DNA of 54,455 nt from Oceanicaulis sp. BBD 1991-10 (GTDB lineage: Bacteria > Pseudomonadota > Alphaproteobacteria > Caulobacterales > Maricaulaceae): positions 1 through 54,455 of the forward strand of contig LYSW01000041.1 in assembly GCA_001657295.1 (NCBI GenBank), read 5' to 3'. Both the position numbers and the translations under genes were made by a program. Shown piece by piece: positions 1 through 54,455 of the stretch. The stretch's first letter is position 1. Every line of letters begins with the position of its first letter. The notes below the pieces were generated by a model. The model did no database searches and had not been told where the DNA came from. It worked only from the letters and a program-made list of their open reading frames with translations.

Positions 1-292
1 CATTCAGCCGGTCCGCCGCATTGCCCGACAGCACGGCCTCCATGCGTTCGGCCGACTCGGCGATCTGTTCATATTCCCGTTTCAAAATGGCGACGAGCAA
101 CGCGGCCTTGGACGGTTCCGCATTCAGCACCGTGCCGGGCGAAACGCCGGCCTCATCAGCGATTTGCTTGATGGTCGCGCCTTCAAAGCCGTGCTCAAGG
201 AAGACGCGGCGCGCCGCCTCGAGAACGGCGGCTTTTGTCGCCTCACGCCTCATGTCCCGGCGTGTCATGCGCGGACGTCCGCTATCCAGCAT
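1..292 (-). CDS. TetR/AcrR-family transcriptional regulator, N-terminal part (cut by window edge)
   Basis: Reading the minus strand gives a TetR-type DNA-binding domain. A basic lead-in (MTRRDMRREATK) is followed by AARRVFLEHGFEGATIKQIA, then DEAGVSPGTV and SKAALL, which is the usual helix-turn-helix and helix-4 pattern. The ligand-binding domain lies beyond base 1, so the inducer cannot be guessed. The start at 292 is preferred because GGGGGCAGAG lies just upstream; in-frame ATGs at 325, 307 and 268 are alternatives. It is divergent from the HIG1-domain gene, so it may regulate that gene or itself, but this is inference. The family call is firm and the target is unknown. Confidence 0.85.
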   Translation of the reverse strand, partial: MLDSGRPRMTRRDMRREATKAAVLEAARRVFLEHGFEGATIKQIADEAGVSPGTVLNAEPSKAALLVAILKREYEQIAESAERMEAVLSGNAADRLN

Positions 293-359
293 CAACTCTG
301 CCCCCATAATGTCCAACGTTCTCATGCGCCGGCTTAAACAGATGTTGAATTATCAGCAT

Positions 360-380
360 TCGCCTCAAAGGTGAAGGCGA
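360..380. promoter_or_regulatory. Inverted repeat, possible TetR operator
   Basis: TCGCCT and AGGCGA form a perfect 6-bp inverted repeat separated by 9 bases, within the intergenic stretch between the divergent TetR gene and the HIG1-domain gene. TetR regulators usually bind such short dyads next to their own gene. The repeat is seen; its role is inferred and it could be chance in GC-rich DNA. Confidence 0.25.
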
Positions 381-553
381 GTAACACTTTGCCTGTCGAA
401 AACCTGCAGGTCTTCTAGGCGCCTAAGTGCAAACGCGACGCGATGGCGATGCAAAACGCGCCGGGCCCGGCGGCGACGAACCGCAATTCATCTCCTGCGC
501 GGCGACGCCGCACGCCGTTGCCTTCGGCCTCGGAAGGGCCTAGATCGGCGGCC

Positions 554-757
554 ATGACAGCCTTTATCGACACGCTCCTCTACATCCTGCTCGGCGTGGT
601 GTTTCTTGTGCTTGCGGCCGGGATCTACGCTCTGTTTCGCGGCGGCGAATTCGGCCGGACCTGGTCGAACCGGCTGATGCGCGCGCGCGTCCTGTTTCAG
701 TTCATCGCCGTCATCGTCATCGTCGTGGGGTTTTGGGCGAAGAGCCAGTTCGGCTAA
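554..757 (+). CDS. HIG1-domain twin-transmembrane small protein
   Basis: A 67-residue protein with two hydrophobic helices (about 8-27 and 43-60) joined by a short loop containing FRGGEFGRTWSNRLMRARV. This matches the bacterial HIG1/twin-transmembrane family, inner-membrane proteins related to respiratory supercomplex factors. In alphaproteobacteria the family is commonly found beside the PduO-type adenosyltransferase and EtfBA, as here. A longer in-frame start at 443 would add an Arg/Pro-rich segment that looks non-coding, so the ATG at 554 is preferred. Its stop codon overlaps that of the convergent hydrolase. Exact function is not established. Confidence 0.8.
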   Translation: MTAFIDTLLYILLGVVFLVLAAGIYALFRGGEFGRTWSNRLMRARVLFQFIAVIVIVVGFWAKSQFG

Positions 758-1827
758 TTTGCGGACGACAATAGCCGCTCGAGCGCCTGTCCGACCGGCT
801 CGCGCACCCTATCGATGCGGCCGTCATTGACCCCAGCGGCCGCGACGCAGCCGCTGCGCGGGTCAACCGCCATCTGAACGAACCACAGGGTGTTTGAACC
901 GGCATGGCTGAGCACGCCGGTCTCACGCACGCCCCAACCCAGGGCGTAGTCCGCGTCGCCGACAGGCGTCTGGAGCCGGTCCCAGCTCTCAGCGTCGAGA
1001 TAGTCGTCCGGCCGGTCCGCATGGGCCCGCAGGAAATCCGCCAGGTCTTCAAGCGACATGTGAGCCCGCCCTGCGGAGTTGAGCGCGGGCGGGTTATCCG
1101 CCCCGGCGCCGGGCTCGCGCGCGGAGAGCCCGGAGAACATGGCCGCGCGATGGCCCCGCGGCTGGCCGGCGCCGCCCGGCGTCCCGGGCGGTCCCCAGCC
1201 GGCGCTGTCCATGCCGAGAGGAGCGAACACCTCGTCCTGCATCATGGCCTCATAGGGCCGCCCCGCCGCCGTCTCGAGCATCAGCGCGGCGATGACATAG
1301 CCGGCGTTGGAGTAGAGGAAGTCTCCGCGCGCACCGCCTGCGTTCGAAAGACTATGGGCGGCATAGGTCCGCCGGTCCGCTGCAACGTCACGGTCGGCGT
1401 CCGCCCCCACGAGCCGGAGCGTCGTGACCATGCCCGCGTTGGCCCTCACCCCGCCCTGATGCGCCAGCAGCTCGGACAGCGTGACCGCGCCCAGCGCAGG
1501 ATCAATTTCACCGATCAGATCACCGAGAATATCGGTCACCGACGAGGCCCAAGAGATCACGCCGGCTTCCACCAGCCGCGCTGCGAGCGTGGCGGTCATC
1601 GCCTTGGTGTTCGAGCCCATATGCCAGAGATCGCCCGGCGCGATCGCAGCCGTCCCGCCTTGAATCCGCAGGCCGGCGACGCCCTCGGCGGCGCCCGCGC
1701 CGCAATCGATGACGACAGCGGCTCCTGGAGATCCCGTCTGCTGCTGCAGCGTGACGGCGAAGCCATTAGGATCAAGCGAGACGGGAGAGGACGCGGCCAG
1801 GCTGAGGGTCAAAGCAAGGATGGGCAT
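754..1827 (-). CDS. Serine hydrolase of the beta-lactamase (class C/penicillin-binding) fold
   Basis: A 357-residue protein with the beta-lactamase/DD-peptidase motif set: SNTK (S72-K75, the SxxK nucleophile and base), YSN (172-174) and HAG (308-310) in place of KTG. A hydrophobic N-terminus (PILALTLSLAASS) suggests export to the periplasm, although it lacks a basic n-region. A strong ribosome site (GGAGG, 5 bases before ATG) supports the start. The HAG third motif is typical of EstB/DD-peptidase-like esterases rather than of resistance beta-lactamases, so substrate is open: a beta-lactam, muropeptide or ester. It sits between the HIG1 gene and the adenosyltransferase that are usually adjacent in related genomes, which suggests a local insertion (inference). 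Confidence 0.85.
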   Translation of the reverse strand: MPILALTLSLAASSPVSLDPNGFAVTLQQQTGSPGAAVVIDCGAGAAEGVAGLRIQGGTAAIAPGDLWHMGSNTKAMTATLAARLVEAGVISWASSVTDILGDLIGEIDPALGAVTLSELLAHQGGVRANAGMVTTLRLVGADADRDVAADRRTYAAHSLSNAGGARGDFLYSNAGYVIAALMLETAAGRPYEAMMQDEVFAPLGMDSAGWGPPGTPGGAGQPRGHRAAMFSGLSAREPGAGADNPPALNSAGRAHMSLEDLADFLRAHADRPDDYLDAESWDRLQTPVGDADYALGWGVRETGVLSHAGSNTLWFVQMAVDPRSGCVAAAGVNDGRIDRVREPVGQALERLLSSAN

Positions 1828-1842
1828 CAGGGCCTCCAGCGA

Positions 1843-1914
1843 TGTAACGCTCAGGTTACATAATCCCTTCTGGCGCCGTCCAGACCTCGCGTCAAGAGTA
1901 ACTTTGAGGTTACA
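1843..1914. promoter_or_regulatory. Two copies of a TGTAAC-N6-GTTACA dyad (putative operator pair)
   Basis: A perfect palindrome TGTAAC-N6-GTTACA occupies 1843-1860. A second copy with one mismatch (AGTAAC-N6-GTTACA) occupies 1897-1914. The centres are 54 bp apart, about five helical turns. The first lies immediately upstream of the hydrolase start codon and the second lies in the region shared with the divergent adenosyltransferase gene. Such spacing suggests cooperative binding of a dimeric repressor or activator. I do not recognise a specific regulator for this motif. Confidence 0.5.
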
Positions 1915-1988
1915 TCCCGGACGGAACGCCGCTCAGAAGATGCGGCTTATCGCTGGCTATTGCGTCGGCGTGCGGTAAAACCGCCGAC

Positions 1989-2564
1989 ATGGTTCGACTG
2001 ACGAAAATCTACACCAAGACCGGCGACAAGGGCCGCACCCAGCTGGGCGACATGAGCGCTGCGGACAAGCATGATCCCCGCGTCGAGGCCTATGGCGCGG
2101 TGGACGAAGCCAACGCCGCGATCGGTCTGGCGGTCGCCGGGCTGGACGCTGATCACGAATTGCGTCCGGTGCTCCTCGCGGTGCAGAACGACCTCTTCGA
2201 CGTCGGCGCGGATTTATGCGTGCCGGAGAGCGACGAACCGCGCGAATGGACTCCCTTGCGCGTCGAGCTCAGTCAGGCGGAACGCCTGGAGTCTGTGATC
2301 GACCGGCTCAATGCTCGGCTGGAAGCGCTGGACAGCTTCATTCTGCCGGGCGGAAGCGAGGCGGCGGCGCGGCTTCACGTGGCGCGCACCGTCACCCGCC
2401 GGGCGGAACGGCGCGTCACCGCGCTGCGCGCTGGCGGCGCCGTGGTGAGCGACGCGGTGATCATCTATCTCAATCGTCTGTCCGATCTGCTCTTCGTGGC
2501 GGCCCGCATCGCCAATGACGACGGCGCCAAAGACGTGAAATGGGCGCCGGGCGCGGGGCGATAA
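1989..2564 (+). CDS. Cob(I)yrinic acid a,c-diamide adenosyltransferase, PduO type
   Basis: A 191-residue cytoplasmic enzyme that transfers the adenosyl group of ATP to cob(I)alamin or its precursor, making adenosylcobalamin. The N-terminal ATP-binding signature TKIYTKTGDKGRTQLGD is clear, followed by YGAVDEANAAIG and, near the end, IIYLNRLSDLLFVAARIAN. All are hallmarks of the PduO/MMAB adenosyltransferase fold. Length is normal for the family. It precedes the YceI and EtfBA genes on the same strand. In relatives the enzyme serves methylmalonyl-CoA mutase or ribonucleotide reductase, but neither is in this window. Confidence 0.95.
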   Translation: MVRLTKIYTKTGDKGRTQLGDMSAADKHDPRVEAYGAVDEANAAIGLAVAGLDADHELRPVLLAVQNDLFDVGADLCVPESDEPREWTPLRVELSQAERLESVIDRLNARLEALDSFILPGGSEAAARLHVARTVTRRAERRVTALRAGGAVVSDAVIIYLNRLSDLLFVAARIANDDGAKDVKWAPGAGR

Positions 2565-2710
2565 TCTCAATCTTTCCGAGCCGGAAACGCGCTTTTTCGC
2601 CCGGCGGGACTGGCGAAGCGGGGGCGTGAGACCCTATCTATCCCCTCGAAGCGTGCGGCGTCCGGTCGCACCCTGGCCACCACGGACCAAATTTGAGAGG
2701 GGAACATCCC

Positions 2711-3331
2711 ATGAAGACCGCCTTCGCCGCCGCCTCCCTGGCGGCCTTTCTCGCCGCGCCCGCTCTGACATCGACCGCCAACGCCGAACCGGCCGCCTAC
2801 GAATTCGACAAGACCCATACCGCCATCCGCGCCAGCTGGGTGCATCTGGGCTATTCGGAGCAGTCCATCTATTTCACCGATTATGACGGCGTGCTGATGC
2901 TGGACTTCGAAGAGCCGCAAAATTCCGCCGTGGACGTCACCTTCAACCTCGCCGCCGGATTCTGGGTCGGCGCCAATCAGGAACGCTTTGAAGGCCACCT
3001 GAACTCGTCTGATCTGTTCGACACCGAGCAGTTTCCGACCGCCCGCTTCGTCGCCACCAGCTTTGACACCGAAGACGGTGAAACCGGCACGATGACCGGT
3101 GATCTCACGCTGCTGGGTCAAACCCAGCCGGTGACTCTGAACGTCGTTCTGAACCAGCGCTCGCCGCATCCGTTCAGCGGCAATGAGGTTGCAGGCCTGA
3201 GCGCCACCGCCACCATCAACCGCTCCGACTGGGGCATGGACTATGCGGTCCCGGCCGTCTCCGACGCGATCGAGCTGAGCATTGAAACCGAGCTCGCGCT
3301 CGTGGTCGAACCAAGCGAAGACGCCGAATAA
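2711..3331 (+). CDS. YceI-family periplasmic protein
   Basis: A 206-residue protein with a classical signal peptide (MKTAFAAASLAAFLAAPALT, cleavage near Ala25) followed by a YceI lipocalin-like beta-barrel. Visible family features are the YEFDKTHTAIRASWVHLGYS opening, SSDLFDTEQFPTARFVAT in the middle, the MTGDLTLLGQTQPVTL strand pair and the SDWGMDYAVPAVSDAIELSIE ending. YceI proteins bind polyisoprenoid or other lipids in the periplasm; the physiological ligand is unclear. The ATG at 2711 with GAGGGGAAC upstream is preferred over the in-frame start at 2693. A strong hairpin terminator follows. Confidence 0.93.
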   Translation: MKTAFAAASLAAFLAAPALTSTANAEPAAYEFDKTHTAIRASWVHLGYSEQSIYFTDYDGVLMLDFEEPQNSAVDVTFNLAAGFWVGANQERFEGHLNSSDLFDTEQFPTARFVATSFDTEDGETGTMTGDLTLLGQTQPVTLNVVLNQRSPHPFSGNEVAGLSATATINRSDWGMDYAVPAVSDAIELSIETELALVVEPSEDAE

Positions 3332-3362
3332 TCGGCGCTGAGGACCCGCCTCCCCAAAGTCG

Positions 3363-3401
3363 CGACCGGCGGCGCAGTCGCGCCGCCGGTCGTTTGCGTT
3401 T
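3363..3401 (+). terminator. Rho-independent terminator after the YceI gene
   Basis: A perfect 13-bp GC-rich stem (3363-3375 with 3380-3392) with loop AGTC is followed by TTTGCGTTT. It lies 31 bases after the YceI stop and ahead of etfB, separating the two transcription units. Confidence 0.85.
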
Positions 3402-3557
3402 CAGGCTCGCCTGCGCAGCGCTGCGTCATTGCGGCGCACGCGTTGACTTCACCCTGCCGGGGGGGCAGTTTCCGGCTTCAGTTTTCTAGGCAGGACCGCC
3501 GCGTTACGCGCCCTTGGGCCATTTGACCGGGGTCCTTCATCAGACCCGGAGCCGTCG

Positions 3558-4307
3558 ATGAAAATCCTCGTCCCCGTTAAGCGGGTGGTCGACTACAATG
3601 TGAAGGTCCGCGTGAAGCCGGATCAGACCGGCGTGGACCTGGCCAATGTCAAAATGAGCATGAATCCCTTCTGCGAGATCGCCGTCGAAGAAGCGATCCG
3701 GTTAAAGGAGAAGGGCGCGGCTGAAGAGATCATCGCGGTCTCCGTCGGCCCGGCCCAGGCGCAGGAGACCATCCGGACCGCGCTGGCCATGGGCGCCGAT
3801 CGCGGCATTCACGTGACCACCGACGCGGATGTGGAATCCCTCGCCGTGGCGAAAATCCTCGCCAAAGTCGTCGAAGCGGAGGGCCCGGAGCTGGTGATCC
3901 TCGGCAAGCAGGCGATCGACGGCGACGTGAACGCCACCGGCCAGATGCTCGCCGCGCTGCTGGGCTGGCCGCAGGCGACCTTCGCCTCGGAAGTTGAAAA
4001 GACCGACGCGGGCTTCAACGTCACCCGGGAAATCGACGGCGGTCTGCAGACCCTGGCGATCCCGTCTCCGGCCATCGTAACCACCGATCTGCGCCTCAAC
4101 GAGCCGCGCTACGCCTCCCTGCCGAACATCATGAAGGCCAAGCGCAAGCCGATCGACGCCAAGACGCCGGACGATTTCGGCGTCGACATCACGCCGCGTC
4201 TGGAAGTGCTGAAAGTCGCCGAACCGGCCAAGCGCGAAGCGGGCGTGAAAGTGGAAAGCGTCGCCGAGCTGGTCGACAAGCTGAAGAATGAAGCGGGGGT
4301 GCTCTAA
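3558..4307 (+). CDS. etfB: Electron transfer flavoprotein subunit beta
   Basis: A 249-residue cytoplasmic protein. The start [20 protein letters not shown], the segment [19 protein letters not shown], the signature [20 protein letters not shown] and the dehydrogenase-recognition region around [20 protein letters not shown] are all typical of EtfB. It forms a heterodimer with EtfA, binds AMP, and docks onto acyl-CoA and related dehydrogenases to pass electrons to ETF-ubiquinone oxidoreductase. Its stop codon overlaps the etfA start (TAATG), so the subunits are translationally coupled in a two-gene operon between two terminators. Confidence 0.98.
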
Positions 4308-5248
4308 TGGCCGTCCTGGTTATCGCTGAACACGACAACGCCACGCTCAATGACGCCACGCGCGCGGTGGTCACCGCCGCGAAAGGCATTGGCGGGGATA
4401 TCCACGTGCTGGTCGCCGGCAAGGGCGCAGGCGCCGTGGCCGAAGCCGCCGCCCAGCTCGACGGCGTGGCCAAAGTGCTGCACGCCGAAGGTGATGCGTT
4501 GGAGAAGAAGCTGGCCGAAGCCATGGAGACCGTCGTGCTCTCCATCGCGGACAGCTATGACGCCATCCTGGCGGCCGCCTCCACCGTGGGTAAGAATTTC
4601 ATGCCCCGCATCGCCGCCAAGCTGGACGTGATGCAAATCTCCGACATTACGGCCGTGGAAAGCGCGGACACCTTCGTGCGTCCGATTTATGCGGGCAATG
4701 CGATGATGACGGTGAAGTCGAACGACGCGAAAAAGGTCATCACGGTGCGCCCGACGACCTTCGAGAAGGTCGGCGACGGCGGCTCAGCGGCTGTGGAGAG
4801 CGTTGACGCCCCGGCGCCGTCTGCGGCTTCGCAATTCGTGTCCGAAGAGCTGTCCAAGTCGGACCGCCCTGAACTGGGCGCCGCCAAGATCGTCATTTCC
4901 GGCGGCCGCGGCATGGGCAATGGCGAGAACTTCGCCATCATCGAGAAGGTCGCCGACAAGCTGGGCGCGGCCGTGGGCGCGTCGCGCGCGGCCGTGGATG
5001 CGGGCTTCGTGCCGAACGATTATCAGGTCGGTCAGACCGGCAAAGTCGTCGCGCCGGAGCTTTATATCGCGGTCGGCATTTCGGGCGCCATCCAGCACCT
5101 GGCCGGCATGAAGGACTCCAAGGTGATCGTCGCGATCAACAAGGACGAAGAAGCTCCGATCTTCTCGGTCGCCGACTACGGCCTGGTCGCCGATCTCTTC
5201 ACCGCGGTGCCTGAGTTCGAAGCCGAGCTGGGCAAGGTCGGCTACTAA
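4307..5248 (+). CDS. etfA: Electron transfer flavoprotein subunit alpha
   Basis: A 313-residue partner of EtfB carrying the FAD. The C-terminal FAD domain shows [31 protein letters not shown] and [20 protein letters not shown], followed by [20 protein letters not shown], the complete EtfA signature. Length is normal for a housekeeping ETF. It overlaps etfB by one base and ends just before a strong terminator. The pair feeds electrons from fatty-acid and amino-acid acyl-CoA oxidation into the quinone pool. Confidence 0.98.
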
Positions 5249-5272
5249 GCCAGCCCCTTGAAGCAGAACGAG

Positions 5273-5303
5273 AACCCCGGGCGCGCGGCGCCCGGGGTTT
5301 TTC
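5273..5303 (+). terminator. Rho-independent terminator of etfBA
   Basis: The stem AACCCCGGGCGC pairs with GCGCCCGGGGTT around a GCG loop (5273-5284 with 5288-5299), followed by a T run. It lies between etfA and the stop codon of the convergent NTF2-like gene. Confidence 0.92.
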
Positions 5304-5801
5304 TTACTCCGCCTCGAACGCCCGGCTCACCGGCCATTCCTCGTCCGCAGGCCGCCAGGCGATGGAGGCGACTTTCCAGTCGGCGCCGTCTCTGACCAGC
5401 ACCAGGGTGTTGAGGCCCACCGCCACCACCTCGCCCGTGGCCGCGTAACGGCCCTCATAGGTGCTCAGGACGGTCGCCATGCCGCCATAGGTATAGGTGC
5501 GCCGTTCCAGCTCGATTTCGGTGAAGCCGTTCTCGACCAGATTCGGACCGGCGCGCTCGATATAATCTTCGGTGCTCATGGTGATGAGCCGTTCGCCCTC
5601 CGCCGTGGGCGCGACGATGGTCATGCGCGCGCCGTCCACAAACAGCTGGCGGAATAAGTCCCAGTCCCGCTCCTGGCCCACCGGTCCGGAAATCACGCCA
5701 TAGAGCGTCTGAACGGTTTCTCCGGGCGTGGACTGCTGGGCAAACGCAGGCGCTGACAGGGCGATGAGCGCCGCAGCGGGCGCAAGCAGGGTGATCTTCA
5801 T
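5304..5801 (-). CDS. Exported NTF2-like/SnoaL-like protein of unknown function
   Basis: A 165-residue protein with a signal peptide (MKITLLAPAAALIALSAPAFA, cleavage before QQ) and a single cone-shaped NTF2-like domain: ETVQTLYGVISG helix, DWDLFRQLFVDGARM, the strand YTYGGMATVLSTYEGRYA, and WKVASIAWR near the end. NTF2-like proteins are small ligand-binding proteins or enzymes; no catalytic residues can be assigned. It has its own ribosome site (GGAGGAAA) and stands alone, convergent with etfA and followed on the same strand by the TlpA gene's 3' end. Confidence 0.8.
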   Translation of the reverse strand: MKITLLAPAAALIALSAPAFAQQSTPGETVQTLYGVISGPVGQERDWDLFRQLFVDGARMTIVAPTAEGERLITMSTEDYIERAGPNLVENGFTEIELERRTYTYGGMATVLSTYEGRYAATGEVVAVGLNTLVLVRDGADWKVASIAWRPADEEWPVSRAFEAE

Positions 5802-5871
5802 GGCGTTTCCTCCCCATTGGTGTCGCCGGGGAGTGGAGCGCGAACGGCGCGCCCGATCAAATGAAGCTGCG

Positions 5872-6471
5872 TTAATACCGCTCGATCGCCGCTTCGATCA
5901 GGGCGAAGGCGTCTTCGCTCGCCCATTCCGCTTCGCCGGATAATCGGCCGATCTCCTGGCCGTTGCGGTCATAGAGAATGCTGATCGGCAGGCCGCGGCT
6001 GCCCGGCCCCATGACTGCGAAAGCCATGCTCATCGACGGATCGAAATACAGATTGAGATGGTTGAGATTATGCTCGCGGAAGAAGGCTTCCGCGTCGGTG
6101 AACTGGCGGTCCATGGAAATGGTGACCACCTCAAAAGCCTCAGACCCGTAGCGGCCCTGGAGCTCGTTGAGATACGGCATCTCCACCACGCAGGGCGCAC
6201 ACCAGGTCGCCCAGAAATTGACCAGCACCACCTTTCCGCGCCGGTCCGCCAGAGTGATGGTGTCGCCATTGGCGGTCTGGAGCGGGCCCAGCGGCTGGGC
6301 CGGGGCGTCGGACACCGTGCGGAAATCGGCCATGGCGCCGGTGGCGAAATGGTCCAGCGGACCGCGCTCGGTCGTGACAAGGGCCGAGCCGATGACGTAG
6401 ACAATCGCCAACGCGCCGACGGCGAAGGTGGCGATGAGCGCTTCTTTGATCGAAATCCTCGGCAATTTCAC
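5872..6471 (-). CDS. tlpA: TlpA-family membrane-anchored thioredoxin-like protein
   Basis: A 199-residue periplasmic thiol-disulfide protein. An N-terminal membrane anchor (about residues 9-30) is followed by a linker and a thioredoxin domain with FWATWCAPCVVEMP (redox CAPC around residues 91-94) and the cis-Pro region near RGLPISILYDRNG. TlpA reduces apo-cytochrome oxidase or cytochrome c maturation partners in alphaproteobacteria. A GTG start at 6471 is preferred because AAAGGAG lies 8 bases upstream. The longer ATG at 6510 would leave only 12 bases before divergent argH. The divergent tlpA-argH arrangement is conserved in this class. Confidence 0.9.
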   Translation of the reverse strand: MKLPRISIKEALIATFAVGALAIVYVIGSALVTTERGPLDHFATGAMADFRTVSDAPAQPLGPLQTANGDTITLADRRGKVVLVNFWATWCAPCVVEMPYLNELQGRYGSEAFEVVTISMDRQFTDAEAFFREHNLNHLNLYFDPSMSMAFAVMGPGSRGLPISILYDRNGQEIGRLSGEAEWASEDAFALIEAAIERY

Positions 6472-6522
6472 GCGGCCGGCTCCTTTGATTGGCCCGCATG
6501 ACACGGACACAAGACGACTTCA

Positions 6523-7923
6523 ATGAGCGACGACACTCCAAAGCCTGCCGCCAGCGACATCTGGGGCGGCCGCTTCTCCGCCGGTCCGTCCGAGGTGATG
6601 CAGGCCATCAACGCCAGCGTCGATATCGATCAGCGCCTGTTTGAGCAGGACATTGACGGCTCGCTCGCCCATGCGCGGATGTTGTCCGCCTGCGGGGTGA
6701 TTTCAAGCGCGGACGCTGACGCGATCTGCACGGGGCTTGAAGCGGTGAGGGCGGATATTCGCGCCGGCCGCTTCGTATGGAAGGCCGAGCTTGAAGACGT
6801 GCACATGAATATCGAGGCGGCCCTGCGCGAGAAGATCGGCGCCGCGGCGGGACGCCTGCACACCGCCCGGTCGCGCAATGACCAGGTCGCCACCGATTTC
6901 CGCCTTTGGCTGCGCGAGGCCTTGTCGGCCGCGATTGAGGGCCTGACCCAGTATCAGAAGGCGTTGCTGGCCCAGGCGGATGCGCACGCCGACTGGGTGA
7001 TGCCGGGTTTCACCCATCTGCAGACCGCCCAGCCGGTCAGCCTGGGTCATCACCTTTTATGCTGGATCGAGGCCGCCGAGCGCGACAAGGGCCGGCTCGC
7101 GGATTGCCGCGCGCGCCTGAATGAGAGCCCGCTGGGCGCGGCGGCGCTCGCCGGGACGGCCTTTCCCATCGACCGCGGCCAGACCGCGGCGGCGCTGGGC
7201 TTTGACCGGCCCATGGCCAATTCGCTGGACGCGGTGAGCGCGCGCGATTTTGCGCTGGAGGCCCTGGCCGCCGCGGCGATCTGTGCGGTGAATCTTTCCC
7301 GTTTCGCCGAAGAGATCGTGCTGTGGAGCTCGCGCCGTTTCGGCTTCGCCCAGCTCACGGACGCCTTCTCCACCGGTTCCTCCATCATGCCGCAAAAGCG
7401 CAATCCGGACGCCGCCGAGCTGGTGCGCGCCAAGCCCGGCCGCATCGCCGGGGCGCTGCAGGGGCTGATCTTGGTCTGCAAGGGCCTGCCGTTGGCCTAT
7501 TCCAAGGATCTCCAGGAAGACAAATCGCTGGTCTTCACCGCCTTTGACGATCTCGCGCTGGCGATTTCGGCCATGGCCGGCATGGCGTCCGACCTCAGCT
7601 TTAATCGCGATGCCCTGGAAGCGGCGGCGGGCGAAGCCTTTTCCGACGCCACGGATCTGGCCGACTGGCTGGTGCGGGAGCTGAACCTTCCGTTCCGCGA
7701 GGCGCACCACGTGGCCGGCTCGGCCGTCAAGGCGGCGGAGGACGCCGGCGTCAATCTGAGCGAACTGCCCCTTGAGGCCTACCAGGCCATCGAGCCGCGC
7801 ATCCATGACGGGCTGTTCGCCGTGCTCTCGGCTCGCGCCTCCATGGAGAGCCGTCTAAGCTATGGCGGAACCGCGCCGGTGCGCGTACGCGAACAAATCG
7901 ATGGCTGGGCCTCCCGGCTGTAA
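6523..7923 (+). CDS. argH: Argininosuccinate lyase
   Basis: A 466-residue cytoplasmic enzyme for the last step of arginine synthesis, splitting argininosuccinate into arginine and fumarate. The fumarase/aspartase superfamily signature [12 protein letters not shown] lies about residues 285-296. Other conserved blocks are [11 protein letters not shown] at the start, [22 protein letters not shown] and [18 protein letters not shown]. It is complete and of normal length. It is followed closely by a small lipoprotein gene and the TIGR02302 gene, a conserved alphaproteobacterial order; the lysA gene often found between those two is not present here. Confidence 0.98.
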
Positions 7924-7948
7924 CGCCCGGACTTGAATGGAGAGCGCC

Positions 7949-8119
7949 ATGCGCCGCTTGATGATCCTCCTTGGCGCTCTTGGCGCCGCATTCACCCTCG
8001 CCGCCTGCGGCGTGCGCGGCGATCTTGAGCGCCCAGGCCCGATCTGGGGCGAGGATGAGCGCACCGAGGAAGAGCGCGAACACGAAGATGACGGCGAGGA
8101 CCGCGGCGAAAATCGCTGA
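7949..8119 (+). CDS. lptM: Small LptM-like lipoprotein
   Basis: A 56-residue lipoprotein: a short signal peptide ending in the lipobox LAAC (Cys20), then GVRGDLERP, resembling the CGxKGPLxxP signature of LptM/YifL, then a very acidic tail (EDERTEEEREHEDDGEDRGE). LptM assists oxidative maturation of the LPS translocon LptD in enterobacteria. Position directly after argH matches related genomes. The ATG at 7949 with GGAGAG just upstream is preferred to the in-frame ATG at 7937. The LptM assignment rests on the short post-Cys motif only, so function is provisional. Confidence 0.75.
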   Translation: MRRLMILLGALGAAFTLAACGVRGDLERPGPIWGEDERTEEEREHEDDGEDRGENR

Positions 8120-8163
8120 GCTGTAACGTGGCAAGCGCCTGATCCAGCGCTAGACTTCACTTC

Positions 8164-10722
8164 ATGACCCAGCGCGCGCCCATCCTGAGAGCCCGCGCCG
8201 CGCTCCTGTGGGAGCGCGCGGCGCCCGTGCTCGCCGGTCCGGCGGCGGCGCTGGGCGTGTTCTTGCTGCTCGCCTTCCTCGGCGTTTTCGAGCGGCTCGG
8301 CGATCCGGTTCGGCTCGCGGTGCTGCTGGGCCTTGCGGCGGGCGCCGCGATCGCCGCCAGCTTGGCGGCCAAGCGCTTCACATCGCCTACGCGCGAGGAC
8401 GCCGAGCGCCGTGTCGAAGCCGATTCCGGTCTGACCGACCGGCCGTTCGAAGCCTTGCACGACGCGCCTGCGGCCGGAGACAGCGCGCTCTGGGCGGCGC
8501 ACCGCGATCGCATGGCGCGACGGCTGTCCGGCGCGCAGGCGCGCCGGCCGGTCGCCGCATGGGCGAAGCTGGATCCGCTGGGCCTTCGCGTCACCCTGAG
8601 CATTCTGATCATCGCTGCGGCCTTCATGGCCGGAGATCGCGCCTTTGAACGGCTGGGTGACGCGTTCGCGCCACGCCTGATCGCCGGCGGCGGTCAGGGC
8701 GCCCAGATTGAAATCTGGATCGAGCCGCCGGCCTATACCGGCCGGCCGGTCGCCTATCTGCGCGACCGCCGCGAGGCGGAGATGCTGGAAGGCTCGGTCC
8801 TGTCGGCCCGGATCGTCGGCCTCCGGCGCGATCCGCGCGTCACCGGCGCGACCGCGGAGATCGAAGCCCTGTCCGAAGACGTGCGTCTGGTGACGATCCG
8901 CCCGGAGGCCAGCGGCGAGATCGTCATCCGGTCAGGCGCGCTGCGCGAAGCGGTGGCGTTGACGGTGACGGAGGATGAGGCGCCGATCGTGCGCCTGGCC
9001 GCCGAGCCTGAGGGCGATGCGCAAGGTCAGCTTGAACTGGAATTCGTTGCGGAAGACGATTTCGGTTTGGAGGCTTTCGTCTTCGAATTCACCGCCGAAC
9101 CGGGCGCAGGCGAACCGGCGCACGGTGATTTTGAGACGCTGCCGCTGGCCGCCGGCGATGTCAGCCCGCCCGACGCCGACGGCGTGCGATTGGCGCGAAT
9201 TGATCTGGCGCGTCATCCGCTGGCGGGCGAGCGCGCCGTGATCCGCATGGCGGCGCTTGACGGGGCGGGCCAGCGAGGCGCGTCCGGCACGCTGGCGATC
9301 ACCTTGCCCAGCCGGGTTTTCCTAAATCCCCTCGCCCGCGCCGTCGCCGCAGAGCGCAAAGGCTTCATTGCGGTGTCCGAGGCCTACGCCGCCATGCCCG
9401 AAGGGCCGTCCGCGGCGGTGTCGAGCGGATTTCTCGGTGATGACCCGGTGCGCCGGATCGAGCGGGCGCCGGATGGCGTCAAGCGCTTGGCGCGCGCGCT
9501 CGACGCGGTGAGCGACGCGCCCGCAGCCTATTTCGACGATCCCATAGTCTGGGCGGGCCTTCGCACCGCGATGCGCGAAGTACGCCGGGCGCGCGAGCTC
9601 GCCGAGCTCGCCCATCTGGACGAAGATCTCTGGCAGATCGCCCTGCGCGCGGAGCTTGGCAGCCTCGCCGACGCCGAGGCGGCGTTGCGCGCGGCCGAGC
9701 AGGCGCTGATGGATGCGCTCGCGCGCGGCGCGGACCCGATCGAATTATCCGCCTTGTTCGACGCCTTCGAACAAGCCGTCGCCAACTATATGCAGGCGCT
9801 CGCCCGGGAGGCCGCCGAGGAAGGCCGCTTCGCCGACAGCGGCGGCGGCATGGGCGGCATGAACACCGATGGGCTGCAGGACTTGCTGGACGCGCTGCGC
9901 GAAGCTGCCGAGCTGGGCGACACCGCCGGCTCGCGCCGTGCGCTGGCTCAACTCGCCGAAATGCTTCGCAACATGCAGGTCACGCTCAGCCAGGGCGGCG
10001 GCGGCGACGGCCAGCAGAGCGCCATGGCCCAGGCGATCCAGGAAGCGCTTGAAGAATTGAGTGAAACCCTCTCCGACCAGCGCGAAACGATGAATGACAC
10101 ATTCGAGGAAGCCGAGCGCCAGTCCGAGGCGGCAGGCGGTCAGCCGGGCCAGGCTGACGCGGATTTGCCTGCGCCGGGCGAGCGGCCAGGTGAAGGCTTC
10201 GGCGCGACCGACCAGGAGGACGGCGAAAATGGAGGCGGCGGGGCGCAGCAAGAGCCGAGTGAAGGCTTAGGCGGGCTCGCGGAACGCCAGGCTGAGATCA
10301 GCGCGGCCCTTCCGGGCCTGGCTGAACGATTGCCGGACGGCGGTCAGGCCGCGGACGCGGCGCGCCAGGCGCTGGAAGAAGCCGAGGACGCCATGGGCGA
10401 TGCGGCCCGCGCTCTGGAAGAAGGTGACGCGGACGCCGCCCTGCTCGCCCAAGACGCCGCCATTGGCGCATTGAGACAGGCCCTGCAAGCGGCCGGCGAG
10501 GCGCTTGAAGAGGCGCAGGGCGGCGACCTGCAAGGCGAAACCGATCCTTTGGGACGCGCCCTCGGGGGCGCGGCGGGGCCCGGAACCGAAGTCGGCGTGC
10601 CCAGCGAAGCCGACCGCCAGCGGGCCCGGGACATCCTGGAAGAATTGCGCCGCCGCGCCGCCGAGCGCGGCCGCCCGCAGGAAGAGCTGGACTATATCGA
10701 TCGCCTGCTGGAGCGCTTCTAA
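8164..10722 (+). CDS. TIGR02302/DUF4175 family large membrane-anchored protein
   Basis: An 852-residue protein. Two hydrophobic helices (about 22-42 and 45-65) and a third (about 141-160) anchor it at the inner membrane. A periplasmic beta-rich region (about 175-390) follows, then a long Ala/Glu-rich coiled coil, a Gly/Gln-rich stretch with MGGMNTDGLQDLLDALREA, and repeated acidic helices to the end (EELDYIDRLLERF). This matches the alphaproteobacterial DUF4175 (TIGR02302) family, whose function is unknown. It is complete and ends 3 bases before the convergent gloB stop, with a small hairpin (AGCGCT-TCTA-AGCGCT) across the shared stops. Confidence 0.88.
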   Translation: MTQRAPILRARAALLWERAAPVLAGPAAALGVFLLLAFLGVFERLGDPVRLAVLLGLAAGAAIAASLAAKRFTSPTREDAERRVEADSGLTDRPFEALHDAPAAGDSALWAAHRDRMARRLSGAQARRPVAAWAKLDPLGLRVTLSILIIAAAFMAGDRAFERLGDAFAPRLIAGGGQGAQIEIWIEPPAYTGRPVAYLRDRREAEMLEGSVLSARIVGLRRDPRVTGATAEIEALSEDVRLVTIRPEASGEIVIRSGALREAVALTVTEDEAPIVRLAAEPEGDAQGQLELEFVAEDDFGLEAFVFEFTAEPGAGEPAHGDFETLPLAAGDVSPPDADGVRLARIDLARHPLAGERAVIRMAALDGAGQRGASGTLAITLPSRVFLNPLARAVAAERKGFIAVSEAYAAMPEGPSAAVSSGFLGDDPVRRIERAPDGVKRLARALDAVSDAPAAYFDDPIVWAGLRTAMREVRRARELAELAHLDEDLWQIALRAELGSLADAEAALRAAEQALMDALARGADPIELSALFDAFEQAVANYMQALAREAAEEGRFADSGGGMGGMNTDGLQDLLDALREAAELGDTAGSRRALAQLAEMLRNMQVTLSQGGGGDGQQSAMAQAIQEALEELSETLSDQRETMNDTFEEAERQSEAAGGQPGQADADLPAPGERPGEGFGATDQEDGENGGGGAQQEPSEGLGGLAERQAEISAALPGLAERLPDGGQAADAARQALEEAEDAMGDAARALEEGDADAALLAQDAAIGALRQALQAAGEALEEAQGGDLQGETDPLGRALGGAAGPGTEVGVPSEADRQRARDILEELRRRAAERGRPQEELDYIDRLLERF

Positions 10723-10725
10723 GCG

Positions 10726-11493
10726 CTAGAACACGTCTTTGCGCCGGCGTATTTCTGCGAAGACCTCCCAATCCTCAGCCCTCTGAAGACCCATGCGTGC
10801 GCGCAAGCCCGGATCGTCCCAGCGCAGGAAGGGATTGGCCGCGCGCTCCGCTCCGATGGTCGTGGGCACGGTCGCTTCGCCGCGGGCGCGCTTGACGCCC
10901 ACCTTATCGGCGTAGGCGATCAGCGCCGGGTTCGCCGGATCGACCGACAACGCGAAGGCGGCGTTGGCCTGCGTGTATTCATGAGCGCAATAGATCACCG
11001 TCTCCGACGGCAGCGCCCTTAAACGCGACAGCGAGGCGTGAAATTGCTGCGCGGTGCCTTCAAACATCCGCCCGCAACCCAATGCGAACAGCGCGTCGCC
11101 GACAAAGGCGACGCCGGCGTCTTCAAACCAGTAGGCGATATGGCCCAGCGTATGGCCGCCCACATCGATGACTTGCGCCGCCTGCTCGCCCAGCCGCACG
11201 ACATCGCCATGGGCGACAGGGCGGTCGACATGGCCGATCGTCGCGACCTCCCCCGCCGGTGCGGTGATGATGACGTTCTTGGATTTTCGCAGCGCCTCGT
11301 TGCCTCCGGCATGGTCCCAATGATGATGGGTGTTCCAGACCTCCGTGAGATTCCAGCCTGCCTTGGCCGCCTCGCTTTCGATCACCGCCGCATCCGGCGT
11401 GTCGATGGCGGCGCATTCGCCGGTCTTCGCGCAGCGGATCAGATAGCCGTAATTGTCTGACAGGCAGGCGAACTGCCGGATCTCAAGCGTCAT
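10726..11493 (-). CDS. gloB: Hydroxyacylglutathione hydrolase (glyoxalase II)
   Basis: A 255-residue metallo-beta-lactamase-fold enzyme that hydrolyses S-lactoylglutathione to lactate and glutathione in methylglyoxal detoxification. The metal motif THHHWDH lies at residues 55-61. Further ligands are in GGHTLGHIAYW, FVGDALFALGCGRMFEG and YCAHEYTQANAAFA, and the C-terminal helical domain ends with NPFLRWDDPGLR, typical of GloB. Length is normal. It is divergent from the methyltransferase gene, about 105 bases away. Confidence 0.95.
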   Translation of the reverse strand: MTLEIRQFACLSDNYGYLIRCAKTGECAAIDTPDAAVIESEAAKAGWNLTEVWNTHHHWDHAGGNEALRKSKNVIITAPAGEVATIGHVDRPVAHGDVVRLGEQAAQVIDVGGHTLGHIAYWFEDAGVAFVGDALFALGCGRMFEGTAQQFHASLSRLRALPSETVIYCAHEYTQANAAFALSVDPANPALIAYADKVGVKRARGEATVPTTIGAERAANPFLRWDDPGLRARMGLQRAEDWEVFAEIRRRKDVF

Positions 11494-11598
11494 TGATCAA
11501 CCTTTTATCTTTCATCTCACGGGCTTACCGCGGAGCCGCCGCCACCCTATCATAGGACAGGACGCGCGCGACGGGCGCGCGGTGAGAAACGGCCCTCC

Positions 11599-12366
11599 AT
11601 GCGGACTGACGCGCTTGAAATTGATCGCTTCTATCGCACTGCGCGCGGCAAGGCGGCGCGTGAGATGGCGATCCGCCGTCTGTGCGCGCTCTGGCCGAAC
11701 ACGCAAGACCTGGATCTGCTCGGATACGGCTTTGCAGCGCCTTATCTCACCGCCTTTGAAAGCAGCGCCCGACGCGCGGTGGCCTATATGCCGGCCGCTC
11801 AAGGCGCCGTGCCTTGGCCGGCGCGCGATGACGGCCGTGCGGCGCTTGGCGATGAAACCCGCCTGCCCTTCAAGGAAAGCCTGTTTGACCGGGTGATCCT
11901 GGTGCATGCGCTGGAGGAAGCCTCCGATCTGCCCCGGCTGTTGCGGGAGGTTTGGCGGGTGATGGCGCCGGAGGCGCGGCTGGCGGTGATCTGCACCCAT
12001 CGCGGCGGGCTGTGGGCGCGCGCGGATTCCACACCCTTCGGCCATGGCCGGCCGTTCTCCCGGGCGCAGCTGACCCGGCTGCTCACCGATGCGCTGTTCG
12101 AGCCGACCGCGTGGGCGCAGGCGCTTTACACGCCGCCCTGGAGAATGACCTGCGGCGAACGCTCGGCCGACGGGTTCGAAGCGGTGGGCGAGCGGCTCTA
12201 TCCCGCCTTCGGCGGCCTGATCCTCGCCGAAGCGGTCAAGCATGTCGGCGCGGTGCGCCCCGGCGGCGTTGCGCAGCGCGTGCGGGTCAGGGCGCTTGAA
12301 GGCGCCGGCAAGCGCGCGCTATCTCCCCACCGCAAGCAAACGCCAGCGAAGAAAGACGCGCCATGA
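11599..12366 (+). CDS. Class I SAM-dependent methyltransferase domain protein
   Basis: A 255-residue protein with a Methyltransf_11-like core: LPFKESLFDRVILVHALEEA resembles motifs II/III, followed by LLREVWRVMAPEARLAVICT. The glycine-rich SAM loop is weak (DLLGYGFAAPYLTAF). The arrangement gloB-methyltransferase-hisC is common in alphaproteobacteria, and the family is annotated only as a methyltransferase-domain protein. The substrate is unknown. The stop codon overlaps the hisC start (ATGA), indicating translational coupling. The Lys/Ala-rich C-terminal tail is probably disordered. Confidence 0.8.
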   Translation: MRTDALEIDRFYRTARGKAAREMAIRRLCALWPNTQDLDLLGYGFAAPYLTAFESSARRAVAYMPAAQGAVPWPARDDGRAALGDETRLPFKESLFDRVILVHALEEASDLPRLLREVWRVMAPEARLAVICTHRGGLWARADSTPFGHGRPFSRAQLTRLLTDALFEPTAWAQALYTPPWRMTCGERSADGFEAVGERLYPAFGGLILAEAVKHVGAVRPGGVAQRVRVRALEGAGKRALSPHRKQTPAKKDAP

Positions 12367-13442
12367 CGCTCGAACCCCGCCCCGGCCTTCTGGACATCAA
12401 ACCCTATAAGCCCGGCGCCGCCGCGCCTGAAGGGGCGGTGAAGTTATCGTCCAATGAGAACGCCCTGGGCTGCAGCGACAAGGCGGCCGAAGCCTTCAAG
12501 GCCAGCGCGGACCAGCTCCATATCTATCCCGACGGCGGAGCGACGGTTTTGCGCGACGCCATCGCTGAAGCGGAGGGCCTGGATCCCGAACGCATCGTCT
12601 GCGGCGCGGGCAGCGATGAAATCCTGCAGCTCTTGGGCCGGGCCTATCTCGCGCCGGGCGATAGAGTGGTTCAATCCCAGTATGGCTTTCTGGTTTACCG
12701 CCTGGTCGCCATGCAATCCGGCGCCACGATCGTATCCGCGCCGGAAAGCGATTACACGGCCGACATCGATTCCGTTCTGGAGACTGCGAAGGACGGCGCC
12801 AAAATCGTCTTCATCGCCAATCCGAACAATCCCACCGGCACCTGGGTGCCGGATTCGGACATCCGCCGCCTGCGGGACGGCCTGCCGGAAGACACGCTTT
12901 TGGTGGTCGACGGCGCCTATGCCGAATTCGTCGACGCGCCAGGGTGGGAAAACCCGCTCAAGCTGGTGGACGACTATGACAATGTCGTCGTCACCCGCAC
13001 CTTCTCGAAAATCCATGGTCTCGCCGGGCTTCGCCTGGGCTGGATGTACGGCCCCAAGGAGATCGTCGACGTGATCCATCGCGTGCGCGGGCCGTTCAAC
13101 GTCAACCTGCCCGCGATCGAAGCGGGCGTCGCCGCAATCAAGGACCGCGACTTCGTCGCCCGATCCAAGGCGCACAACGACCGCTGGCTCGGCTTTCTCA
13201 CCCAATCGATTCGCGGGTTGGGCCTGGAGGTCACCCCATCGGTCTGCAATTTCGTGCTGGTCCACTTTCCCGAGACCGAGGGTAAAGACGCCATGAGCGC
13301 GAACGCCTTCCTGGCCGACCGGGGACTGATCGTCCGTCCGGTTCAGCCTTATGGCCTGCCGAACGCCTTGCGGATCACGGTGGGGCTGGAAGCGGACAAT
13401 CGCCGCGTGGTCGAAGCCCTGGAAGCCTTCACCGCCGCCTAG
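12363..13442 (+). CDS. hisC: Histidinol-phosphate aminotransferase
   Basis: A 359-residue PLP enzyme (fold type I) converting imidazole-acetol phosphate and glutamate to histidinol phosphate. It opens with the HisC-type KLSSNENALGCS, has NPNNPTGTWVP and VVDGAYAEFVD, and the PLP lysine in TFSKIHGLAGLRLGW (Lys near residue 216). The C-terminal RITVGLEADNRRVVEAL is the phosphate-binding Arg region. In alphaproteobacteria this subgroup can also serve aromatic amino-acid transamination. It is coupled to the upstream methyltransferase, and its stop overlaps that of the convergent DUF2125 gene. Confidence 0.95.
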   Translation: MTLEPRPGLLDIKPYKPGAAAPEGAVKLSSNENALGCSDKAAEAFKASADQLHIYPDGGATVLRDAIAEAEGLDPERIVCGAGSDEILQLLGRAYLAPGDRVVQSQYGFLVYRLVAMQSGATIVSAPESDYTADIDSVLETAKDGAKIVFIANPNNPTGTWVPDSDIRRLRDGLPEDTLLVVDGAYAEFVDAPGWENPLKLVDDYDNVVVTRTFSKIHGLAGLRLGWMYGPKEIVDVIHRVRGPFNVNLPAIEAGVAAIKDRDFVARSKAHNDRWLGFLTQSIRGLGLEVTPSVCNFVLVHFPETEGKDAMSANAFLADRGLIVRPVQPYGLPNALRITVGLEADNRRVVEALEAFTAA

Positions 13443-14467
13443 GCGTCCGGCGCGGCGGCGAAATCGCCGATCCGTGCGGGTCCCAGGAAGACGCCCCCAT
13501 CCCTTAATCGAAACGGCAGGGCGATCCCGCCTTCGCGCCGCGGCGCCATGATGGCCGCCAGCCGCAAAGCGTCGCCCTGCTCGTCATAGACCAGGCCCGC
13601 GCCTTCCAGAGCCGTGATCAGGGTCTCCGGATCGGTCACGACGACTGACAGCCGGCCTTCCGGCAGCAGGGCCGCGTCCAGTCCGATTTGCCCATCGCCG
13701 GACAGCTCGGCCGGCCCCCAGATCAGCTGGGCCTGATTGACGATCAGCTCGCCATCGGCGCGGCGCCATTCTTCCGGGTCGGCGACCCGGGCCAAGGCGC
13801 TCCACTGGCTGACCACGAGATCCATGCGCGCCAGCGAGATTTCATCGCCAAACTCCGCCGAAACCCCGGGCGCGGCGACTTCGCCCAAGGTGACGCCGGT
13901 CAGCTGGACACGAAGCGCCAGCTGGTCGTCCTCGCCCAGAAAGCCGCTGACCGCCAACTCGTCCACGGCGCGAACCGCCGGCGGCTGATCTTCCGGACCG
14001 GTGACGACCAGGCCGTCAATGCTGGCGCCCAGGCGGTGAGTGGCGCCGTCGCGCGCGCGGAAGGAAAGCCGGGCGCGCTCCGCGGCCAGCTGATAGGCGT
14101 GGCCGTCCGCCAGAATCTCGCCTTCGCCGTCCGGCGTGATGATCCAGTGATTGAGATCATAAAACTGCGCCGACGCCGCCAGGCGCTCCACCCCGGCCGT
14201 CCAGCCGCCCTCGCTCGCAGGCGCCGTCAGGCGCGGCGCATCCGCCTGCAACGCAAAACGGAAGGGATAGCCGCGCACGCGCACGCCTTGATGTTCGACG
14301 GTGTAGCCGGCGGCCTCCTGCACTTCGATCCAGGCCAGGGCCCGCTGCTCGATCTCGCGCGCGGCGTAGGTCCAATAGACCGCATGCAGCACGACGGCGC
14401 CGAGAAGCGCCGCAAAGGGAATAAAGAGCGCCGTGCGTGACGGCGCGCGATCTGAGCGCGCCGCCAT
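13439..14467 (-). CDS. DUF2125 family membrane-anchored protein
   Basis: A 342-residue protein with an N-terminal membrane anchor (about residues 13-32, FIPFAALLGAVVLHAVYWTY), followed by a long periplasmic beta-rich domain with the family landmarks GYTVEHQGVRVRGYPFRFAL, YDLNHWIITPDGEGEI and LALRVQLTGVTL. DUF2125 is an alphaproteobacterial family of unknown function, possibly envelope-related. It is the last gene of the ftsE-ftsX-ydcF-plsC unit; its start codon overlaps the plsC stop. Family call is good, function unknown. Confidence 0.85.
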   Translation of the reverse strand: MAARSDRAPSRTALFIPFAALLGAVVLHAVYWTYAAREIEQRALAWIEVQEAAGYTVEHQGVRVRGYPFRFALQADAPRLTAPASEGGWTAGVERLAASAQFYDLNHWIITPDGEGEILADGHAYQLAAERARLSFRARDGATHRLGASIDGLVVTGPEDQPPAVRAVDELAVSGFLGEDDQLALRVQLTGVTLGEVAAPGVSAEFGDEISLARMDLVVSQWSALARVADPEEWRRADGELIVNQAQLIWGPAELSGDGQIGLDAALLPEGRLSVVVTDPETLITALEGAGLVYDEQGDALRLAAIMAPRREGGIALPFRLRDGGVFLGPARIGDFAAAPDA

Positions 14468-15210
14468 CAGGCCGCCTCGGGTTCAGGCATGTCCGCCACG
14501 CCCGGCAGCAATGCCGCCGAAGCGGATTCGATCCGCGCTTCCAGCGTCGTCATGAAGTCATCCTTACTCAATCCCGGCTCGATCGGCGGCAAAAACTCCA
14601 CAATGATCCTGCCCGGCCGCCGCGCGAAGCCATGGGCGGGCCAGTAAAGACCGGAGTTCAGCGCCACCGGCGAGCAAGCCACCTTCATCGCCGCATACAG
14701 CCCCGCGACCCCGGGTTTGTAGGTGTCGACATCGCCCGGATTAAGGCGCGTGCCCTGGGGAAAGATGACCACCTGACGGCCGTCCTCAGCCCGCTCGCGC
14801 GCCTGCTTGAGCATGCCCCGCAGGGCTTTTGCGCCCGCGCTGCGATCGACGCTGATATTCTTCAGCTTCATGGCGTACCAGCCAAAGAAAGGCAGATAGG
14901 ACAGCTCCTTCTTCAGGATGATCGCCGGATCATCCAGGATTCGCCAGAACGCCAGCGTTTCGAACATGGACTGGTGTTTGGAGGCCACCAACGCGCCGCC
15001 GCGGGGCAAATGCTCCGTCCCGCGCACTTCATAGGTCACGCCGCACAAGACGCGCAGCCCGCCGAACACCAGGTCGAGATAGAGCCGCAGGCAGGCCTTC
15101 GACCAGGCGCGCGGGCCTAAAAGCGCCGGGCTGCAGACCAGACCCATCACCACCATCAGTCCGTACATCCAGACCACAAACAGGATCGACCCGATCGCCG
15201 CCACCCTCAT
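14467..15210 (-). CDS. plsC: 1-acyl-sn-glycerol-3-phosphate acyltransferase (PlsC family)
   Basis: A 247-residue membrane acyltransferase that acylates lysophosphatidic acid to phosphatidic acid. N-terminal membrane segment (about 5-30), then the acyltransferase catalytic block SKHQSMFE (His79 with Glu84 in place of the classical HX4D aspartate), VDRSAGAKALRGML, and FPQGTR (150-155) in place of FPEGTR. Both substitutions occur in alphaproteobacterial members as I know them. The ATG at 15210 is chosen because it overlaps the ydcF stop codon (ATGA); the frame is open further upstream but into ydcF. Confidence 0.92.
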   Translation of the reverse strand: MRVAAIGSILFVVWMYGLMVVMGLVCSPALLGPRAWSKACLRLYLDLVFGGLRVLCGVTYEVRGTEHLPRGGALVASKHQSMFETLAFWRILDDPAIILKKELSYLPFFGWYAMKLKNISVDRSAGAKALRGMLKQARERAEDGRQVVIFPQGTRLNPGDVDTYKPGVAGLYAAMKVACSPVALNSGLYWPAHGFARRPGRIIVEFLPPIEPGLSKDDFMTTLEARIESASAALLPGVADMPEPEAA

Positions 15211-15803
15211 GCCCCATCCTGGCTCGCCGAATCCGGCGCGTTGCGGCCGGCGAGACGCTCGCGGACATAGACCGCCGCGTATTTCACATATTCCGTCAGC
15301 CAGCGCCGCGCTTCCTCCGGCGTGCTCCACGGCGCCGGCGCCGCAACCGCGTGGGCGATAAGGCGGGTATCGGGCATGGCCGCCTGCAATTCAAGCAGCG
15401 CGCGCGGCATGTGATAGTCGCTGGTCACCACGATCAGGCTGTCATAGCTCCGCGCCCGCGCCCAGTCGGCGGTCTCCGCCGCATTGCCTTCGGTGTCCGC
15501 GGCGTCGGCTCCCACGTCGACGCAGCAGGCGAACAGAGCCTCCGACGCGCCGGCGGCCGAGGCGATGTCCGCGACCGGGCTGCCGGGATTGATGCCGGAG
15601 ATCAACAGCCGCTCGCCGCGTTCCGCCTCCAACAGCGACACGCCGGTGGCGACGCGCCCCGGCCCGCCGGTCAGCACGACGATGGCGGCCGCGTTCGGCG
15701 CCGCGCCGGGCGTGAAGCTGCGCGCCTCGCGCACGAAGAGCGCAAAGCCGACGAGGAAGGCGACCAGCAGGACGAAGGCGAGCGTGCGAAAGGCCCGGCT
15801 CAT
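15207..15803 (-). CDS. YdcF/ElyC-family (DUF218) envelope protein
   Basis: A 198-residue protein with one N-terminal membrane helix (about 8-25) and a periplasmic DUF218 domain: AAIVVLTGGPGRVATGVSLL, LLISGINPGSPVADIA, TEGNAAETADWARA and LIVVTSDYHMPRALLELQAA. All are typical of YdcF/SanA/ElyC proteins, which affect envelope integrity and lipid-carrier metabolism. Both ends overlap neighbours by ATGA (ftsX upstream, plsC downstream), so the start at 15803 is secure. It probably functions together with the FtsEX-PlsC envelope operon. Confidence 0.9.
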   Translation of the reverse strand: MSRAFRTLAFVLLVAFLVGFALFVREARSFTPGAAPNAAAIVVLTGGPGRVATGVSLLEAERGERLLISGINPGSPVADIASAAGASEALFACCVDVGADAADTEGNAAETADWARARSYDSLIVVTSDYHMPRALLELQAAMPDTRLIAHAVAAPAPWSTPEEARRWLTEYVKYAAVYVRERLAGRNAPDSASQDGA

Positions 15804-16690
15804 GACCAGCGCGCCTTTAGCTCGTTGGCCACCGCGATCCGCGCCGAGACCGCCGCAACGACGCCGGACACCAGCGCGGCGCCGGCCGGAATCGCGGCGC
15901 TCACCCAATTCAGTTCAAAGCGCGGCAGGAAGAAGATCGCGCCGGCGCTGCCGCCGAGCGCCGCCAGTCCGATTCCTGCAAGCCCGGCCAGCACGGCGCC
16001 GATCAAGCCGGCCTTCACCCCCAGCATGAAGAAGCGCCCCTGAAACAGGCGCGTGACATAGCTGTCCGGCGCGCCCACCAGGTGCAGCGCCTCGGCGACA
16101 TCCCAGCGCGCGGCCAGCGACGCGCGCGCGGCGAACGCCACGACCGCCGCTGCGGCCAGGGTCAGGAGCCCCACCACCGCCAGCCCGAAATAGCGCACCG
16201 CCGCCGCGGCGCGCCTTACGGCGCGCTCCCACCGGTCATGATCGTCGACGACCACGTCATAGGGCGCATCTGAGAGCAAGGCTTCGACTGCGCCCGGCGC
16301 CAGCGGCGTGTCGGAATCCAGGGTCACGGCGACCAGGCGCGGCACCGGCAAATCGTCCGGCAACACGCCCTCCCCCAGCCAGGGTTCGAGCAAGGCTTCC
16401 GACTGGGCGCGGCCGCGCGCCTCGGCGCTCAACACCCCAGGCAGGCGCGCGATCTCCTCAGCGGCCGCGCGCGCATCCTCGTCGGCGTCACGATTCTGAC
16501 CGGGCAGAATCTGAACCGTGATCTGGTCGGTGAGCTGGGCTGTCCAGCCTTCCGCGGCCTGCCAGGCGCCCGCCGCGCCGATGCCGGCGAGCGACGCCAG
16601 GAAGACCAGGATGGCCGCCACGGCGAGCAAGGGGCGGTCGCGCCCGGAATCCGGCGGCAGCAACGGGGCGGACTTCGCCTTGGAGCTCAT
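15800..16690 (-). CDS. ftsX: Cell division protein FtsX (ABC permease-like)
   Basis: A 296-residue membrane protein, partner of the adjacent FtsE. First transmembrane helix about residues 23-43, a periplasmic domain (about 50-165, with ITVQILPGQNRDADED), then three C-terminal helices around 172-195, 222-245 and 262-285 with the FtsX core EALHLVGAPDSYVTRLFQGRFFMLG. FtsEX couples ATP hydrolysis to septal peptidoglycan hydrolase activation. The start overlaps the ftsE stop by four bases. Complete and of normal length. Confidence 0.95.
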   Translation of the reverse strand: MSSKAKSAPLLPPDSGRDRPLLAVAAILVFLASLAGIGAAGAWQAAEGWTAQLTDQITVQILPGQNRDADEDARAAAEEIARLPGVLSAEARGRAQSEALLEPWLGEGVLPDDLPVPRLVAVTLDSDTPLAPGAVEALLSDAPYDVVVDDHDRWERAVRRAAAAVRYFGLAVVGLLTLAAAAVVAFAARASLAARWDVAEALHLVGAPDSYVTRLFQGRFFMLGVKAGLIGAVLAGLAGIGLAALGGSAGAIFFLPRFELNWVSAAIPAGAALVSGVVAAVSARIAVANELKARWS

Positions 16691-17409
16691 GCCGCGCGCG
16701 CCCCGTCATCAATCAGCTTGCCGTCGGCCAGCTCCAGAACCGGCGCATCCAGGGAGCGCACCAGCGCCAGATCGTGGCTCGCGATCAGCACCGTCGTTCC
16801 CAGCCGGTTCAGCTCGACGAACAGGCGCAGCAGACGGCGCGCCATGTCCGGGTCGACATTGCCGGTGGGTTCATCCGCGATGAGCAATTCCGGCTTGGAG
16901 ATCACCGCGCGCGCAATCGCGGCGCGCTGTTGCTCGCCGCCCGACAGCGTGGGCGGAAACGCATCCATCCGATCGCCCAGCCCGACCCAGGCGAGAAGGT
17001 CCTCGACATCATCGGCGTAGCTCGACCGCGATTGGCCGGCGACGCGAAGCGGCAGGGCGACATTGTCGAATACGGTGAGGTGGTCAAGCAGGCGAAAGTC
17101 CTGGAACACGACGCCGATCCGCTTGCGCAGGTCTGGCAGCGCGGTGCGGGGCAGGAGCGCGGAATCGCGACCGAACATCGAGATCAGCCCCCGTGAGGGG
17201 CGCTCCGCCAGATAGATCAGACGCAATAGAGAGGTTTTTCCCGCTCCGGACGGTCCGGTGAGGAAATGGAAACTTCCGCTTGGTAACTCAAAGGTAAGGT
17301 CGCTTAAGACCTCTGGGCCGCGCCCATAGCGCATGCCGACCGCATCGAACCGTACGGCGGCCCCGCCGGGGTTCGAAAAGGTCTGAGAGGCGCGCGGATC
17401 AGAGCTCAT
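16687..17409 (-). CDS. ftsE: Cell division ATP-binding protein FtsE
   Basis: A 240-residue ABC ATPase. Walker A GPSGAGKT (52-59), Q-loop region VVFQDFRLLDHLTVFDNVALP, ABC signature LSGGEQQR, Walker B LLIADEPTG followed by NVDPDMARRLL, and the switch His in IASHDLALV are all intact. NVDP and the FQDFRLL block are characteristic of FtsE. It heads the minus-strand operon ftsE-ftsX-ydcF-plsC-DUF2125, with a divergent DUF3426 gene about 70 bases away. Confidence 0.96.
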   Translation of the reverse strand: MSSDPRASQTFSNPGGAAVRFDAVGMRYGRGPEVLSDLTFELPSGSFHFLTGPSGAGKTSLLRLIYLAERPSRGLISMFGRDSALLPRTALPDLRKRIGVVFQDFRLLDHLTVFDNVALPLRVAGQSRSSYADDVEDLLAWVGLGDRMDAFPPTLSGGEQQRAAIARAVISKPELLIADEPTGNVDPDMARRLLRLFVELNRLGTTVLIASHDLALVRSLDAPVLELADGKLIDDGARAA

Positions 17410-17480
17410 TAAGCGGCGATGTCATGTCGGTGCAACAAGGATTCGTCGCCGACTATGCAGGATGAGCGAGGCATGCGTCC

Positions 17481-18167
17481 ATGATTGTGACCTGTCCCAG
17501 CTGCGAGGCGAAGTATCGGGTTGAAGCCGCCGCCCTGGAGGCGCGGCGCGGCCGGGTGAAATGCGCCTCCTGCGCCCATGTCTGGACCGTCGAGGACGAC
17601 GCCCTGACCCTTAGCGAACCGGTCGCCGCGCCCGAGCCGGAAACCGCTCCAGCCCCCGAGCCGGAGCCGGCGCCGAGCCTTCAGGAGAAGCCCCACGCTG
17701 CAATTCGCGCCCGGGCGGACGCCCGCCGGCGCACCGCGCGGCTGGCGGCGGAAGGGGCCGGCTGGGCCGGTGTCGCCGCCTGCCTCCTGGTGCTGGCCGG
17801 CGCCGCGGTCATCTTCCGCGTTGACGTCGTCGAGGTCTGGCCGCGCACTGCAGGCGCTTACGCCGCGGTTGGTCTGGAGGTGAACCCCCATGGGGTTGAG
17901 ATCGGCGGCTTGAGCGCGCAGGTGGACACCCGAGACGGAGCAGCTGCGCTGATCGTCGCGGGAGAGATCCGCAACATCACGCGCCAGCCTCTGGTGATGC
18001 CGATGCTGGATGCGGTCGCTTACGGGGACGCCGGCGAAGAGCTCGCCCGCTGGCCGGTTTTCCTGGACGCGGGCGGACTGGAGAGTGAGGCCGTGCTCGC
18101 CTTTGAAACCCAGCTGCCCGAACCGCCCGAGGCGGCGGTGCGCATCGAAGTGATCGTCGCCGGGTGA
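17481..18167 (+). CDS. Zinc-ribbon (MJ0042) and DUF3426 domain membrane protein
   Basis: A 228-residue protein. The N-terminus carries a four-cysteine zinc ribbon (C5, C8, C28, C31: CPSCEAKYRV and VKCASCAHVW), then a Pro/Glu-rich linker, a single transmembrane helix (about 94-112) and a DUF3426 domain (about 140-228) with AALIVAGEIRNITRQPL. The topology places the ribbon in the cytoplasm and DUF3426 in the periplasm. It is commonly divergent to ftsE in alphaproteobacteria; its role is not established but context suggests envelope or division. Confidence 0.88.
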   Translation: MIVTCPSCEAKYRVEAAALEARRGRVKCASCAHVWTVEDDALTLSEPVAAPEPETAPAPEPEPAPSLQEKPHAAIRARADARRRTARLAAEGAGWAGVAACLLVLAGAAVIFRVDVVEVWPRTAGAYAAVGLEVNPHGVEIGGLSAQVDTRDGAAALIVAGEIRNITRQPLVMPMLDAVAYGDAGEELARWPVFLDAGGLESEAVLAFETQLPEPPEAAVRIEVIVAG

Positions 18168-18234
18168 AGCTGGTTTTGGCGACTCTGATCACCTCCCGCT
18201 TCAACCGGCGAGGATGTCAGCGCCGCGTTCGTGT

Positions 18235-19359
18235 CTAGGCCGCGTCGCGCAAGTCGGTGACCTGAAGCGCGGCTTCGAAATCAGGCAGGATGTCGAAGGC
18301 TTCCTGGGCGGGCATGGACTGGATGCGCCGGCCCTTGGTCCAGAATTTCCAGTATGACGCCACGTGCTGCAGACGACCGATATCCTCGCCCATCTCGACA
18401 AACATTTCGGGCGCTCGGGTCATGAAAGACTTCAAAGCCGCCGGATCGCCGCGCTGAACGAAGCGCTCGAACTCCTCGTGATAGGTGTCCAGGCGGCTTT
18501 TCAACCGGTCCCACCGCCCCATCGATAATTGCGCGATCGAAGCGACGATGGAGCGGATCTCCGCACGGTCTTCTCCGGTCAGCCCGCTGACCCGTAAGGA
18601 TTTGAGATCCTTCAGAAAGGCCGCGAGCTCCGCATAGCAATCTCCGGCCCGCCAGCTGTAATAGAGCGTGCCCTTCCAGCCGAACACGCCGTCGCGATAT
18701 TCCTGCGCCGTCATGCGCAAGGCGTCGCGAAGCACCACGAGCTGTGGCGAATCCTCATCCTCGAACAGGACCTTGGCTAGCTTGCGCGACTTCGCCAGCG
18801 TCGCGGCGTCTCCGCCCCCGCCGAGCGCCTTGCGGACCAGGATGTCGATCTGGCCGGCGACATATTCGGTGATCCGGCGCAATTCATCATCGGAGATGAC
18901 GAAATAGCATTCATCGATGCTTTCGCCGGCGCGGCGGAAAAACTCGTGCAGAAGATAGGGGTCGAATGAGGGCAGCTCGGCCAACGCCCTTAAGCGTCCC
19001 ACGTCGGCGATGAAGTTGGGGTGGTCGACCGTCACGCCCAAATGCTCGGCCAGCTGGCGTTCGAATTGCGGATCCTCCACGAAAATGGAGTGACCGCCCA
19101 GGCTGAGATCCTTGTCGCTGATCGGAATGATCACCTTGGTCGCCGAGGTGCGATCGCCGCCCAACGCCTCGCGCTCCCAGGCGCGCAGCGTGTGCTTGAC
19201 CACGAAGCTCTTGTTCAGGCGCGACATGAAGAACATCGGATCGGTCGACCATCCGGTGGTGTCGCCGAACCGCTCCTTGATGGAGACGAGATCGATCACC
19301 CGGCTGGTGGAGCCGCCGCGCTTTAAGAATGTCAGCTTCCCATAGGAATCTTTAGCCAT
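18235..19359 (-). CDS. Conserved-looking protein of unknown function, 374 aa
   Basis: I do not recognise this gene. It is a soluble, charged, mostly helical protein without signal peptide or membrane helix. It opens with AKDSYGKLTFLKRGGSTSRV, has a repeated run of aromatic/charged helices (LLHEFFRRAGESIDECYFVI, FGWKGTLYYSWRAGDCYAEL), a helix-rich stretch (about 250-330) and ends in AALQVTDLRDAA. Codon use looks like that of its neighbours, and the frame is far longer than chance overlap would give, so it is very likely real. It is convergent with DUF3426 and divergent from the cupin gene; no operon context explains it. Confidence 0.8.
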   Translation of the reverse strand: MAKDSYGKLTFLKRGGSTSRVIDLVSIKERFGDTTGWSTDPMFFMSRLNKSFVVKHTLRAWEREALGGDRTSATKVIIPISDKDLSLGGHSIFVEDPQFERQLAEHLGVTVDHPNFIADVGRLRALAELPSFDPYLLHEFFRRAGESIDECYFVISDDELRRITEYVAGQIDILVRKALGGGGDAATLAKSRKLAKVLFEDEDSPQLVVLRDALRMTAQEYRDGVFGWKGTLYYSWRAGDCYAELAAFLKDLKSLRVSGLTGEDRAEIRSIVASIAQLSMGRWDRLKSRLDTYHEEFERFVQRGDPAALKSFMTRAPEMFVEMGEDIGRLQHVASYWKFWTKGRRIQSMPAQEAFDILPDFEAALQVTDLRDAA

Positions 19360-19478
19360 TGTGGTCAGCCCGCGCCAGTTCGACCGCTTGAGCCTACCCC
19401 CCCACGGTGAGCGCGAAGTTAATCCCGGCCCGATTTCAGGCCATGCTGTTCCGGCGAATCGAACGGAGTGATCTCACA

Positions 19479-19940
19479 ATGCGGCCAGGCGGCGATTTAG
19501 GCGTTCAGGAACTTGTCCGGATGCTGGGCATGCAACCTCATCCCGAAGGCGGTTGGTATGTCGAAACCCACCGCGCCGACGCCGGCGATCCTGATATGCG
19601 CTCGCCGGCTACGGCGATCTATTTCCTGCTGGCGGCCGATCAGGTGTCCGCCTGGCACCGGGTCGACGCCACCGAGATCTGGCTGTGGCAGGCGGGGGCG
19701 CCGCTCTCCCTGACCATCAGCGAGAACGGCGTCGACGCCCGCGCCCAGCGCCTGGGTCCGGATCTGCGCCGCGGCGACCGGCCCCAGGCCGTTGTCCCGC
19801 CCGGCGCCTGGCAAACGGCCGAGACGCTGGGCGCATGGACTCTGGTCAGCTGTGTGGTCGCGCCAGGATTTGAATTCAGCGGATTTGAACTCGCGCCGCC
19901 TGACTGGCGGCCCGGACCGGACGGCGCGCCGTCGGTTTAA
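19479..19940 (+). CDS. DUF985 family cupin protein
   Basis: A 153-residue single-domain cupin. Visible features are LVRMLGMQPHPEGGWYVETH at the front, AIYFLLAADQVSAWHRVDAT (metal-site His), EIWLWQAGAPLSLTI and VVPPGAWQTAETLGAWTLVS with the ending CVVAPGFEFSGFELA, which match the DUF985/cupin_5 family. Some members are linked to sugar epimerase-like folds; function is unknown. The ATG at 19479 with GGAG ten bases upstream is preferred; in-frame ATGs further upstream at 19443 and 19407 have no clear ribosome site. Its stop overlaps that of the convergent DUF4908-like gene. Confidence 0.85.
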   Translation: MRPGGDLGVQELVRMLGMQPHPEGGWYVETHRADAGDPDMRSPATAIYFLLAADQVSAWHRVDATEIWLWQAGAPLSLTISENGVDARAQRLGPDLRRGDRPQAVVPPGAWQTAETLGAWTLVSCVVAPGFEFSGFELAPPDWRPGPDGAPSV

Positions 19941-20671
19941 CGCCCGCCAGCCTCCAGCGCGCGCCGGATGAAATCGGAGCTGGGCCGCCCGCCATAGCCC
20001 ATCTGCGTGGCCACCGAGATGTCCAGGGTGCGCCCGTCATAACTGACGCGCGGCCGCTCGCCGACGCCGATGCGCACCACGTCCAGATCGCGCATCACGC
20101 GGCGCGGCGCGGCTTCCGCGGCGATCACCGTCATCAGCATGGCGTCGATGATGTAGGGGTTCTGGTCCGGGGTCAGGCTGGTCAGCTCGGCGCTGACATC
20201 ATTGCGCGAGACTCGGGCGAGGACATCGACCATGTCGCGCGCGGCGGCCTGCAGCTCTTCGGCTCCTGTCGGCGCGGCGACCAGAGTCCGGGCCCGGCCC
20301 AGCGGCTCGACGATGACCCCGTCGCGGGCGTCGTCAGGAAAATAGGTCCAGCCGCCCAGATTGGTTTCGCGCAGGAGCGCCCGGTCGGTGTCGGTGAGCC
20401 AAACCACCCCGCCGCCGGACGCCGGCGAGCGGTATAGCGCGATGACTTCGCGTCCGCCCTCCGGCCAGAGCAAGGCCGGGCGCATGCTGCGGTCCAGAAT
20501 GAAGCGGCCGCGGCCATCGGCGCGTTCAAACCAGACCGATGCGTCGACGCGCTGCTCGGCCTCACGACCCAGCAGCTGCCGGAACGGATTTGACTGACCA
20601 ACCCCTTCCGCCGCCATCAGCGCCCATGCCCCGACGCCTGCGACGAACAGGGCGATGATTCCCCTGAACAT
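19937..20671 (-). CDS. DUF4908-like exported protein
   Basis: A 244-residue protein with an N-terminal hydrophobic segment (MFRGIIALFVAGVGAWALMA) acting as signal or anchor, then a domain containing DASVWFERADGRGRFILDRS, YRSPASGGGVVWLTDTDRAL and TNLGGWTYFPDDARDG, which I associate with the DUF4908 family of Caulobacterales relatives. The ending PSSDFIRRALEAGGR is hydrophilic. Start at 20671 removes an unlikely upstream extension (frame open to 20734). Function unknown; it lies between the cupin gene and phaB. Confidence 0.7.
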   Translation of the reverse strand: MFRGIIALFVAGVGAWALMAAEGVGQSNPFRQLLGREAEQRVDASVWFERADGRGRFILDRSMRPALLWPEGGREVIALYRSPASGGGVVWLTDTDRALLRETNLGGWTYFPDDARDGVIVEPLGRARTLVAAPTGAEELQAAARDMVDVLARVSRNDVSAELTSLTPDQNPYIIDAMLMTVIAAEAAPRRVMRDLDVVRIGVGERPRVSYDGRTLDISVATQMGYGGRPSSDFIRRALEAGGR

Positions 20672-20776
20672 GGTTCGCAAATCTACGGCGCAGTTGGGCG
20701 AAATCGGGGCGCCCGCCTGACTTGTTGCAGGCAAGCGCCTTCGCGGAAGCGCCGACAGCGCGCCGAAGCCGCCGGC

Positions 20777-21502
20777 CTAGCTCGCCATGTATTGGCCGCC
20801 ATTGGCCGAAATCGTCGCGCCGGTGATGAAACCGGCCTCGTCCGAGACCAGGAAGACGACGCAGCGGGCGATCTCGTCGGCTTCGCCCAACCGGCCCACG
20901 GGGATGGTGGCGATGATCTGATTGCGCACCTCTTCGGGCACCGCCATCACCATCTCGGTGGCGATATAGCCGGGGCAGATGGCGTTGACCGTGATGCCTT
21001 TGCGCGCGCCTTCCTGGGCCAAAGCCTTGGTGAAGCCCAGATCGCCGGCTTTGGCGGCGGAATAATTCGCCTGGGCGAACTGGCCTTTCTGGCCATTGAT
21101 CGACGAGATCGTCACGATCCGCCCGAAGCCGCGCTCGCGCATGCCGTTCCAGACCGGATGGGTCATGTTGAAGACGCCGGACAGATTCGTGTCGATCACA
21201 TCGCGCCACTGTTCCGGCTTCATCTTATGGAACGGCGCGTCGCGGGTGATGCCGGCGTTATTGATCAGGATGTCCACCGGACCGAGCTTGGCTTCGACCT
21301 CGGCGATGCCCGCGGCGCACGCGTCATAATCGGCCACGGACCATTTGAAGACCTCGATCCCGGTCTCCGCCTTGAAGGCTTGCGCCGCCGCATCATTGCC
21401 GGCGTAATTCGCCGCCACGGCGTATCCGGCGTCTTTCAGGGCGATGGAGATCGCCCTGCCGATGCCGCGCGTCCCGCCCGTCACAAGCGCTGTCTTTGCC
21501 AT
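20777..21502 (-). CDS. phaB: Acetoacetyl-CoA reductase (NADPH-dependent SDR)
   Basis: A 241-residue short-chain dehydrogenase that reduces acetoacetyl-CoA to (R)-3-hydroxybutyryl-CoA for polyhydroxybutyrate synthesis. It shows the TGGTRGIGRA cofactor loop, NNAGITRDAPFHKM (typical of PhaB rather than FabG), ISSINGQKGQFAQANYSAAK with the Tyr-Lys pair, and a C-terminal ITGATISANGGQYMA. The ATG at 21502 with GGGAG seven bases upstream is chosen over longer open frame. It is divergent to the PHB regulator gene phaR, with a putative PhaR site between. Confidence 0.95.
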   Translation of the reverse strand: MAKTALVTGGTRGIGRAISIALKDAGYAVAANYAGNDAAAQAFKAETGIEVFKWSVADYDACAAGIAEVEAKLGPVDILINNAGITRDAPFHKMKPEQWRDVIDTNLSGVFNMTHPVWNGMRERGFGRIVTISSINGQKGQFAQANYSAAKAGDLGFTKALAQEGARKGITVNAICPGYIATEMVMAVPEEVRNQIIATIPVGRLGEADEIARCVVFLVSDEAGFITGATISANGGQYMAS

Positions 21503-21539
21503 TGTAATTGCTCCCTGTCCCCACGCTGGAAATACGTTA

Positions 21540-21551
21540 TGCTGCGCAGCA
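21540..21551. promoter_or_regulatory. TGC-type palindrome, candidate PhaR operator
   Basis: A perfect 12-bp palindrome TGCTGCGCAGCA lies in the phaB-phaR intergenic region. PhaR of Paracoccus and relatives is known to bind TGC-rich sites with a CTGC...GCAG core, so this is a likely site for feedback control of phaB and phaR. Further CTGCAG/CTGC elements occur at about 21569-21582 and 21677. Binding is inferred. Confidence 0.45.
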
Positions 21552-21707
21552 AACCCGCTATACGCGCCTGCAGCATTCCTGCGTACGCGCCCGGATGAGG
21601 GCCTGCACCTGGTGTTGTGGACGGGCGCGCGGCGGAAGTCGAGCGGCGAAACGTCGCTTACAACGAAAGGGGCGCCTGCAGCGGGGCGTGACAGGAGGAC
21701 CGAGACC

Positions 21708-22306
21708 ATGGCCGACACGCAAGGCGACGCCATCATCATCAAGAAATATGCGAACCGGCGTCTCTATGACACGACGCCCCGCCCCCCAGCCGATATGTGA
21801 CGCTCGACCATCTGCGCGAGCTGGTGAAGGAAGGCCGGGACTTCAAAGTCGTCGACGCCAAATCCGGCGAGGACCTGACCCGCGGCGTGCTCGCCCAGAT
21901 CATTTTCGAAGAGGAATCCAAGGGCGAAACGCTTCTTCCGGTGGAGTTCCTGCGCCAGCTGATCAGCTTTTACGGCGACAGCATGCAGTCCATGGTGCCG
22001 GGCTATCTGAACATGTCGATGGAGAGCTTCGCCAAACAACAGGCGGAAATGCGCGAAAAAATGGCTGAGGCGATGGGTTCGCCGACCGCCTCCATGGCGA
22101 TGATGGAGGAAGCGGCCAAGCGCAATATGGCCATGTTCCAGCAGGCCATGGCGATGTTTTCCCCGTTTGCGCAGGGCGCCGAAGCGCCTGGCGCGGCGAA
22201 GCCGGGAGCGGCCGAGCCTGAGGCCGGCGAGAAGCAGGATGTCGACGCTTTACGCGCCGAGCTGGACGCCATGAAGGCCAAGCTGGACAAGCTGGCGGAC
22301 GGCTGA
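21708..22306 (+). pseudogene. phaR: Polyhydroxyalkanoate synthesis repressor PhaR, frameshifted
   Basis: A clear ribosome site (AGGAGG, nine bases before the ATG) starts IIIKKYANRRLYDT, the hallmark DNA-binding start of PhaR. The frame then runs through a C-rich tract (21777-21787) and stops at 21798-21800. The correct continuation SRYVTLDHLRELVKEG...GEDLTRGVLAQIIFEEESKG is in another frame to 22306. The two parts together would give a normal PhaR of about 199 residues with a Met-rich, Ala/Pro-rich C-terminus. The tract between T and SRYV is 11 bases, so a 1-base loss or 2-base gain (or a larger indel) breaks the frame. This may be a sequencing error in a C run or a real mutation. PhaR senses PHB and represses phasin and synthesis genes. 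Confidence 0.88.
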
Positions 22307-22353
22307 CGTTTCGAATTGGGACAGGTGCAAGACCCAGCCTGATCGATTTTGGG

Positions 22354-22394
22354 CGTTTACGTCCCGTTTACAGGTCCTAACACCCGGTAAACGG
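22354..22394. promoter_or_regulatory. Triple CGTTTAC half-sites upstream of a hypothetical gene
   Basis: CGTTTAC occurs at 22354-22360 and again 11 bp later at 22365-22371, and its inverse GTAAACG at 22387-22393. The second and third copies form the dyad CCGTTTAC-N15-GTAAACGG. The cluster ends about 30 bases before the next start codon. This resembles a multi-site operator; I do not recognise the regulator. Confidence 0.4.
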
Positions 22395-22422
22395 CTGGCA
22401 CGGCGATTGCGGTGTCGGGACC

Positions 22423-22785
22423 ATGATCGGTTTCGACCCGCATACGCGCCGTCCCGGCCTACCCGTCCCGACCCGACGGGATGCGCGCGTCGCGCCCTCG
22501 CCTTCCGCCGGCGACGCCGGCCCGGATCGGCGAGAGCGCGCGCTGGTCCCGGTCAAAAACACGGCCCAGGCGCACGGCGCCAATGACCGCGCGCCGTCAA
22601 GGCCCGCCAATGACGTGGCGCGCAGCTGCGCCCGTGCGGGCCTGTCGCTGCAGACCGACATGCCGGCGCCGCGCCGCGGCCTGCGCGCCGACGCGGTCGA
22701 GAGACAACGCTATCGCACCGCCTATGAAGCCGCCGGCCGCGCCGTCCCGCGCGCCGCCGGGCCCCAGCTCGTGCGTACGGCATGA
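22423..22785 (+). CDS. Hypothetical Arg/Pro/Ala-rich protein, 120 aa
   Basis: A 120-residue hydrophilic protein, probably mostly disordered up to residue 75, ending in a more ordered segment LSLQTDMPAPRRGLRADAVE then RQRYRTAYEAAGRA. No signal peptide or membrane helix. I do not recognise a family with certainty. In favour of coding: operator-like repeats lie upstream, the stop overlaps the start of a short membrane-peptide ORF, and terminators follow. Against: high-GC DNA makes open frames cheap. Function unknown. Confidence 0.5.
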   Translation: MIGFDPHTRRPGLPVPTRRDARVAPSPSAGDAGPDRRERALVPVKNTAQAHGANDRAPSRPANDVARSCARAGLSLQTDMPAPRRGLRADAVERQRYRTAYEAAGRAVPRAAGPQLVRTA

Positions 22786-22865
22786 GTATGGCGCGGCTTC
22801 ACGCCCTGGCCTCGCGCGGCCTGGACGGCGCGGTCGTGCTGGCCGTCTTTTTCCTGGTTTTCTGA
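22782..22865 (+). CDS. Candidate 27-residue membrane micropeptide
   Basis: An ATG overlaps the stop codon of the preceding gene (ATGA). The 27-codon frame encodes a basic N-terminus (SMARLHALASRGLDG) followed by AVVLAVFFLVF, a short hydrophobic helix ending at the C-terminus. A hairpin terminator starts about 30 bases after its stop. The coupling and hydrophobic tail suggest a real small protein, but the ORF is short enough to be chance. Confidence 0.35.
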   Translation: MSMARLHALASRGLDGAVVLAVFFLVF

Positions 22866-22896
22866 CCCCACCCGAGCATCATTCCCATGACCTGGA

Positions 22897-22932
22897 CGGG
22901 CCGGCTTCAACTGAGACCGGCCCGCTTTCTTC
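22897..22932 (+). terminator. Hairpin terminator after the hypothetical gene pair
   Basis: CGGGCCGG (22897-22904) pairs with CCGGCCCG (22917-22924) around a 12-base loop, followed by CTTTCTTC. It lies downstream of the plus-strand genes ending at 22785/22865. Confidence 0.6.
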
Positions 22933-23051
22933 GTCATCCTGAAATCGGTCCGGTCCGTCGGGCGCAATCGGTTCCCGGTCGCGCTCGCCTGGACGCGGTG
23001 GCCGGAAACCATCGCCAGGCGCGTGAGGGCTTAGAACTTCCTCACAGCAAA

Positions 23052-23088
23052 AGGGCCGGCCTCGATGGAGACCGGCCCTCTTTGTCTT
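23052..23088. terminator. Hairpin terminator between convergent units
   Basis: AGGGCCGG (23052-23059) pairs with CCGGCCCT (23072-23079), extended by an inner CTC/GAG stem with loop GATG, followed by CTTTGTCTT on the plus strand. It sits just before the stop of the convergent membrane-protein gene and may end either or both transcripts. Confidence 0.6.
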
Positions 23089-23105
23089 CAGATGATTGTG
23101 CGGGC

Positions 23106-23657
23106 TTAGGTGCCCAGGTCGCGCCGGGCGGCCACCGCCGTGATCGTGAAGCCGCCGGCCACATCGATCAGCGCCATCATGATGATCAGGAAGAACACCG
23201 AGCTGGCGAAAATCGGCACCAGCAGGAATAGCAGGATGCAGACCAGCAGCACGGTGATCGACAGGCCGTGATTGAGTAGGGTGGACGTGCCGGAGCCGGA
23301 CGACTTGACCATTTCAAAGAAGAGCGCGATCAGCGCGACGATCAAAATGAGATCGCCTGTGGATATCGCCCACTGGATGTTCGGCAGCGGTATCGTGATC
23401 AGGGCGCCGTTGAGCGCGCCGACGGCGCAGGAGGCGCCTTCCGCGCAGGCGCCGGCGCGAAATTGCGCCATGTCGCCCAGAAAGGCGCTGACATCGCCGC
23501 CATTGGTGAAGACGACGATATAACCGACGATCGCGTAGATGATCACCGGGATCAGCATTTTTGGAAAGATGTTGAACACGCTAAGCCCCCCGCCAGGTTT
23601 TTGTGCATCGGTGCTGGCGATTCCAACCGCCACGCCTGCGCCAGTCGCTCCGGACAT
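23106..23657 (-). CDS. Four-helix integral membrane protein of unknown function
   Basis: A 183-residue inner-membrane protein with about four helices (residues about 31-51, 92-114, 130-152 and 155-176). Between the first two lies a loop with two cysteines (GACAEGASCAVGALNGAL), possibly a disulfide in the periplasm. The N-terminus is Gly/Ala-rich and polar. It has a GGAGGA ribosome site. I do not recognise the family. It lies between a hypothetical unit and the GT2 glycosyltransferase gene without overlap. Confidence 0.75.
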   Translation of the reverse strand: MSGATGAGVAVGIASTDAQKPGGGLSVFNIFPKMLIPVIIYAIVGYIVVFTNGGDVSAFLGDMAQFRAGACAEGASCAVGALNGALITIPLPNIQWAISTGDLILIVALIALFFEMVKSSGSGTSTLLNHGLSITVLLVCILLFLLVPIFASSVFFLIIMMALIDVAGGFTITAVAARRDLGT

Positions 23658-23719
23658 GTCCGGTCCTCCTTATTCCCCCTCAGCCCTGCCCTTTGCGCCA
23701 CGTATGGCGGCGCGCCCAA

Positions 23720-24469
23720 TCAGGACTCGTCCCAGCCGCCGGGCTGACGCGCACGGCTGTTGAGCCACATCATACCTACCATATCGCTGAGTGAGGCGAA
23801 AAGGCGGCCGAGATTGGTGTATTTGGACCGCCCCGCGGTGCGGGCGCGGTGGGTCACGTCGCGATACTCCACAAGGAAGCCTTCGCGCTTGAAGAGCGCC
23901 GGAATGAAGCGGTGCTGGTGATCGAAGAACGGCAGGAGCAGGTAGGCGTCCCGCTTGAACGCTTTGAGCCCGCAGCCGGTGTCGTCGGCGTCGTCATTGA
24001 GCATCCATTTGCGCACGCCGTTGCCGAGACGGGAGGCCAGCTTTTTCGCCGCGCTGTCCTGGCGCCCGACGCGCCGGCCGGACACCATGGCGAGGTCATC
24101 GGGCGCATCGTCACGGGTGAGCGCATCGACCAGCGTGGGAATATGCTCGGGCGGATTCTGGCCGTCGCCGTCAAGCGTGCATACGATCGGCGCGCGCGCC
24201 GCCAGCGCACCGGTCCGGATCGCCCGGCTCTGACCGGAATTGTGACGATGGGTGAGAACGCGCAATTGCGGGATTTCGGCCTGCGCCGCGGTGAGTTCGG
24301 CGAGCGTATCGTCGGTGCTGGCGTCATTGACGCATAAAATCTCGAAATCGCGGCCTTCAAGCGCCGCCGCGATCTCGCTCGCCAGGCGCGCGGCGTTGCC
24401 GGATTCATTGTGCATCGGCGCTACGACGGAAATGTCGGGCCGGTCAGACGGGCTGGACGGTGATGCCAT
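23720..24469 (-). CDS. GT2 glycosyltransferase, polyprenyl-phosphate sugar synthase-like
   Basis: A 249-residue GT-A-fold enzyme: ISVVAPMHNESGNAARL at the start, FEILCVNDASTDDTL, the nucleotide-sugar motif VCTLDGDGQNPPEHIP (DxD-like), and DTGCGLKAFKRDAYLLLPFF with HRFIPALFKREGF, which resemble DPM1/ArnC-type enzymes that load sugar onto polyprenyl phosphate. It lacks the C-terminal membrane pair of ArnC. It is divergent from a GT39-type membrane glycosyltransferase that uses such donors, so the two may modify lipid A or another envelope glycan (inference). Confidence 0.9.
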   Translation of the reverse strand: MASPSSPSDRPDISVVAPMHNESGNAARLASEIAAALEGRDFEILCVNDASTDDTLAELTAAQAEIPQLRVLTHRHNSGQSRAIRTGALAARAPIVCTLDGDGQNPPEHIPTLVDALTRDDAPDDLAMVSGRRVGRQDSAAKKLASRLGNGVRKWMLNDDADDTGCGLKAFKRDAYLLLPFFDHQHRFIPALFKREGFLVEYRDVTHRARTAGRSKYTNLGRLFASLSDMVGMMWLNSRARQPGGWDES

Positions 24470-24608
24470 GGTTCTCAGGTGCGCGCTTGCAGATCGGGAC
24501 GGGCCGTTTCATACCGATAATCCGGTCCTGTGCACGCGGTTTTTTCCGCCGCACGGACCCGCGCGCGCCGCAAGACCGCGCCGCCCCATGTGCTGGAGCG
24601 CCTGATTG

Positions 24609-26330
24609 ATGGTCAGATTCCGCCTGTTTCACCGATGGCGCGCGCCGCTGATCGTGGCGCTGATCGCCCTGGCGGCGGGACTTGCGGGCGTGTTCACCCT
24701 GCCGGTGCTGGATCGCGACGAAGCCCGTTTTGCGCAAGCGACGGCGCAAATGCTCCAGAGCGGCGATTTTGTCGAGATCAACTTCCTCGACGAACCGCGC
24801 AATAAAAAGCCCATCGGCATTTACTGGATGCAGGCGATCGCCGTCGCCGCCACCACGGGGGAGGCGGCCCGGGAGATCTGGGCCTACCGCCTGCCGTCCG
24901 TCCTTGGCGCCGTGCTGGCGTCCCTGTTCACCTACGCCGCCGGCCGCCGCTTATTTGGACGCCGCGCCGGATTGGCCGGCGGCGTGATATTCGCCGCCTG
25001 CATCCTCTTGGGCGCAGAGGCCGGCATCGCCAAGACGGACGCCATGCTCGCCGCAACGGCGGCGGCGGCGTTTTGGGCCATTATCGAGATTCGGTTCGCG
25101 AACGGAAGGCGGCGGGCCCGGCTCTGGGCGCTGATGGTGTGGATCGCCATGGGGATCGGCGTCTTGCTGAAGGGCCCGATCACGCCGGTCGCCGCCGCGT
25201 TGACCGTGGGCGCCATGGTGGTGTGGGAGCGGCGTTTGAACTGGGTCTGGCCGCTGGCCTGGTGGCCCGGGCCGGTCGTGGCGGCGCTGCTGGTCGCGCC
25301 GTGGCTGATCGCGATTCAGACCGCCACCGACGGCGCGTTCATACGCGAAGCCTTTTTGGGCGATCTCGGCCCGAAAATGGTGTCCGGCCACGAGAGCCAC
25401 GGCGCGCCGCCGGGCGTGCACCTGGCGCTGCTGCCCGTCCTGTTCGCCACCGCCATGCTGACCTTGCCCGCGGGTGTGAGAGCGGCGGTGATCGCGCTTC
25501 GCCACGGCGGGCGCCGGGCCCTGGCCGTCAAGCTGGCGCTGAGTTTCGCCATCCCGCTCTGGCTGGTTTTCGAGATCGCGCCGACCAAGCTGCCGCACTA
25601 TGTGCTGCCGGTTTACCCTGCGCTGGCGGCCCTGGCCGGATTGGGCGCCGTACGATGGACCGCCACGCCCGTGCTCTGGCGCTGGCTCGGCGTGCTCCTG
25701 GCTCTCGCCGGCGCCGCCCTTAGCCTGCTGCCGCTGGCCGTATTGATCGAGGTCGGAGAGGCGCCTCTGGCGGCCAGCCTCGTCACCGGCGTTCTCGTCG
25801 CGGCGTCGGCCTTGGCCGCGATTATCGCGGGGCTGCGCGCCCGCATAGGCGCCGCGCTGGTCTTGCTGGCGGTCATGGGATTGAGCTGGCATGTCGGCGC
25901 GCGCGGCGTCGTCGCGCCCGCCGCCGAGCGGATTTTCCTCTCGGTCAATGCGGCCGAGCGCGCCGAAGCGCTGCGCGTTGAGACCGGCGCCGCGCGGGTC
26001 ATATCAAGCTTCACCGAGCCCAGCTTCGCCTTTGGACTGGGCGGAGCGGTGGACTTCCTCGCGCCGGAAGCGCTTATTGAACGACAGATTGCCCCGCCGG
26101 CCGTGATCGCGATTGATTTCAGCCGCATCGAAGAGGGTGCGGCCCCGGACGCGCTCGATGATCGGCGGGCCTGGCTGGAAGCGCTCGACACGGCCGCGTG
26201 CCGCACCGACGCGGTGGCCGGGGTGAATTATTCGCGCGGGCCCGATCCTGTGCTGGTGGCGATCTACGCGCTGTGCGCCGAGCCGCCGCCGCCGGATTCC
26301 GACGCCGCGCCAACGGAGGCCGCGCCATGA
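24609..26330 (+). CDS. GT39/ArnT-like membrane glycosyltransferase
   Basis: A 573-residue polytopic protein. The N-terminal helix is followed by the catalytic loop TLPVLDRDEARFAQATAQML (the DE motif of the ArnT/PMT clan), then EPRNKKPIGIYWMQ, typical of bacterial GT39/GT83 enzymes. About ten or more hydrophobic helices follow (around 85-110, 120-150, 170-215, 235-260, 270-295, 310-420) before a soluble C-terminal domain. It transfers sugar from a polyprenyl-phosphate donor onto lipid A or another acceptor in the periplasm. An ATG at 24609 with GGAG upstream is chosen. Its stop overlaps the start of the HMG-CoA lyase gene. Confidence 0.9.
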   Translation: MVRFRLFHRWRAPLIVALIALAAGLAGVFTLPVLDRDEARFAQATAQMLQSGDFVEINFLDEPRNKKPIGIYWMQAIAVAATTGEAAREIWAYRLPSVLGAVLASLFTYAAGRRLFGRRAGLAGGVIFAACILLGAEAGIAKTDAMLAATAAAAFWAIIEIRFANGRRRARLWALMVWIAMGIGVLLKGPITPVAAALTVGAMVVWERRLNWVWPLAWWPGPVVAALLVAPWLIAIQTATDGAFIREAFLGDLGPKMVSGHESHGAPPGVHLALLPVLFATAMLTLPAGVRAAVIALRHGGRRALAVKLALSFAIPLWLVFEIAPTKLPHYVLPVYPALAALAGLGAVRWTATPVLWRWLGVLLALAGAALSLLPLAVLIEVGEAPLAASLVTGVLVAASALAAIIAGLRARIGAALVLLAVMGLSWHVGARGVVAPAAERIFLSVNAAERAEALRVETGAARVISSFTEPSFAFGLGGAVDFLAPEALIERQIAPPAVIAIDFSRIEEGAAPDALDDRRAWLEALDTAACRTDAVAGVNYSRGPDPVLVAIYALCAEPPPPDSDAAPTEAAP

Positions 26331-27223
26331 CGCGCCGAATTGATATCGTCGAAGTGGGCCCGCGCGACGGGCTGCAGAATGATCCCGCCCTGCTCGACAC
26401 GGCGGTGAAGCTGGAATTCATCGAGCGGCTGATCGCAGCGGGCGTGAAGCGCATGGAGACGGCGAGCTTCGTCAACCCCAAGCTGGTCCCCGCCATGGCC
26501 GATTCCGACGCCGTCATGGCGGCCGTCCCGCGCGGGCGATGCGCATATATCGGCCTCGCCCTGAACGAGCGCGGCATGCGCCGCGCCATCGATGCGGGCT
26601 GCGATGAAATCAATTATGTGATGGTCGCCTCGGACGGCTTCGGCAAAGCCAATCAGAACGCGACGCCGGAAGACACCGCCGACCTTCTCGACCGCATCGC
26701 CGTCCTGGCCCATGATGCGGGGATTCCCCTGTCGGCCACGATTTCCGTGGCGTTCGGCGACCCGTTTGACGGCGAGGTCGATCCAGGCCGCGTCGCCGCC
26801 CTAGCCGCCCGGGCGGAGGCGGCGGGCGTGTCCGAGATTGCACTGGGCGACACCATCGGCGTGGCCAGCCCCTACGATGTCTCACGCGCCATCGACGCGG
26901 TGCGCGGCGCGGCGCCGAAACCGCGCTTGCGTCTGCATTTTCACAATACGCGCAACACCGCCATCGCCAATGTCTATGCGGCGGTGGAGGCGGGCGTGGA
27001 CGTCATCGACGCCAGCTGCGGCGGGATCGGCGGTTGTCCCTTCGCTCCCAAAGCGACCGGCAATGTGGCGACCGAGGATGTGGTCTATCTCTTAGAGCGC
27101 GGCGGGATTGAAACCGGTCTTGATCTGGACCGCTTGATCGAGACCGCGCACTGGCTGGAGGAGGTCGCGCTCAAGCACCCGATCAGTTCGGCGCTGGCCA
27201 AGGCGGGCGGCTTTCCCGGCTGA
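26327..27223 (+). CDS. Hydroxymethylglutaryl-CoA lyase
   Basis: A 298-residue TIM-barrel lyase that cleaves HMG-CoA to acetoacetate and acetyl-CoA at the end of leucine degradation. It shows VEVGPRDGLQND at the start, ASFVNPKLVPAMAD, SVAFGDPFDGEVD, the metal motif HFHNTRNTAIAN and the catalytic-cysteine segment GGCPFAPKATGNVATED. The fit is to bacterial MvaB/YngG-type enzymes. The start overlaps the preceding glycosyltransferase stop (ATGA), an unexpected coupling of a catabolic enzyme to an envelope gene. Confidence 0.93.
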   Translation: MTRRIDIVEVGPRDGLQNDPALLDTAVKLEFIERLIAAGVKRMETASFVNPKLVPAMADSDAVMAAVPRGRCAYIGLALNERGMRRAIDAGCDEINYVMVASDGFGKANQNATPEDTADLLDRIAVLAHDAGIPLSATISVAFGDPFDGEVDPGRVAALAARAEAAGVSEIALGDTIGVASPYDVSRAIDAVRGAAPKPRLRLHFHNTRNTAIANVYAAVEAGVDVIDASCGGIGGCPFAPKATGNVATEDVVYLLERGGIETGLDLDRLIETAHWLEEVALKHPISSALAKAGGFPG

Positions 27224-27226
27224 CGG

Positions 27227-28096
27227 CTAGCGCCGCAGCATGGTGAGCAACGCGGAACGGCCCAGCAGGGCGGCGTAGATCGGGCCCGCCAGGATCAGCG
27301 CCTTCAGCCAGCCCAGCGATCCCCCGTGGCGGTGGAAATAGCGCACGAGGCCGCGCGCTTTCGCCATCTCCACCCAAACCAGGTTGACCTTGCTCGTCGA
27401 CCCGTGGTGGAGCACCGTCGCGCGCGGTTCGAAAAGCACGCCGCCGCCCAGCTTGCGGACCCGCTTGCAGATGTCCAGATCCTCGACATGGAGGAAGTAG
27501 CGTTCATCAAAACCGGCGAGCTGATCGAAACTGTTGCGAGACATCATCATCGCCGCGCCGGACACGGCCGGCACCGAGATCGCCTCCTTGGGAACGTCTT
27601 CTCGCTCATAGTGAATGTCACGGACGCCGAAGAGTTTCGACACGCCCAAAAACCCCGCGAGCGCCGTCGAAAACGTCAGCTCCCCGCGCCGCCCGCCGCG
27701 CTGCTCCTTGCCGTCGCGCCCGAGCGGGCGGCCGCCCACGATTGCGGGCTCATGGGCCAGACGAGCGGTCTCAACCAGGCGCGCCGCGGCTCCATCCAGC
27801 AGGATCGCGTCCGGATTGAGAAAGAGCAGATAGTCGGACTGGGCGATCCGCGCGCCCGCGTTGCAGCCGCGTGCGAAGCCTTGATTCTCGCCGGTATGGT
27901 GGATGAGCAAGCGATCCGATTGCGCCGCCATCGCCGAAAGCCGCGCCTCGACTTCGGGCGGATTGGCGTGATTGACCAGGATCACTTCGTCGACATTTGA
28001 ATCGCCGAGGGCCGCCTCCAGCGCCTCAAAAAGGACCGGGCCAGTGTGGTAGCTGACCATGATCACGCCAAGCGTTGGACGATCCGCAGAAGGCAC
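27227..28096 (-). CDS. GT2 glycosyltransferase, rhamnosyltransferase-like
   Basis: A 289-residue enzyme of the WbbL/RfbF-like GT2 group: GVIMVSYHTGPVLFEALEA at the start, ENQGFARGCNAGARIAQSDY, the metal site LLFLNPDAILLDG and the acceptor region GFDERYFLHVEDLDICKRVR. A C-terminal amphipathic/hydrophobic segment (LGWLKALILAGPIYAALLGR) may tether it to the membrane. These enzymes add sugars such as rhamnose to O-antigen or other cell-surface glycans. It stands alone, convergent with the HMG-CoA lyase gene. Confidence 0.9.
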   Translation of the reverse strand: MPSADRPTLGVIMVSYHTGPVLFEALEAALGDSNVDEVILVNHANPPEVEARLSAMAAQSDRLLIHHTGENQGFARGCNAGARIAQSDYLLFLNPDAILLDGAAARLVETARLAHEPAIVGGRPLGRDGKEQRGGRRGELTFSTALAGFLGVSKLFGVRDIHYEREDVPKEAISVPAVSGAAMMMSRNSFDQLAGFDERYFLHVEDLDICKRVRKLGGGVLFEPRATVLHHGSTSKVNLVWVEMAKARGLVRYFHRHGGSLGWLKALILAGPIYAALLGRSALLTMLRR

Positions 28097-28135
28097 GCGC
28101 TTACAAACCCCTCCGGCGCCCCAAATGCGCCGGCC

Positions 28136-28435
28136 CTAGACTTCCTCGCGCCGCGCTGGCTCGCGAAAGGCCCAGACCTTCCACCAGGGCGACGCGTTCC
28201 GCACCAACGGCGCGGGATCAATACCCCATGTTCCGCCGGGACGACAGCGCAGAACGCGCCCGGCCGCCAGCCAGGACCCGCGCCACAGCCCCTGCGCCTT
28301 CACCGCGCCGGCGGCGTAGCTGGAGCAGCTCGGCTCATGCCGGCACCGAACGCCGAGCGCAAAGAAAACCGGCGAGATCAGCAGCTTGTACGCACCGATC
28401 AATAGCAACCCGGCGCGTGCAGGCCATTTCGACAT
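28136..28435 (-). CDS. yidD: Membrane protein insertion efficiency factor YidD
   Basis: A 99-residue protein with an N-terminal amphipathic or hydrophobic helix and the YidD core: YKLLISPVFFALGVRCRHEP then SCSSYAAGAV, GLWRGSWLAAGRVLRCRPGG and TWGIDP. The cysteine-containing core is intact. YidD assists YidC-dependent membrane protein insertion. Here it lies away from rpmH-rnpA and near a NifU-like scaffold and envelope hydrolases, an arrangement common in alphaproteobacteria. Confidence 0.93.
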   Translation of the reverse strand: MSKWPARAGLLLIGAYKLLISPVFFALGVRCRHEPSCSSYAAGAVKAQGLWRGSWLAAGRVLRCRPGGTWGIDPAPLVRNASPWWKVWAFREPARREEV

Positions 28436-28562
28436 CTCAACCCACAGCCGAATTTCTCAGTTCCTTATTCAGCGTTCGCCCCGTCTTGTATACCCGTCAA
28501 CCGCAGGGGACATCACCCTAATATCACCCGCCGCCGACCGCATCGCAGAGCGTCAAGCCGCG

Positions 28563-29543
28563 TCAGCGGCCCCAACGCGCCCGCCAGCCGCGTTCGTCGA
28601 TATGCACGAAGGGCGGTCGCCAGGAGGTGGCGCCATATTCCCCCAGGCCGCCCAGATAGGGCGCGAAATCGGCTTGCGAGGAAAGCGACTCGACCAGGTC
28701 GTACAATGCGGCCGCATCTGCGCGGTCGATCCGGTCATCGCCGTTCAGATCATCCATCCGGCCGTCCGCATCCGCATCGATGAACACATCGGCGGCGCCG
28801 CCATAGATATGCCGGGAAAACTCCCCGTTGCCGATCGAGGCGTTATATGCGGGAGTGCGAAATCCGCTCATGATGGTGAATGTGTCAGCCCGCCACCCGC
28901 GGGCGTTGGCCGCCTCCAGCACGCGCTCGAGTTTGATGATCAGGCGTTCGCTGACGATCAGGTGCGGTGTTGAATCATCGGCCTGCTTGCACAGGAACTG
29001 GCCCAGCGTGAAGTGCGGGGAAAGCGCCACGTCGCGCAGATCTTCAGTGACTTCGGCGAAGTATTCCGGCGCGCGGTAATTCTCGTTGTCGCGATAAAGG
29101 CGGCTGGGCCAGACGCCCAGATGATAACCCTGCACATTGTCCGCGTCGGCGCGATGAAGGACCAGGAGGTTGAGCGTCTTGGTCTCGCCATCCTCGGTCT
29201 CGAATTCCAGCTGGTGGTGTCCAGGCCGTTCAGGCGCTCGCAGATCATGCTGACGCTGGAAAGCTTGAGAGGACCCGCCTCGCCGCCGGATCGGCGCGTC
29301 GCTGGACAAGGATATCTGCTGATCGGGACGGGCGAAGAGCGCAAAGACCTCGTACTCGATGACAAGGTCCCCATCCACGGTCAGCAAAAAGCCGCTGCGC
29401 CCCGGATCAAAGGCGTCGATCTGCGGCGCGGGCGCCGTCGAGCTGGATTCGTGAGACCAGGCGGGCGAGGCGGCCAGGGCGACCGTCAGGATCGCCGCAC
29501 ACGCACGCACCGCACCCATGAGCGGTGATTTTGTTTCAGTCAC
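28563..29543 (-). CDS. Exported M15A/DUF882-type peptidase with Ca-loop motif
   Basis: A 326-residue periplasmic protein: signal peptide (cleavage about residue 30, ASPAWS), an N-terminal beta domain, then a zinc DD-/LD-carboxypeptidase-like domain with HFTLGQFLCKQ, IMSGFRTPAYNASIG, SRHIYGGAADVFID and FVHIDERGWRARWG. The His-x6-Asp and final His-x-Asp supply the metal ligands. Between them is an acidic loop pair (DADADGRMDDLN, NGDDRIDRAD) resembling EF-hand/dockerin calcium loops. It probably trims peptidoglycan peptides. The adjacent L,D-transpeptidase gene supports a cell-wall role. Confidence 0.85.
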   Translation of the reverse strand: MTETKSPLMGAVRACAAILTVALAASPAWSHESSSTAPAPQIDAFDPGRSGFLLTVDGDLVIEYEVFALFARPDQQISLSSDAPIRRRGGSSQAFQRQHDLRAPERPGHHQLEFETEDGETKTLNLLVLHRADADNVQGYHLGVWPSRLYRDNENYRAPEYFAEVTEDLRDVALSPHFTLGQFLCKQADDSTPHLIVSERLIIKLERVLEAANARGWRADTFTIMSGFRTPAYNASIGNGEFSRHIYGGAADVFIDADADGRMDDLNGDDRIDRADAAALYDLVESLSSQADFAPYLGGLGEYGATSWRPPFVHIDERGWRARWGR

Positions 29544-29552
29544 TGACGCAGG

Positions 29553-31134
29553 CTACTCCAAGAGCGGCGGACTTGCGTCCAGTGCCGCGAGCACCCCCCC
29601 GTCGCGCTCATATAGGTCGTCCAAAAACCGCAAACCACCCCCTGGCGTCGGCTCTATGGTGAAGTAGAGCACATGGACCGGCACGCGTTCGGCGAGCACG
29701 ACCGGCGTTTCAAGACCATCCTCAAGCGTTTCGGCGATGCGGTCAGCATTCCATCCGGGTGTTTCCGCAAGCGCCCATTCGGTCAGCGCAAGCGCGTCCT
29801 GGACGCGGACGCAGCCTGAGGAGAAATCCCGGCGCGTGCTCGAACAATGCCTGATCGGGCGTGTCATGCAGATAAACGCTGTGCGGGTTGGGAAAGATCA
29901 GCTTGACGCGGCCCAGCGCATTAAGCGGGCCCGGCGCCTGGCGGAGGCGGTAGGGAAAATCACCGGCGGTGAAGGCATTCCAGTCGATCGTGGCCGGATC
30001 CACCTCCTCGCCCGCTTCATCAAGCACGTGAAAGCCCAGCCGTTCGACCGCGTCGGGATCGCGTTGAAAGGCCGGCAGCTTGTCCAGCACCGCCAGACGA
30101 TGGGGCGTCTCCCACCACGGATTGAGGACAATGTAGGTGATCACGCCGGAGAACACCGGCGTGCGCCGGTAGGTGCAGCCGATAATGACATTGTGACGGC
30201 GCTCCACCCCGCCTTCGGCCCAGGCTTCCAGCTGGAAGCCGGCGAGGTTCACCCGAATATGCCGCCGGCCCAGCGCGTGAGGCAGCCAGCGCCAGCGCTC
30301 CATATTGACCCGGAGCCTGTCGATGCGCGCGGCGGCGGGCATGTTCAACATCGCCAGCGTCCGGCCGCCGACCAGGCCGTCCGCCTCCAGGGCCGAGCGC
30401 GCTTGGAACGCCCGTACGGCGTCCGCCAGCATTTCGTCGTAGAGCTCAGGATCGACCGCCTCCGCCTGCGGCGCGGCCTCCTCGCCGGACGGCAGCGTCG
30501 GCAGGGACGGGATCAGCCGGGCGCGAAGCTGGCGCACGCGCGGGTCCACATCGCCCGGGCGCAGCACCGGCCCGTCCTCAATCACCGGCCAGGGTCCGGC
30601 CTCGGCGACCAGCCGATAGAGCGCGAGCGCCTGGCGCAGGGCCTGGTATTCACGATTGGATGGCGCCAGCGCTTCAAGACTGGCCGCCACCGCGCCGGTG
30701 GACAGGGCCGAATTGAGATAAGCGCCCAGATCCCGGTCCGGGTGGCCCGCCGTCCAGTCCGGTTCGACGCTGGTGGGATCAAGCCGCCCGAATTCGAGAT
30801 GCGCGGCCAAAGTGAGATAGGCGTCGGTGGCGAGCGCGTCGAGCGCCCGGTCCGGCCGATGCGGATTGCCGACCAGCAGACGTTCGAGATGATAATCGGC
30901 AGGCGTCAGGCCGTGCGTTTCTGCGTTTTCGATCGCACCGATCAGCGCGCTATAGCGGGCGGCATGGCCCGGGCCGGTCCAGGCGAGCGCGCCGCCGCGC
31001 AACGCATAAAAGGCCGCAACCTGGTCGCAAGCCCGGCAAGGCGGCGCCGCCTCTTCATTGCGCGCGGATTGCGCCACCGCCGAAGACACCAACGCCAGAG
31101 CCAAGAAGCTCGCTGTCCAAAACCGACCCGACAT
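29553..31134 (-). pseudogene. YcbB-type L,D-transpeptidase, frameshifted before the active site
   Basis: The first frame (start 31134) encodes a signal peptide (MSGRFWTASFLALALVSSAV), the YcbB scaffold, a peptidoglycan-binding motif (DAVRAFQARSALEADGLVGG) and most of the YkuD catalytic domain up to HSVYLHDTPDQALFEHA, then runs out of frame to a stop at 29743. The active-site segment RRDFSSGCVRVQDALALTEW and the C-terminus are in a second frame ending at 29553. The break is near 29831-29836 in a CGCG tract; two missing bases would restore EHARRDFSSGC. L,D-transpeptidases form 3-3 cross-links or attach proteins to peptidoglycan. Either sequencing error or a recent null allele. Confidence 0.88.
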
Positions 31135-31143
31135 GCGGCCAGC

Positions 31144-31581
31144 CTAGCGCGCGGCCGCCTTCTCGTCTTGCGTCAAAGCCGCGATCGCCGCCTCGTACGC
31201 CAGAAGAATCGAGCCGTGGCGCTGGCGGTAGGGAGCGGCGGGTCCAAGGACCTCAAGCTCTGCGAAACGGCCTGACGGCGGCGGCCCGCCCGCCTGCAGC
31301 ATGGCCTTGAGCGCATCACGCGCCGCGACGATCTCCTGAAGGTCCGCCCCGACCGCATTGCGCGCAAACACGCTGGCGCTGGCCTGGCCCAGGGCGCAGG
31401 CCTGCACCTCCAGGCCCAGATCCGTGATCCGGCCGGCGTCGCCGATCTTGACGTCCAGGGTCAGTTCCGAGCCGCAGATGCGCGAGACCTTGTGCGCGCT
31501 GGCGTGCGGCGCGTCGAGCCGTCCGATATGGGGAATATCGGCGGCGAGCTCGAGGACGCGGTTGGAATACGGGTCGGACAT
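31144..31581 (-). CDS. NifU/IscU-like iron-sulfur cluster scaffold protein
   Basis: A 145-residue IscU/NifU-N fold protein of the alphaproteobacterial type. Cysteines lie in VSRICGSELTLDVKI and LEVQACALGQASASVFARNA. The third IscU cysteine is replaced by the RHGSILLAYEA ending characteristic of this subgroup. It is annotated as an Fe-S scaffold but is distinct from the main SUF/ISC scaffold; exact role is unknown. The ATG at 31581 is preferred to 31605. It sits between cysS and the transpeptidase gene. Confidence 0.85.
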   Translation of the reverse strand: MSDPYSNRVLELAADIPHIGRLDAPHASAHKVSRICGSELTLDVKIGDAGRITDLGLEVQACALGQASASVFARNAVGADLQEIVAARDALKAMLQAGGPPPSGRFAELEVLGPAAPYRQRHGSILLAYEAAIAALTQDEKAAAR

Positions 31582-31633
31582 GGGGCTTATGTGGTCGCAC
31601 ACCACCTCGCCGCCAAGGCGGGACCGGCGGCGC

Positions 31634-33022
31634 CTACCCCTTCATCCGCCATGTCGTGCCCTCCGGGCCGTCTTCGGCCTGCACGCCCTTCGCCGTCAAT
31701 TCGTCGCGAATGGCGTCGGCGCGGGCGAAGTCCTTGGCTTTGCGCGCTTCGGCGCGTTCGGTGAGCAGGCGGTCGATCTGCGCGCATTCCTCGTCGCTCA
31801 CGCTGTCCAGCCCGAACCAGGCGTCCGGATTGGACTTGAACAGACCGAGCAGCTGCCCGGCGGCGAGCAATTCACCCTTGGCTTGCGCTTGAGCGTCGAC
31901 CGTCTCCGCCTTGTTGGCGCGGCCGGCGATCTCAAACAGGGCGGCGAGCGCCTTGGGCGTGTTGAGGTCGTCCGCCAGCGCCGTCATCACGCCCGCTGGC
32001 GGCGCGACATCCGCGGCGTCGACAGACTTCAGGCGCCGCAGCACGCCGTAGAGCCGGTCCAGCGATTTTTGAGCCCGCTCAATCAGCGCGGCGGTCCAGT
32101 CCAGCGGCGCGCGATACTGGCCTGACAACAGGCCGTAGCGGATCGCCTCGCCCCGGACGCCCTGATCCAGCATGGCGTGAACGGTGACCACATTGCCCTC
32201 CGACTTCGACATCTTCTCGTCCTCCATGGAGAGAAAGCCGTTGTGAAGCCAGTAATTGGCCAGCGGCGCACCGTGATGGGCGCAGGTGGACTGGGCGATT
32301 TCATTTTCATGGTGCGGGAAGACCAGGTCGATGCCGCCGCCATGGATGTCGATGGTTTCGCCCAGGCTCGTTTCGATCATCGCCGAGCATTCGATATGCC
32401 AGCCGGGCCGCCCCGGGCCGAAGGGGCTGTCCCACGCCGGATCGCCAGGCTTGGACGGCTTCCACAGCACGAAATCGGCCGGATCTTTTTTATAGGGCGC
32501 GACTTCGACGCGGGCGCCGGCGAGCATGTCGTCGAGGGAGCGGCGCGAAAAGGCGCCGTATGTCTCTGAGGCCGCAACTGAAAACAGGACATGGCCTTCG
32601 GCCGCATAAGCGAAGCCGTCTGCGATCAGGCGCTCGATGAAGGCGATGATGTCGGCCATCGCGCCGGTGGCGGTCGGCTCGAACGTCTTCGGCAAAACAT
32701 TCAGCGCCGCCGCATCCTGGTGATAGATGCGAGTGAAACGCTCAGTGATCACATTGATCCCGACGCCTTCCTGCGCGGCGGCGGCGTTGATCTTGTCGTC
32801 CACGTCGGTGAAGTTTCGCGAAAACAACACCTTGTCTTCGCCGTAAACATGGCGGAGCAGCCGGAATAACACGTCGAAGACGACCTCTGGACGGAAATTG
32901 CCCACATGGGCGGGCGCATAGACCGTGGGCCCGCACACATACATCGTCACCCGGTTCTCATCGATTGGAACGAAGGCGCGCTTACGGCGCGCGGCAGTGT
33001 CGTACAGGACAAGATCGGTCAT
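31634..33022 (-). CDS. cysS: Cysteinyl-tRNA synthetase
   Basis: A 462-residue class I aminoacyl-tRNA synthetase. The zinc/HIGH region is [19 protein letters not shown] (Cys30), followed by [16 protein letters not shown], the zinc ligands in GWHIECSAM and [11 protein letters not shown], and [12 protein letters not shown] for ATP binding. The C-terminal domain is complete. It charges tRNA-Cys in the cytoplasm. The start is taken as the ATG at 33022 (a GTG at 33025 is adjacent). The gap of about 280 bases to divergent folE holds both promoters but no further gene. Confidence 0.97.
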
Positions 33023-33302
33023 CACGCAGCTTTCACGTATGCGGGAGATGGCCGGCGACGCGTTTGCGGGCCGGGATCAGCCGGTCTACAACAGCGCTGC
33101 GTTCAAAAAAAGGACGGCTTTCCATTTGGAATTCCAGGTGAGCCTCCTATCTAAGCGCCGACGCACAATTCACCTTGTGCGCGTACAACGAGATCTAGAC
33201 CCGGCGCGCGCCGGGGGCCGACCCGCCCCGACCCGCTGGATCCGGAAACCGGTACTTCGCAGCGCTCTGCGCTGCGCCCGTCAACGAAAGGATCCGCGTT
33301 CC

Positions 33303-33929
33303 ATGGACGCCATGACCGATAAAAACACCCTCGCCGTCGTCTCTGACGAGGTGACCCGCCCGACCCGCGAAGAAGCCGAAGAAGCCGTGCGCACCCTGCT
33401 GCGCTGGGCCGGCGATAATCCCAACCGTGAAGGTCTGATTGAAACGCCCAAGCGTGTCGCGAAGGCCTATGAAGAATGGTTCCGCGGCTATCAAGAAGAC
33501 CCCAAGGAAATTCTCGGCAAGCGCTTTGAAGACGTTCAGGGCTATGACGACATGGTCATGCTGACCCATATCGACGTGGAGTCGCACTGCGAACACCATA
33601 TCGCGCCGATCATCGGCACGGCCTGCGTCGCGTATCTGCCGGACCGGGCCGTAGTCGGCATCTCCAAGATCGCCAAGGTCGTCGAAGCGTTCTCCAAGCG
33701 GCTGCAGACCCAGGAGACCATGACCGCCCAGATCGCCGACGCGATCGAGGAAGCGATGAACCCGCGCGGCGTGGCGATCTTCGTCGACGCCAAGCATCAG
33801 TGCATGACCACGCGCGGCGTGCATCATCCCAACGTATCGACGATCACCACGACCTTCACCGGCGAGTTCAAAGCCAATCCGGAACTGCGCCAGCGCTTCA
33901 TGAGCCTGTGCGAGCAGTCCAAACGCTAG
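33303..33929 (+). CDS. folE: GTP cyclohydrolase I
   Basis: A 208-residue enzyme converting GTP to dihydroneopterin triphosphate, the first step of tetrahydrofolate synthesis. The zinc site is visible as SHCEHHIAP (C96, H99) and QCMTTRGV (C167), with [20 protein letters not shown] and [11 protein letters not shown] conserved. The ATG at 33303 with AAAGGA upstream is chosen; the longer frame from 32925 crosses the promoter region. A strong terminator follows, and immediately beyond it lies the large SIR2-STAND gene rather than hisI, which often follows folE in the class. Confidence 0.97.
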
Positions 33930-33950
33930 GCCGAGACCGGCATGTAAATG

Positions 33951-33985
33951 AAAAGCCCGGGAGCGACGCTCCCGGGCTTTTTGGT
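33951..33985 (+). terminator. Rho-independent terminator of folE (hairpin copy 1)
   Basis: AAAAGCCCGGGAGC (33951-33964) pairs perfectly with GCTCCCGGGCTTTT (33968-33981) around loop GAC and runs into a T tract. It ends folE and could also act on the convergent large gene, whose stop codon is only about 20 bases further on. Confidence 0.93.
33955..33979. repeat. 25-bp hairpin repeat, left copy
   Basis: The 25 bases at 33955-33979 (GCCCGGGAGC stem, GAC loop, GCTCCCGGGC, TT) are identical to 39543-39567, including the loop. The two copies flank the SIR2-STAND gene on both sides, which may mark an insertion or duplication boundary (inference). Confidence 0.7.
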
Positions 33986-34004
33986 TTTCGGTTCGCAACG
34001 ATGG

Positions 34005-37000
34005 CTAGACGAGGAATTTGCTGCGATCCGCTTCGCCGAAATCGACTTTCGGGCTCTCCTGGGCCAGCAAGGCGATTCGCTGCGCCTTCTCGACAGCGAC
34101 CTGATACCCATACCGGCTCGCCATTCGGGTCGTGAATTCAAGCAGCGCGCTGCCGTGGTCGCGCCGGCCTCTGGCCAGCGTCACAGCGCTCATCAACACC
34201 ATCGCGTCAATCTGCTTGATCGTCATGCCGTGGTCCGCCGCCAGCGCGAGGGCGCGAACCGCGAATTCGCCCGACAGCTTGCTGTCGCCGGCGCTGAGCA
34301 GAATGGAGCCGTAGACGGTGCAGGCTCGCGATTCCAGACCATGCAAGCCGACCTGGCGGGCGAAGTCGAGCGCACGTTCAAGGCGCGCCATCAACTCTGA
34401 TCCCGGCGCCCCGTCAGCGAACAGCAAGCGGGACTCCAGAACCCGGCATTCGTGCTTCAAGTCAGCGTGGCGCGCCGCTTCAGACGCGGCGATGGCGCGC
34501 TCGATATGGCCGCTCGCAGCCTCAAGCCGCCCCTCTCCGATCTCGAGATTGGCCAACGCAGAAGCGAACAACGCCACGCCGCGACTTCTATTCTCGGCGC
34601 TCAACGCCTCGATTGCGGAGGCAAGCGTCCGGCGCGCGCGCTCCGATCGTGCGTTCAAGGCGTCGACCACGCCGCGATATCCCCTGGCGGACTGGTAAAT
34701 ATGAGAGGCTTCGAGCTCACCGCCGGCCGCATTTCGGCCTGACCTGGAGGCGGCGAATTCCTTAAGCCGGTCACGCTCGACCCTCTCAATGCCTTCAAGC
34801 GTGGTCCGCGCGCGCTCAAGCGCGCCAAGTTCGATTTGCGCATGGGCGATATTCAGTGCGATCCGGGCGGCCGCCGAATTGCCTCCACGCCCCTCGACCT
34901 CCCGGTTCTTCTCGCGGGCGCGGCGCAATAAGGGGAATGCATCATAGAGCCGCCCCTGCGCCAGGAAGGTCAGGCCGCGCTCGTTTAAAAGCCATATGAT
35001 TTCATCGTCGTAGAAGGGCGCTGGCGCATCCCCGGGCCGTTTCCGTCTTCTCTCCAGCCGGTCCGCCCATTCGTCCGCCTGCGTCAGCAGACGCCGCAGA
35101 CGGGTCACATGTTCGGTCAAAATGGGTTCGCGGCGCGATGAGGAGACGCCGTCCAGTTCGCCGAGGCGGGCCAACACCGCGATGGAGAAGGACGAGCGGA
35201 CAACCCCCAGCGCGGCGCGCATCATGCTCGACATGGTGTTGAGGGACGGCGCCCGGGTGCCGTCAGGCTCCGATAAGGTCTCAACCAGATTGTCGAGGAA
35301 TAAGAAGGGCTCGGCGTCAATATCCGGAATATCGCGCGGCTGCCCGACAAAGGTCGACATATCAAAGAAATGAGCTTCGCTGACCACATTGCGGGGGCTG
35401 CCCAGGCGCTTGAGCACATAGGCGCGCATGCGGCGGTGGATGACGAAGCGGTCTTCATTGCTGGCCTCGGATTCTTGGCGGCCGTGAATCTTCATGACCA
35501 GGCCGCGCCGAAGCATGCGCTGAAGGCTTTCCGTTATCAGGCTGCTGAGATGGTCCGGCTTTCTTCTCTTCGCCGCTCCTTCGCCGCCAGGGCCGTCCCA
35601 GCCCCGTTCATAAGTGTGATACAGCTCGTCAATCTTCGGGCATTTGAGCAGAACTTCTGGAGACACCGGAACGTTGAAAAACGCCAGGTGCCGCAAAATC
35701 AGATTATCCAGCGCATTCTTGGCCCGCCGCTGCGGGTGGTCGCGATCTTGTTCTTCAAACGTGTAGCAATCGACCACCCGGTCGATGATCTCATCAATCG
35801 CACGGTCAGGCTCTTTGATCGTGACGACGTGGTACAGCTCTTCATACCAGCGCCTTAAGCCTGCTGCGTCGACCTTCGTCTCCATCGACGCCGCCAGAAT
35901 CAGCGATTGCGTGAACAGACAGCAATCCGTCGCGCGATAGATGGCCTTGAGCAGATCCTGCGTCGCCATTTCGGCGGCCGGCAGATCGTTTTCACCCCGG
36001 CTGGGCTCAGTCAGCTTCCTGAAGTCTGAAGCCGCGCCCGAACCGCTTAAGCGCAAGCGCTTCTTATTCTTCGCAAACGCCTGCTTGTAGGCCGACCATA
36101 TCCCGGGCTGACCGCGTTCCGGTTCGTTCTCCACCGGTTCGACCGCGAAAGGGACGGGCTCAATGTCATGGAAATGCAGCTCCACCTTGGTGTCGGGCGT
36201 GATTATCCGTTCAAGATCAATACAGCCCTTGCGCGCCAGCAGGATCACATCGACCGGCGCATCCTCCACCTCGGTCAGAATGACCTTCAGGAAGGCGCGA
36301 ATTTCGCCGGTGAACGGCTCGAGCCGCTCATCAAACAGCATGTCGACATTGTTGATGACGATCGCGAAACGCGTGCGCCCGTCCACATCGGGGTGTTTTG
36401 CAGCCGCGGCGCATTCGCGAAGCGTTTTCCTGAGGCGGTCGATCCGGGACGGTTTGCCGTGGCGCTCGCCCTCTTCGTCATCCCTTAGCCGCACCTTTAA
36501 ACTCTCGGTGCACGCCCCAAGGAATTCGATCACCCCCTCGATGATCGACGTGTATTCGCATGCGAATGTCGTGTTCGCGAAGAAGACGCGTCCATGGCGC
36601 GGCGTGGATGGGGCGTGCTTCTTTCCAACATTCAGCCCGCGCCATTCAGGAAACAGGCGCAATTGCTCAAAGAAAATGCCTTTGCCGCCGCCCAGCGGCG
36701 CCTGGCACATGAAGGCAACCCGGCTCGCCGTCTCCGCCGGCTGCGCTGTCAGAAGCTTGCGGACCTCATGATTCCATTTGTCGTAGAAGGGGTCGAGCCG
36801 GCGCGCACGCGCCAGGTCGCTCATGAATATGCGGCCCTTGGTCGGGTCTATGCCATAGCGTGTCTCCGGCCCGATTTTCACATGGCGCAGAACATGCCGG
36901 TAGCTGTCGTGGACATCGACCGCCTTGGCCTTCTTCTCCGCCGCGCCTTTGCCAGGCCTTTGGCGCAGTGATTTGAGCTTGCCTTCGCGCGCATACAGCT

Positions 37001-39395
37001 CAGGCAGGCGGCCCTTGGGAACGCGCCGCCACTTTCCCCACCACTCCTGCCAGCAGGCGCCGATATAGGCCACTTCATGATCGAGCGAGAGCGAGATTAT
37101 CTTCTCGCGCAGCCGCTTTATGAAGTCCGACAGCAGCCTGCAGCGCAATGGCGTGAGATAGTCGCCAGCGCCATTCCCGTCCGGCTTGTCGGATCTATTC
37201 GCCTCCATGCGCAGCCTGTGGAGGATGTAGACCAAGGCCACCCGATCCACCCGCAAGCGCGTGACCCGCGGCAGGGCGATCAGCATCCAGGGCCAATATT
37301 CTTGGAGAAGCGTCGCCATCTTGCGCGGGGTCGCCTTGATGTCTTCGAACACCTTATTTAGCCGCTCGATCTCCAAGCCGCTCTTGCTGTCTCCAAGGTC
37401 GAATCCTTCGCCGACCTCGCCGAATTGAAACTCCTTTGCGAATAAGTCCTTGAGGCGGCTCCGCACGGCTTTGACGCGTTCCTTTCGATTCTCCTCCGAG
37501 AAATCGGCGGCCGTAATCGGTTCCAGCGCATCGGCGAGGGACTTCAACGCGTTGAGCTCGTGATGCAGCTCCGAGAGATCGTCCGGATCGATCGACTTGC
37601 AATCCAAGGCTTCAGAGGCTTCAGAGGCTTCATCGCGGATGCTCTGGAAGAGCGGATGATATCTCTTGTAGAGATCGCGCTCCTCTTCATCGTCGGAATG
37701 ACCTGAATAGGGGCGGCATCCATGGTGAATCGCCTGAACCCCATATCGCAGCTTGTAGCGCAGCAATTCCACATCGCGCTCGGTCCGGCCCTTGAGCGCG
37801 GGAACCAGCGCGAAGACTGGGCGATCGGCGGGCCCCTTCCTGTTGGAGACGAATTGCCGAAGCGGACGCATCAGGTCCGCCTCGGAGAGGCCGGCGCCCA
37901 TGAAGAGCACCGAATTGCCCCCGAAGATCACATCCAGGGCTTCGTTGAAGATTCGCCGGGACTCGTCATTCTTCAAATAAGTCGCCTGGTAGTCGCGCTC
38001 GGTGACGACCAGCGGATCGGCCTTTTGCGCCCGGCCGTGCAGGTGAAAAATATCCACATGAACGCCCGGCGCGCCGACGGCGAATTCGACGAGTTCTGAG
38101 GCGGCGGTCGGGTCGAACACGCTTGAGCGGGCGTATTTGCCCACGCGGCTGCGCCGCCCCATCATCAGATGCTGAGGCTCGGTCGCGCCTAGATGGCTTT
38201 GCGCGCCCGCGGCCTCGGAATCCAAATCACCATCGGGACCGTCGGTGAACGCGCCGAGCAGATAATCGTTATGCTCGAGATAGCGTTCCAGCTCGAGGTC
38301 GTAATTGGTCGTCAGAAACCGGCGCAGCTGCAATGCGGAAAACACCGTGTGGATCGGATCGATGATCGGCCGGGTGAATTCCAACAGGTTTTTGCGGTCG
38401 CTGTGCGACGGGCGCGAGAGACGTGATTCCTCTTGCTCCCGATAGGACATGGCTTTGACCAGGACCTTGGTCAGCGCCTTCTTCCCCGCCGTCTTGCTGG
38501 AGCGGCCGTCCAACGAGACGGACGCGGCGGCGAGGATCACCGCCAGGAAGCTGCGCCGGTCCGGCGGCAGCGCGTTGATCAGCGCCTCGTCCCCCGCCTT
38601 CGAAGACCGCTCGCTTCCCGTCGCCTTGAAATACAGCGACTCAAATCCCTGTTTGCCGACGACGGGCTTCCTGTTCGGCGCCTGCGTGCCTTCACACTCC
38701 GCAATCAGAGCTTCGACAAGCGACGTCTCGAGCCAGGCTCTTTTTTCTTCGCCGATGAAATTGCGCAATCCCCGCAGAAGATCCGCATTGTAAAACAGCC
38801 GGTGCGAGAAATGCTCCGGCGTCTCCGGCTCGGCCCCCGGCGTCCAAAGCGCCGTCAGATAGTCCTTCAGCGCGTCGTCATTCTTGACGGCGGAAAGACT
38901 GAGGAGATCCTTAAGCGGCGTGATGCGCTCCTCAAAATTGCGGCGCGCATAGCTGCGATCATCCAGAACCAGCCGCTTGACCAGGGACCGGACCTGCTCG
39001 CGTTCCTGCATCGGGTCAGCATCATCCAATTCCCACTCAAGCCGCTCACACAACTCGAGCACGAGCATATTGTGTTCAGCCGTATCGTTGGATGAGGTCT
39101 CGTTGGCGCCGGCGCGTTGATCATTCAGGACTTCGAGCGTCTCGAAGATCTCCTTCGCCGCTGAATGCTCGTCGAGCACGTTCTCCAGGGATTCAAAGCG
39201 TGCCCGGGTATGTTCCCAAATCTCGTCGACGAGCTCATTCCAGCTCAACCGTCCATAGGCCCCGCTGACGCCGGACCCGATGAAGCCGACCATGCGCCGA
39301 ACATTCAGCGCCCGGTATAATCCATAACGCGCGGCGCGTCTGACCGACCTTGGCGAAAGAACGGCTTCGCCGCCGTCAACTTCCAAACTTGGCAT
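34005..39395 (-). CDS. SIR2-STAND-TPR protein, candidate anti-phage NADase (Avs5/DSR-like)
   Basis: A 1796-residue single-gene protein. SIR2 part: RMVGFIGSGVSGAYGRLSWN (about 34-53, NAD-binding glycines), then a helical insertion of about 300 residues, LTTNYDLELE (361-370, putative catalytic Asn364), HLHG (451-454, putative catalytic His), PLVVTERDYQATYL and SVLFMGAGLSEADLMRPLR. Middle: a P-loop-like NTPase with PLGGGKG (900-906; Gly where Ser/Thr is usual) and Walker B-like FAIVINNVDMLF (1010-1021). C-terminus (about 1460-1780): TPR-like helical repeats, probably the sensor. Known SIR2-STAND proteins (Avs5, DSR) sense phage proteins and deplete NAD. The ATG at 39395 (AGGGG upstream) is chosen over 39443. 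No partner gene, integrase or transposase is adjacent. Family architecture is clear; anti-phage function is inferred. Confidence 0.88.
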   Translation of the reverse strand: MPSLEVDGGEAVLSPRSVRRAARYGLYRALNVRRMVGFIGSGVSGAYGRLSWNELVDEIWEHTRARFESLENVLDEHSAAKEIFETLEVLNDQRAGANETSSNDTAEHNMLVLELCERLEWELDDADPMQEREQVRSLVKRLVLDDRSYARRNFEERITPLKDLLSLSAVKNDDALKDYLTALWTPGAEPETPEHFSHRLFYNADLLRGLRNFIGEEKRAWLETSLVEALIAECEGTQAPNRKPVVGKQGFESLYFKATGSERSSKAGDEALINALPPDRRSFLAVILAAASVSLDGRSSKTAGKKALTKVLVKAMSYREQEESRLSRPSHSDRKNLLEFTRPIIDPIHTVFSALQLRRFLTTNYDLELERYLEHNDYLLGAFTDGPDGDLDSEAAGAQSHLGATEPQHLMMGRRSRVGKYARSSVFDPTAASELVEFAVGAPGVHVDIFHLHGRAQKADPLVVTERDYQATYLKNDESRRIFNEALDVIFGGNSVLFMGAGLSEADLMRPLRQFVSNRKGPADRPVFALVPALKGRTERDVELLRYKLRYGVQAIHHGCRPYSGHSDDEEERDLYKRYHPLFQSIRDEASEASEALDCKSIDPDDLSELHHELNALKSLADALEPITAADFSEENRKERVKAVRSRLKDLFAKEFQFGEVGEGFDLGDSKSGLEIERLNKVFEDIKATPRKMATLLQEYWPWMLIALPRVTRLRVDRVALVYILHRLRMEANRSDKPDGNGAGDYLTPLRCRLLSDFIKRLREKIISLSLDHEVAYIGACWQEWWGKWRRVPKGRLPELYAREGKLKSLRQRPGKGAAEKKAKAVDVHDSYRHVLRHVKIGPETRYGIDPTKGRIFMSDLARARRLDPFYDKWNHEVRKLLTAQPAETASRVAFMCQAPLGGGKGIFFEQLRLFPEWRGLNVGKKHAPSTPRHGRVFFANTTFACEYTSIIEGVIEFLGACTESLKVRLRDDEEGERHGKPSRIDRLRKTLRECAAAAKHPDVDGRTRFAIVINNVDMLFDERLEPFTGEIRAFLKVILTEVEDAPVDVILLARKGCIDLERIITPDTKVELHFHDIEPVPFAVEPVENEPERGQPGIWSAYKQAFAKNKKRLRLSGSGAASDFRKLTEPSRGENDLPAAEMATQDLLKAIYRATDCCLFTQSLILAASMETKVDAAGLRRWYEELYHVVTIKEPDRAIDEIIDRVVDCYTFEEQDRDHPQRRAKNALDNLILRHLAFFNVPVSPEVLLKCPKIDELYHTYERGWDGPGGEGAAKRRKPDHLSSLITESLQRMLRRGLVMKIHGRQESEASNEDRFVIHRRMRAYVLKRLGSPRNVVSEAHFFDMSTFVGQPRDIPDIDAEPFLFLDNLVETLSEPDGTRAPSLNTMSSMMRAALGVVRSSFSIAVLARLGELDGVSSSRREPILTEHVTRLRRLLTQADEWADRLERRRKRPGDAPAPFYDDEIIWLLNERGLTFLAQGRLYDAFPLLRRAREKNREVEGRGGNSAAARIALNIAHAQIELGALERARTTLEGIERVERDRLKEFAASRSGRNAAGGELEASHIYQSARGYRGVVDALNARSERARRTLASAIEALSAENRSRGVALFASALANLEIGEGRLEAASGHIERAIAASEAARHADLKHECRVLESRLLFADGAPGSELMARLERALDFARQVGLHGLESRACTVYGSILLSAGDSKLSGEFAVRALALAADHGMTIKQIDAMVLMSAVTLARGRRDHGSALLEFTTRMASRYGYQVAVEKAQRIALLAQESPKVDFGEADRSKFLV

Positions 39396-39542
39396 GAATT
39401 CACCCCTCAACCTTCGGGAGCATGCCAAATAAATCCGCCGCATCGCAAGATTTCATCTCGAGCGCGGCTTCGGAGGTTTCGGCGCCGCCAGTCTCAGGCC
39501 GTGACGGCCAGGTTCAAGTCACGGACGAAATCATAGATCGAG

Positions 39543-39567
39543 GCCCGGGAGCGACGCTCCCGGGCTT
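39543..39567. repeat. 25-bp hairpin repeat, right copy
   Basis: Exact second copy of the folE terminator hairpin, lying about 150 bases upstream of the SIR2-STAND start codon and 25 bases before the stop of the convergent SDR gene. It has only a weak T-rich tail on the plus strand (CTTGTTCTTCC), and no plus-strand gene lies just upstream to need it. This fits a duplicated boundary of an inserted segment. Confidence 0.7.
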
Positions 39568-39591
39568 GTTCTTCCTGATCGAGTTTGACCG

Positions 39592-40365
39592 TCACCGCGC
39601 CAGAAATCCGCCGTTGATGAAAAGTGTCTGGGCGGTGACCCAGGCGCTGTCGCCGGTTGCGAGGAAATCCACCAGCGGCGTGACGTCCTCCACCTCGCCC
39701 AGCCGGTTCATCGGGCTCATCCCGGCGAGATAGGCGGCGGTCTGCGCATTCTCCTCCGCATGGAAGAAGGGCGTGTCCAGCGGACCGGGCGCCACCGTGT
39801 TCACGGTGATGCCCCGCGCGCCGATCTCCTTGGCGAGCGCCCGGGTGAAGGCGTCCAGCGGGGCCTTCGAGCCGGCATAGGCCGCGTACATCCCCGTGGT
39901 GGCGCCTTGAAGCGTGGTGCCGATATTGATGATCCGGCCACCGTCCTCCAACCGGCGCGCCGCCTCCTGCATCACCAGGAAGGAAGCCTTGGTGTTGACG
40001 CCGAACAAGCGATCGAATTCGGCTTCCGTGACGTCGACGAAGGCCTTCTTCAGCACCATGCCGGCATTGTTGACGACGATATCGATCCGTCCAAAAGCCT
40101 CCCTCGCTGCTTGAAACACCGCCTGAACATTAGCGCGTAGAGCCAAGTCGCCCGAGGTGATCAGCGCCCGGGCGCCGGCCGCCTTGACGCGCGCGGCGGT
40201 CTCTTCCGCATCCTGCGCCGAATTGGCGCCGTGGTGGTGCACGACGATATCGGCGCCGCGGGCCGCCAGGCTTTCGGCGATGGCGCGGCCCAGATTGCGG
40301 GCGGAGCCGGTGATGAGGGCGACCTTGCCGTCAAGATCGCGGATCGGGGTGGTGTCTTGGGTCAT
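39592..40365 (-). CDS. SDR family NAD(P)-dependent oxidoreductase
   Basis: A 257-residue classical short-chain dehydrogenase: KVALITGSARNLGRAIAESL cofactor loop, VNNAGMVLKKAFVDVT, INIGTTLQGATTGMYAAYAG with the Tyr-x3-Lys pair, and INTVAPGPLDTPFF-like block near the end, closing with TLFINGGFLAR. It resembles FabG-type 3-oxoacyl reductases but the substrate is unknown. The start at 40365 has GGAG eight bases upstream. It is divergent from a LysR regulator that is likely to control it. Confidence 0.92.
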   Translation of the reverse strand: MTQDTTPIRDLDGKVALITGSARNLGRAIAESLAARGADIVVHHHGANSAQDAEETAARVKAAGARALITSGDLALRANVQAVFQAAREAFGRIDIVVNNAGMVLKKAFVDVTEAEFDRLFGVNTKASFLVMQEAARRLEDGGRIINIGTTLQGATTGMYAAYAGSKAPLDAFTRALAKEIGARGITVNTVAPGPLDTPFFHAEENAQTAAYLAGMSPMNRLGEVEDVTPLVDFLATGDSAWVTAQTLFINGGFLAR

Positions 40366-40421
40366 GTCAGTCTCCATTCGGTTTGAGGCCGGTCGTTGCT
40401 CCCGGCGCGACTGGAGTTTTG

Positions 40422-40464
40422 ACAGATGACCAAACTGACAGGTATCTAGATATAATACATCTGT
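40422..40464. promoter_or_regulatory. Inverted repeat in the SDR-LysR intergenic region
   Basis: ACAGATG (40422-40428) and CATCTGT (40458-40464) are perfect inverted copies 29 bases apart, enclosing an AT-rich segment with TATAAT (40451-40456). The arrangement is typical of the control region between a LysR gene and its divergent target. Binding by this LysR is inferred. Confidence 0.4.
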
Positions 40465-40485
40465 TAAATGTGATTATTGCACTTA

Positions 40486-41373
40486 ATGTCCGATACGATC
40501 GAAACGCTGTTTCTCCGCGTGGTGGAGGCCGGCAGCCTGAAGGCGGCCGCCGAGCAGACCGGCGCGGATCCCTCCGCGGTCAGCCGCAAGCTGGCGGCGC
40601 TGGAAGCACGGCTCGGCGTGAAGCTGCTCAACCGTTCAACCCGGCGCTCCACGCCCACTGAGGCGGGTCAGCGCTATTATGAAGGCCTGCGCCGCGTGGT
40701 CGATGCGAAGGCGGCGCTGGAGGCGGACATCTCCGGCCTCGTCGATACGCCGACCGGCCGGTTGACCCTCGCCGCGCCGGTGGATTTCGGGGCCCGCTTC
40801 GTGGCGCCGGTGATCGGCGCGCTGCAGGAGCGCTATCGCGACCTCAGCGTCGATTTGCGGCTCGGCAGCGGTTTCGATGACCTCGCCGAGCAGGGCATCG
40901 ATGTCGCCGTGCGCATCGGGCGACTGCCGGATTCCAGCCTGATCGCACGGCGGCTGGGCGCAGTCCCGCGCGTGATCGTCGGCTCCGCGGATTATCTGAG
41001 CGCTCATGGGACGCCGGCCAGCCCTTCCGATCTCGCCGCCCACGACTTCGTCTTCTATCGCCCGGGCCAGCGGGAGCTCGACATCAAGGCCGGCGCGCAG
41101 ACGGTGACGGTGAAGGGCCGGGTCTCCGCCAACTCCATCACCGCCGTGCGGGCCCTGGTGGCCGGCGGGCGAGGCCTGCATCTAGGACCCGTCTGGGCGT
41201 TTGAAGCCGGATTGGCCGACGGGTCGCTCAAGGCGGTCTTGTCCGACCACGCGCTCGACGCCTTCCCGCTCCATGCGGTCTATGCGCCGAGCGCCTTCGT
41301 GCCGGCCAAGATTCGCGCCTTCATCGACGCCATGGCCGCTTCAGTGAAGGCGGAGGCCTCGCTGGAGCGCTAA
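40486..41373 (+). CDS. LysR-family transcriptional regulator
   Basis: A 295-residue regulator: N-terminal winged helix (IETLFLRVVEAGSLKAAAEQ, TGADPSAVSRKLAALEARLG, VKLLNRSTRRSTPTEAG) and a periplasmic-binding-protein-like effector domain starting about residue 90 (PTGRLTLAAPVDFGARFVAP). Divergent from the SDR gene, the usual LysR-target geometry. The ATG at 40486 is used; a TTG at 40477 is the only in-frame alternative. The effector is unknown. Its stop overlaps that of the convergent SnoaL-like gene. Confidence 0.94.
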   Translation: MSDTIETLFLRVVEAGSLKAAAEQTGADPSAVSRKLAALEARLGVKLLNRSTRRSTPTEAGQRYYEGLRRVVDAKAALEADISGLVDTPTGRLTLAAPVDFGARFVAPVIGALQERYRDLSVDLRLGSGFDDLAEQGIDVAVRIGRLPDSSLIARRLGAVPRVIVGSADYLSAHGTPASPSDLAAHDFVFYRPGQRELDIKAGAQTVTVKGRVSANSITAVRALVAGGRGLHLGPVWAFEAGLADGSLKAVLSDHALDAFPLHAVYAPSAFVPAKIRAFIDAMAASVKAEASLER

Positions 41374-41894
41374 GGGCTTTGCTGGCTCTCCAACCGGGCT
41401 GCTGCGCGCTCCACCAGAGCGCGGTCTCCGGTTTCCTCGGTTGCGATGAGGGTCATGGCGGTGATCCGCCACTCGCCGTCCCGCCGCGCGAACTCGTAGG
41501 CGTAGCGGCCTGAGACGACCCAGGTGTCGCCGTCCAGCCAATGGGTTCCGACCACGGCGGCGCCGGCGCGGGCTTCATCGCCGTTGATGTCAACCCGAAT
41601 ATCGCTGATCGCATGGCGGGTGGCGTCAAAGCCCGGCGCCAGACCCGCCCAGCGGGCCATCAACTCGGAGGCGGCGAGCGTCTCCGGCTCGCCGCCGAAC
41701 AGGCTGGTGTAGTCAAGCCGCAACTCGTCTGCGAACAGGCGTTCAAGCGGCGCGAAGGCGTGCAGATCGACCAGCACCGCGACGGCTTCGACGCGGGTGG
41801 CGATCTCGGCCTGATCGGCGGGCGTTGCGCCCGCCGCCGACGTCAGGCCGAGCGCCGCAAGGCCGGCGGCGAGCGTGTTGAGGGAGGCCGTCAT
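41370..41894 (-). CDS. Exported SnoaL-like (NTF2-fold) protein
   Basis: A 174-residue protein with a probable signal peptide (TASLNTLAAGLAALGLTSAA, cleavage near residue 23) and a SnoaL_4-type domain: ATRVEAVAVLVDLHAFAPLE, LFADELRLDYTSLFGGEPET, TRHAISDIRVDINGDEA and GRYAYEFARRDGEWRITAMT. Such domains occur in polyketide cyclase-like and ring-hydroxylating accessory proteins. It lies 14 bases downstream of the exported alpha/beta hydrolase and is probably co-transcribed with it. Substrate unknown. Confidence 0.85.
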   Translation of the reverse strand: MTASLNTLAAGLAALGLTSAAGATPADQAEIATRVEAVAVLVDLHAFAPLERLFADELRLDYTSLFGGEPETLAASELMARWAGLAPGFDATRHAISDIRVDINGDEARAGAAVVGTHWLDGDTWVVSGRYAYEFARRDGEWRITAMTLIATEETGDRALVERAAARLESQQSP

Positions 41895-41908
41895 GGTTCA
41901 GCCTCCCA

Positions 41909-42859
41909 TTACAGCGTGTCGTCGAAATGGGCCGCGACTTCGTCGCTGGCGCGGGTGACGGCCTGGGGCTGGTCGTAGAAGTCAAACTGAGTGACGTCAT
42001 CGAGCCAGACGCCGCGCACCTTGTCGCCGGCCGCCTCAAACGCCTGGGCGCCATGAGGAATCGCGGCGGCCTCGGAGTGCACCAGCACCAGCGGATTGGT
42101 CATTTGCGGCCCAAGGGCCAAGGCGTCGAAGGTCAGCCAGCCTTCCCAGGAAGCCAGGTTGAACTCATTGACATATTCCGCGATCGCGCCGCGCTCCGGA
42201 TCGACATAATAGGGTGCGCCGCCCATCAGCGCGGTCGGATCCGTGGCGCTGGCGGCCGGAATCATCCGCGCTTCGCCTGTCGCGGCGTAATGCGCCTGCG
42301 CCTCTCGGCCGGTGGCGATCAGGCCCGCCACCGCGTCCGGCCCGCCATAGACGGCGTCCACGATGGCGGCGTCATGCAGCCACGGGGCGACCAAGCCGAC
42401 CGACTGGATCGCGTCGGACCGGATGGAGGCCTCCACCATATATCCGGCGCTCGCGCAGATGCCGAGGCCGCCGACCGTGTCGATCCCCTCCAGACCGTCC
42501 AGGAAGGACGCCGCGGCGACAATGTCTTCAATCTTGCGGGCCGGGTCCTCCAGCTGGCGCGGCGCGCCGTCGCTCTCGCCCCAGCCGCGGAAGTCGAAGG
42601 TCAGCGCCGCATAACCACGCGCCGCCAGCTCAGCTGCGTATGTGGCCGGCATCTGCTCCTTCACCGTGGTCCAGGCGCCGGTGACGACGACCGCATTCAG
42701 CGCTTCGCCCGAATGGCGGTCCTCAGGCAGGTAAAGCGTGCCCACCAGGGTGTCGCCCTGGCTCTGAAACGTCACGCGCACGGTATCCGCGGCTTGGGCG
42801 CCGGAGGTGGCCGCGATCAGCGCGGCGAGTGATACGGCGGTCTTGGCAATCTTGGTCAT
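41909..42859 (-). CDS. Exported alpha/beta hydrolase
   Basis: A 316-residue protein with a signal peptide (TKIAKTAVSLAALIAATSGA, cleavage after AQA) and an alpha/beta-hydrolase fold. Visible are NAVVVTGAWTTVKEQMPATY, YAALTFDFRGWGESDGAPRQ, the nucleophile elbow GLGICASAGY (Ser within C-A-S-A-G), an acid-bearing strand NPLVLVHSEAAAIPHGA and DDVTQFDFYDQPQAVTRASD. It is a paralogue of the next hydrolase (43061-43930), which is cytoplasmic. A strong ribosome site (GGAGAAGGAC) sets the start. Substrate unknown. Confidence 0.88.
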   Translation of the reverse strand: MTKIAKTAVSLAALIAATSGAQAADTVRVTFQSQGDTLVGTLYLPEDRHSGEALNAVVVTGAWTTVKEQMPATYAAELAARGYAALTFDFRGWGESDGAPRQLEDPARKIEDIVAAASFLDGLEGIDTVGGLGICASAGYMVEASIRSDAIQSVGLVAPWLHDAAIVDAVYGGPDAVAGLIATGREAQAHYAATGEARMIPAASATDPTALMGGAPYYVDPERGAIAEYVNEFNLASWEGWLTFDALALGPQMTNPLVLVHSEAAAIPHGAQAFEAAGDKVRGVWLDDVTQFDFYDQPQAVTRASDEVAAHFDDTL

Positions 42860-43004
42860 GTCCTTCTCCCTTTTGCAGTCGGACCAGGCGTCGCGCCCGG
42901 CTGACAAGGGGAGATTGCCAAGACCGGCTCCGGCGCGATTGGACCGGCTTGCGCAAGTGTTGAAGGATTTTGCGCGGACGCCCGCCGCCCCTCCCTCAAA
43001 CACA

Positions 43005-43034
43005 CGCGGGCCGCCCCGACAGGAACGGCCCGCG
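43005..43034 (-). terminator. Hairpin terminator after the second hydrolase
   Basis: CGCGGGCCG (43005-43013) pairs with CGGCCCGCG (43026-43034) around a 12-base loop; on the minus strand the stem is followed by TGTGTTTG. It lies just beyond the stop codon of the minus-strand hydrolase at 43061. Confidence 0.55.
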
Positions 43035-43060
43035 CGCCAAAGCTCATCGGATTTGAAGGG

Positions 43061-43930
43061 TCAGCGGATGAACCAGTCGATCACTTCCGAAGTCGCCCGG
43101 TCGATCGCGTCCGGCTGATCATAATACGCCAGGTGAGGCGTGTCGTCCCAGACGGTCTTGGCCGGCAGCTTGGAAGGGACGGCCTGCATGTGCCGGCGCG
43201 CGGCGTTGGGCAGGAAGCAATTATCGCCGTGGATCATCAGCCAGGGCGTGGTCATCGATTTGGCGGCGCTGAGGCTTTCATAGTGGAGCAGATCGGCGTC
43301 GCTCATCACCGCATAACGGTTTTCCCATTCGCCGCGCTCCGCCCAGGGCCCATACCAGTCGAACACGAAGCCGCCCGGCATGCCGACATTCATATCGACC
43401 GGGTCGGACGCCTTGACATAGTCCACCTCGCCCGTGGCCTCATACTTCGCCTTCGCCGCTTCACCCCGGGCGAGGCGCGCCTGGAGCCCGTCTTCGCCGA
43501 GCCATTCAAGATCACCCTCGCGGTCCCGGTAATGCCCGGCGATCGTGGCCAGCGCCTTGACGCCATCGAGCTCCGCCGCCGCCCGGAACGCGATCGAAGC
43601 GCCCTGGCAGATTGCGAGAATCGACACTTGGTCAGGGTCCACGTCCTCGCGGGCGCGCAAATAGTCTACGGCGGCTTCCAAGTCTTCGACCTTGTGTGCG
43701 GGATTCTCCCATCCTCGCGGCGTTCCGGCGCTCTCGCCGCGATAGCGGCTGTCATAGGCTAAGGCCACAAAGCCCTGCAGGCCCAAGCGCCGGGCGTATT
43801 GCGTGGGCGCCTGCTCTTTCTGGTAGGTCATCGGGCCGATGATCGCGACGGCGGGACGAACGCCCTCGCCCGCGCCATATAAGTCGCCCGTCAGCTCAAC
43901 GCCCGCGCTGTTGAATTTCACCTTTTCCAT
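43061..43930 (-). CDS. Alpha/beta hydrolase paralogue with altered nucleophile elbow
   Basis: A 289-residue cytoplasmic protein related to the exported hydrolase downstream: both share the YALAYDSRYRGES/FDFRGWGES strand, the D(E)DIVAAxxxLxGxED block and the ending DTPHLAYYDQPDAIDRATSE. In this copy the elbow reads LAICQGAS, so the position of the serine in the paralogue's CASAG is Gly; only the upstream Cys and a later Ser remain. It may use the Cys, be a non-hydrolytic homologue, or have a shifted nucleophile. A lid-like insertion (about 135-215) is present. Substrate unknown. Confidence 0.87.
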   Translation of the reverse strand: MEKVKFNSAGVELTGDLYGAGEGVRPAVAIIGPMTYQKEQAPTQYARRLGLQGFVALAYDSRYRGESAGTPRGWENPAHKVEDLEAAVDYLRAREDVDPDQVSILAICQGASIAFRAAAELDGVKALATIAGHYRDREGDLEWLGEDGLQARLARGEAAKAKYEATGEVDYVKASDPVDMNVGMPGGFVFDWYGPWAERGEWENRYAVMSDADLLHYESLSAAKSMTTPWLMIHGDNCFLPNAARRHMQAVPSKLPAKTVWDDTPHLAYYDQPDAIDRATSEVIDWFIR

Positions 43931-44119
43931 GGTCTTTCTCCGTCTGGTTTCGAGCGGCCTCGCCGCCGCTCTTCATCGCCAAGGAGGCTGCCAGATCGAG
44001 CGCCTCTGCGATTGGAGACGATTGCGGCGGTTTTGAAGATTTCGACTTCGGCCGCCTCGCACGCCGGACGCCGAAGCAGCCTGTTGCAGAACCGATGCGG
44101 CGCAGGCCGGCGGACATCA

Positions 44120-44809
44120 TCACCACTCGATCAAGCGACGATCCCGGAAGAAGCCGCCGGTGGGCCCGTCATCGGGCAAGGTCGCCAGCCAAATCGGCGT
44201 GTCGGCGCCCTCCTCAGGCGAGCGCGACGCGGCCTGGCCGCCCATGCGGGTGCGCACCCACCCCGGACAGGCGGCGTTCACCTTGACCGACCGCCCCAGG
44301 GCTTGCGCCGCGCTCAGGGTGACTGCGTTCAGAGCCGCCTTCGAGATTGAGTATGCCGCCGGGCCCGTCAGACCCTCGGTGAAGCTGCCCCATCCCGACG
44401 ATAGATTGACGATGCGCCCCCAACCGCGCGCCTTCATGCCGGGTCCGAAGGCGCGCATCAGCGCAAAGGGCGAGACGGCGTTCACCGCCAGAGCCGCTTC
44501 CAGATCACCGATTTCAATCTGATCCGCCGCGCCTTGCGGCAGGATTCCGGCGTTATTCACCAGAATGTCGACCGGACCATGTGCGCGCTCAATGCGCGCA
44601 GCGGCCTCAAACGCTGCCCGCGGATCGGTCAGGTCGAGCGTTACGGGCGTCGCGCCGATCTTTGCCGCGGCGGCCTCAGCCGCCGCGTCCGTGCGGGCGG
44701 ACGCCAATACCTTGGTGTCCGACCGCGCCGCCAATCCGGTTGCTATGGCGAGGCCGATTCCGCGATTGGCGCCGGTCACAAGCGCAATGCGCGTTGAAAC
44801 GTGAGACAT
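44120..44809 (-). CDS. SDR family NAD(P)-dependent oxidoreductase
   Basis: A 229-residue classical short-chain dehydrogenase: ALVTGANRGIGLAIATGLAA, VDILVNNAGILPQGAADQIE, GRIVNLSSGWGSFTEGLTGP then AAYSISKAALNAVTL with the Tyr-x3-Lys pair, and VNAACPGWVRTRMGG. The GANRGIG loop and short C-terminus suggest a carbonyl-reductase-like member. The substrate is unknown. It lies between the hydrolase pair and the AraC regulator, all on the minus strand, with gaps of about 90-190 bases that hold nothing recognisable. Confidence 0.92.
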   Translation of the reverse strand: MSHVSTRIALVTGANRGIGLAIATGLAARSDTKVLASARTDAAAEAAAAKIGATPVTLDLTDPRAAFEAAARIERAHGPVDILVNNAGILPQGAADQIEIGDLEAALAVNAVSPFALMRAFGPGMKARGWGRIVNLSSGWGSFTEGLTGPAAYSISKAALNAVTLSAAQALGRSVKVNAACPGWVRTRMGGQAASRSPEEGADTPIWLATLPDDGPTGGFFRDRRLIEW

Positions 44810-44901
44810 CAGAAATCCTCCCTAAGCCGGCCCCAGTCTGCCCCCGCCGCGGCGATCCGGATTGCACCCGCCTGCTCAGCTTTTGAAGGATTGCACTGGA
44901 T

Positions 44902-45819
44902 TCAGCGTTGATGGTCCTGACGAAAGGCCTTCGGCGTCACCCCTTCCGCCTGTTTGAAGACGCGGCTGAAATGGGCCTGGTCTGCAAAGCCGCAGCGCAA
45001 GGCGATATCAATCAGCGGCCGGTCAGGCAAAGCGAGCATCTTCTTCGCCTGTTCGATCCGGAATCGCGAGACGAATTGCATCGGGCTCTGGCCGATCGTC
45101 TCCTTGAACAAGCGCGAGAAGTGCGACGGGCTCAGGCCCGCCACGCCGGCCAGGTCGTCCAGAATGATGGTCTCGCCAAAATGCGCCGAAACATGGTCGA
45201 GCACGCGCTTATAGTGCCGAGCGGTGAAGCGGGCGGAAAAGCCGATCTCCTCATCGCTGCGCTCGGCGTATTTCTGGATCAGCTTGACCAGAAAGACGCG
45301 CGCCAGCGATTCAAACATCACTTCCGCGCCAATCCCGCCCGCCGCGAGCGCATCGCGCACCATCACGCCGGCCTGGCAGATATCGGGATCGTTGAACTGA
45401 GGCAGATCCTGAAGCTGGGTTCCGGTGAGCACCACCCCCACCTCGCTCTGGGCGAAGCGCTCCAGCTTGGCCGGATCCAGAGTGACGATGATGCATTTGG
45501 ACGGTTCAAACCAGCGCCAGCCCGAACGCATTCCGGCCGGCGTGACGACGATGTCGTTCGTTTCCAGCACGAAGTCCCGGTCGACGCCGTCGCGCACGTT
45601 CAACACGCGCTGCGGCGTCTCTTTCAGATTCAGGACGAGATGGTGCTGGACGAAGACATCGGTCTCCATCTCGCCGGGCTCAGCCTCGAAATACTCAAGG
45701 CTTAATAGCTCCGCCGCGCTGGGCCGGGCCAGATCGGCGCTGCGAAGGAGCGGCTGGGAGGGATAGACATCCTGATAGGTGCGCACGCTCTCTCCTTTCG
45801 AATAGGCCTTGCTCTTCAT
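44902..45819 (-). CDS. AraC-family transcriptional regulator
   Basis: A 305-residue regulator: an N-terminal cupin-like effector domain (about 15-190) and a C-terminal double helix-turn-helix (about 205-305) with IILDDLAGVAGLSPSHFSRL, FKETIGQSPMQFVSRFRIEQ, ADQAHFSRVFKQAEGVTPKA. This is the full AraC signature. It heads the minus-strand cluster of SDR and hydrolase genes and probably controls them (inference). Inducer unknown. Confidence 0.93.
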   Translation of the reverse strand: MKSKAYSKGESVRTYQDVYPSQPLLRSADLARPSAAELLSLEYFEAEPGEMETDVFVQHHLVLNLKETPQRVLNVRDGVDRDFVLETNDIVVTPAGMRSGWRWFEPSKCIIVTLDPAKLERFAQSEVGVVLTGTQLQDLPQFNDPDICQAGVMVRDALAAGGIGAEVMFESLARVFLVKLIQKYAERSDEEIGFSARFTARHYKRVLDHVSAHFGETIILDDLAGVAGLSPSHFSRLFKETIGQSPMQFVSRFRIEQAKKMLALPDRPLIDIALRCGFADQAHFSRVFKQAEGVTPKAFRQDHQR

Positions 45820-45853
45820 ATGGGGGGTGAAACCAGGCTGTCAGCCCGCCGGC

Positions 45854-45888
45854 AAAAAGAAAGCCCGGACGTCGCCGTCCGGGCTTTC
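45854..45888 (-). terminator. Rho-independent terminator of sppA
   Basis: GAAAGCCCGGAC (45859-45870) pairs with GTCCGGGCTTTC (45877-45888) around a 6-base loop; on the minus strand it is followed by TTTTT. It lies about 20 bases after the sppA stop and before the AraC gene. Confidence 0.9.
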
Positions 45889-45909
45889 CCGTTAGGATGC
45901 GGTGTTGGC

Positions 45910-47799
45910 CTACTGCACTTGGCGGAAGGCTTCACACTCAAAGCAGGTCGCGTAGAGATTATTGGGGTCGTTCATCAGCGTGACGGCCTCCAGCTCTCCC
46001 GCGGCCCGGCGGATCGTCTCGCCGAGCCAGCCTTCGCCGACGAGGCCGGAGCCGGCCAGATGGCCGATCGCGGCTTCCGCGCCGAGCATTTCGAGGAATT
46101 GCTCGAACTCGCTGGGCTCGCGCTCGAACAGCTTGACCCGATACTCGCCCTCTTCCAGGTCAGCCCGCGCCGCCGCAGCCGCGATCGCCGCGTCATAGCC
46201 GCCCAGATTGTCGACCAGACCGCGGTCATAGGCCTGCTGGCCGGTCCAGATACGGCCCTGCGCCACGGCGTCGACTTCGTCGCGAGTCATGTCGCGGCTT
46301 TCTGCGACAATGCCCAGGAACATCTCATAGCCGTTTTCGATCGAGGACTGCAGCACGCGGTCCCAGCTCTCCGGCACGCCGCCGAAGGCCGACGGGCCGC
46401 GGGCGGTTTCGGTCAGGGCGACGCCGTCCTCGAAGATGCCGATTTCCGCCGCCGCATTCTCAAAGGTCGGAATGAAGCCGAAAATGCCGATCGAACCGGT
46501 GATGGTCGTCGGTTCGGCCCAGATTTCATGAGCCGGCGTGGCGATCCAATAGCCGCCGGAGGCTGCGACGCCGCCCATGGAGGCGATCACCACCTTGCCG
46601 TCCAGACGCGCCTGCTCCAGCTCCTCGCGGATGAGTTCTGACGCGAAGGCTGAACCGCCGCCCGAATCGATCCGCAGCACGATGGCGCGGACATCGTCGT
46701 CCAGGCGCGCCCGCCGGATCAGCGCCGCATGCGCGTCACCGCCGATGGCGCCGCCATCCGCGTCGCCGTCAATGATGGTTCCCACCGCGGTGATCACCGC
46801 GATCGTGTCGCCATTTCCGCCCGAGGGGGCCTCGCGGCGGTCATTGAGATAGGCGAAGAAATTGCTCGCGTCGGTGCGGTCCTCGTCCGCATCCTTGCCG
46901 AAGCGGTCCTGCATCGCATTGCGGAACTCGCCGCGGCCGACTTGCGCATCGATCAGGCCCTGGTTTTCAGCGACGGCGGCCAGATCGCCGTTCGCGGCCT
47001 CAAGCAGGTCGGGAAGCGTGTCGGCATAGGCTTGGAGCGAACCCGCGTTCAAGCCGCGCGCCTGCTCCACCGCGCCTTGATAGGCGTCCCAGAGATCGCC
47101 GAAGACAAAGCGGTTCGCTTCGGCCGCCGCTTCCGACATTTCATCGCCCAGGAAGGGCTCCAGCGCCGATTTGAAGGTGCCGACCCGGTAGACGTTCACG
47201 GTGACGTTGAAGCGGTCGAGCAGCGAGCGGAAGAAGGTGCGGTAGACCGCGTAGCCGTTCACTTCAGCGCCGCCCATGTGGTGCATATGGATTTCGTCCG
47301 CATGCGCCGCGAGGAAGTAGCCGCCCATGCCGAAGAAATCGCCATACACGATGATCTCTTTGCCGGCCTCACGAAAGGCGGTCATCTCCTGACCGATCTG
47401 GTGCATCGCCGCCGGGGTCGCGCCGGCGAGATCATCAAAGCTGACGATCATCGCGGTCACGTCTTCGTCTTCAGCCGCCAGGCGGAAGCCGTCCACGACG
47501 TCGCGCAGCAGGATTTCGTCCGGCCCGCCGCCGCCCAGAAGCAAGGCCGGCAGGGCGTCGTCGGGCGAAACAGCGGTTTCTTCCTCAACGATGCGGCCCG
47601 CAGGCGCGAAGATCAGCACGCCGCTATCGGCAAGCTCGAACTTCTCATCGCCGGACGTCAGAGCAACCAGGCAGCCGGGAATCATAAGAACGAAGAGCAG
47701 GATCAAGAACAGGCCGAAGACCCGCAATATCCCGTGCTGAATCAAGCCGATCCAGTGCCACACAAGTCCGATCCCGGACGGAGAATTAGTCGCAGACAT
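45910..47799 (-). CDS. sppA: Signal peptide peptidase SppA, 67-kDa type
   Basis: A 629-residue inner-membrane serine protease that degrades cleaved signal peptides. One N-terminal membrane helix (about 25-47), then the tandem SppA domains. The catalytic Lys is in VYRVGTFKSALEPF (K210) and the nucleophile in ASMGGVAASGGYWIA (S414), matching the Lys/Ser dyad of the E. coli enzyme. RIDSGGGSAFASELIREE and TTITGSIGIFG are also typical. It is followed by a strong terminator and stands alone as a transcription unit. Confidence 0.96.
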   Translation of the reverse strand: MSATNSPSGIGLVWHWIGLIQHGILRVFGLFLILLFVLMIPGCLVALTSGDEKFELADSGVLIFAPAGRIVEEETAVSPDDALPALLLGGGGPDEILLRDVVDGFRLAAEDEDVTAMIVSFDDLAGATPAAMHQIGQEMTAFREAGKEIIVYGDFFGMGGYFLAAHADEIHMHHMGGAEVNGYAVYRTFFRSLLDRFNVTVNVYRVGTFKSALEPFLGDEMSEAAAEANRFVFGDLWDAYQGAVEQARGLNAGSLQAYADTLPDLLEAANGDLAAVAENQGLIDAQVGRGEFRNAMQDRFGKDADEDRTDASNFFAYLNDRREAPSGGNGDTIAVITAVGTIIDGDADGGAIGGDAHAALIRRARLDDDVRAIVLRIDSGGGSAFASELIREELEQARLDGKVVIASMGGVAASGGYWIATPAHEIWAEPTTITGSIGIFGFIPTFENAAAEIGIFEDGVALTETARGPSAFGGVPESWDRVLQSSIENGYEMFLGIVAESRDMTRDEVDAVAQGRIWTGQQAYDRGLVDNLGGYDAAIAAAAARADLEEGEYRVKLFEREPSEFEQFLEMLGAEAAIGHLAGSGLVGEGWLGETIRRAAGELEAVTLMNDPNNLYATCFECEAFRQVQ

Positions 47800-47943
47800 A
47801 TATAATCAGGGGCCCTTCAACCCCCGCCCCTCACTCATTGAGCCCCAGCCTGACGGCGTTCACAGCCTGAAATTGGCGTGCGGACCGGCCCATGTCCAGT
47901 CAATCCGGGTTAAACGTCAGCAATGCAGGCCGCCTTGCAGCCC

Positions 47944-49647
47944 TTATGAAACGCGCTCGGCCTGCGGCACCGCGCCTCCAAGCGCGGGGCGGACTCGCCA
48001 GGTGCTGTCGGGATAGGCGTTGAACTCCCGGCTCTTGCAGGTGTCGACGACCATGAGTTGCGCCACGGCCGCCTCACGGGTCAAAGTCAGGTGCACATAG
48101 CCGCGGTCATAGGCGTTGTGACGCATGACGTCCGGCGCCGCCTCTTCGGTGTAGACGCCGAAATCGACGCCCGGCAGGTCCAGTCGTTCGAATCGCGAGG
48201 GCGACGTGACCGAGGTGACGCCGAACTCGGCGCCGACCCGCTCGCCGGCCTCGGTCTTCAGGTCGATCGCCCAGCTGTTATGCGTATCGCCGGTCAAGGT
48301 TATGAAGTCGGCGTTGGCGGCGCGCGCCGCGGCGAACAGGCGCTCACGTTCCGCCGGATAGCCGTCCCAGGCGTCCAGATTGAACGGAGTTCCGAAGGCG
48401 AACCGCTTCACGAAGCTCCACGCCAGCGGATCGCTGGTCTGAATCACCCAGCGCAGCCAGAACGGCATGACCGCAGGATAATTCGGCGCCGGGACCCGGC
48501 CCATGATCACCTGATTGGCGAAGACCCGCCAAGGCTTGCCGGCTTCGACCGACGCGCCCAGCGCGGCGGCGACGAAGGCCAGCTGCTCCTCGCCCAGCAA
48601 GGTGCGGTCCTCGGCCCCGGCGGTGCGTTCGAGCCACTCCGCGACGATGCGCCGGTTCTCCGGATCATTAGGGTCGGCGGTGTCGGGATCGACCGGGAAC
48701 GGGTCCAGGAGGATTTCTTCCGAGCGGGCGGTCAGGCGGGTTTCGATATGGATCAGCGTCGCCAGATCGCCGATCTCCAGCGCGCCCCAGCGCTCATGCA
48801 TCGGCTCGCGCTCGCGAGACGGCGTCCAGGCCTGCCAGGCGGCCAGCGCGGCGTCCCGGCGCTCATACCAGTCGCCTTCGCTGGCGTCATGGTTCTCCGC
48901 GCCGTCGCGCCAGGAATTATTCGTGGTCTCGTGATCATCCCAGATCAAGACCATGGGGGCTGCGGCCTTCAGCGCCTGAAGATCGGGATCGCCGGAATAC
49001 TGAGCGTGCCGGCGCGCATAATCGTCATAGCTGACAATCTCGTGAGCCGGATCGGGTTGGCGCGACAGGCGTTCGGCGTCCTCGGTCGCATATCCGCCCA
49101 CGCCGTACTCGTAAAAATAATCGCCGAGATGGAAGGTCAGATCGACATCGCCGCGTTCGGCCGCATGGCGATAGGCGTTGAAAAAGCCCGCCGGGTAGTT
49201 CGAGCAGGCGAAGGCTGCGATCCGAAACTCATCCACCGAACCTGTCGGCAGCGTTTTCGCCGTGCCGACCGGGGAAAGCTGGTCGCGAAAGCGGAAGCGA
49301 TAAAAAATCCGTCCCCCCGGCGTCAGGCCATCCGCAAGGATTTTATACGGCGTCGCGCCGGCGGCTTCCGGGCCGGCGGGACCGGCTTCGGCCTCAAACA
49401 CGATGGCGGAGAAGGCTTCATCCGTGGCGGCTTCGACGGAGACCGGCGCGCCGTCCGCGCCGCTGACCGCGGTCCACAACATCAAGCTGGTCTGGTCGGG
49501 ATCGCCGCTGGCGACGCCATGCTTGAACGGCCCTTCAGGACGCGGCAGCGGGCCGAAACTGGGGTCCGAGCAGGCGCCCAGCGCCGCCGCGGCGCCCGCC
49601 CCGGCCAGAAGCGCGCCGCGCCGGGTCAGCCTGACTTCATTCTTCAT
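47944..49647 (-). CDS. phoD: Alkaline phosphatase D (PhoD family), Tat-exported
   Basis: A 567-residue metallophosphoesterase. The N-terminus has a twin-arginine motif (LTRRGALLAG) with a possible lipobox (ALGAC, Cys26). An N-terminal Ig-like domain (HGVASGDPDQTSLMLWT) precedes the metallophosphatase core: FACSNYPAGFFNAYRHAAER, HLGDYFYEYG, MVLIWDDHETTNNSW and TLTGDTHNSWAI. PhoD is Ca/Fe-dependent and releases phosphate from phospho-mono- and diesters in the periplasm. It lies just downstream of a TonB receptor gene on the same strand, so a shared nutrient-acquisition role is possible. Confidence 0.94.
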   Translation of the reverse strand: MKNEVRLTRRGALLAGAGAAAALGACSDPSFGPLPRPEGPFKHGVASGDPDQTSLMLWTAVSGADGAPVSVEAATDEAFSAIVFEAEAGPAGPEAAGATPYKILADGLTPGGRIFYRFRFRDQLSPVGTAKTLPTGSVDEFRIAAFACSNYPAGFFNAYRHAAERGDVDLTFHLGDYFYEYGVGGYATEDAERLSRQPDPAHEIVSYDDYARRHAQYSGDPDLQALKAAAPMVLIWDDHETTNNSWRDGAENHDASEGDWYERRDAALAAWQAWTPSREREPMHERWGALEIGDLATLIHIETRLTARSEEILLDPFPVDPDTADPNDPENRRIVAEWLERTAGAEDRTLLGEEQLAFVAAALGASVEAGKPWRVFANQVIMGRVPAPNYPAVMPFWLRWVIQTSDPLAWSFVKRFAFGTPFNLDAWDGYPAERERLFAAARAANADFITLTGDTHNSWAIDLKTEAGERVGAEFGVTSVTSPSRFERLDLPGVDFGVYTEEAAPDVMRHNAYDRGYVHLTLTREAAVAQLMVVDTCKSREFNAYPDSTWRVRPALGGAVPQAERVS

Positions 49648-49809
49648 CGCTTAAGTCCTCCCCCTTGGTGCTGGCGCAGGGTGACGCCGCTCCGCCCGAT
49701 CCGCAAGCATGGACCGGAAATGATGCGGCCGGCGTGAAGGCCCCTCGTCCGCCCCGCCGGCCGCCGCCCCGTCCCCCCGGACGTCGCGATTCAGCGCTGC
49801 GGCGACACG

Positions 49810-52093
49810 CTAGAATTCGGTTCCGACCCGCAGACCCAGCATGCGCGGAGAGCCGGCGATGAATGTCGGAATGCCGAAGGCGTCGCCGGTATTGCCCGCA
49901 TCAATGATGTATTCCTCATCAAACAGGTTTTCGGCGAAGGCGATGGCGTAGAAGCGCTCGCCCGGCGCATCCCAACGAATGCGCAGATCGACGACGCCAT
50001 AGTCGGTCTGGGTCTCGTCCTGAACGGCGTCGGTCAAGTCATTGTCGTTGTCGAAGAAGACTTCGGACTGCCAGGTCCAGGTCGGGATGATCGAGATGCC
50101 GCCGATCGGCGTCTCATATTCCGCCAGAACACCCACTGAGAAAGCGTGGTCCGGGGACAGGCGGAAGGTGTTGCCCGCGAACTCTTGCGCGTTGCCGTTC
50201 TCGTCAGTGTCGTCGAATTCAGAGAAATTATAGGCGTAGGTCGCAAACAGCGTCACGAGCTCGTTGAACTGGTGGTCCAGCTGGGCTTCAAAGCCGTATT
50301 GGGTCGCCCGGCCTGCATTATCGACGATGAAGGTCGCCTGCTGGGGCTCGAAGCGGCCGGTCTGGAAGTTTTCGTACTCTGAATAAAACACCGAGGCCTG
50401 GAAGGTGGTGTTCTCCCAGCTCCAGAAACCGCCGATTTCATAGCTGTCGACCAGCTCGGCCGGGACTTCCACGAATTGCCCCGCCGAAAAGCTGATCACG
50501 TCGGGACGGCGGCCGCGGGCATAGCTCGCCCACACATTAGCCACGCTGGTCAGGTCGTACTGCGCCACAAGACGCCAGGTGAAGTCGTCAAACTCGCGCT
50601 CGCCGCTTTCCACCACGCCGCCATTCGGCGTCGCCGGGATGAAGAGCGTCGGCGCGAAGGTGATATTGTTCACGCCATTGGCGTGCCAGCCATAGATGTT
50701 GGCTTCCTTCTCTTCCCGGGTCCAACGCAGACCGCCGGTGAGATCCAGCCGGTCTGTGACCGACCATGTGATGTCGCCGAACAGATCATAGGCGGTCGTT
50801 GCGCCATAATTGCCGGTCTCTTCCAGATAGAAGTCGCTCAGCGGCAGAATCTGACCCGTCGCCTGGAAGAAGCCGAGGGAGAAGGCCGGCGCCGTATCGA
50901 GCGGCAAGCCCAGCAAAAAGGCCTGAGCGACGACTTCATTGGTCGCCAGCGGAATCCGCTGGGATCCGCTTTCGTAGAAATAAGATCCGCCGAAGAAGCC
51001 GGTGACCGGTCCGCCCGCGTCGTAGTTGAAACGAAATTCCTGGCTCCACTGGCGGCCGGATGCGTCTTCGGCCACCACCAGCAGCTCCGCTGCGAATCCG
51101 TCCGGATCGAAAATCTCAACCGATTCAAAGCCGCGCCATCCAGAAATGGAGCTGACCGACCAGGCGTCGCTGAGGTCGTAATCGGCCAGCACGGTCACAC
51201 CGTAAACCTGGCGATCAATGCCCAGCGGCGCGCCGCCTTCAAATGCGCCGAACGTGTTCAGGGCGGCGGGTTCCCACGGCGCGAGGGACGCTCCCGGCGA
51301 CGGCGGGATCGCGCCGGACTTGAAGCTGGTGCCGCCTTCCGGCGTGTCGGTCTGATAGTTCGCGATCACGACGATTGAGCGCATCGCTCGGCCGCCAGCG
51401 GGCCGAGGCGCGCCAGGCGGACAGCTCGACGGCATTCATCGCGGGGGAGCCCAGGACGTTCTCCACATAGCCGTCGCGCTGCTTGTGGGCGCCGGCGAAA
51501 CGCAAGGCGAAGGTGTCGGTGACGGGCAGGTTCACATGACCGCGCATCTCAAAGCGGCTGTAATCGCCGACGGTGAGCTCGGCGGACCCGGCATAGCCGT
51601 CCAGATCAGGCTTGTTCTGGATGACGTTGATTCCGCCGATCAGAGCGCCGCGGCCAAACAGCGTGGCCTGGGGCCCTTTGGCGACTTCCACGCGCTCGAT
51701 GTCGAACAATTCCACATAGGCCGAGCGGGCCCGGGAAATCGATACGCCGTCCTGGAAGACCGCGACACGGGCTTCGCCGGTGGCGGCGCCGTCGTCCGAC
51801 GTGATGCCGCGGATCACGAAGCCGGGATTGTTCGGCGACTGCTCCTGCACTTCCAGGCCCGGCACGAAATCGGACAGGTCGTCGAACTGCTCGATGCCCA
51901 AAGTATTCAGACGCGCTTCGTTATAGGCGGTCAGATTGATCGGCACGTCGGCGAGCGATTGTTCGCGCTTCTGGGCCGTCACAGTGATGACGTCGGTGGC
52001 GACCGCCTCGTCATCGGCGTTGATTTGAGCAAGAGTCGGCGCGGTGAGCGTGGTCAGCGCGGCGCAGGCGAGCAGGCGGGCCTTCAAGCGCAT
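49810..52093 (-). pseudogene. TonB-dependent outer-membrane receptor, frameshifted
   Basis: From the ATG at 52093 (GAAGGA upstream) the frame encodes a signal peptide (MRLKARLLACAALTTLTAPT), a TonB box-like region (DVITVTAQKREQSLADVPIN), the plug domain (FVPGLEVQEQS, VFQDGVSISRARSAYVELFD, VEVAKGPQATLFGRGALIGG) and early barrel strands to WRPSDAL. The barrel continues in another frame from SIVVIANYQTDTPEGG to the C-terminal FIAGSPRMLGLRVGTEF. The break lies at about 51372-51384. One extra or two missing bases split what is otherwise a normal receptor of about 760 residues. Substrate (siderophore, oligomer or other) is unknown; phoD lies downstream. Confidence 0.9.
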
Positions 52094-52283
52094 GGGAGAA
52101 TCCTTCTTCAACACTTGTGCGGCGCCGCAGCGGCGCGCGTCGTCCGGCGCTTTACGCGGCTGGGATGACGCTTCCCTGACGAGGCGATGACAGGTATTTG
52201 ACCCTTCGAATTCATTGCTGCGATGTGATGAATTGGACACGTCGCGCCGCCGCAACAGGCCCATTGAAAAGGACCAAGCCGCC

Positions 52284-53288
52284 TTGACCGAAAGCTCCGT
52301 CGACCTACGCGAGACGCACGCCGACGCGTCCGGCGAACGGCTGGACCGCTGGATGGCGCAGGTCTGGAACGATCTGTCGCGCTCGCGCTGCAAGGCGCTG
52401 GTCGAGGCCGGCGCGCTGAGCGTGGATGGCGCGGTTCTCACCGATCCCTCGGCCAAGGTGCGCGCCGGCGCACTTTACGTCCTGAACATCCCGGAACCCG
52501 AGCCTGCGACGCCGCGGGCTGAGGATATTCCTCTGGATATCCTGTTCGAAGACGCCGATCTGATCGTGGTCAACAAAGCCGCCGGCATGACGGTCCACCC
52601 TGCCGCCGGGAATTGGACCGGCACGCTGGTCAACGCTCTCCTGCACCATTGCGCGGGCTCGCTGTCGGGCATTGGCGGGGTGCAGCGGCCCGGAATCGTT
52701 CACCGCCTGGACAAGGACACGTCAGGCGTCATGGTCGTCGCCAAATCCGACCGCGCCCATAAAGCACTCGGCGACGCCTTCGCCAAACATGACGTGGAGC
52801 GCGCTTATCTCGCCTGCGTGCGCGGCGCGCCGAAACCACGCGCAGACCGTCTGGAGACGCGGCTGGGCCGCTCCAGCCATGATCGCAAAAAATTCGCCGT
52901 GATCGACGATCCGGCCAGCACGGCGGGCAAAATCGCGATCACCAATTATGCGACGCTGACATGCTTTGGACAGGAGCCGGGCAAATCCATCGGCACGCCG
53001 CTGGCAAGCCTTGTCGAATGCCGGCTGGAGACCGGGCGCACCCACCAGATCCGCATCCATATGGCGTATCTGGGTTGTCCCCTGCTGGGCGATCCGCTCT
53101 ACGGCCGTGGCCGATCGACCCCGCTCGCGCGCCTGGACAGCGGCAAGGATTTCAAAGATTTCCGCCGCCAGGCACTGCACGCAGCGGTGTTGGGCTTTAA
53201 GCATCCCGTGACAGGCGAGCCTTTACGGTTCGAGACTGCGCCGCCGAAGGATATGCAAAGACTGATCGGGTTTTTGGAGCGGCTCTAG
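52284..53288 (+). CDS. RluA-family 23S rRNA pseudouridine synthase
   Basis: A 334-residue RNA-modifying enzyme: N-terminal S4 domain (about 16-75, SGERLDRWMAQVWNDLSRSR), then the pseudouridine synthase core with IVVNKAAGMTVHPAAGNWTG, the catalytic GIVHRLDKDTSGVMVVAK (Asp of HRLDKDTSG) and ETGRTHQIRIHMAYLGCPLL. Fits RluC/RluD. A TTG start at 52284 with AAGGA ten bases upstream is preferred; the frame is open to 52215. It is divergent from the TonB receptor gene. Confidence 0.92.
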   Translation: MTESSVDLRETHADASGERLDRWMAQVWNDLSRSRCKALVEAGALSVDGAVLTDPSAKVRAGALYVLNIPEPEPATPRAEDIPLDILFEDADLIVVNKAAGMTVHPAAGNWTGTLVNALLHHCAGSLSGIGGVQRPGIVHRLDKDTSGVMVVAKSDRAHKALGDAFAKHDVERAYLACVRGAPKPRADRLETRLGRSSHDRKKFAVIDDPASTAGKIAITNYATLTCFGQEPGKSIGTPLASLVECRLETGRTHQIRIHMAYLGCPLLGDPLYGRGRSTPLARLDSGKDFKDFRRQALHAAVLGFKHPVTGEPLRFETAPPKDMQRLIGFLERL

Positions 53289-53295
53289 CGAAGCG

Positions 53296-53529
53296 TCACG
53301 CCTCTTTCCAAAGCCCGAATTTCTTCACGATGGGCATGAGGCCGAGCATGCCGACATGACCAGAGCTACGCTCCCAGACGTAAAGACCGGCGCCCGTCAG
53401 CGCAAAAACCGCCACGCCAGCGATAAGGTAGGTCACAAAGCCCCCCTCTGCGGCAAGCAGCGCAGAGAACAAGACAGCCCAAACGACACCCAGGCCGGCA
53501 TAGACTGAGACCAAAAACAAAAACCGCAT
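53296..53529 (-). CDS. Small two-helix membrane protein, possible immunity protein
   Basis: A 77-residue inner-membrane protein with two helices (about 3-27 and 32-52) and a short basic C-terminal tail (MPIVKKFGLWKEA). The start at 53529 is set by a strong ribosome site (GAGGAGG, five bases upstream); the frame is open much further but without such a site. It lies about 100 bases downstream of the GG-leader peptide gene on the same strand. Small membrane proteins in this position are often bacteriocin immunity proteins, but no family match is recognised. Confidence 0.7.
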   Translation of the reverse strand: MRFLFLVSVYAGLGVVWAVLFSALLAAEGGFVTYLIAGVAVFALTGAGLYVWERSSGHVGMLGLMPIVKKFGLWKEA

Positions 53530-53632
53530 CGCGTCCTCCTCAAAATTGGGGAAAAAGCAGAGCTTTCTCCCCTTTAGATTTTGTCGATCAACCGCACCAA
53601 CCCATTTAAGGCATGTGAGGCGGATCAAGACT

Positions 53633-53938
53633 TTAGCCGACCGTGCACCCGGCCTGGTAACCAACAAGGGCGCCAAAACCACCGGTGGCGGCACCGACGG
53701 CCGCGCCGCCCACAGCACCCGCAACAGCGCCCTTGGGACCACCGACAATAAAGCCGCCGACCATTCCAGCAAAGCCCACGGTCGCCGCGCCGATGGCGGC
53801 TCCGCCCGCTACAACTGCAGCAGTCTGCAAGAAGCCGCAATCGCCGCCCGCGACCTGATCGATCTCATTAAGCGACAGCTCTCTTACGCCCTGCTCAGAC
53901 ACGGCGACCGGGGTCAACTCAAAAGTGATGGCATTCAT
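53633..53938 (-). CDS. Double-glycine-leader bacteriocin-like peptide
   Basis: A 101-residue precursor. The leader (1-32) ends in RELSLNEIDQVAGG, the class II bacteriocin/microcin double-glycine processing signal cut by peptidase-containing ABC transporters. The predicted mature peptide (33-101) is Gly/Ala-rich with GxxxG-like spacing (AAVVAGGAAIGAATVGFAGM, VGGPKGAVAGAVGGAAVGAA), suggesting a membrane-inserting helix pair, and has one Cys near each end (C34, C98) that could form a disulfide. The start at 53938 has GGAG nine bases upstream. The surrounding DNA is markedly AT-rich. No transporter is in the window. Confidence 0.75.
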   Translation of the reverse strand: MNAITFELTPVAVSEQGVRELSLNEIDQVAGGDCGFLQTAAVVAGGAAIGAATVGFAGMVGGFIVGGPKGAVAGAVGGAAVGAATGGFGALVGYQAGCTVG

Positions 53939-53966
53939 CTGATATCTCCGTTTCACGTTAGCTTGA

Positions 53967-54013
53967 GCATGCGCATGCGTGAGAACTATTCTTTTGGAGA
54001 GAGTGGATTACAA
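53967..54013 (-). promoter_or_regulatory. Candidate promoter and palindrome upstream of the bacteriocin-like gene
   Basis: The perfect palindrome GCATGCGCATGC lies at 53967-53978. On the minus strand TTGTAA (54008-54013) and GAATAG (53986-53991) are 16 bases apart and could serve as -35 and -10 elements. The whole interval 53939-54091 is unusually AT-rich. Assignment is by eye and weak. Confidence 0.3.
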
Positions 54014-54091
54014 CCATTATCTTTTTGCGAGAATTATAGGGCTCTAACTCCCACTAAAGCTGTGTTTGCGAGAGGTCGTCTGAAAGATCGC

Positions 54092-54455
54092 TTAGATCTG
54101 CGCCAGCTTCCGCGCCCGGCTGGCCGCCTTCGACCAGCGGCGCGCCCACAGGATGAACAGGCCGGCCGTGGCGAACATCAGCAAGCCGTAGACCGCCGCC
54201 GCCATGGCGAAATGAATATCGCCCAGCATCGCGCCCGCCACCACGATGGCGAGGGTGGCGTTCTGCAGCCCGCATTCCAGGGTCAGGGCGATACGCTGTT
54301 TCATCTTGAACGCCATCAGGCTGGAGACGATGAAGGCGACCGCCATGGCCGCCACGTTGAGCGCAAGCGCATAAAGGCCGGCCTCCGCGAAGCGCCGCGC
54401 CGTCTCCTCCAGCCCGTCAGCCAGGATCGTCATGACGACCACAGCTGTGAACACG
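54092..54455 (-). CDS. Bile acid:sodium symporter-like protein, C-terminal part (cut by window edge)
   Basis: The last 121 codons of a polytopic membrane protein running off the right edge. Three or four helices are visible (about 5-20, 26-47, 64-82, 85-105), with IALTLECGLQNATLAIVVAG, a conserved segment of the bile acid:sodium symporter (BASS/SBF) family, and MAAAVYGLLMFATAGLFILW. These transporters take up organic anions with sodium. The N-terminal sodium-binding half is outside the window. A short basic tail (RARKLAQI) ends the protein. Confidence 0.82.
   Translation of the reverse strand, partial: VFTAVVVMTILADGLEETARRFAEAGLYALALNVAAMAVAFIVSSLMAFKMKQRIALTLECGLQNATLAIVVAGAMLGDIHFAMAAAVYGLLMFATAGLFILWARRWSKAASRARKLAQI

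Follow-up and report, generated by a model that had tools for sequence, protein, structure and literature searches.

The locus described here raises the question of whether a single, very large bacterial protein may act as an anti-phage system on its own, and whether such a protein belongs to one of the known sirtuin-based defence systems or stands beside them. It is encoded in a window of 54,455 nucleotides (the whole stretch of DNA analysed). An earlier note had reported one open reading frame of 1796 codons at positions 34005–39395 without stating its strand. We confirmed this frame, which runs uninterrupted on the minus strand, while the plus-strand reading of the same positions contains many stops. 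A further in-frame ATG is present upstream at 39443, and the ATG at 39395 is preceded by a Shine-Dalgarno-like GAGGGG. The product is a protein of 1796 residues with the order SIR2, P-loop (STAND-like) and TPR. We consider it likely that it is a single-gene, NLR-like, NAD-depleting immune sensor, in which a STAND-type module lacking its Mg ligands serves as a binding switch or scaffold.

The SIR2 domain covers residues ~1–560 (37716–39395, minus strand) and contains N364, D366, H453, G454 and E505. Its motifs were located at G40–S44, T362–D366 and H451–G454, together with the LFMGAGLSEADL stretch, all at the residue numbers given earlier, and Pfam SIR2_2 matched residues 448–537 (E 4.8e-14; 53.1 bits vs. 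a curated cut-off of 24.5). We aligned 34 family proteins of 1199–2439 residues, that of the window included. N364, D366, H453 and G454 are kept in all 34 aligned proteins and E505 is a Glu in 33 of them; two members, L063 and L088, are truncated N-terminally, so that their N-terminal motif columns are gaps or unreliable. Judged by its residues, the SIR2 active site is intact in the aligned relatives. By its spacing, E505 of the window protein may be the counterpart of Glu202 of PaAvs5-1. Four shorter relatives (L025, L058, L087 and L089) carry a Met or Leu where GxGxS of the SIR2 domain has its second Gly, and nonetheless keep the SIR2 Asn, Asp and His-Gly. Between GSGVS and TTNYD lies an insertion of residues ~60–345 (38361–39218, minus strand), which is modelled as helical and shows pLDDT values below 50 at residues 157–344.

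The structural model of the N-terminal 620 residues is modest (pLDDT 63.7). The structure comparison that had been proposed as a check nevertheless turned out in favour of a SIR2 fold: chains of ThsA, DSR2 and KomBC occupied ranks 1–7 of the Foldseek search (probability 0.97–1.00), all matches of this model being weaker than E 0.001. We also ran a sequence profile built from 25 family SIR2 regions against solved structures. The best match was SeThsA 7uxt (5.5e-14; labelled USG protein in the database), and other ThsA chains followed at 5.4e-8 to 1.1e-5; for KomC the values were about 1e-6 to 1e-5, and for DSR2 they were 0.0015 to 0.0084. KomC is a phage-defence NADase, and ThsA and DSR2 are described as such in the literature. 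By analogy with these proteins, we infer a role of the window protein in phage defence.

The central P-loop recognised earlier proved to be in place. The P-loop NTPase-like alpha/beta domain covers residues ~890–1060 (36216–36728, minus strand) and contains a Walker-A-like loop, APLGGGKG, at residues 899–906 (36678–36701, minus strand), with Gly replacing Ser/Thr, and a Walker-B-like strand, FAIVINNVD, at residues 1010–1018 (36342–36368, minus strand), with Asn replacing the acid. Both replacements recur throughout the family: according to the alignment columns, the Ser/Thr position of Walker A is occupied by Gly in 33 of the 34 proteins and by Tyr in one, and the Walker B position is an Asn in 22 and an Asp or Glu in none, so a STAND-type GxxxxGK(S/T) loop with an acidic Walker B is found in 0/34. 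Gly902 (33/34) and Gly904 (34/34) are conserved, and position 905 holds Lys in 29 proteins and Arg in the other 5. Reading the raw sequences independently of the alignment yielded the same Gly-rich loop, the canonical Walker motif being absent at that place. Because all 34 proteins lack both usual Mg2+ ligands and keep the loop, the pattern argues for binding without ordinary hydrolysis. The module is probably a binding switch or scaffold that takes up a nucleotide or some other phosphate ligand, with no ordinary hydrolysis dependent on Mg.

An acid three positions past the lost Walker B Asp is retained in 29/34 proteins, and we liken it to the second acidic residue of a NACHT-type Walker B. 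Moreover, a Ser or Thr immediately follows GKG or GRG in 15/34; adenylate-kinase-type loops carry GKG followed by Ser/Thr and are found in active enzymes. Because of the retained acid and the occurrence of GKG loops in active enzymes, the domain may still be capable of hydrolysis. Among the 34 NTPase regions, Pfam detected AAA_22 in five, NPHP3_N in three and AAA_16 in three, and neither nSTAND3 (PF20720, tested at E 0.1) nor NACHT in any. A profile of the NTPase region run against solved structures returned repeat-protein noise and weak kinase matches. The phrases "degenerate Walker" and "pseudo-NTPase" were absent among the literature matches listed.

The C-terminal TPR array (residues ~1465–1785; 34041–35003, minus strand), likewise proposed in the earlier note, was borne out by Pfam TPR matches near residues 1466–1545, which stay under the curated cut-offs, and by the structural model. 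The model of residues 600–1796 (pLDDT 72.9, pTM 0.77) contains a strand, a Gly-rich loop and a helix at the place of the P-loop and ends in a long, regular array of helices. The best solved Foldseek match of these 1197 residues was the STAND-TPR protein 6mfv (E 2.3e-9), which aligned over 906 columns but with an rmsd of 26 and TM-scores of 0.21/0.34. At this quality of fit, STAND-type helical and winged parts behind the P-loop domain are no more than possible. Further matches were Avs3 (8dgc, E 1.5e-4) and Cdc6/Orc1 (2qby, E 4.8e-4), and many plain TPR proteins were among the best 50. The two top STAND matches of this model are thus 6mfv, which is not known to have a SIR2 domain, and Avs3, which carries a nuclease. 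In the predicted structure, this part of the protein is a P-loop fold joined to C-terminal repeats and STAND-like, the wording "STAND" being based on low-TM fold matches. This term, already used in the earlier note, is backed by the matches to 6mfv and Avs3 and weakened by the low overall TM-scores and by the Walker Ser/Thr and acid missing in 34/34. Because 33 relatives align, because ThsA, DSR2 and KomBC lead the SIR2 fold ranks and because a STAND-TPR protein is the best match of the remainder, the domain architecture goes beyond chance.

A known system for comparison is Avs5, which the earlier note had named. The common plan consists of an N-terminal SIR2 domain with TTNxD and an HG or NG motif, a central STAND-type P-loop and C-terminal repeats. 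As described, PaAvs5-1 possesses a SIR2 domain with TTNxD, an nSTAND3 domain with Walker A GPAGSGKT and Walker B Glu410, and repeats (PMC12931631). In the literature searched, the names SIR2-STAND and SIR2-TPR occur in this paper alone (PMC12931631). One may accordingly regard the window protein as a divergent Avs5, that is, as a SIR2-STAND sensor driven by ATP, in which an unusual set of P-loop residues would still allow ATP to be bound and hydrolysed. The domain order is alike, and the AVAST5 filament 9nc9 is among the SIR2 fold matches, at rank 40 with E 0.4. The same paper reports that Walker B of PaAvs5-1 has a single acid and that the E410Q variant still protects, which would suit such tolerance, but that E410A abolishes protection (PMC12931631). 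In place of the GPAGSGKT loop described there for Avs5, this family shows GxG(K/R)G; it has no acid corresponding to the Walker B Glu, and nSTAND3 is not matched. Counted from the first Gly of GxGxS, the catalytic Asn lies ~86 residues away in PaAvs5-1 and 324 in the window protein. Tested as Avs5 members, the 34 proteins yielded 0/34 for nSTAND3, 0/34 for a Walker A Ser/Thr and 0/34 for a Walker B acid, and none of the 11 family members scanned with PADLOC matched Avs5, a model of which the PADLOC library presumably includes. We regard a divergent Avs5 as unlikely.

Because nSTAND3 and both Walker features fail despite the common plan, we did not file the family as Avs5. The guess of a new branch made in the earlier note, with a long SIR2 insertion and a divergent P-loop, is supported by the spacing and the Walker columns. 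The best reading is that of a new branch beside Avs5 and outside its membership; it is set apart by the description of Avs5, as the alignment and the tree contain family sequences only.

The other known systems share the SIR2 part with the window protein. DSR1 and DSR2 are large SIR2 NADase proteins as well, and their SIR2 part matches by profile and fold; the matches are confined to this part, and the best stretch of the Dsr1 model covers 62 of the 1796 residues, in the SIR2 core, and is not full-length. DSR2 is not known to have a P-loop domain. Thoeris ThsA and KomC gave the best sequence and fold matches to the SIR2 NADase domain, but their chains are short (264–497 residues) compared to the 1796 residues of the window protein. 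ThsA is reported to be triggered via its SLOG domain, and no SLOG domain was seen in the window protein. The PADLOC check of the window protein and 11 members yielded matches in the SIR2 core and nothing beyond it, with no dedicated defence model. The best match of the window protein was LmuA (E 1.7e-8, SIR2 core); the LmuA and PDC-S25 models comprise 433 and 517–528 positions, respectively, and their best stretches cover 54 and 35–58 residues of the window protein. The literature searched contained no phage or NAD assay of the window family.

In the preferred reading as a single-gene sensor, the TPR array would bind a phage product, and the STAND-type module would relay the resulting change to the SIR2 domain at the N terminus. 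By comparison with ThsA, DSR2 and Avs5, this domain would then cleave NAD+ and halt the infected cell. In the usual view, nucleotide binding and hydrolysis set the state of STAND sensors. The family may form a new branch of the sirtuin-based defences against phages, one in which arming does without ordinary ATP hydrolysis; as the fold and the effector are kept and the Mg ligands are lost, the need for hydrolysis in arming a SIR2 NADase becomes directly testable. The family also adds a candidate branch, mostly from Alphaproteobacteria, that is unmodelled in the PADLOC copy used.

The gene is located between folE, coding for a GTP cyclohydrolase I (33300–33929, plus strand, start approximate), as convergent neighbour, and a gene for a short-chain dehydrogenase (SDR; 39592–40377, minus strand) as upstream neighbour on the same strand. 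An open reading frame downstream on the same strand (33195–33998) was considered as a partner gene and rejected because it is antisense to folE, which is coded on the opposite strand there. A perfect 23-bp hairpin is present between folE and the stop of the SIR2 gene (33955–33977), and a second copy occurs upstream of the SIR2 gene (39543–39565), separating it from the SDR gene. These are the two only sites of this hairpin in the assembled 3.2-Mb genome, allowing up to one mismatch, and they bracket the SIR2 gene. The earlier statement that no partner gene is adjacent in the window holds, with the downstream frame antisense to folE and the SDR gene set off by the hairpin.

For comparison, we used eight stretches of 6–10 kb each from congeners. 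One of them (G003) aligned on both flanks of the slot between folE and the SDR gene, and in the other seven the cysS-folE side aligned but the dehydrogenase side did not. In G003, the slot is occupied by an open reading frame of 181 residues without Pfam match in place of the SIR2 gene (L098:2298–2843, minus strand). Because G003 holds a different frame there, the content of the slot is variable. The 181-residue frame is also flanked by two similar hairpins.

The neighbours in the window to which Pfam gave a name belong to metabolism or housekeeping. PADLOC gave a single match at 1e-15 among the 46 other open reading frames of the window, mad3, and this PADLOC family also matched 3 of the 294 neighbouring frames of the relatives. 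Because of this one match among 46, the window is not a recognisable defence island. Metabolic neighbours and a nearly empty PADLOC result would suit a NAD-dependent sensor of a non-phage cue, involved for example in plasmid exclusion or stress control, and two plasmid-borne relatives would fit competition between such elements. The closest solved SIR2 relatives, ThsA, DSR2 and KomC, are all phage-defence NADases, the first two according to published work, which speaks against a non-phage cue, and we judge this explanation quite improbable.

The relatives show about 22–28% identity to the window protein, and the alignment comprises 33 further proteins in which the SIR2 catalytic residues are retained. 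From a contig scan with a six-row alignment as query came 31 loci, of which 25 bear an Alphaproteobacteria label; a contig scan with a single protein as query yielded no relative. Further loci came from searches of whole genomes and from plasmids. Aligned members outside this class are labelled Derxia, Granulosicoccaceae, Blastocatellia and Bryobacter, and two family members are plasmid-borne. An 867-residue frame without Pfam match (L009:11649–14249) follows the copy on an Azospirillum plasmid on the same strand. No member was found in 14 congeners, so that one of 15 genomes of the genus holds the gene, counting its own. A search of 99 genomes matched three, namely its own, G053 with a C-terminal piece only, and one more. 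In the order of the window's organism, 6 of 398 genomes gave a match; its own is among them, and so is G177, whose match is weak and restricted to TPR. At class level, E 0.001 was reached in 29 of 385 genomes, with strong matches in six of them, its own included; and in the phylum, 2 of 398 matched at E 1e-15, its own included. Weak single-domain matches, such as G177 and 23 of the 29 class genomes, were left out of family membership. Two scans of viral contigs and a search of phage records gave no relative. The outline drawn in the earlier note (SIR2, P-loop and TPR in a single gene) stands, and the distribution of the family is scattered.

The rare occurrence, in one of 15 genomes of the genus, may be read as that of a non-functional or decaying gene retained by chance after transfer. 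The unbroken frame of 1796 codons and the retention of the catalytic and other conserved family positions oppose decay, which we consider highly improbable.

The counts of 34 proteins exclude (near-)identical loci, as judged by BLAST score (L008, L010, L057, L071 and L086), pieces shorter than 1100 residues (L061, L062, L083 and L091) and L093, which gave no open reading frame. The 34 rows are non-independent, L069, L072 and L074 being near kin. Several hosts are metagenome bins with possibly wrong labels; L071 and L078 show equal BLAST scores and bear labels from different phyla. The tree has long branches, which make the placement of the window protein unsure. The PADLOC matches listed for the 294 neighbouring frames include, as raw counts, two Septu members (PtuA and PtuB), methyltransferases and others.

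A comparison of the neighbours at 34 loci, the window excluded, revealed one recurring gene, coding for an AAA+ protein, at six loci, and a profile then raised the count to eight distinct loci (L068, L069, L072, L074, L075, L076, L081 and L082). At six of these, the gene sits directly upstream of the SIR2 gene in the same orientation; in L068 and L081 it is on the opposite strand. The Walker motifs are intact in all six AAA+ proteins examined (L069:6328–8778, L075:6391–8484, L076:6515–8833, L082:2922–5042, L068:4761–7601 and L081:8066–9943). In some relatives, an AAA+ partner with intact Walker motifs may supply the function missing from the SIR2 protein, and the family hints at a possible two-gene version. 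The window protein itself is stand-alone, as there is no AAA+ partner for its gene: a search of ten genomes holding the SIR2 family, the window's own included, found none. In a second search, its own genome was again without match, all three known holders were matched, and two of four others matched weakly, at E 1e-4 or worse.

The AAA+ proteins end in a RyR domain in L068 and in a SLOG domain (SLOG cluster 2) in L081, and in neither in the four others scanned. Phage proteins with RyR domains are described as breaking down or sequestering cyclic ADP-ribose signals (PMC13232231). A tentative and rather doubtful extension of the preferred reading is that the STAND switch works by ligand binding alone, perhaps of a nucleotide or a NAD-derived product, and that in some lineages the ATPase role has moved to the AAA+ partner, which in the single cases ending in RyR or SLOG could read NAD-derived signals. 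The link to NAD signals rests on L068 and L081, because only these copies, both on the opposite strand, carry the two domains. The AAA+ protein of L068 is identical in L008 and L108.
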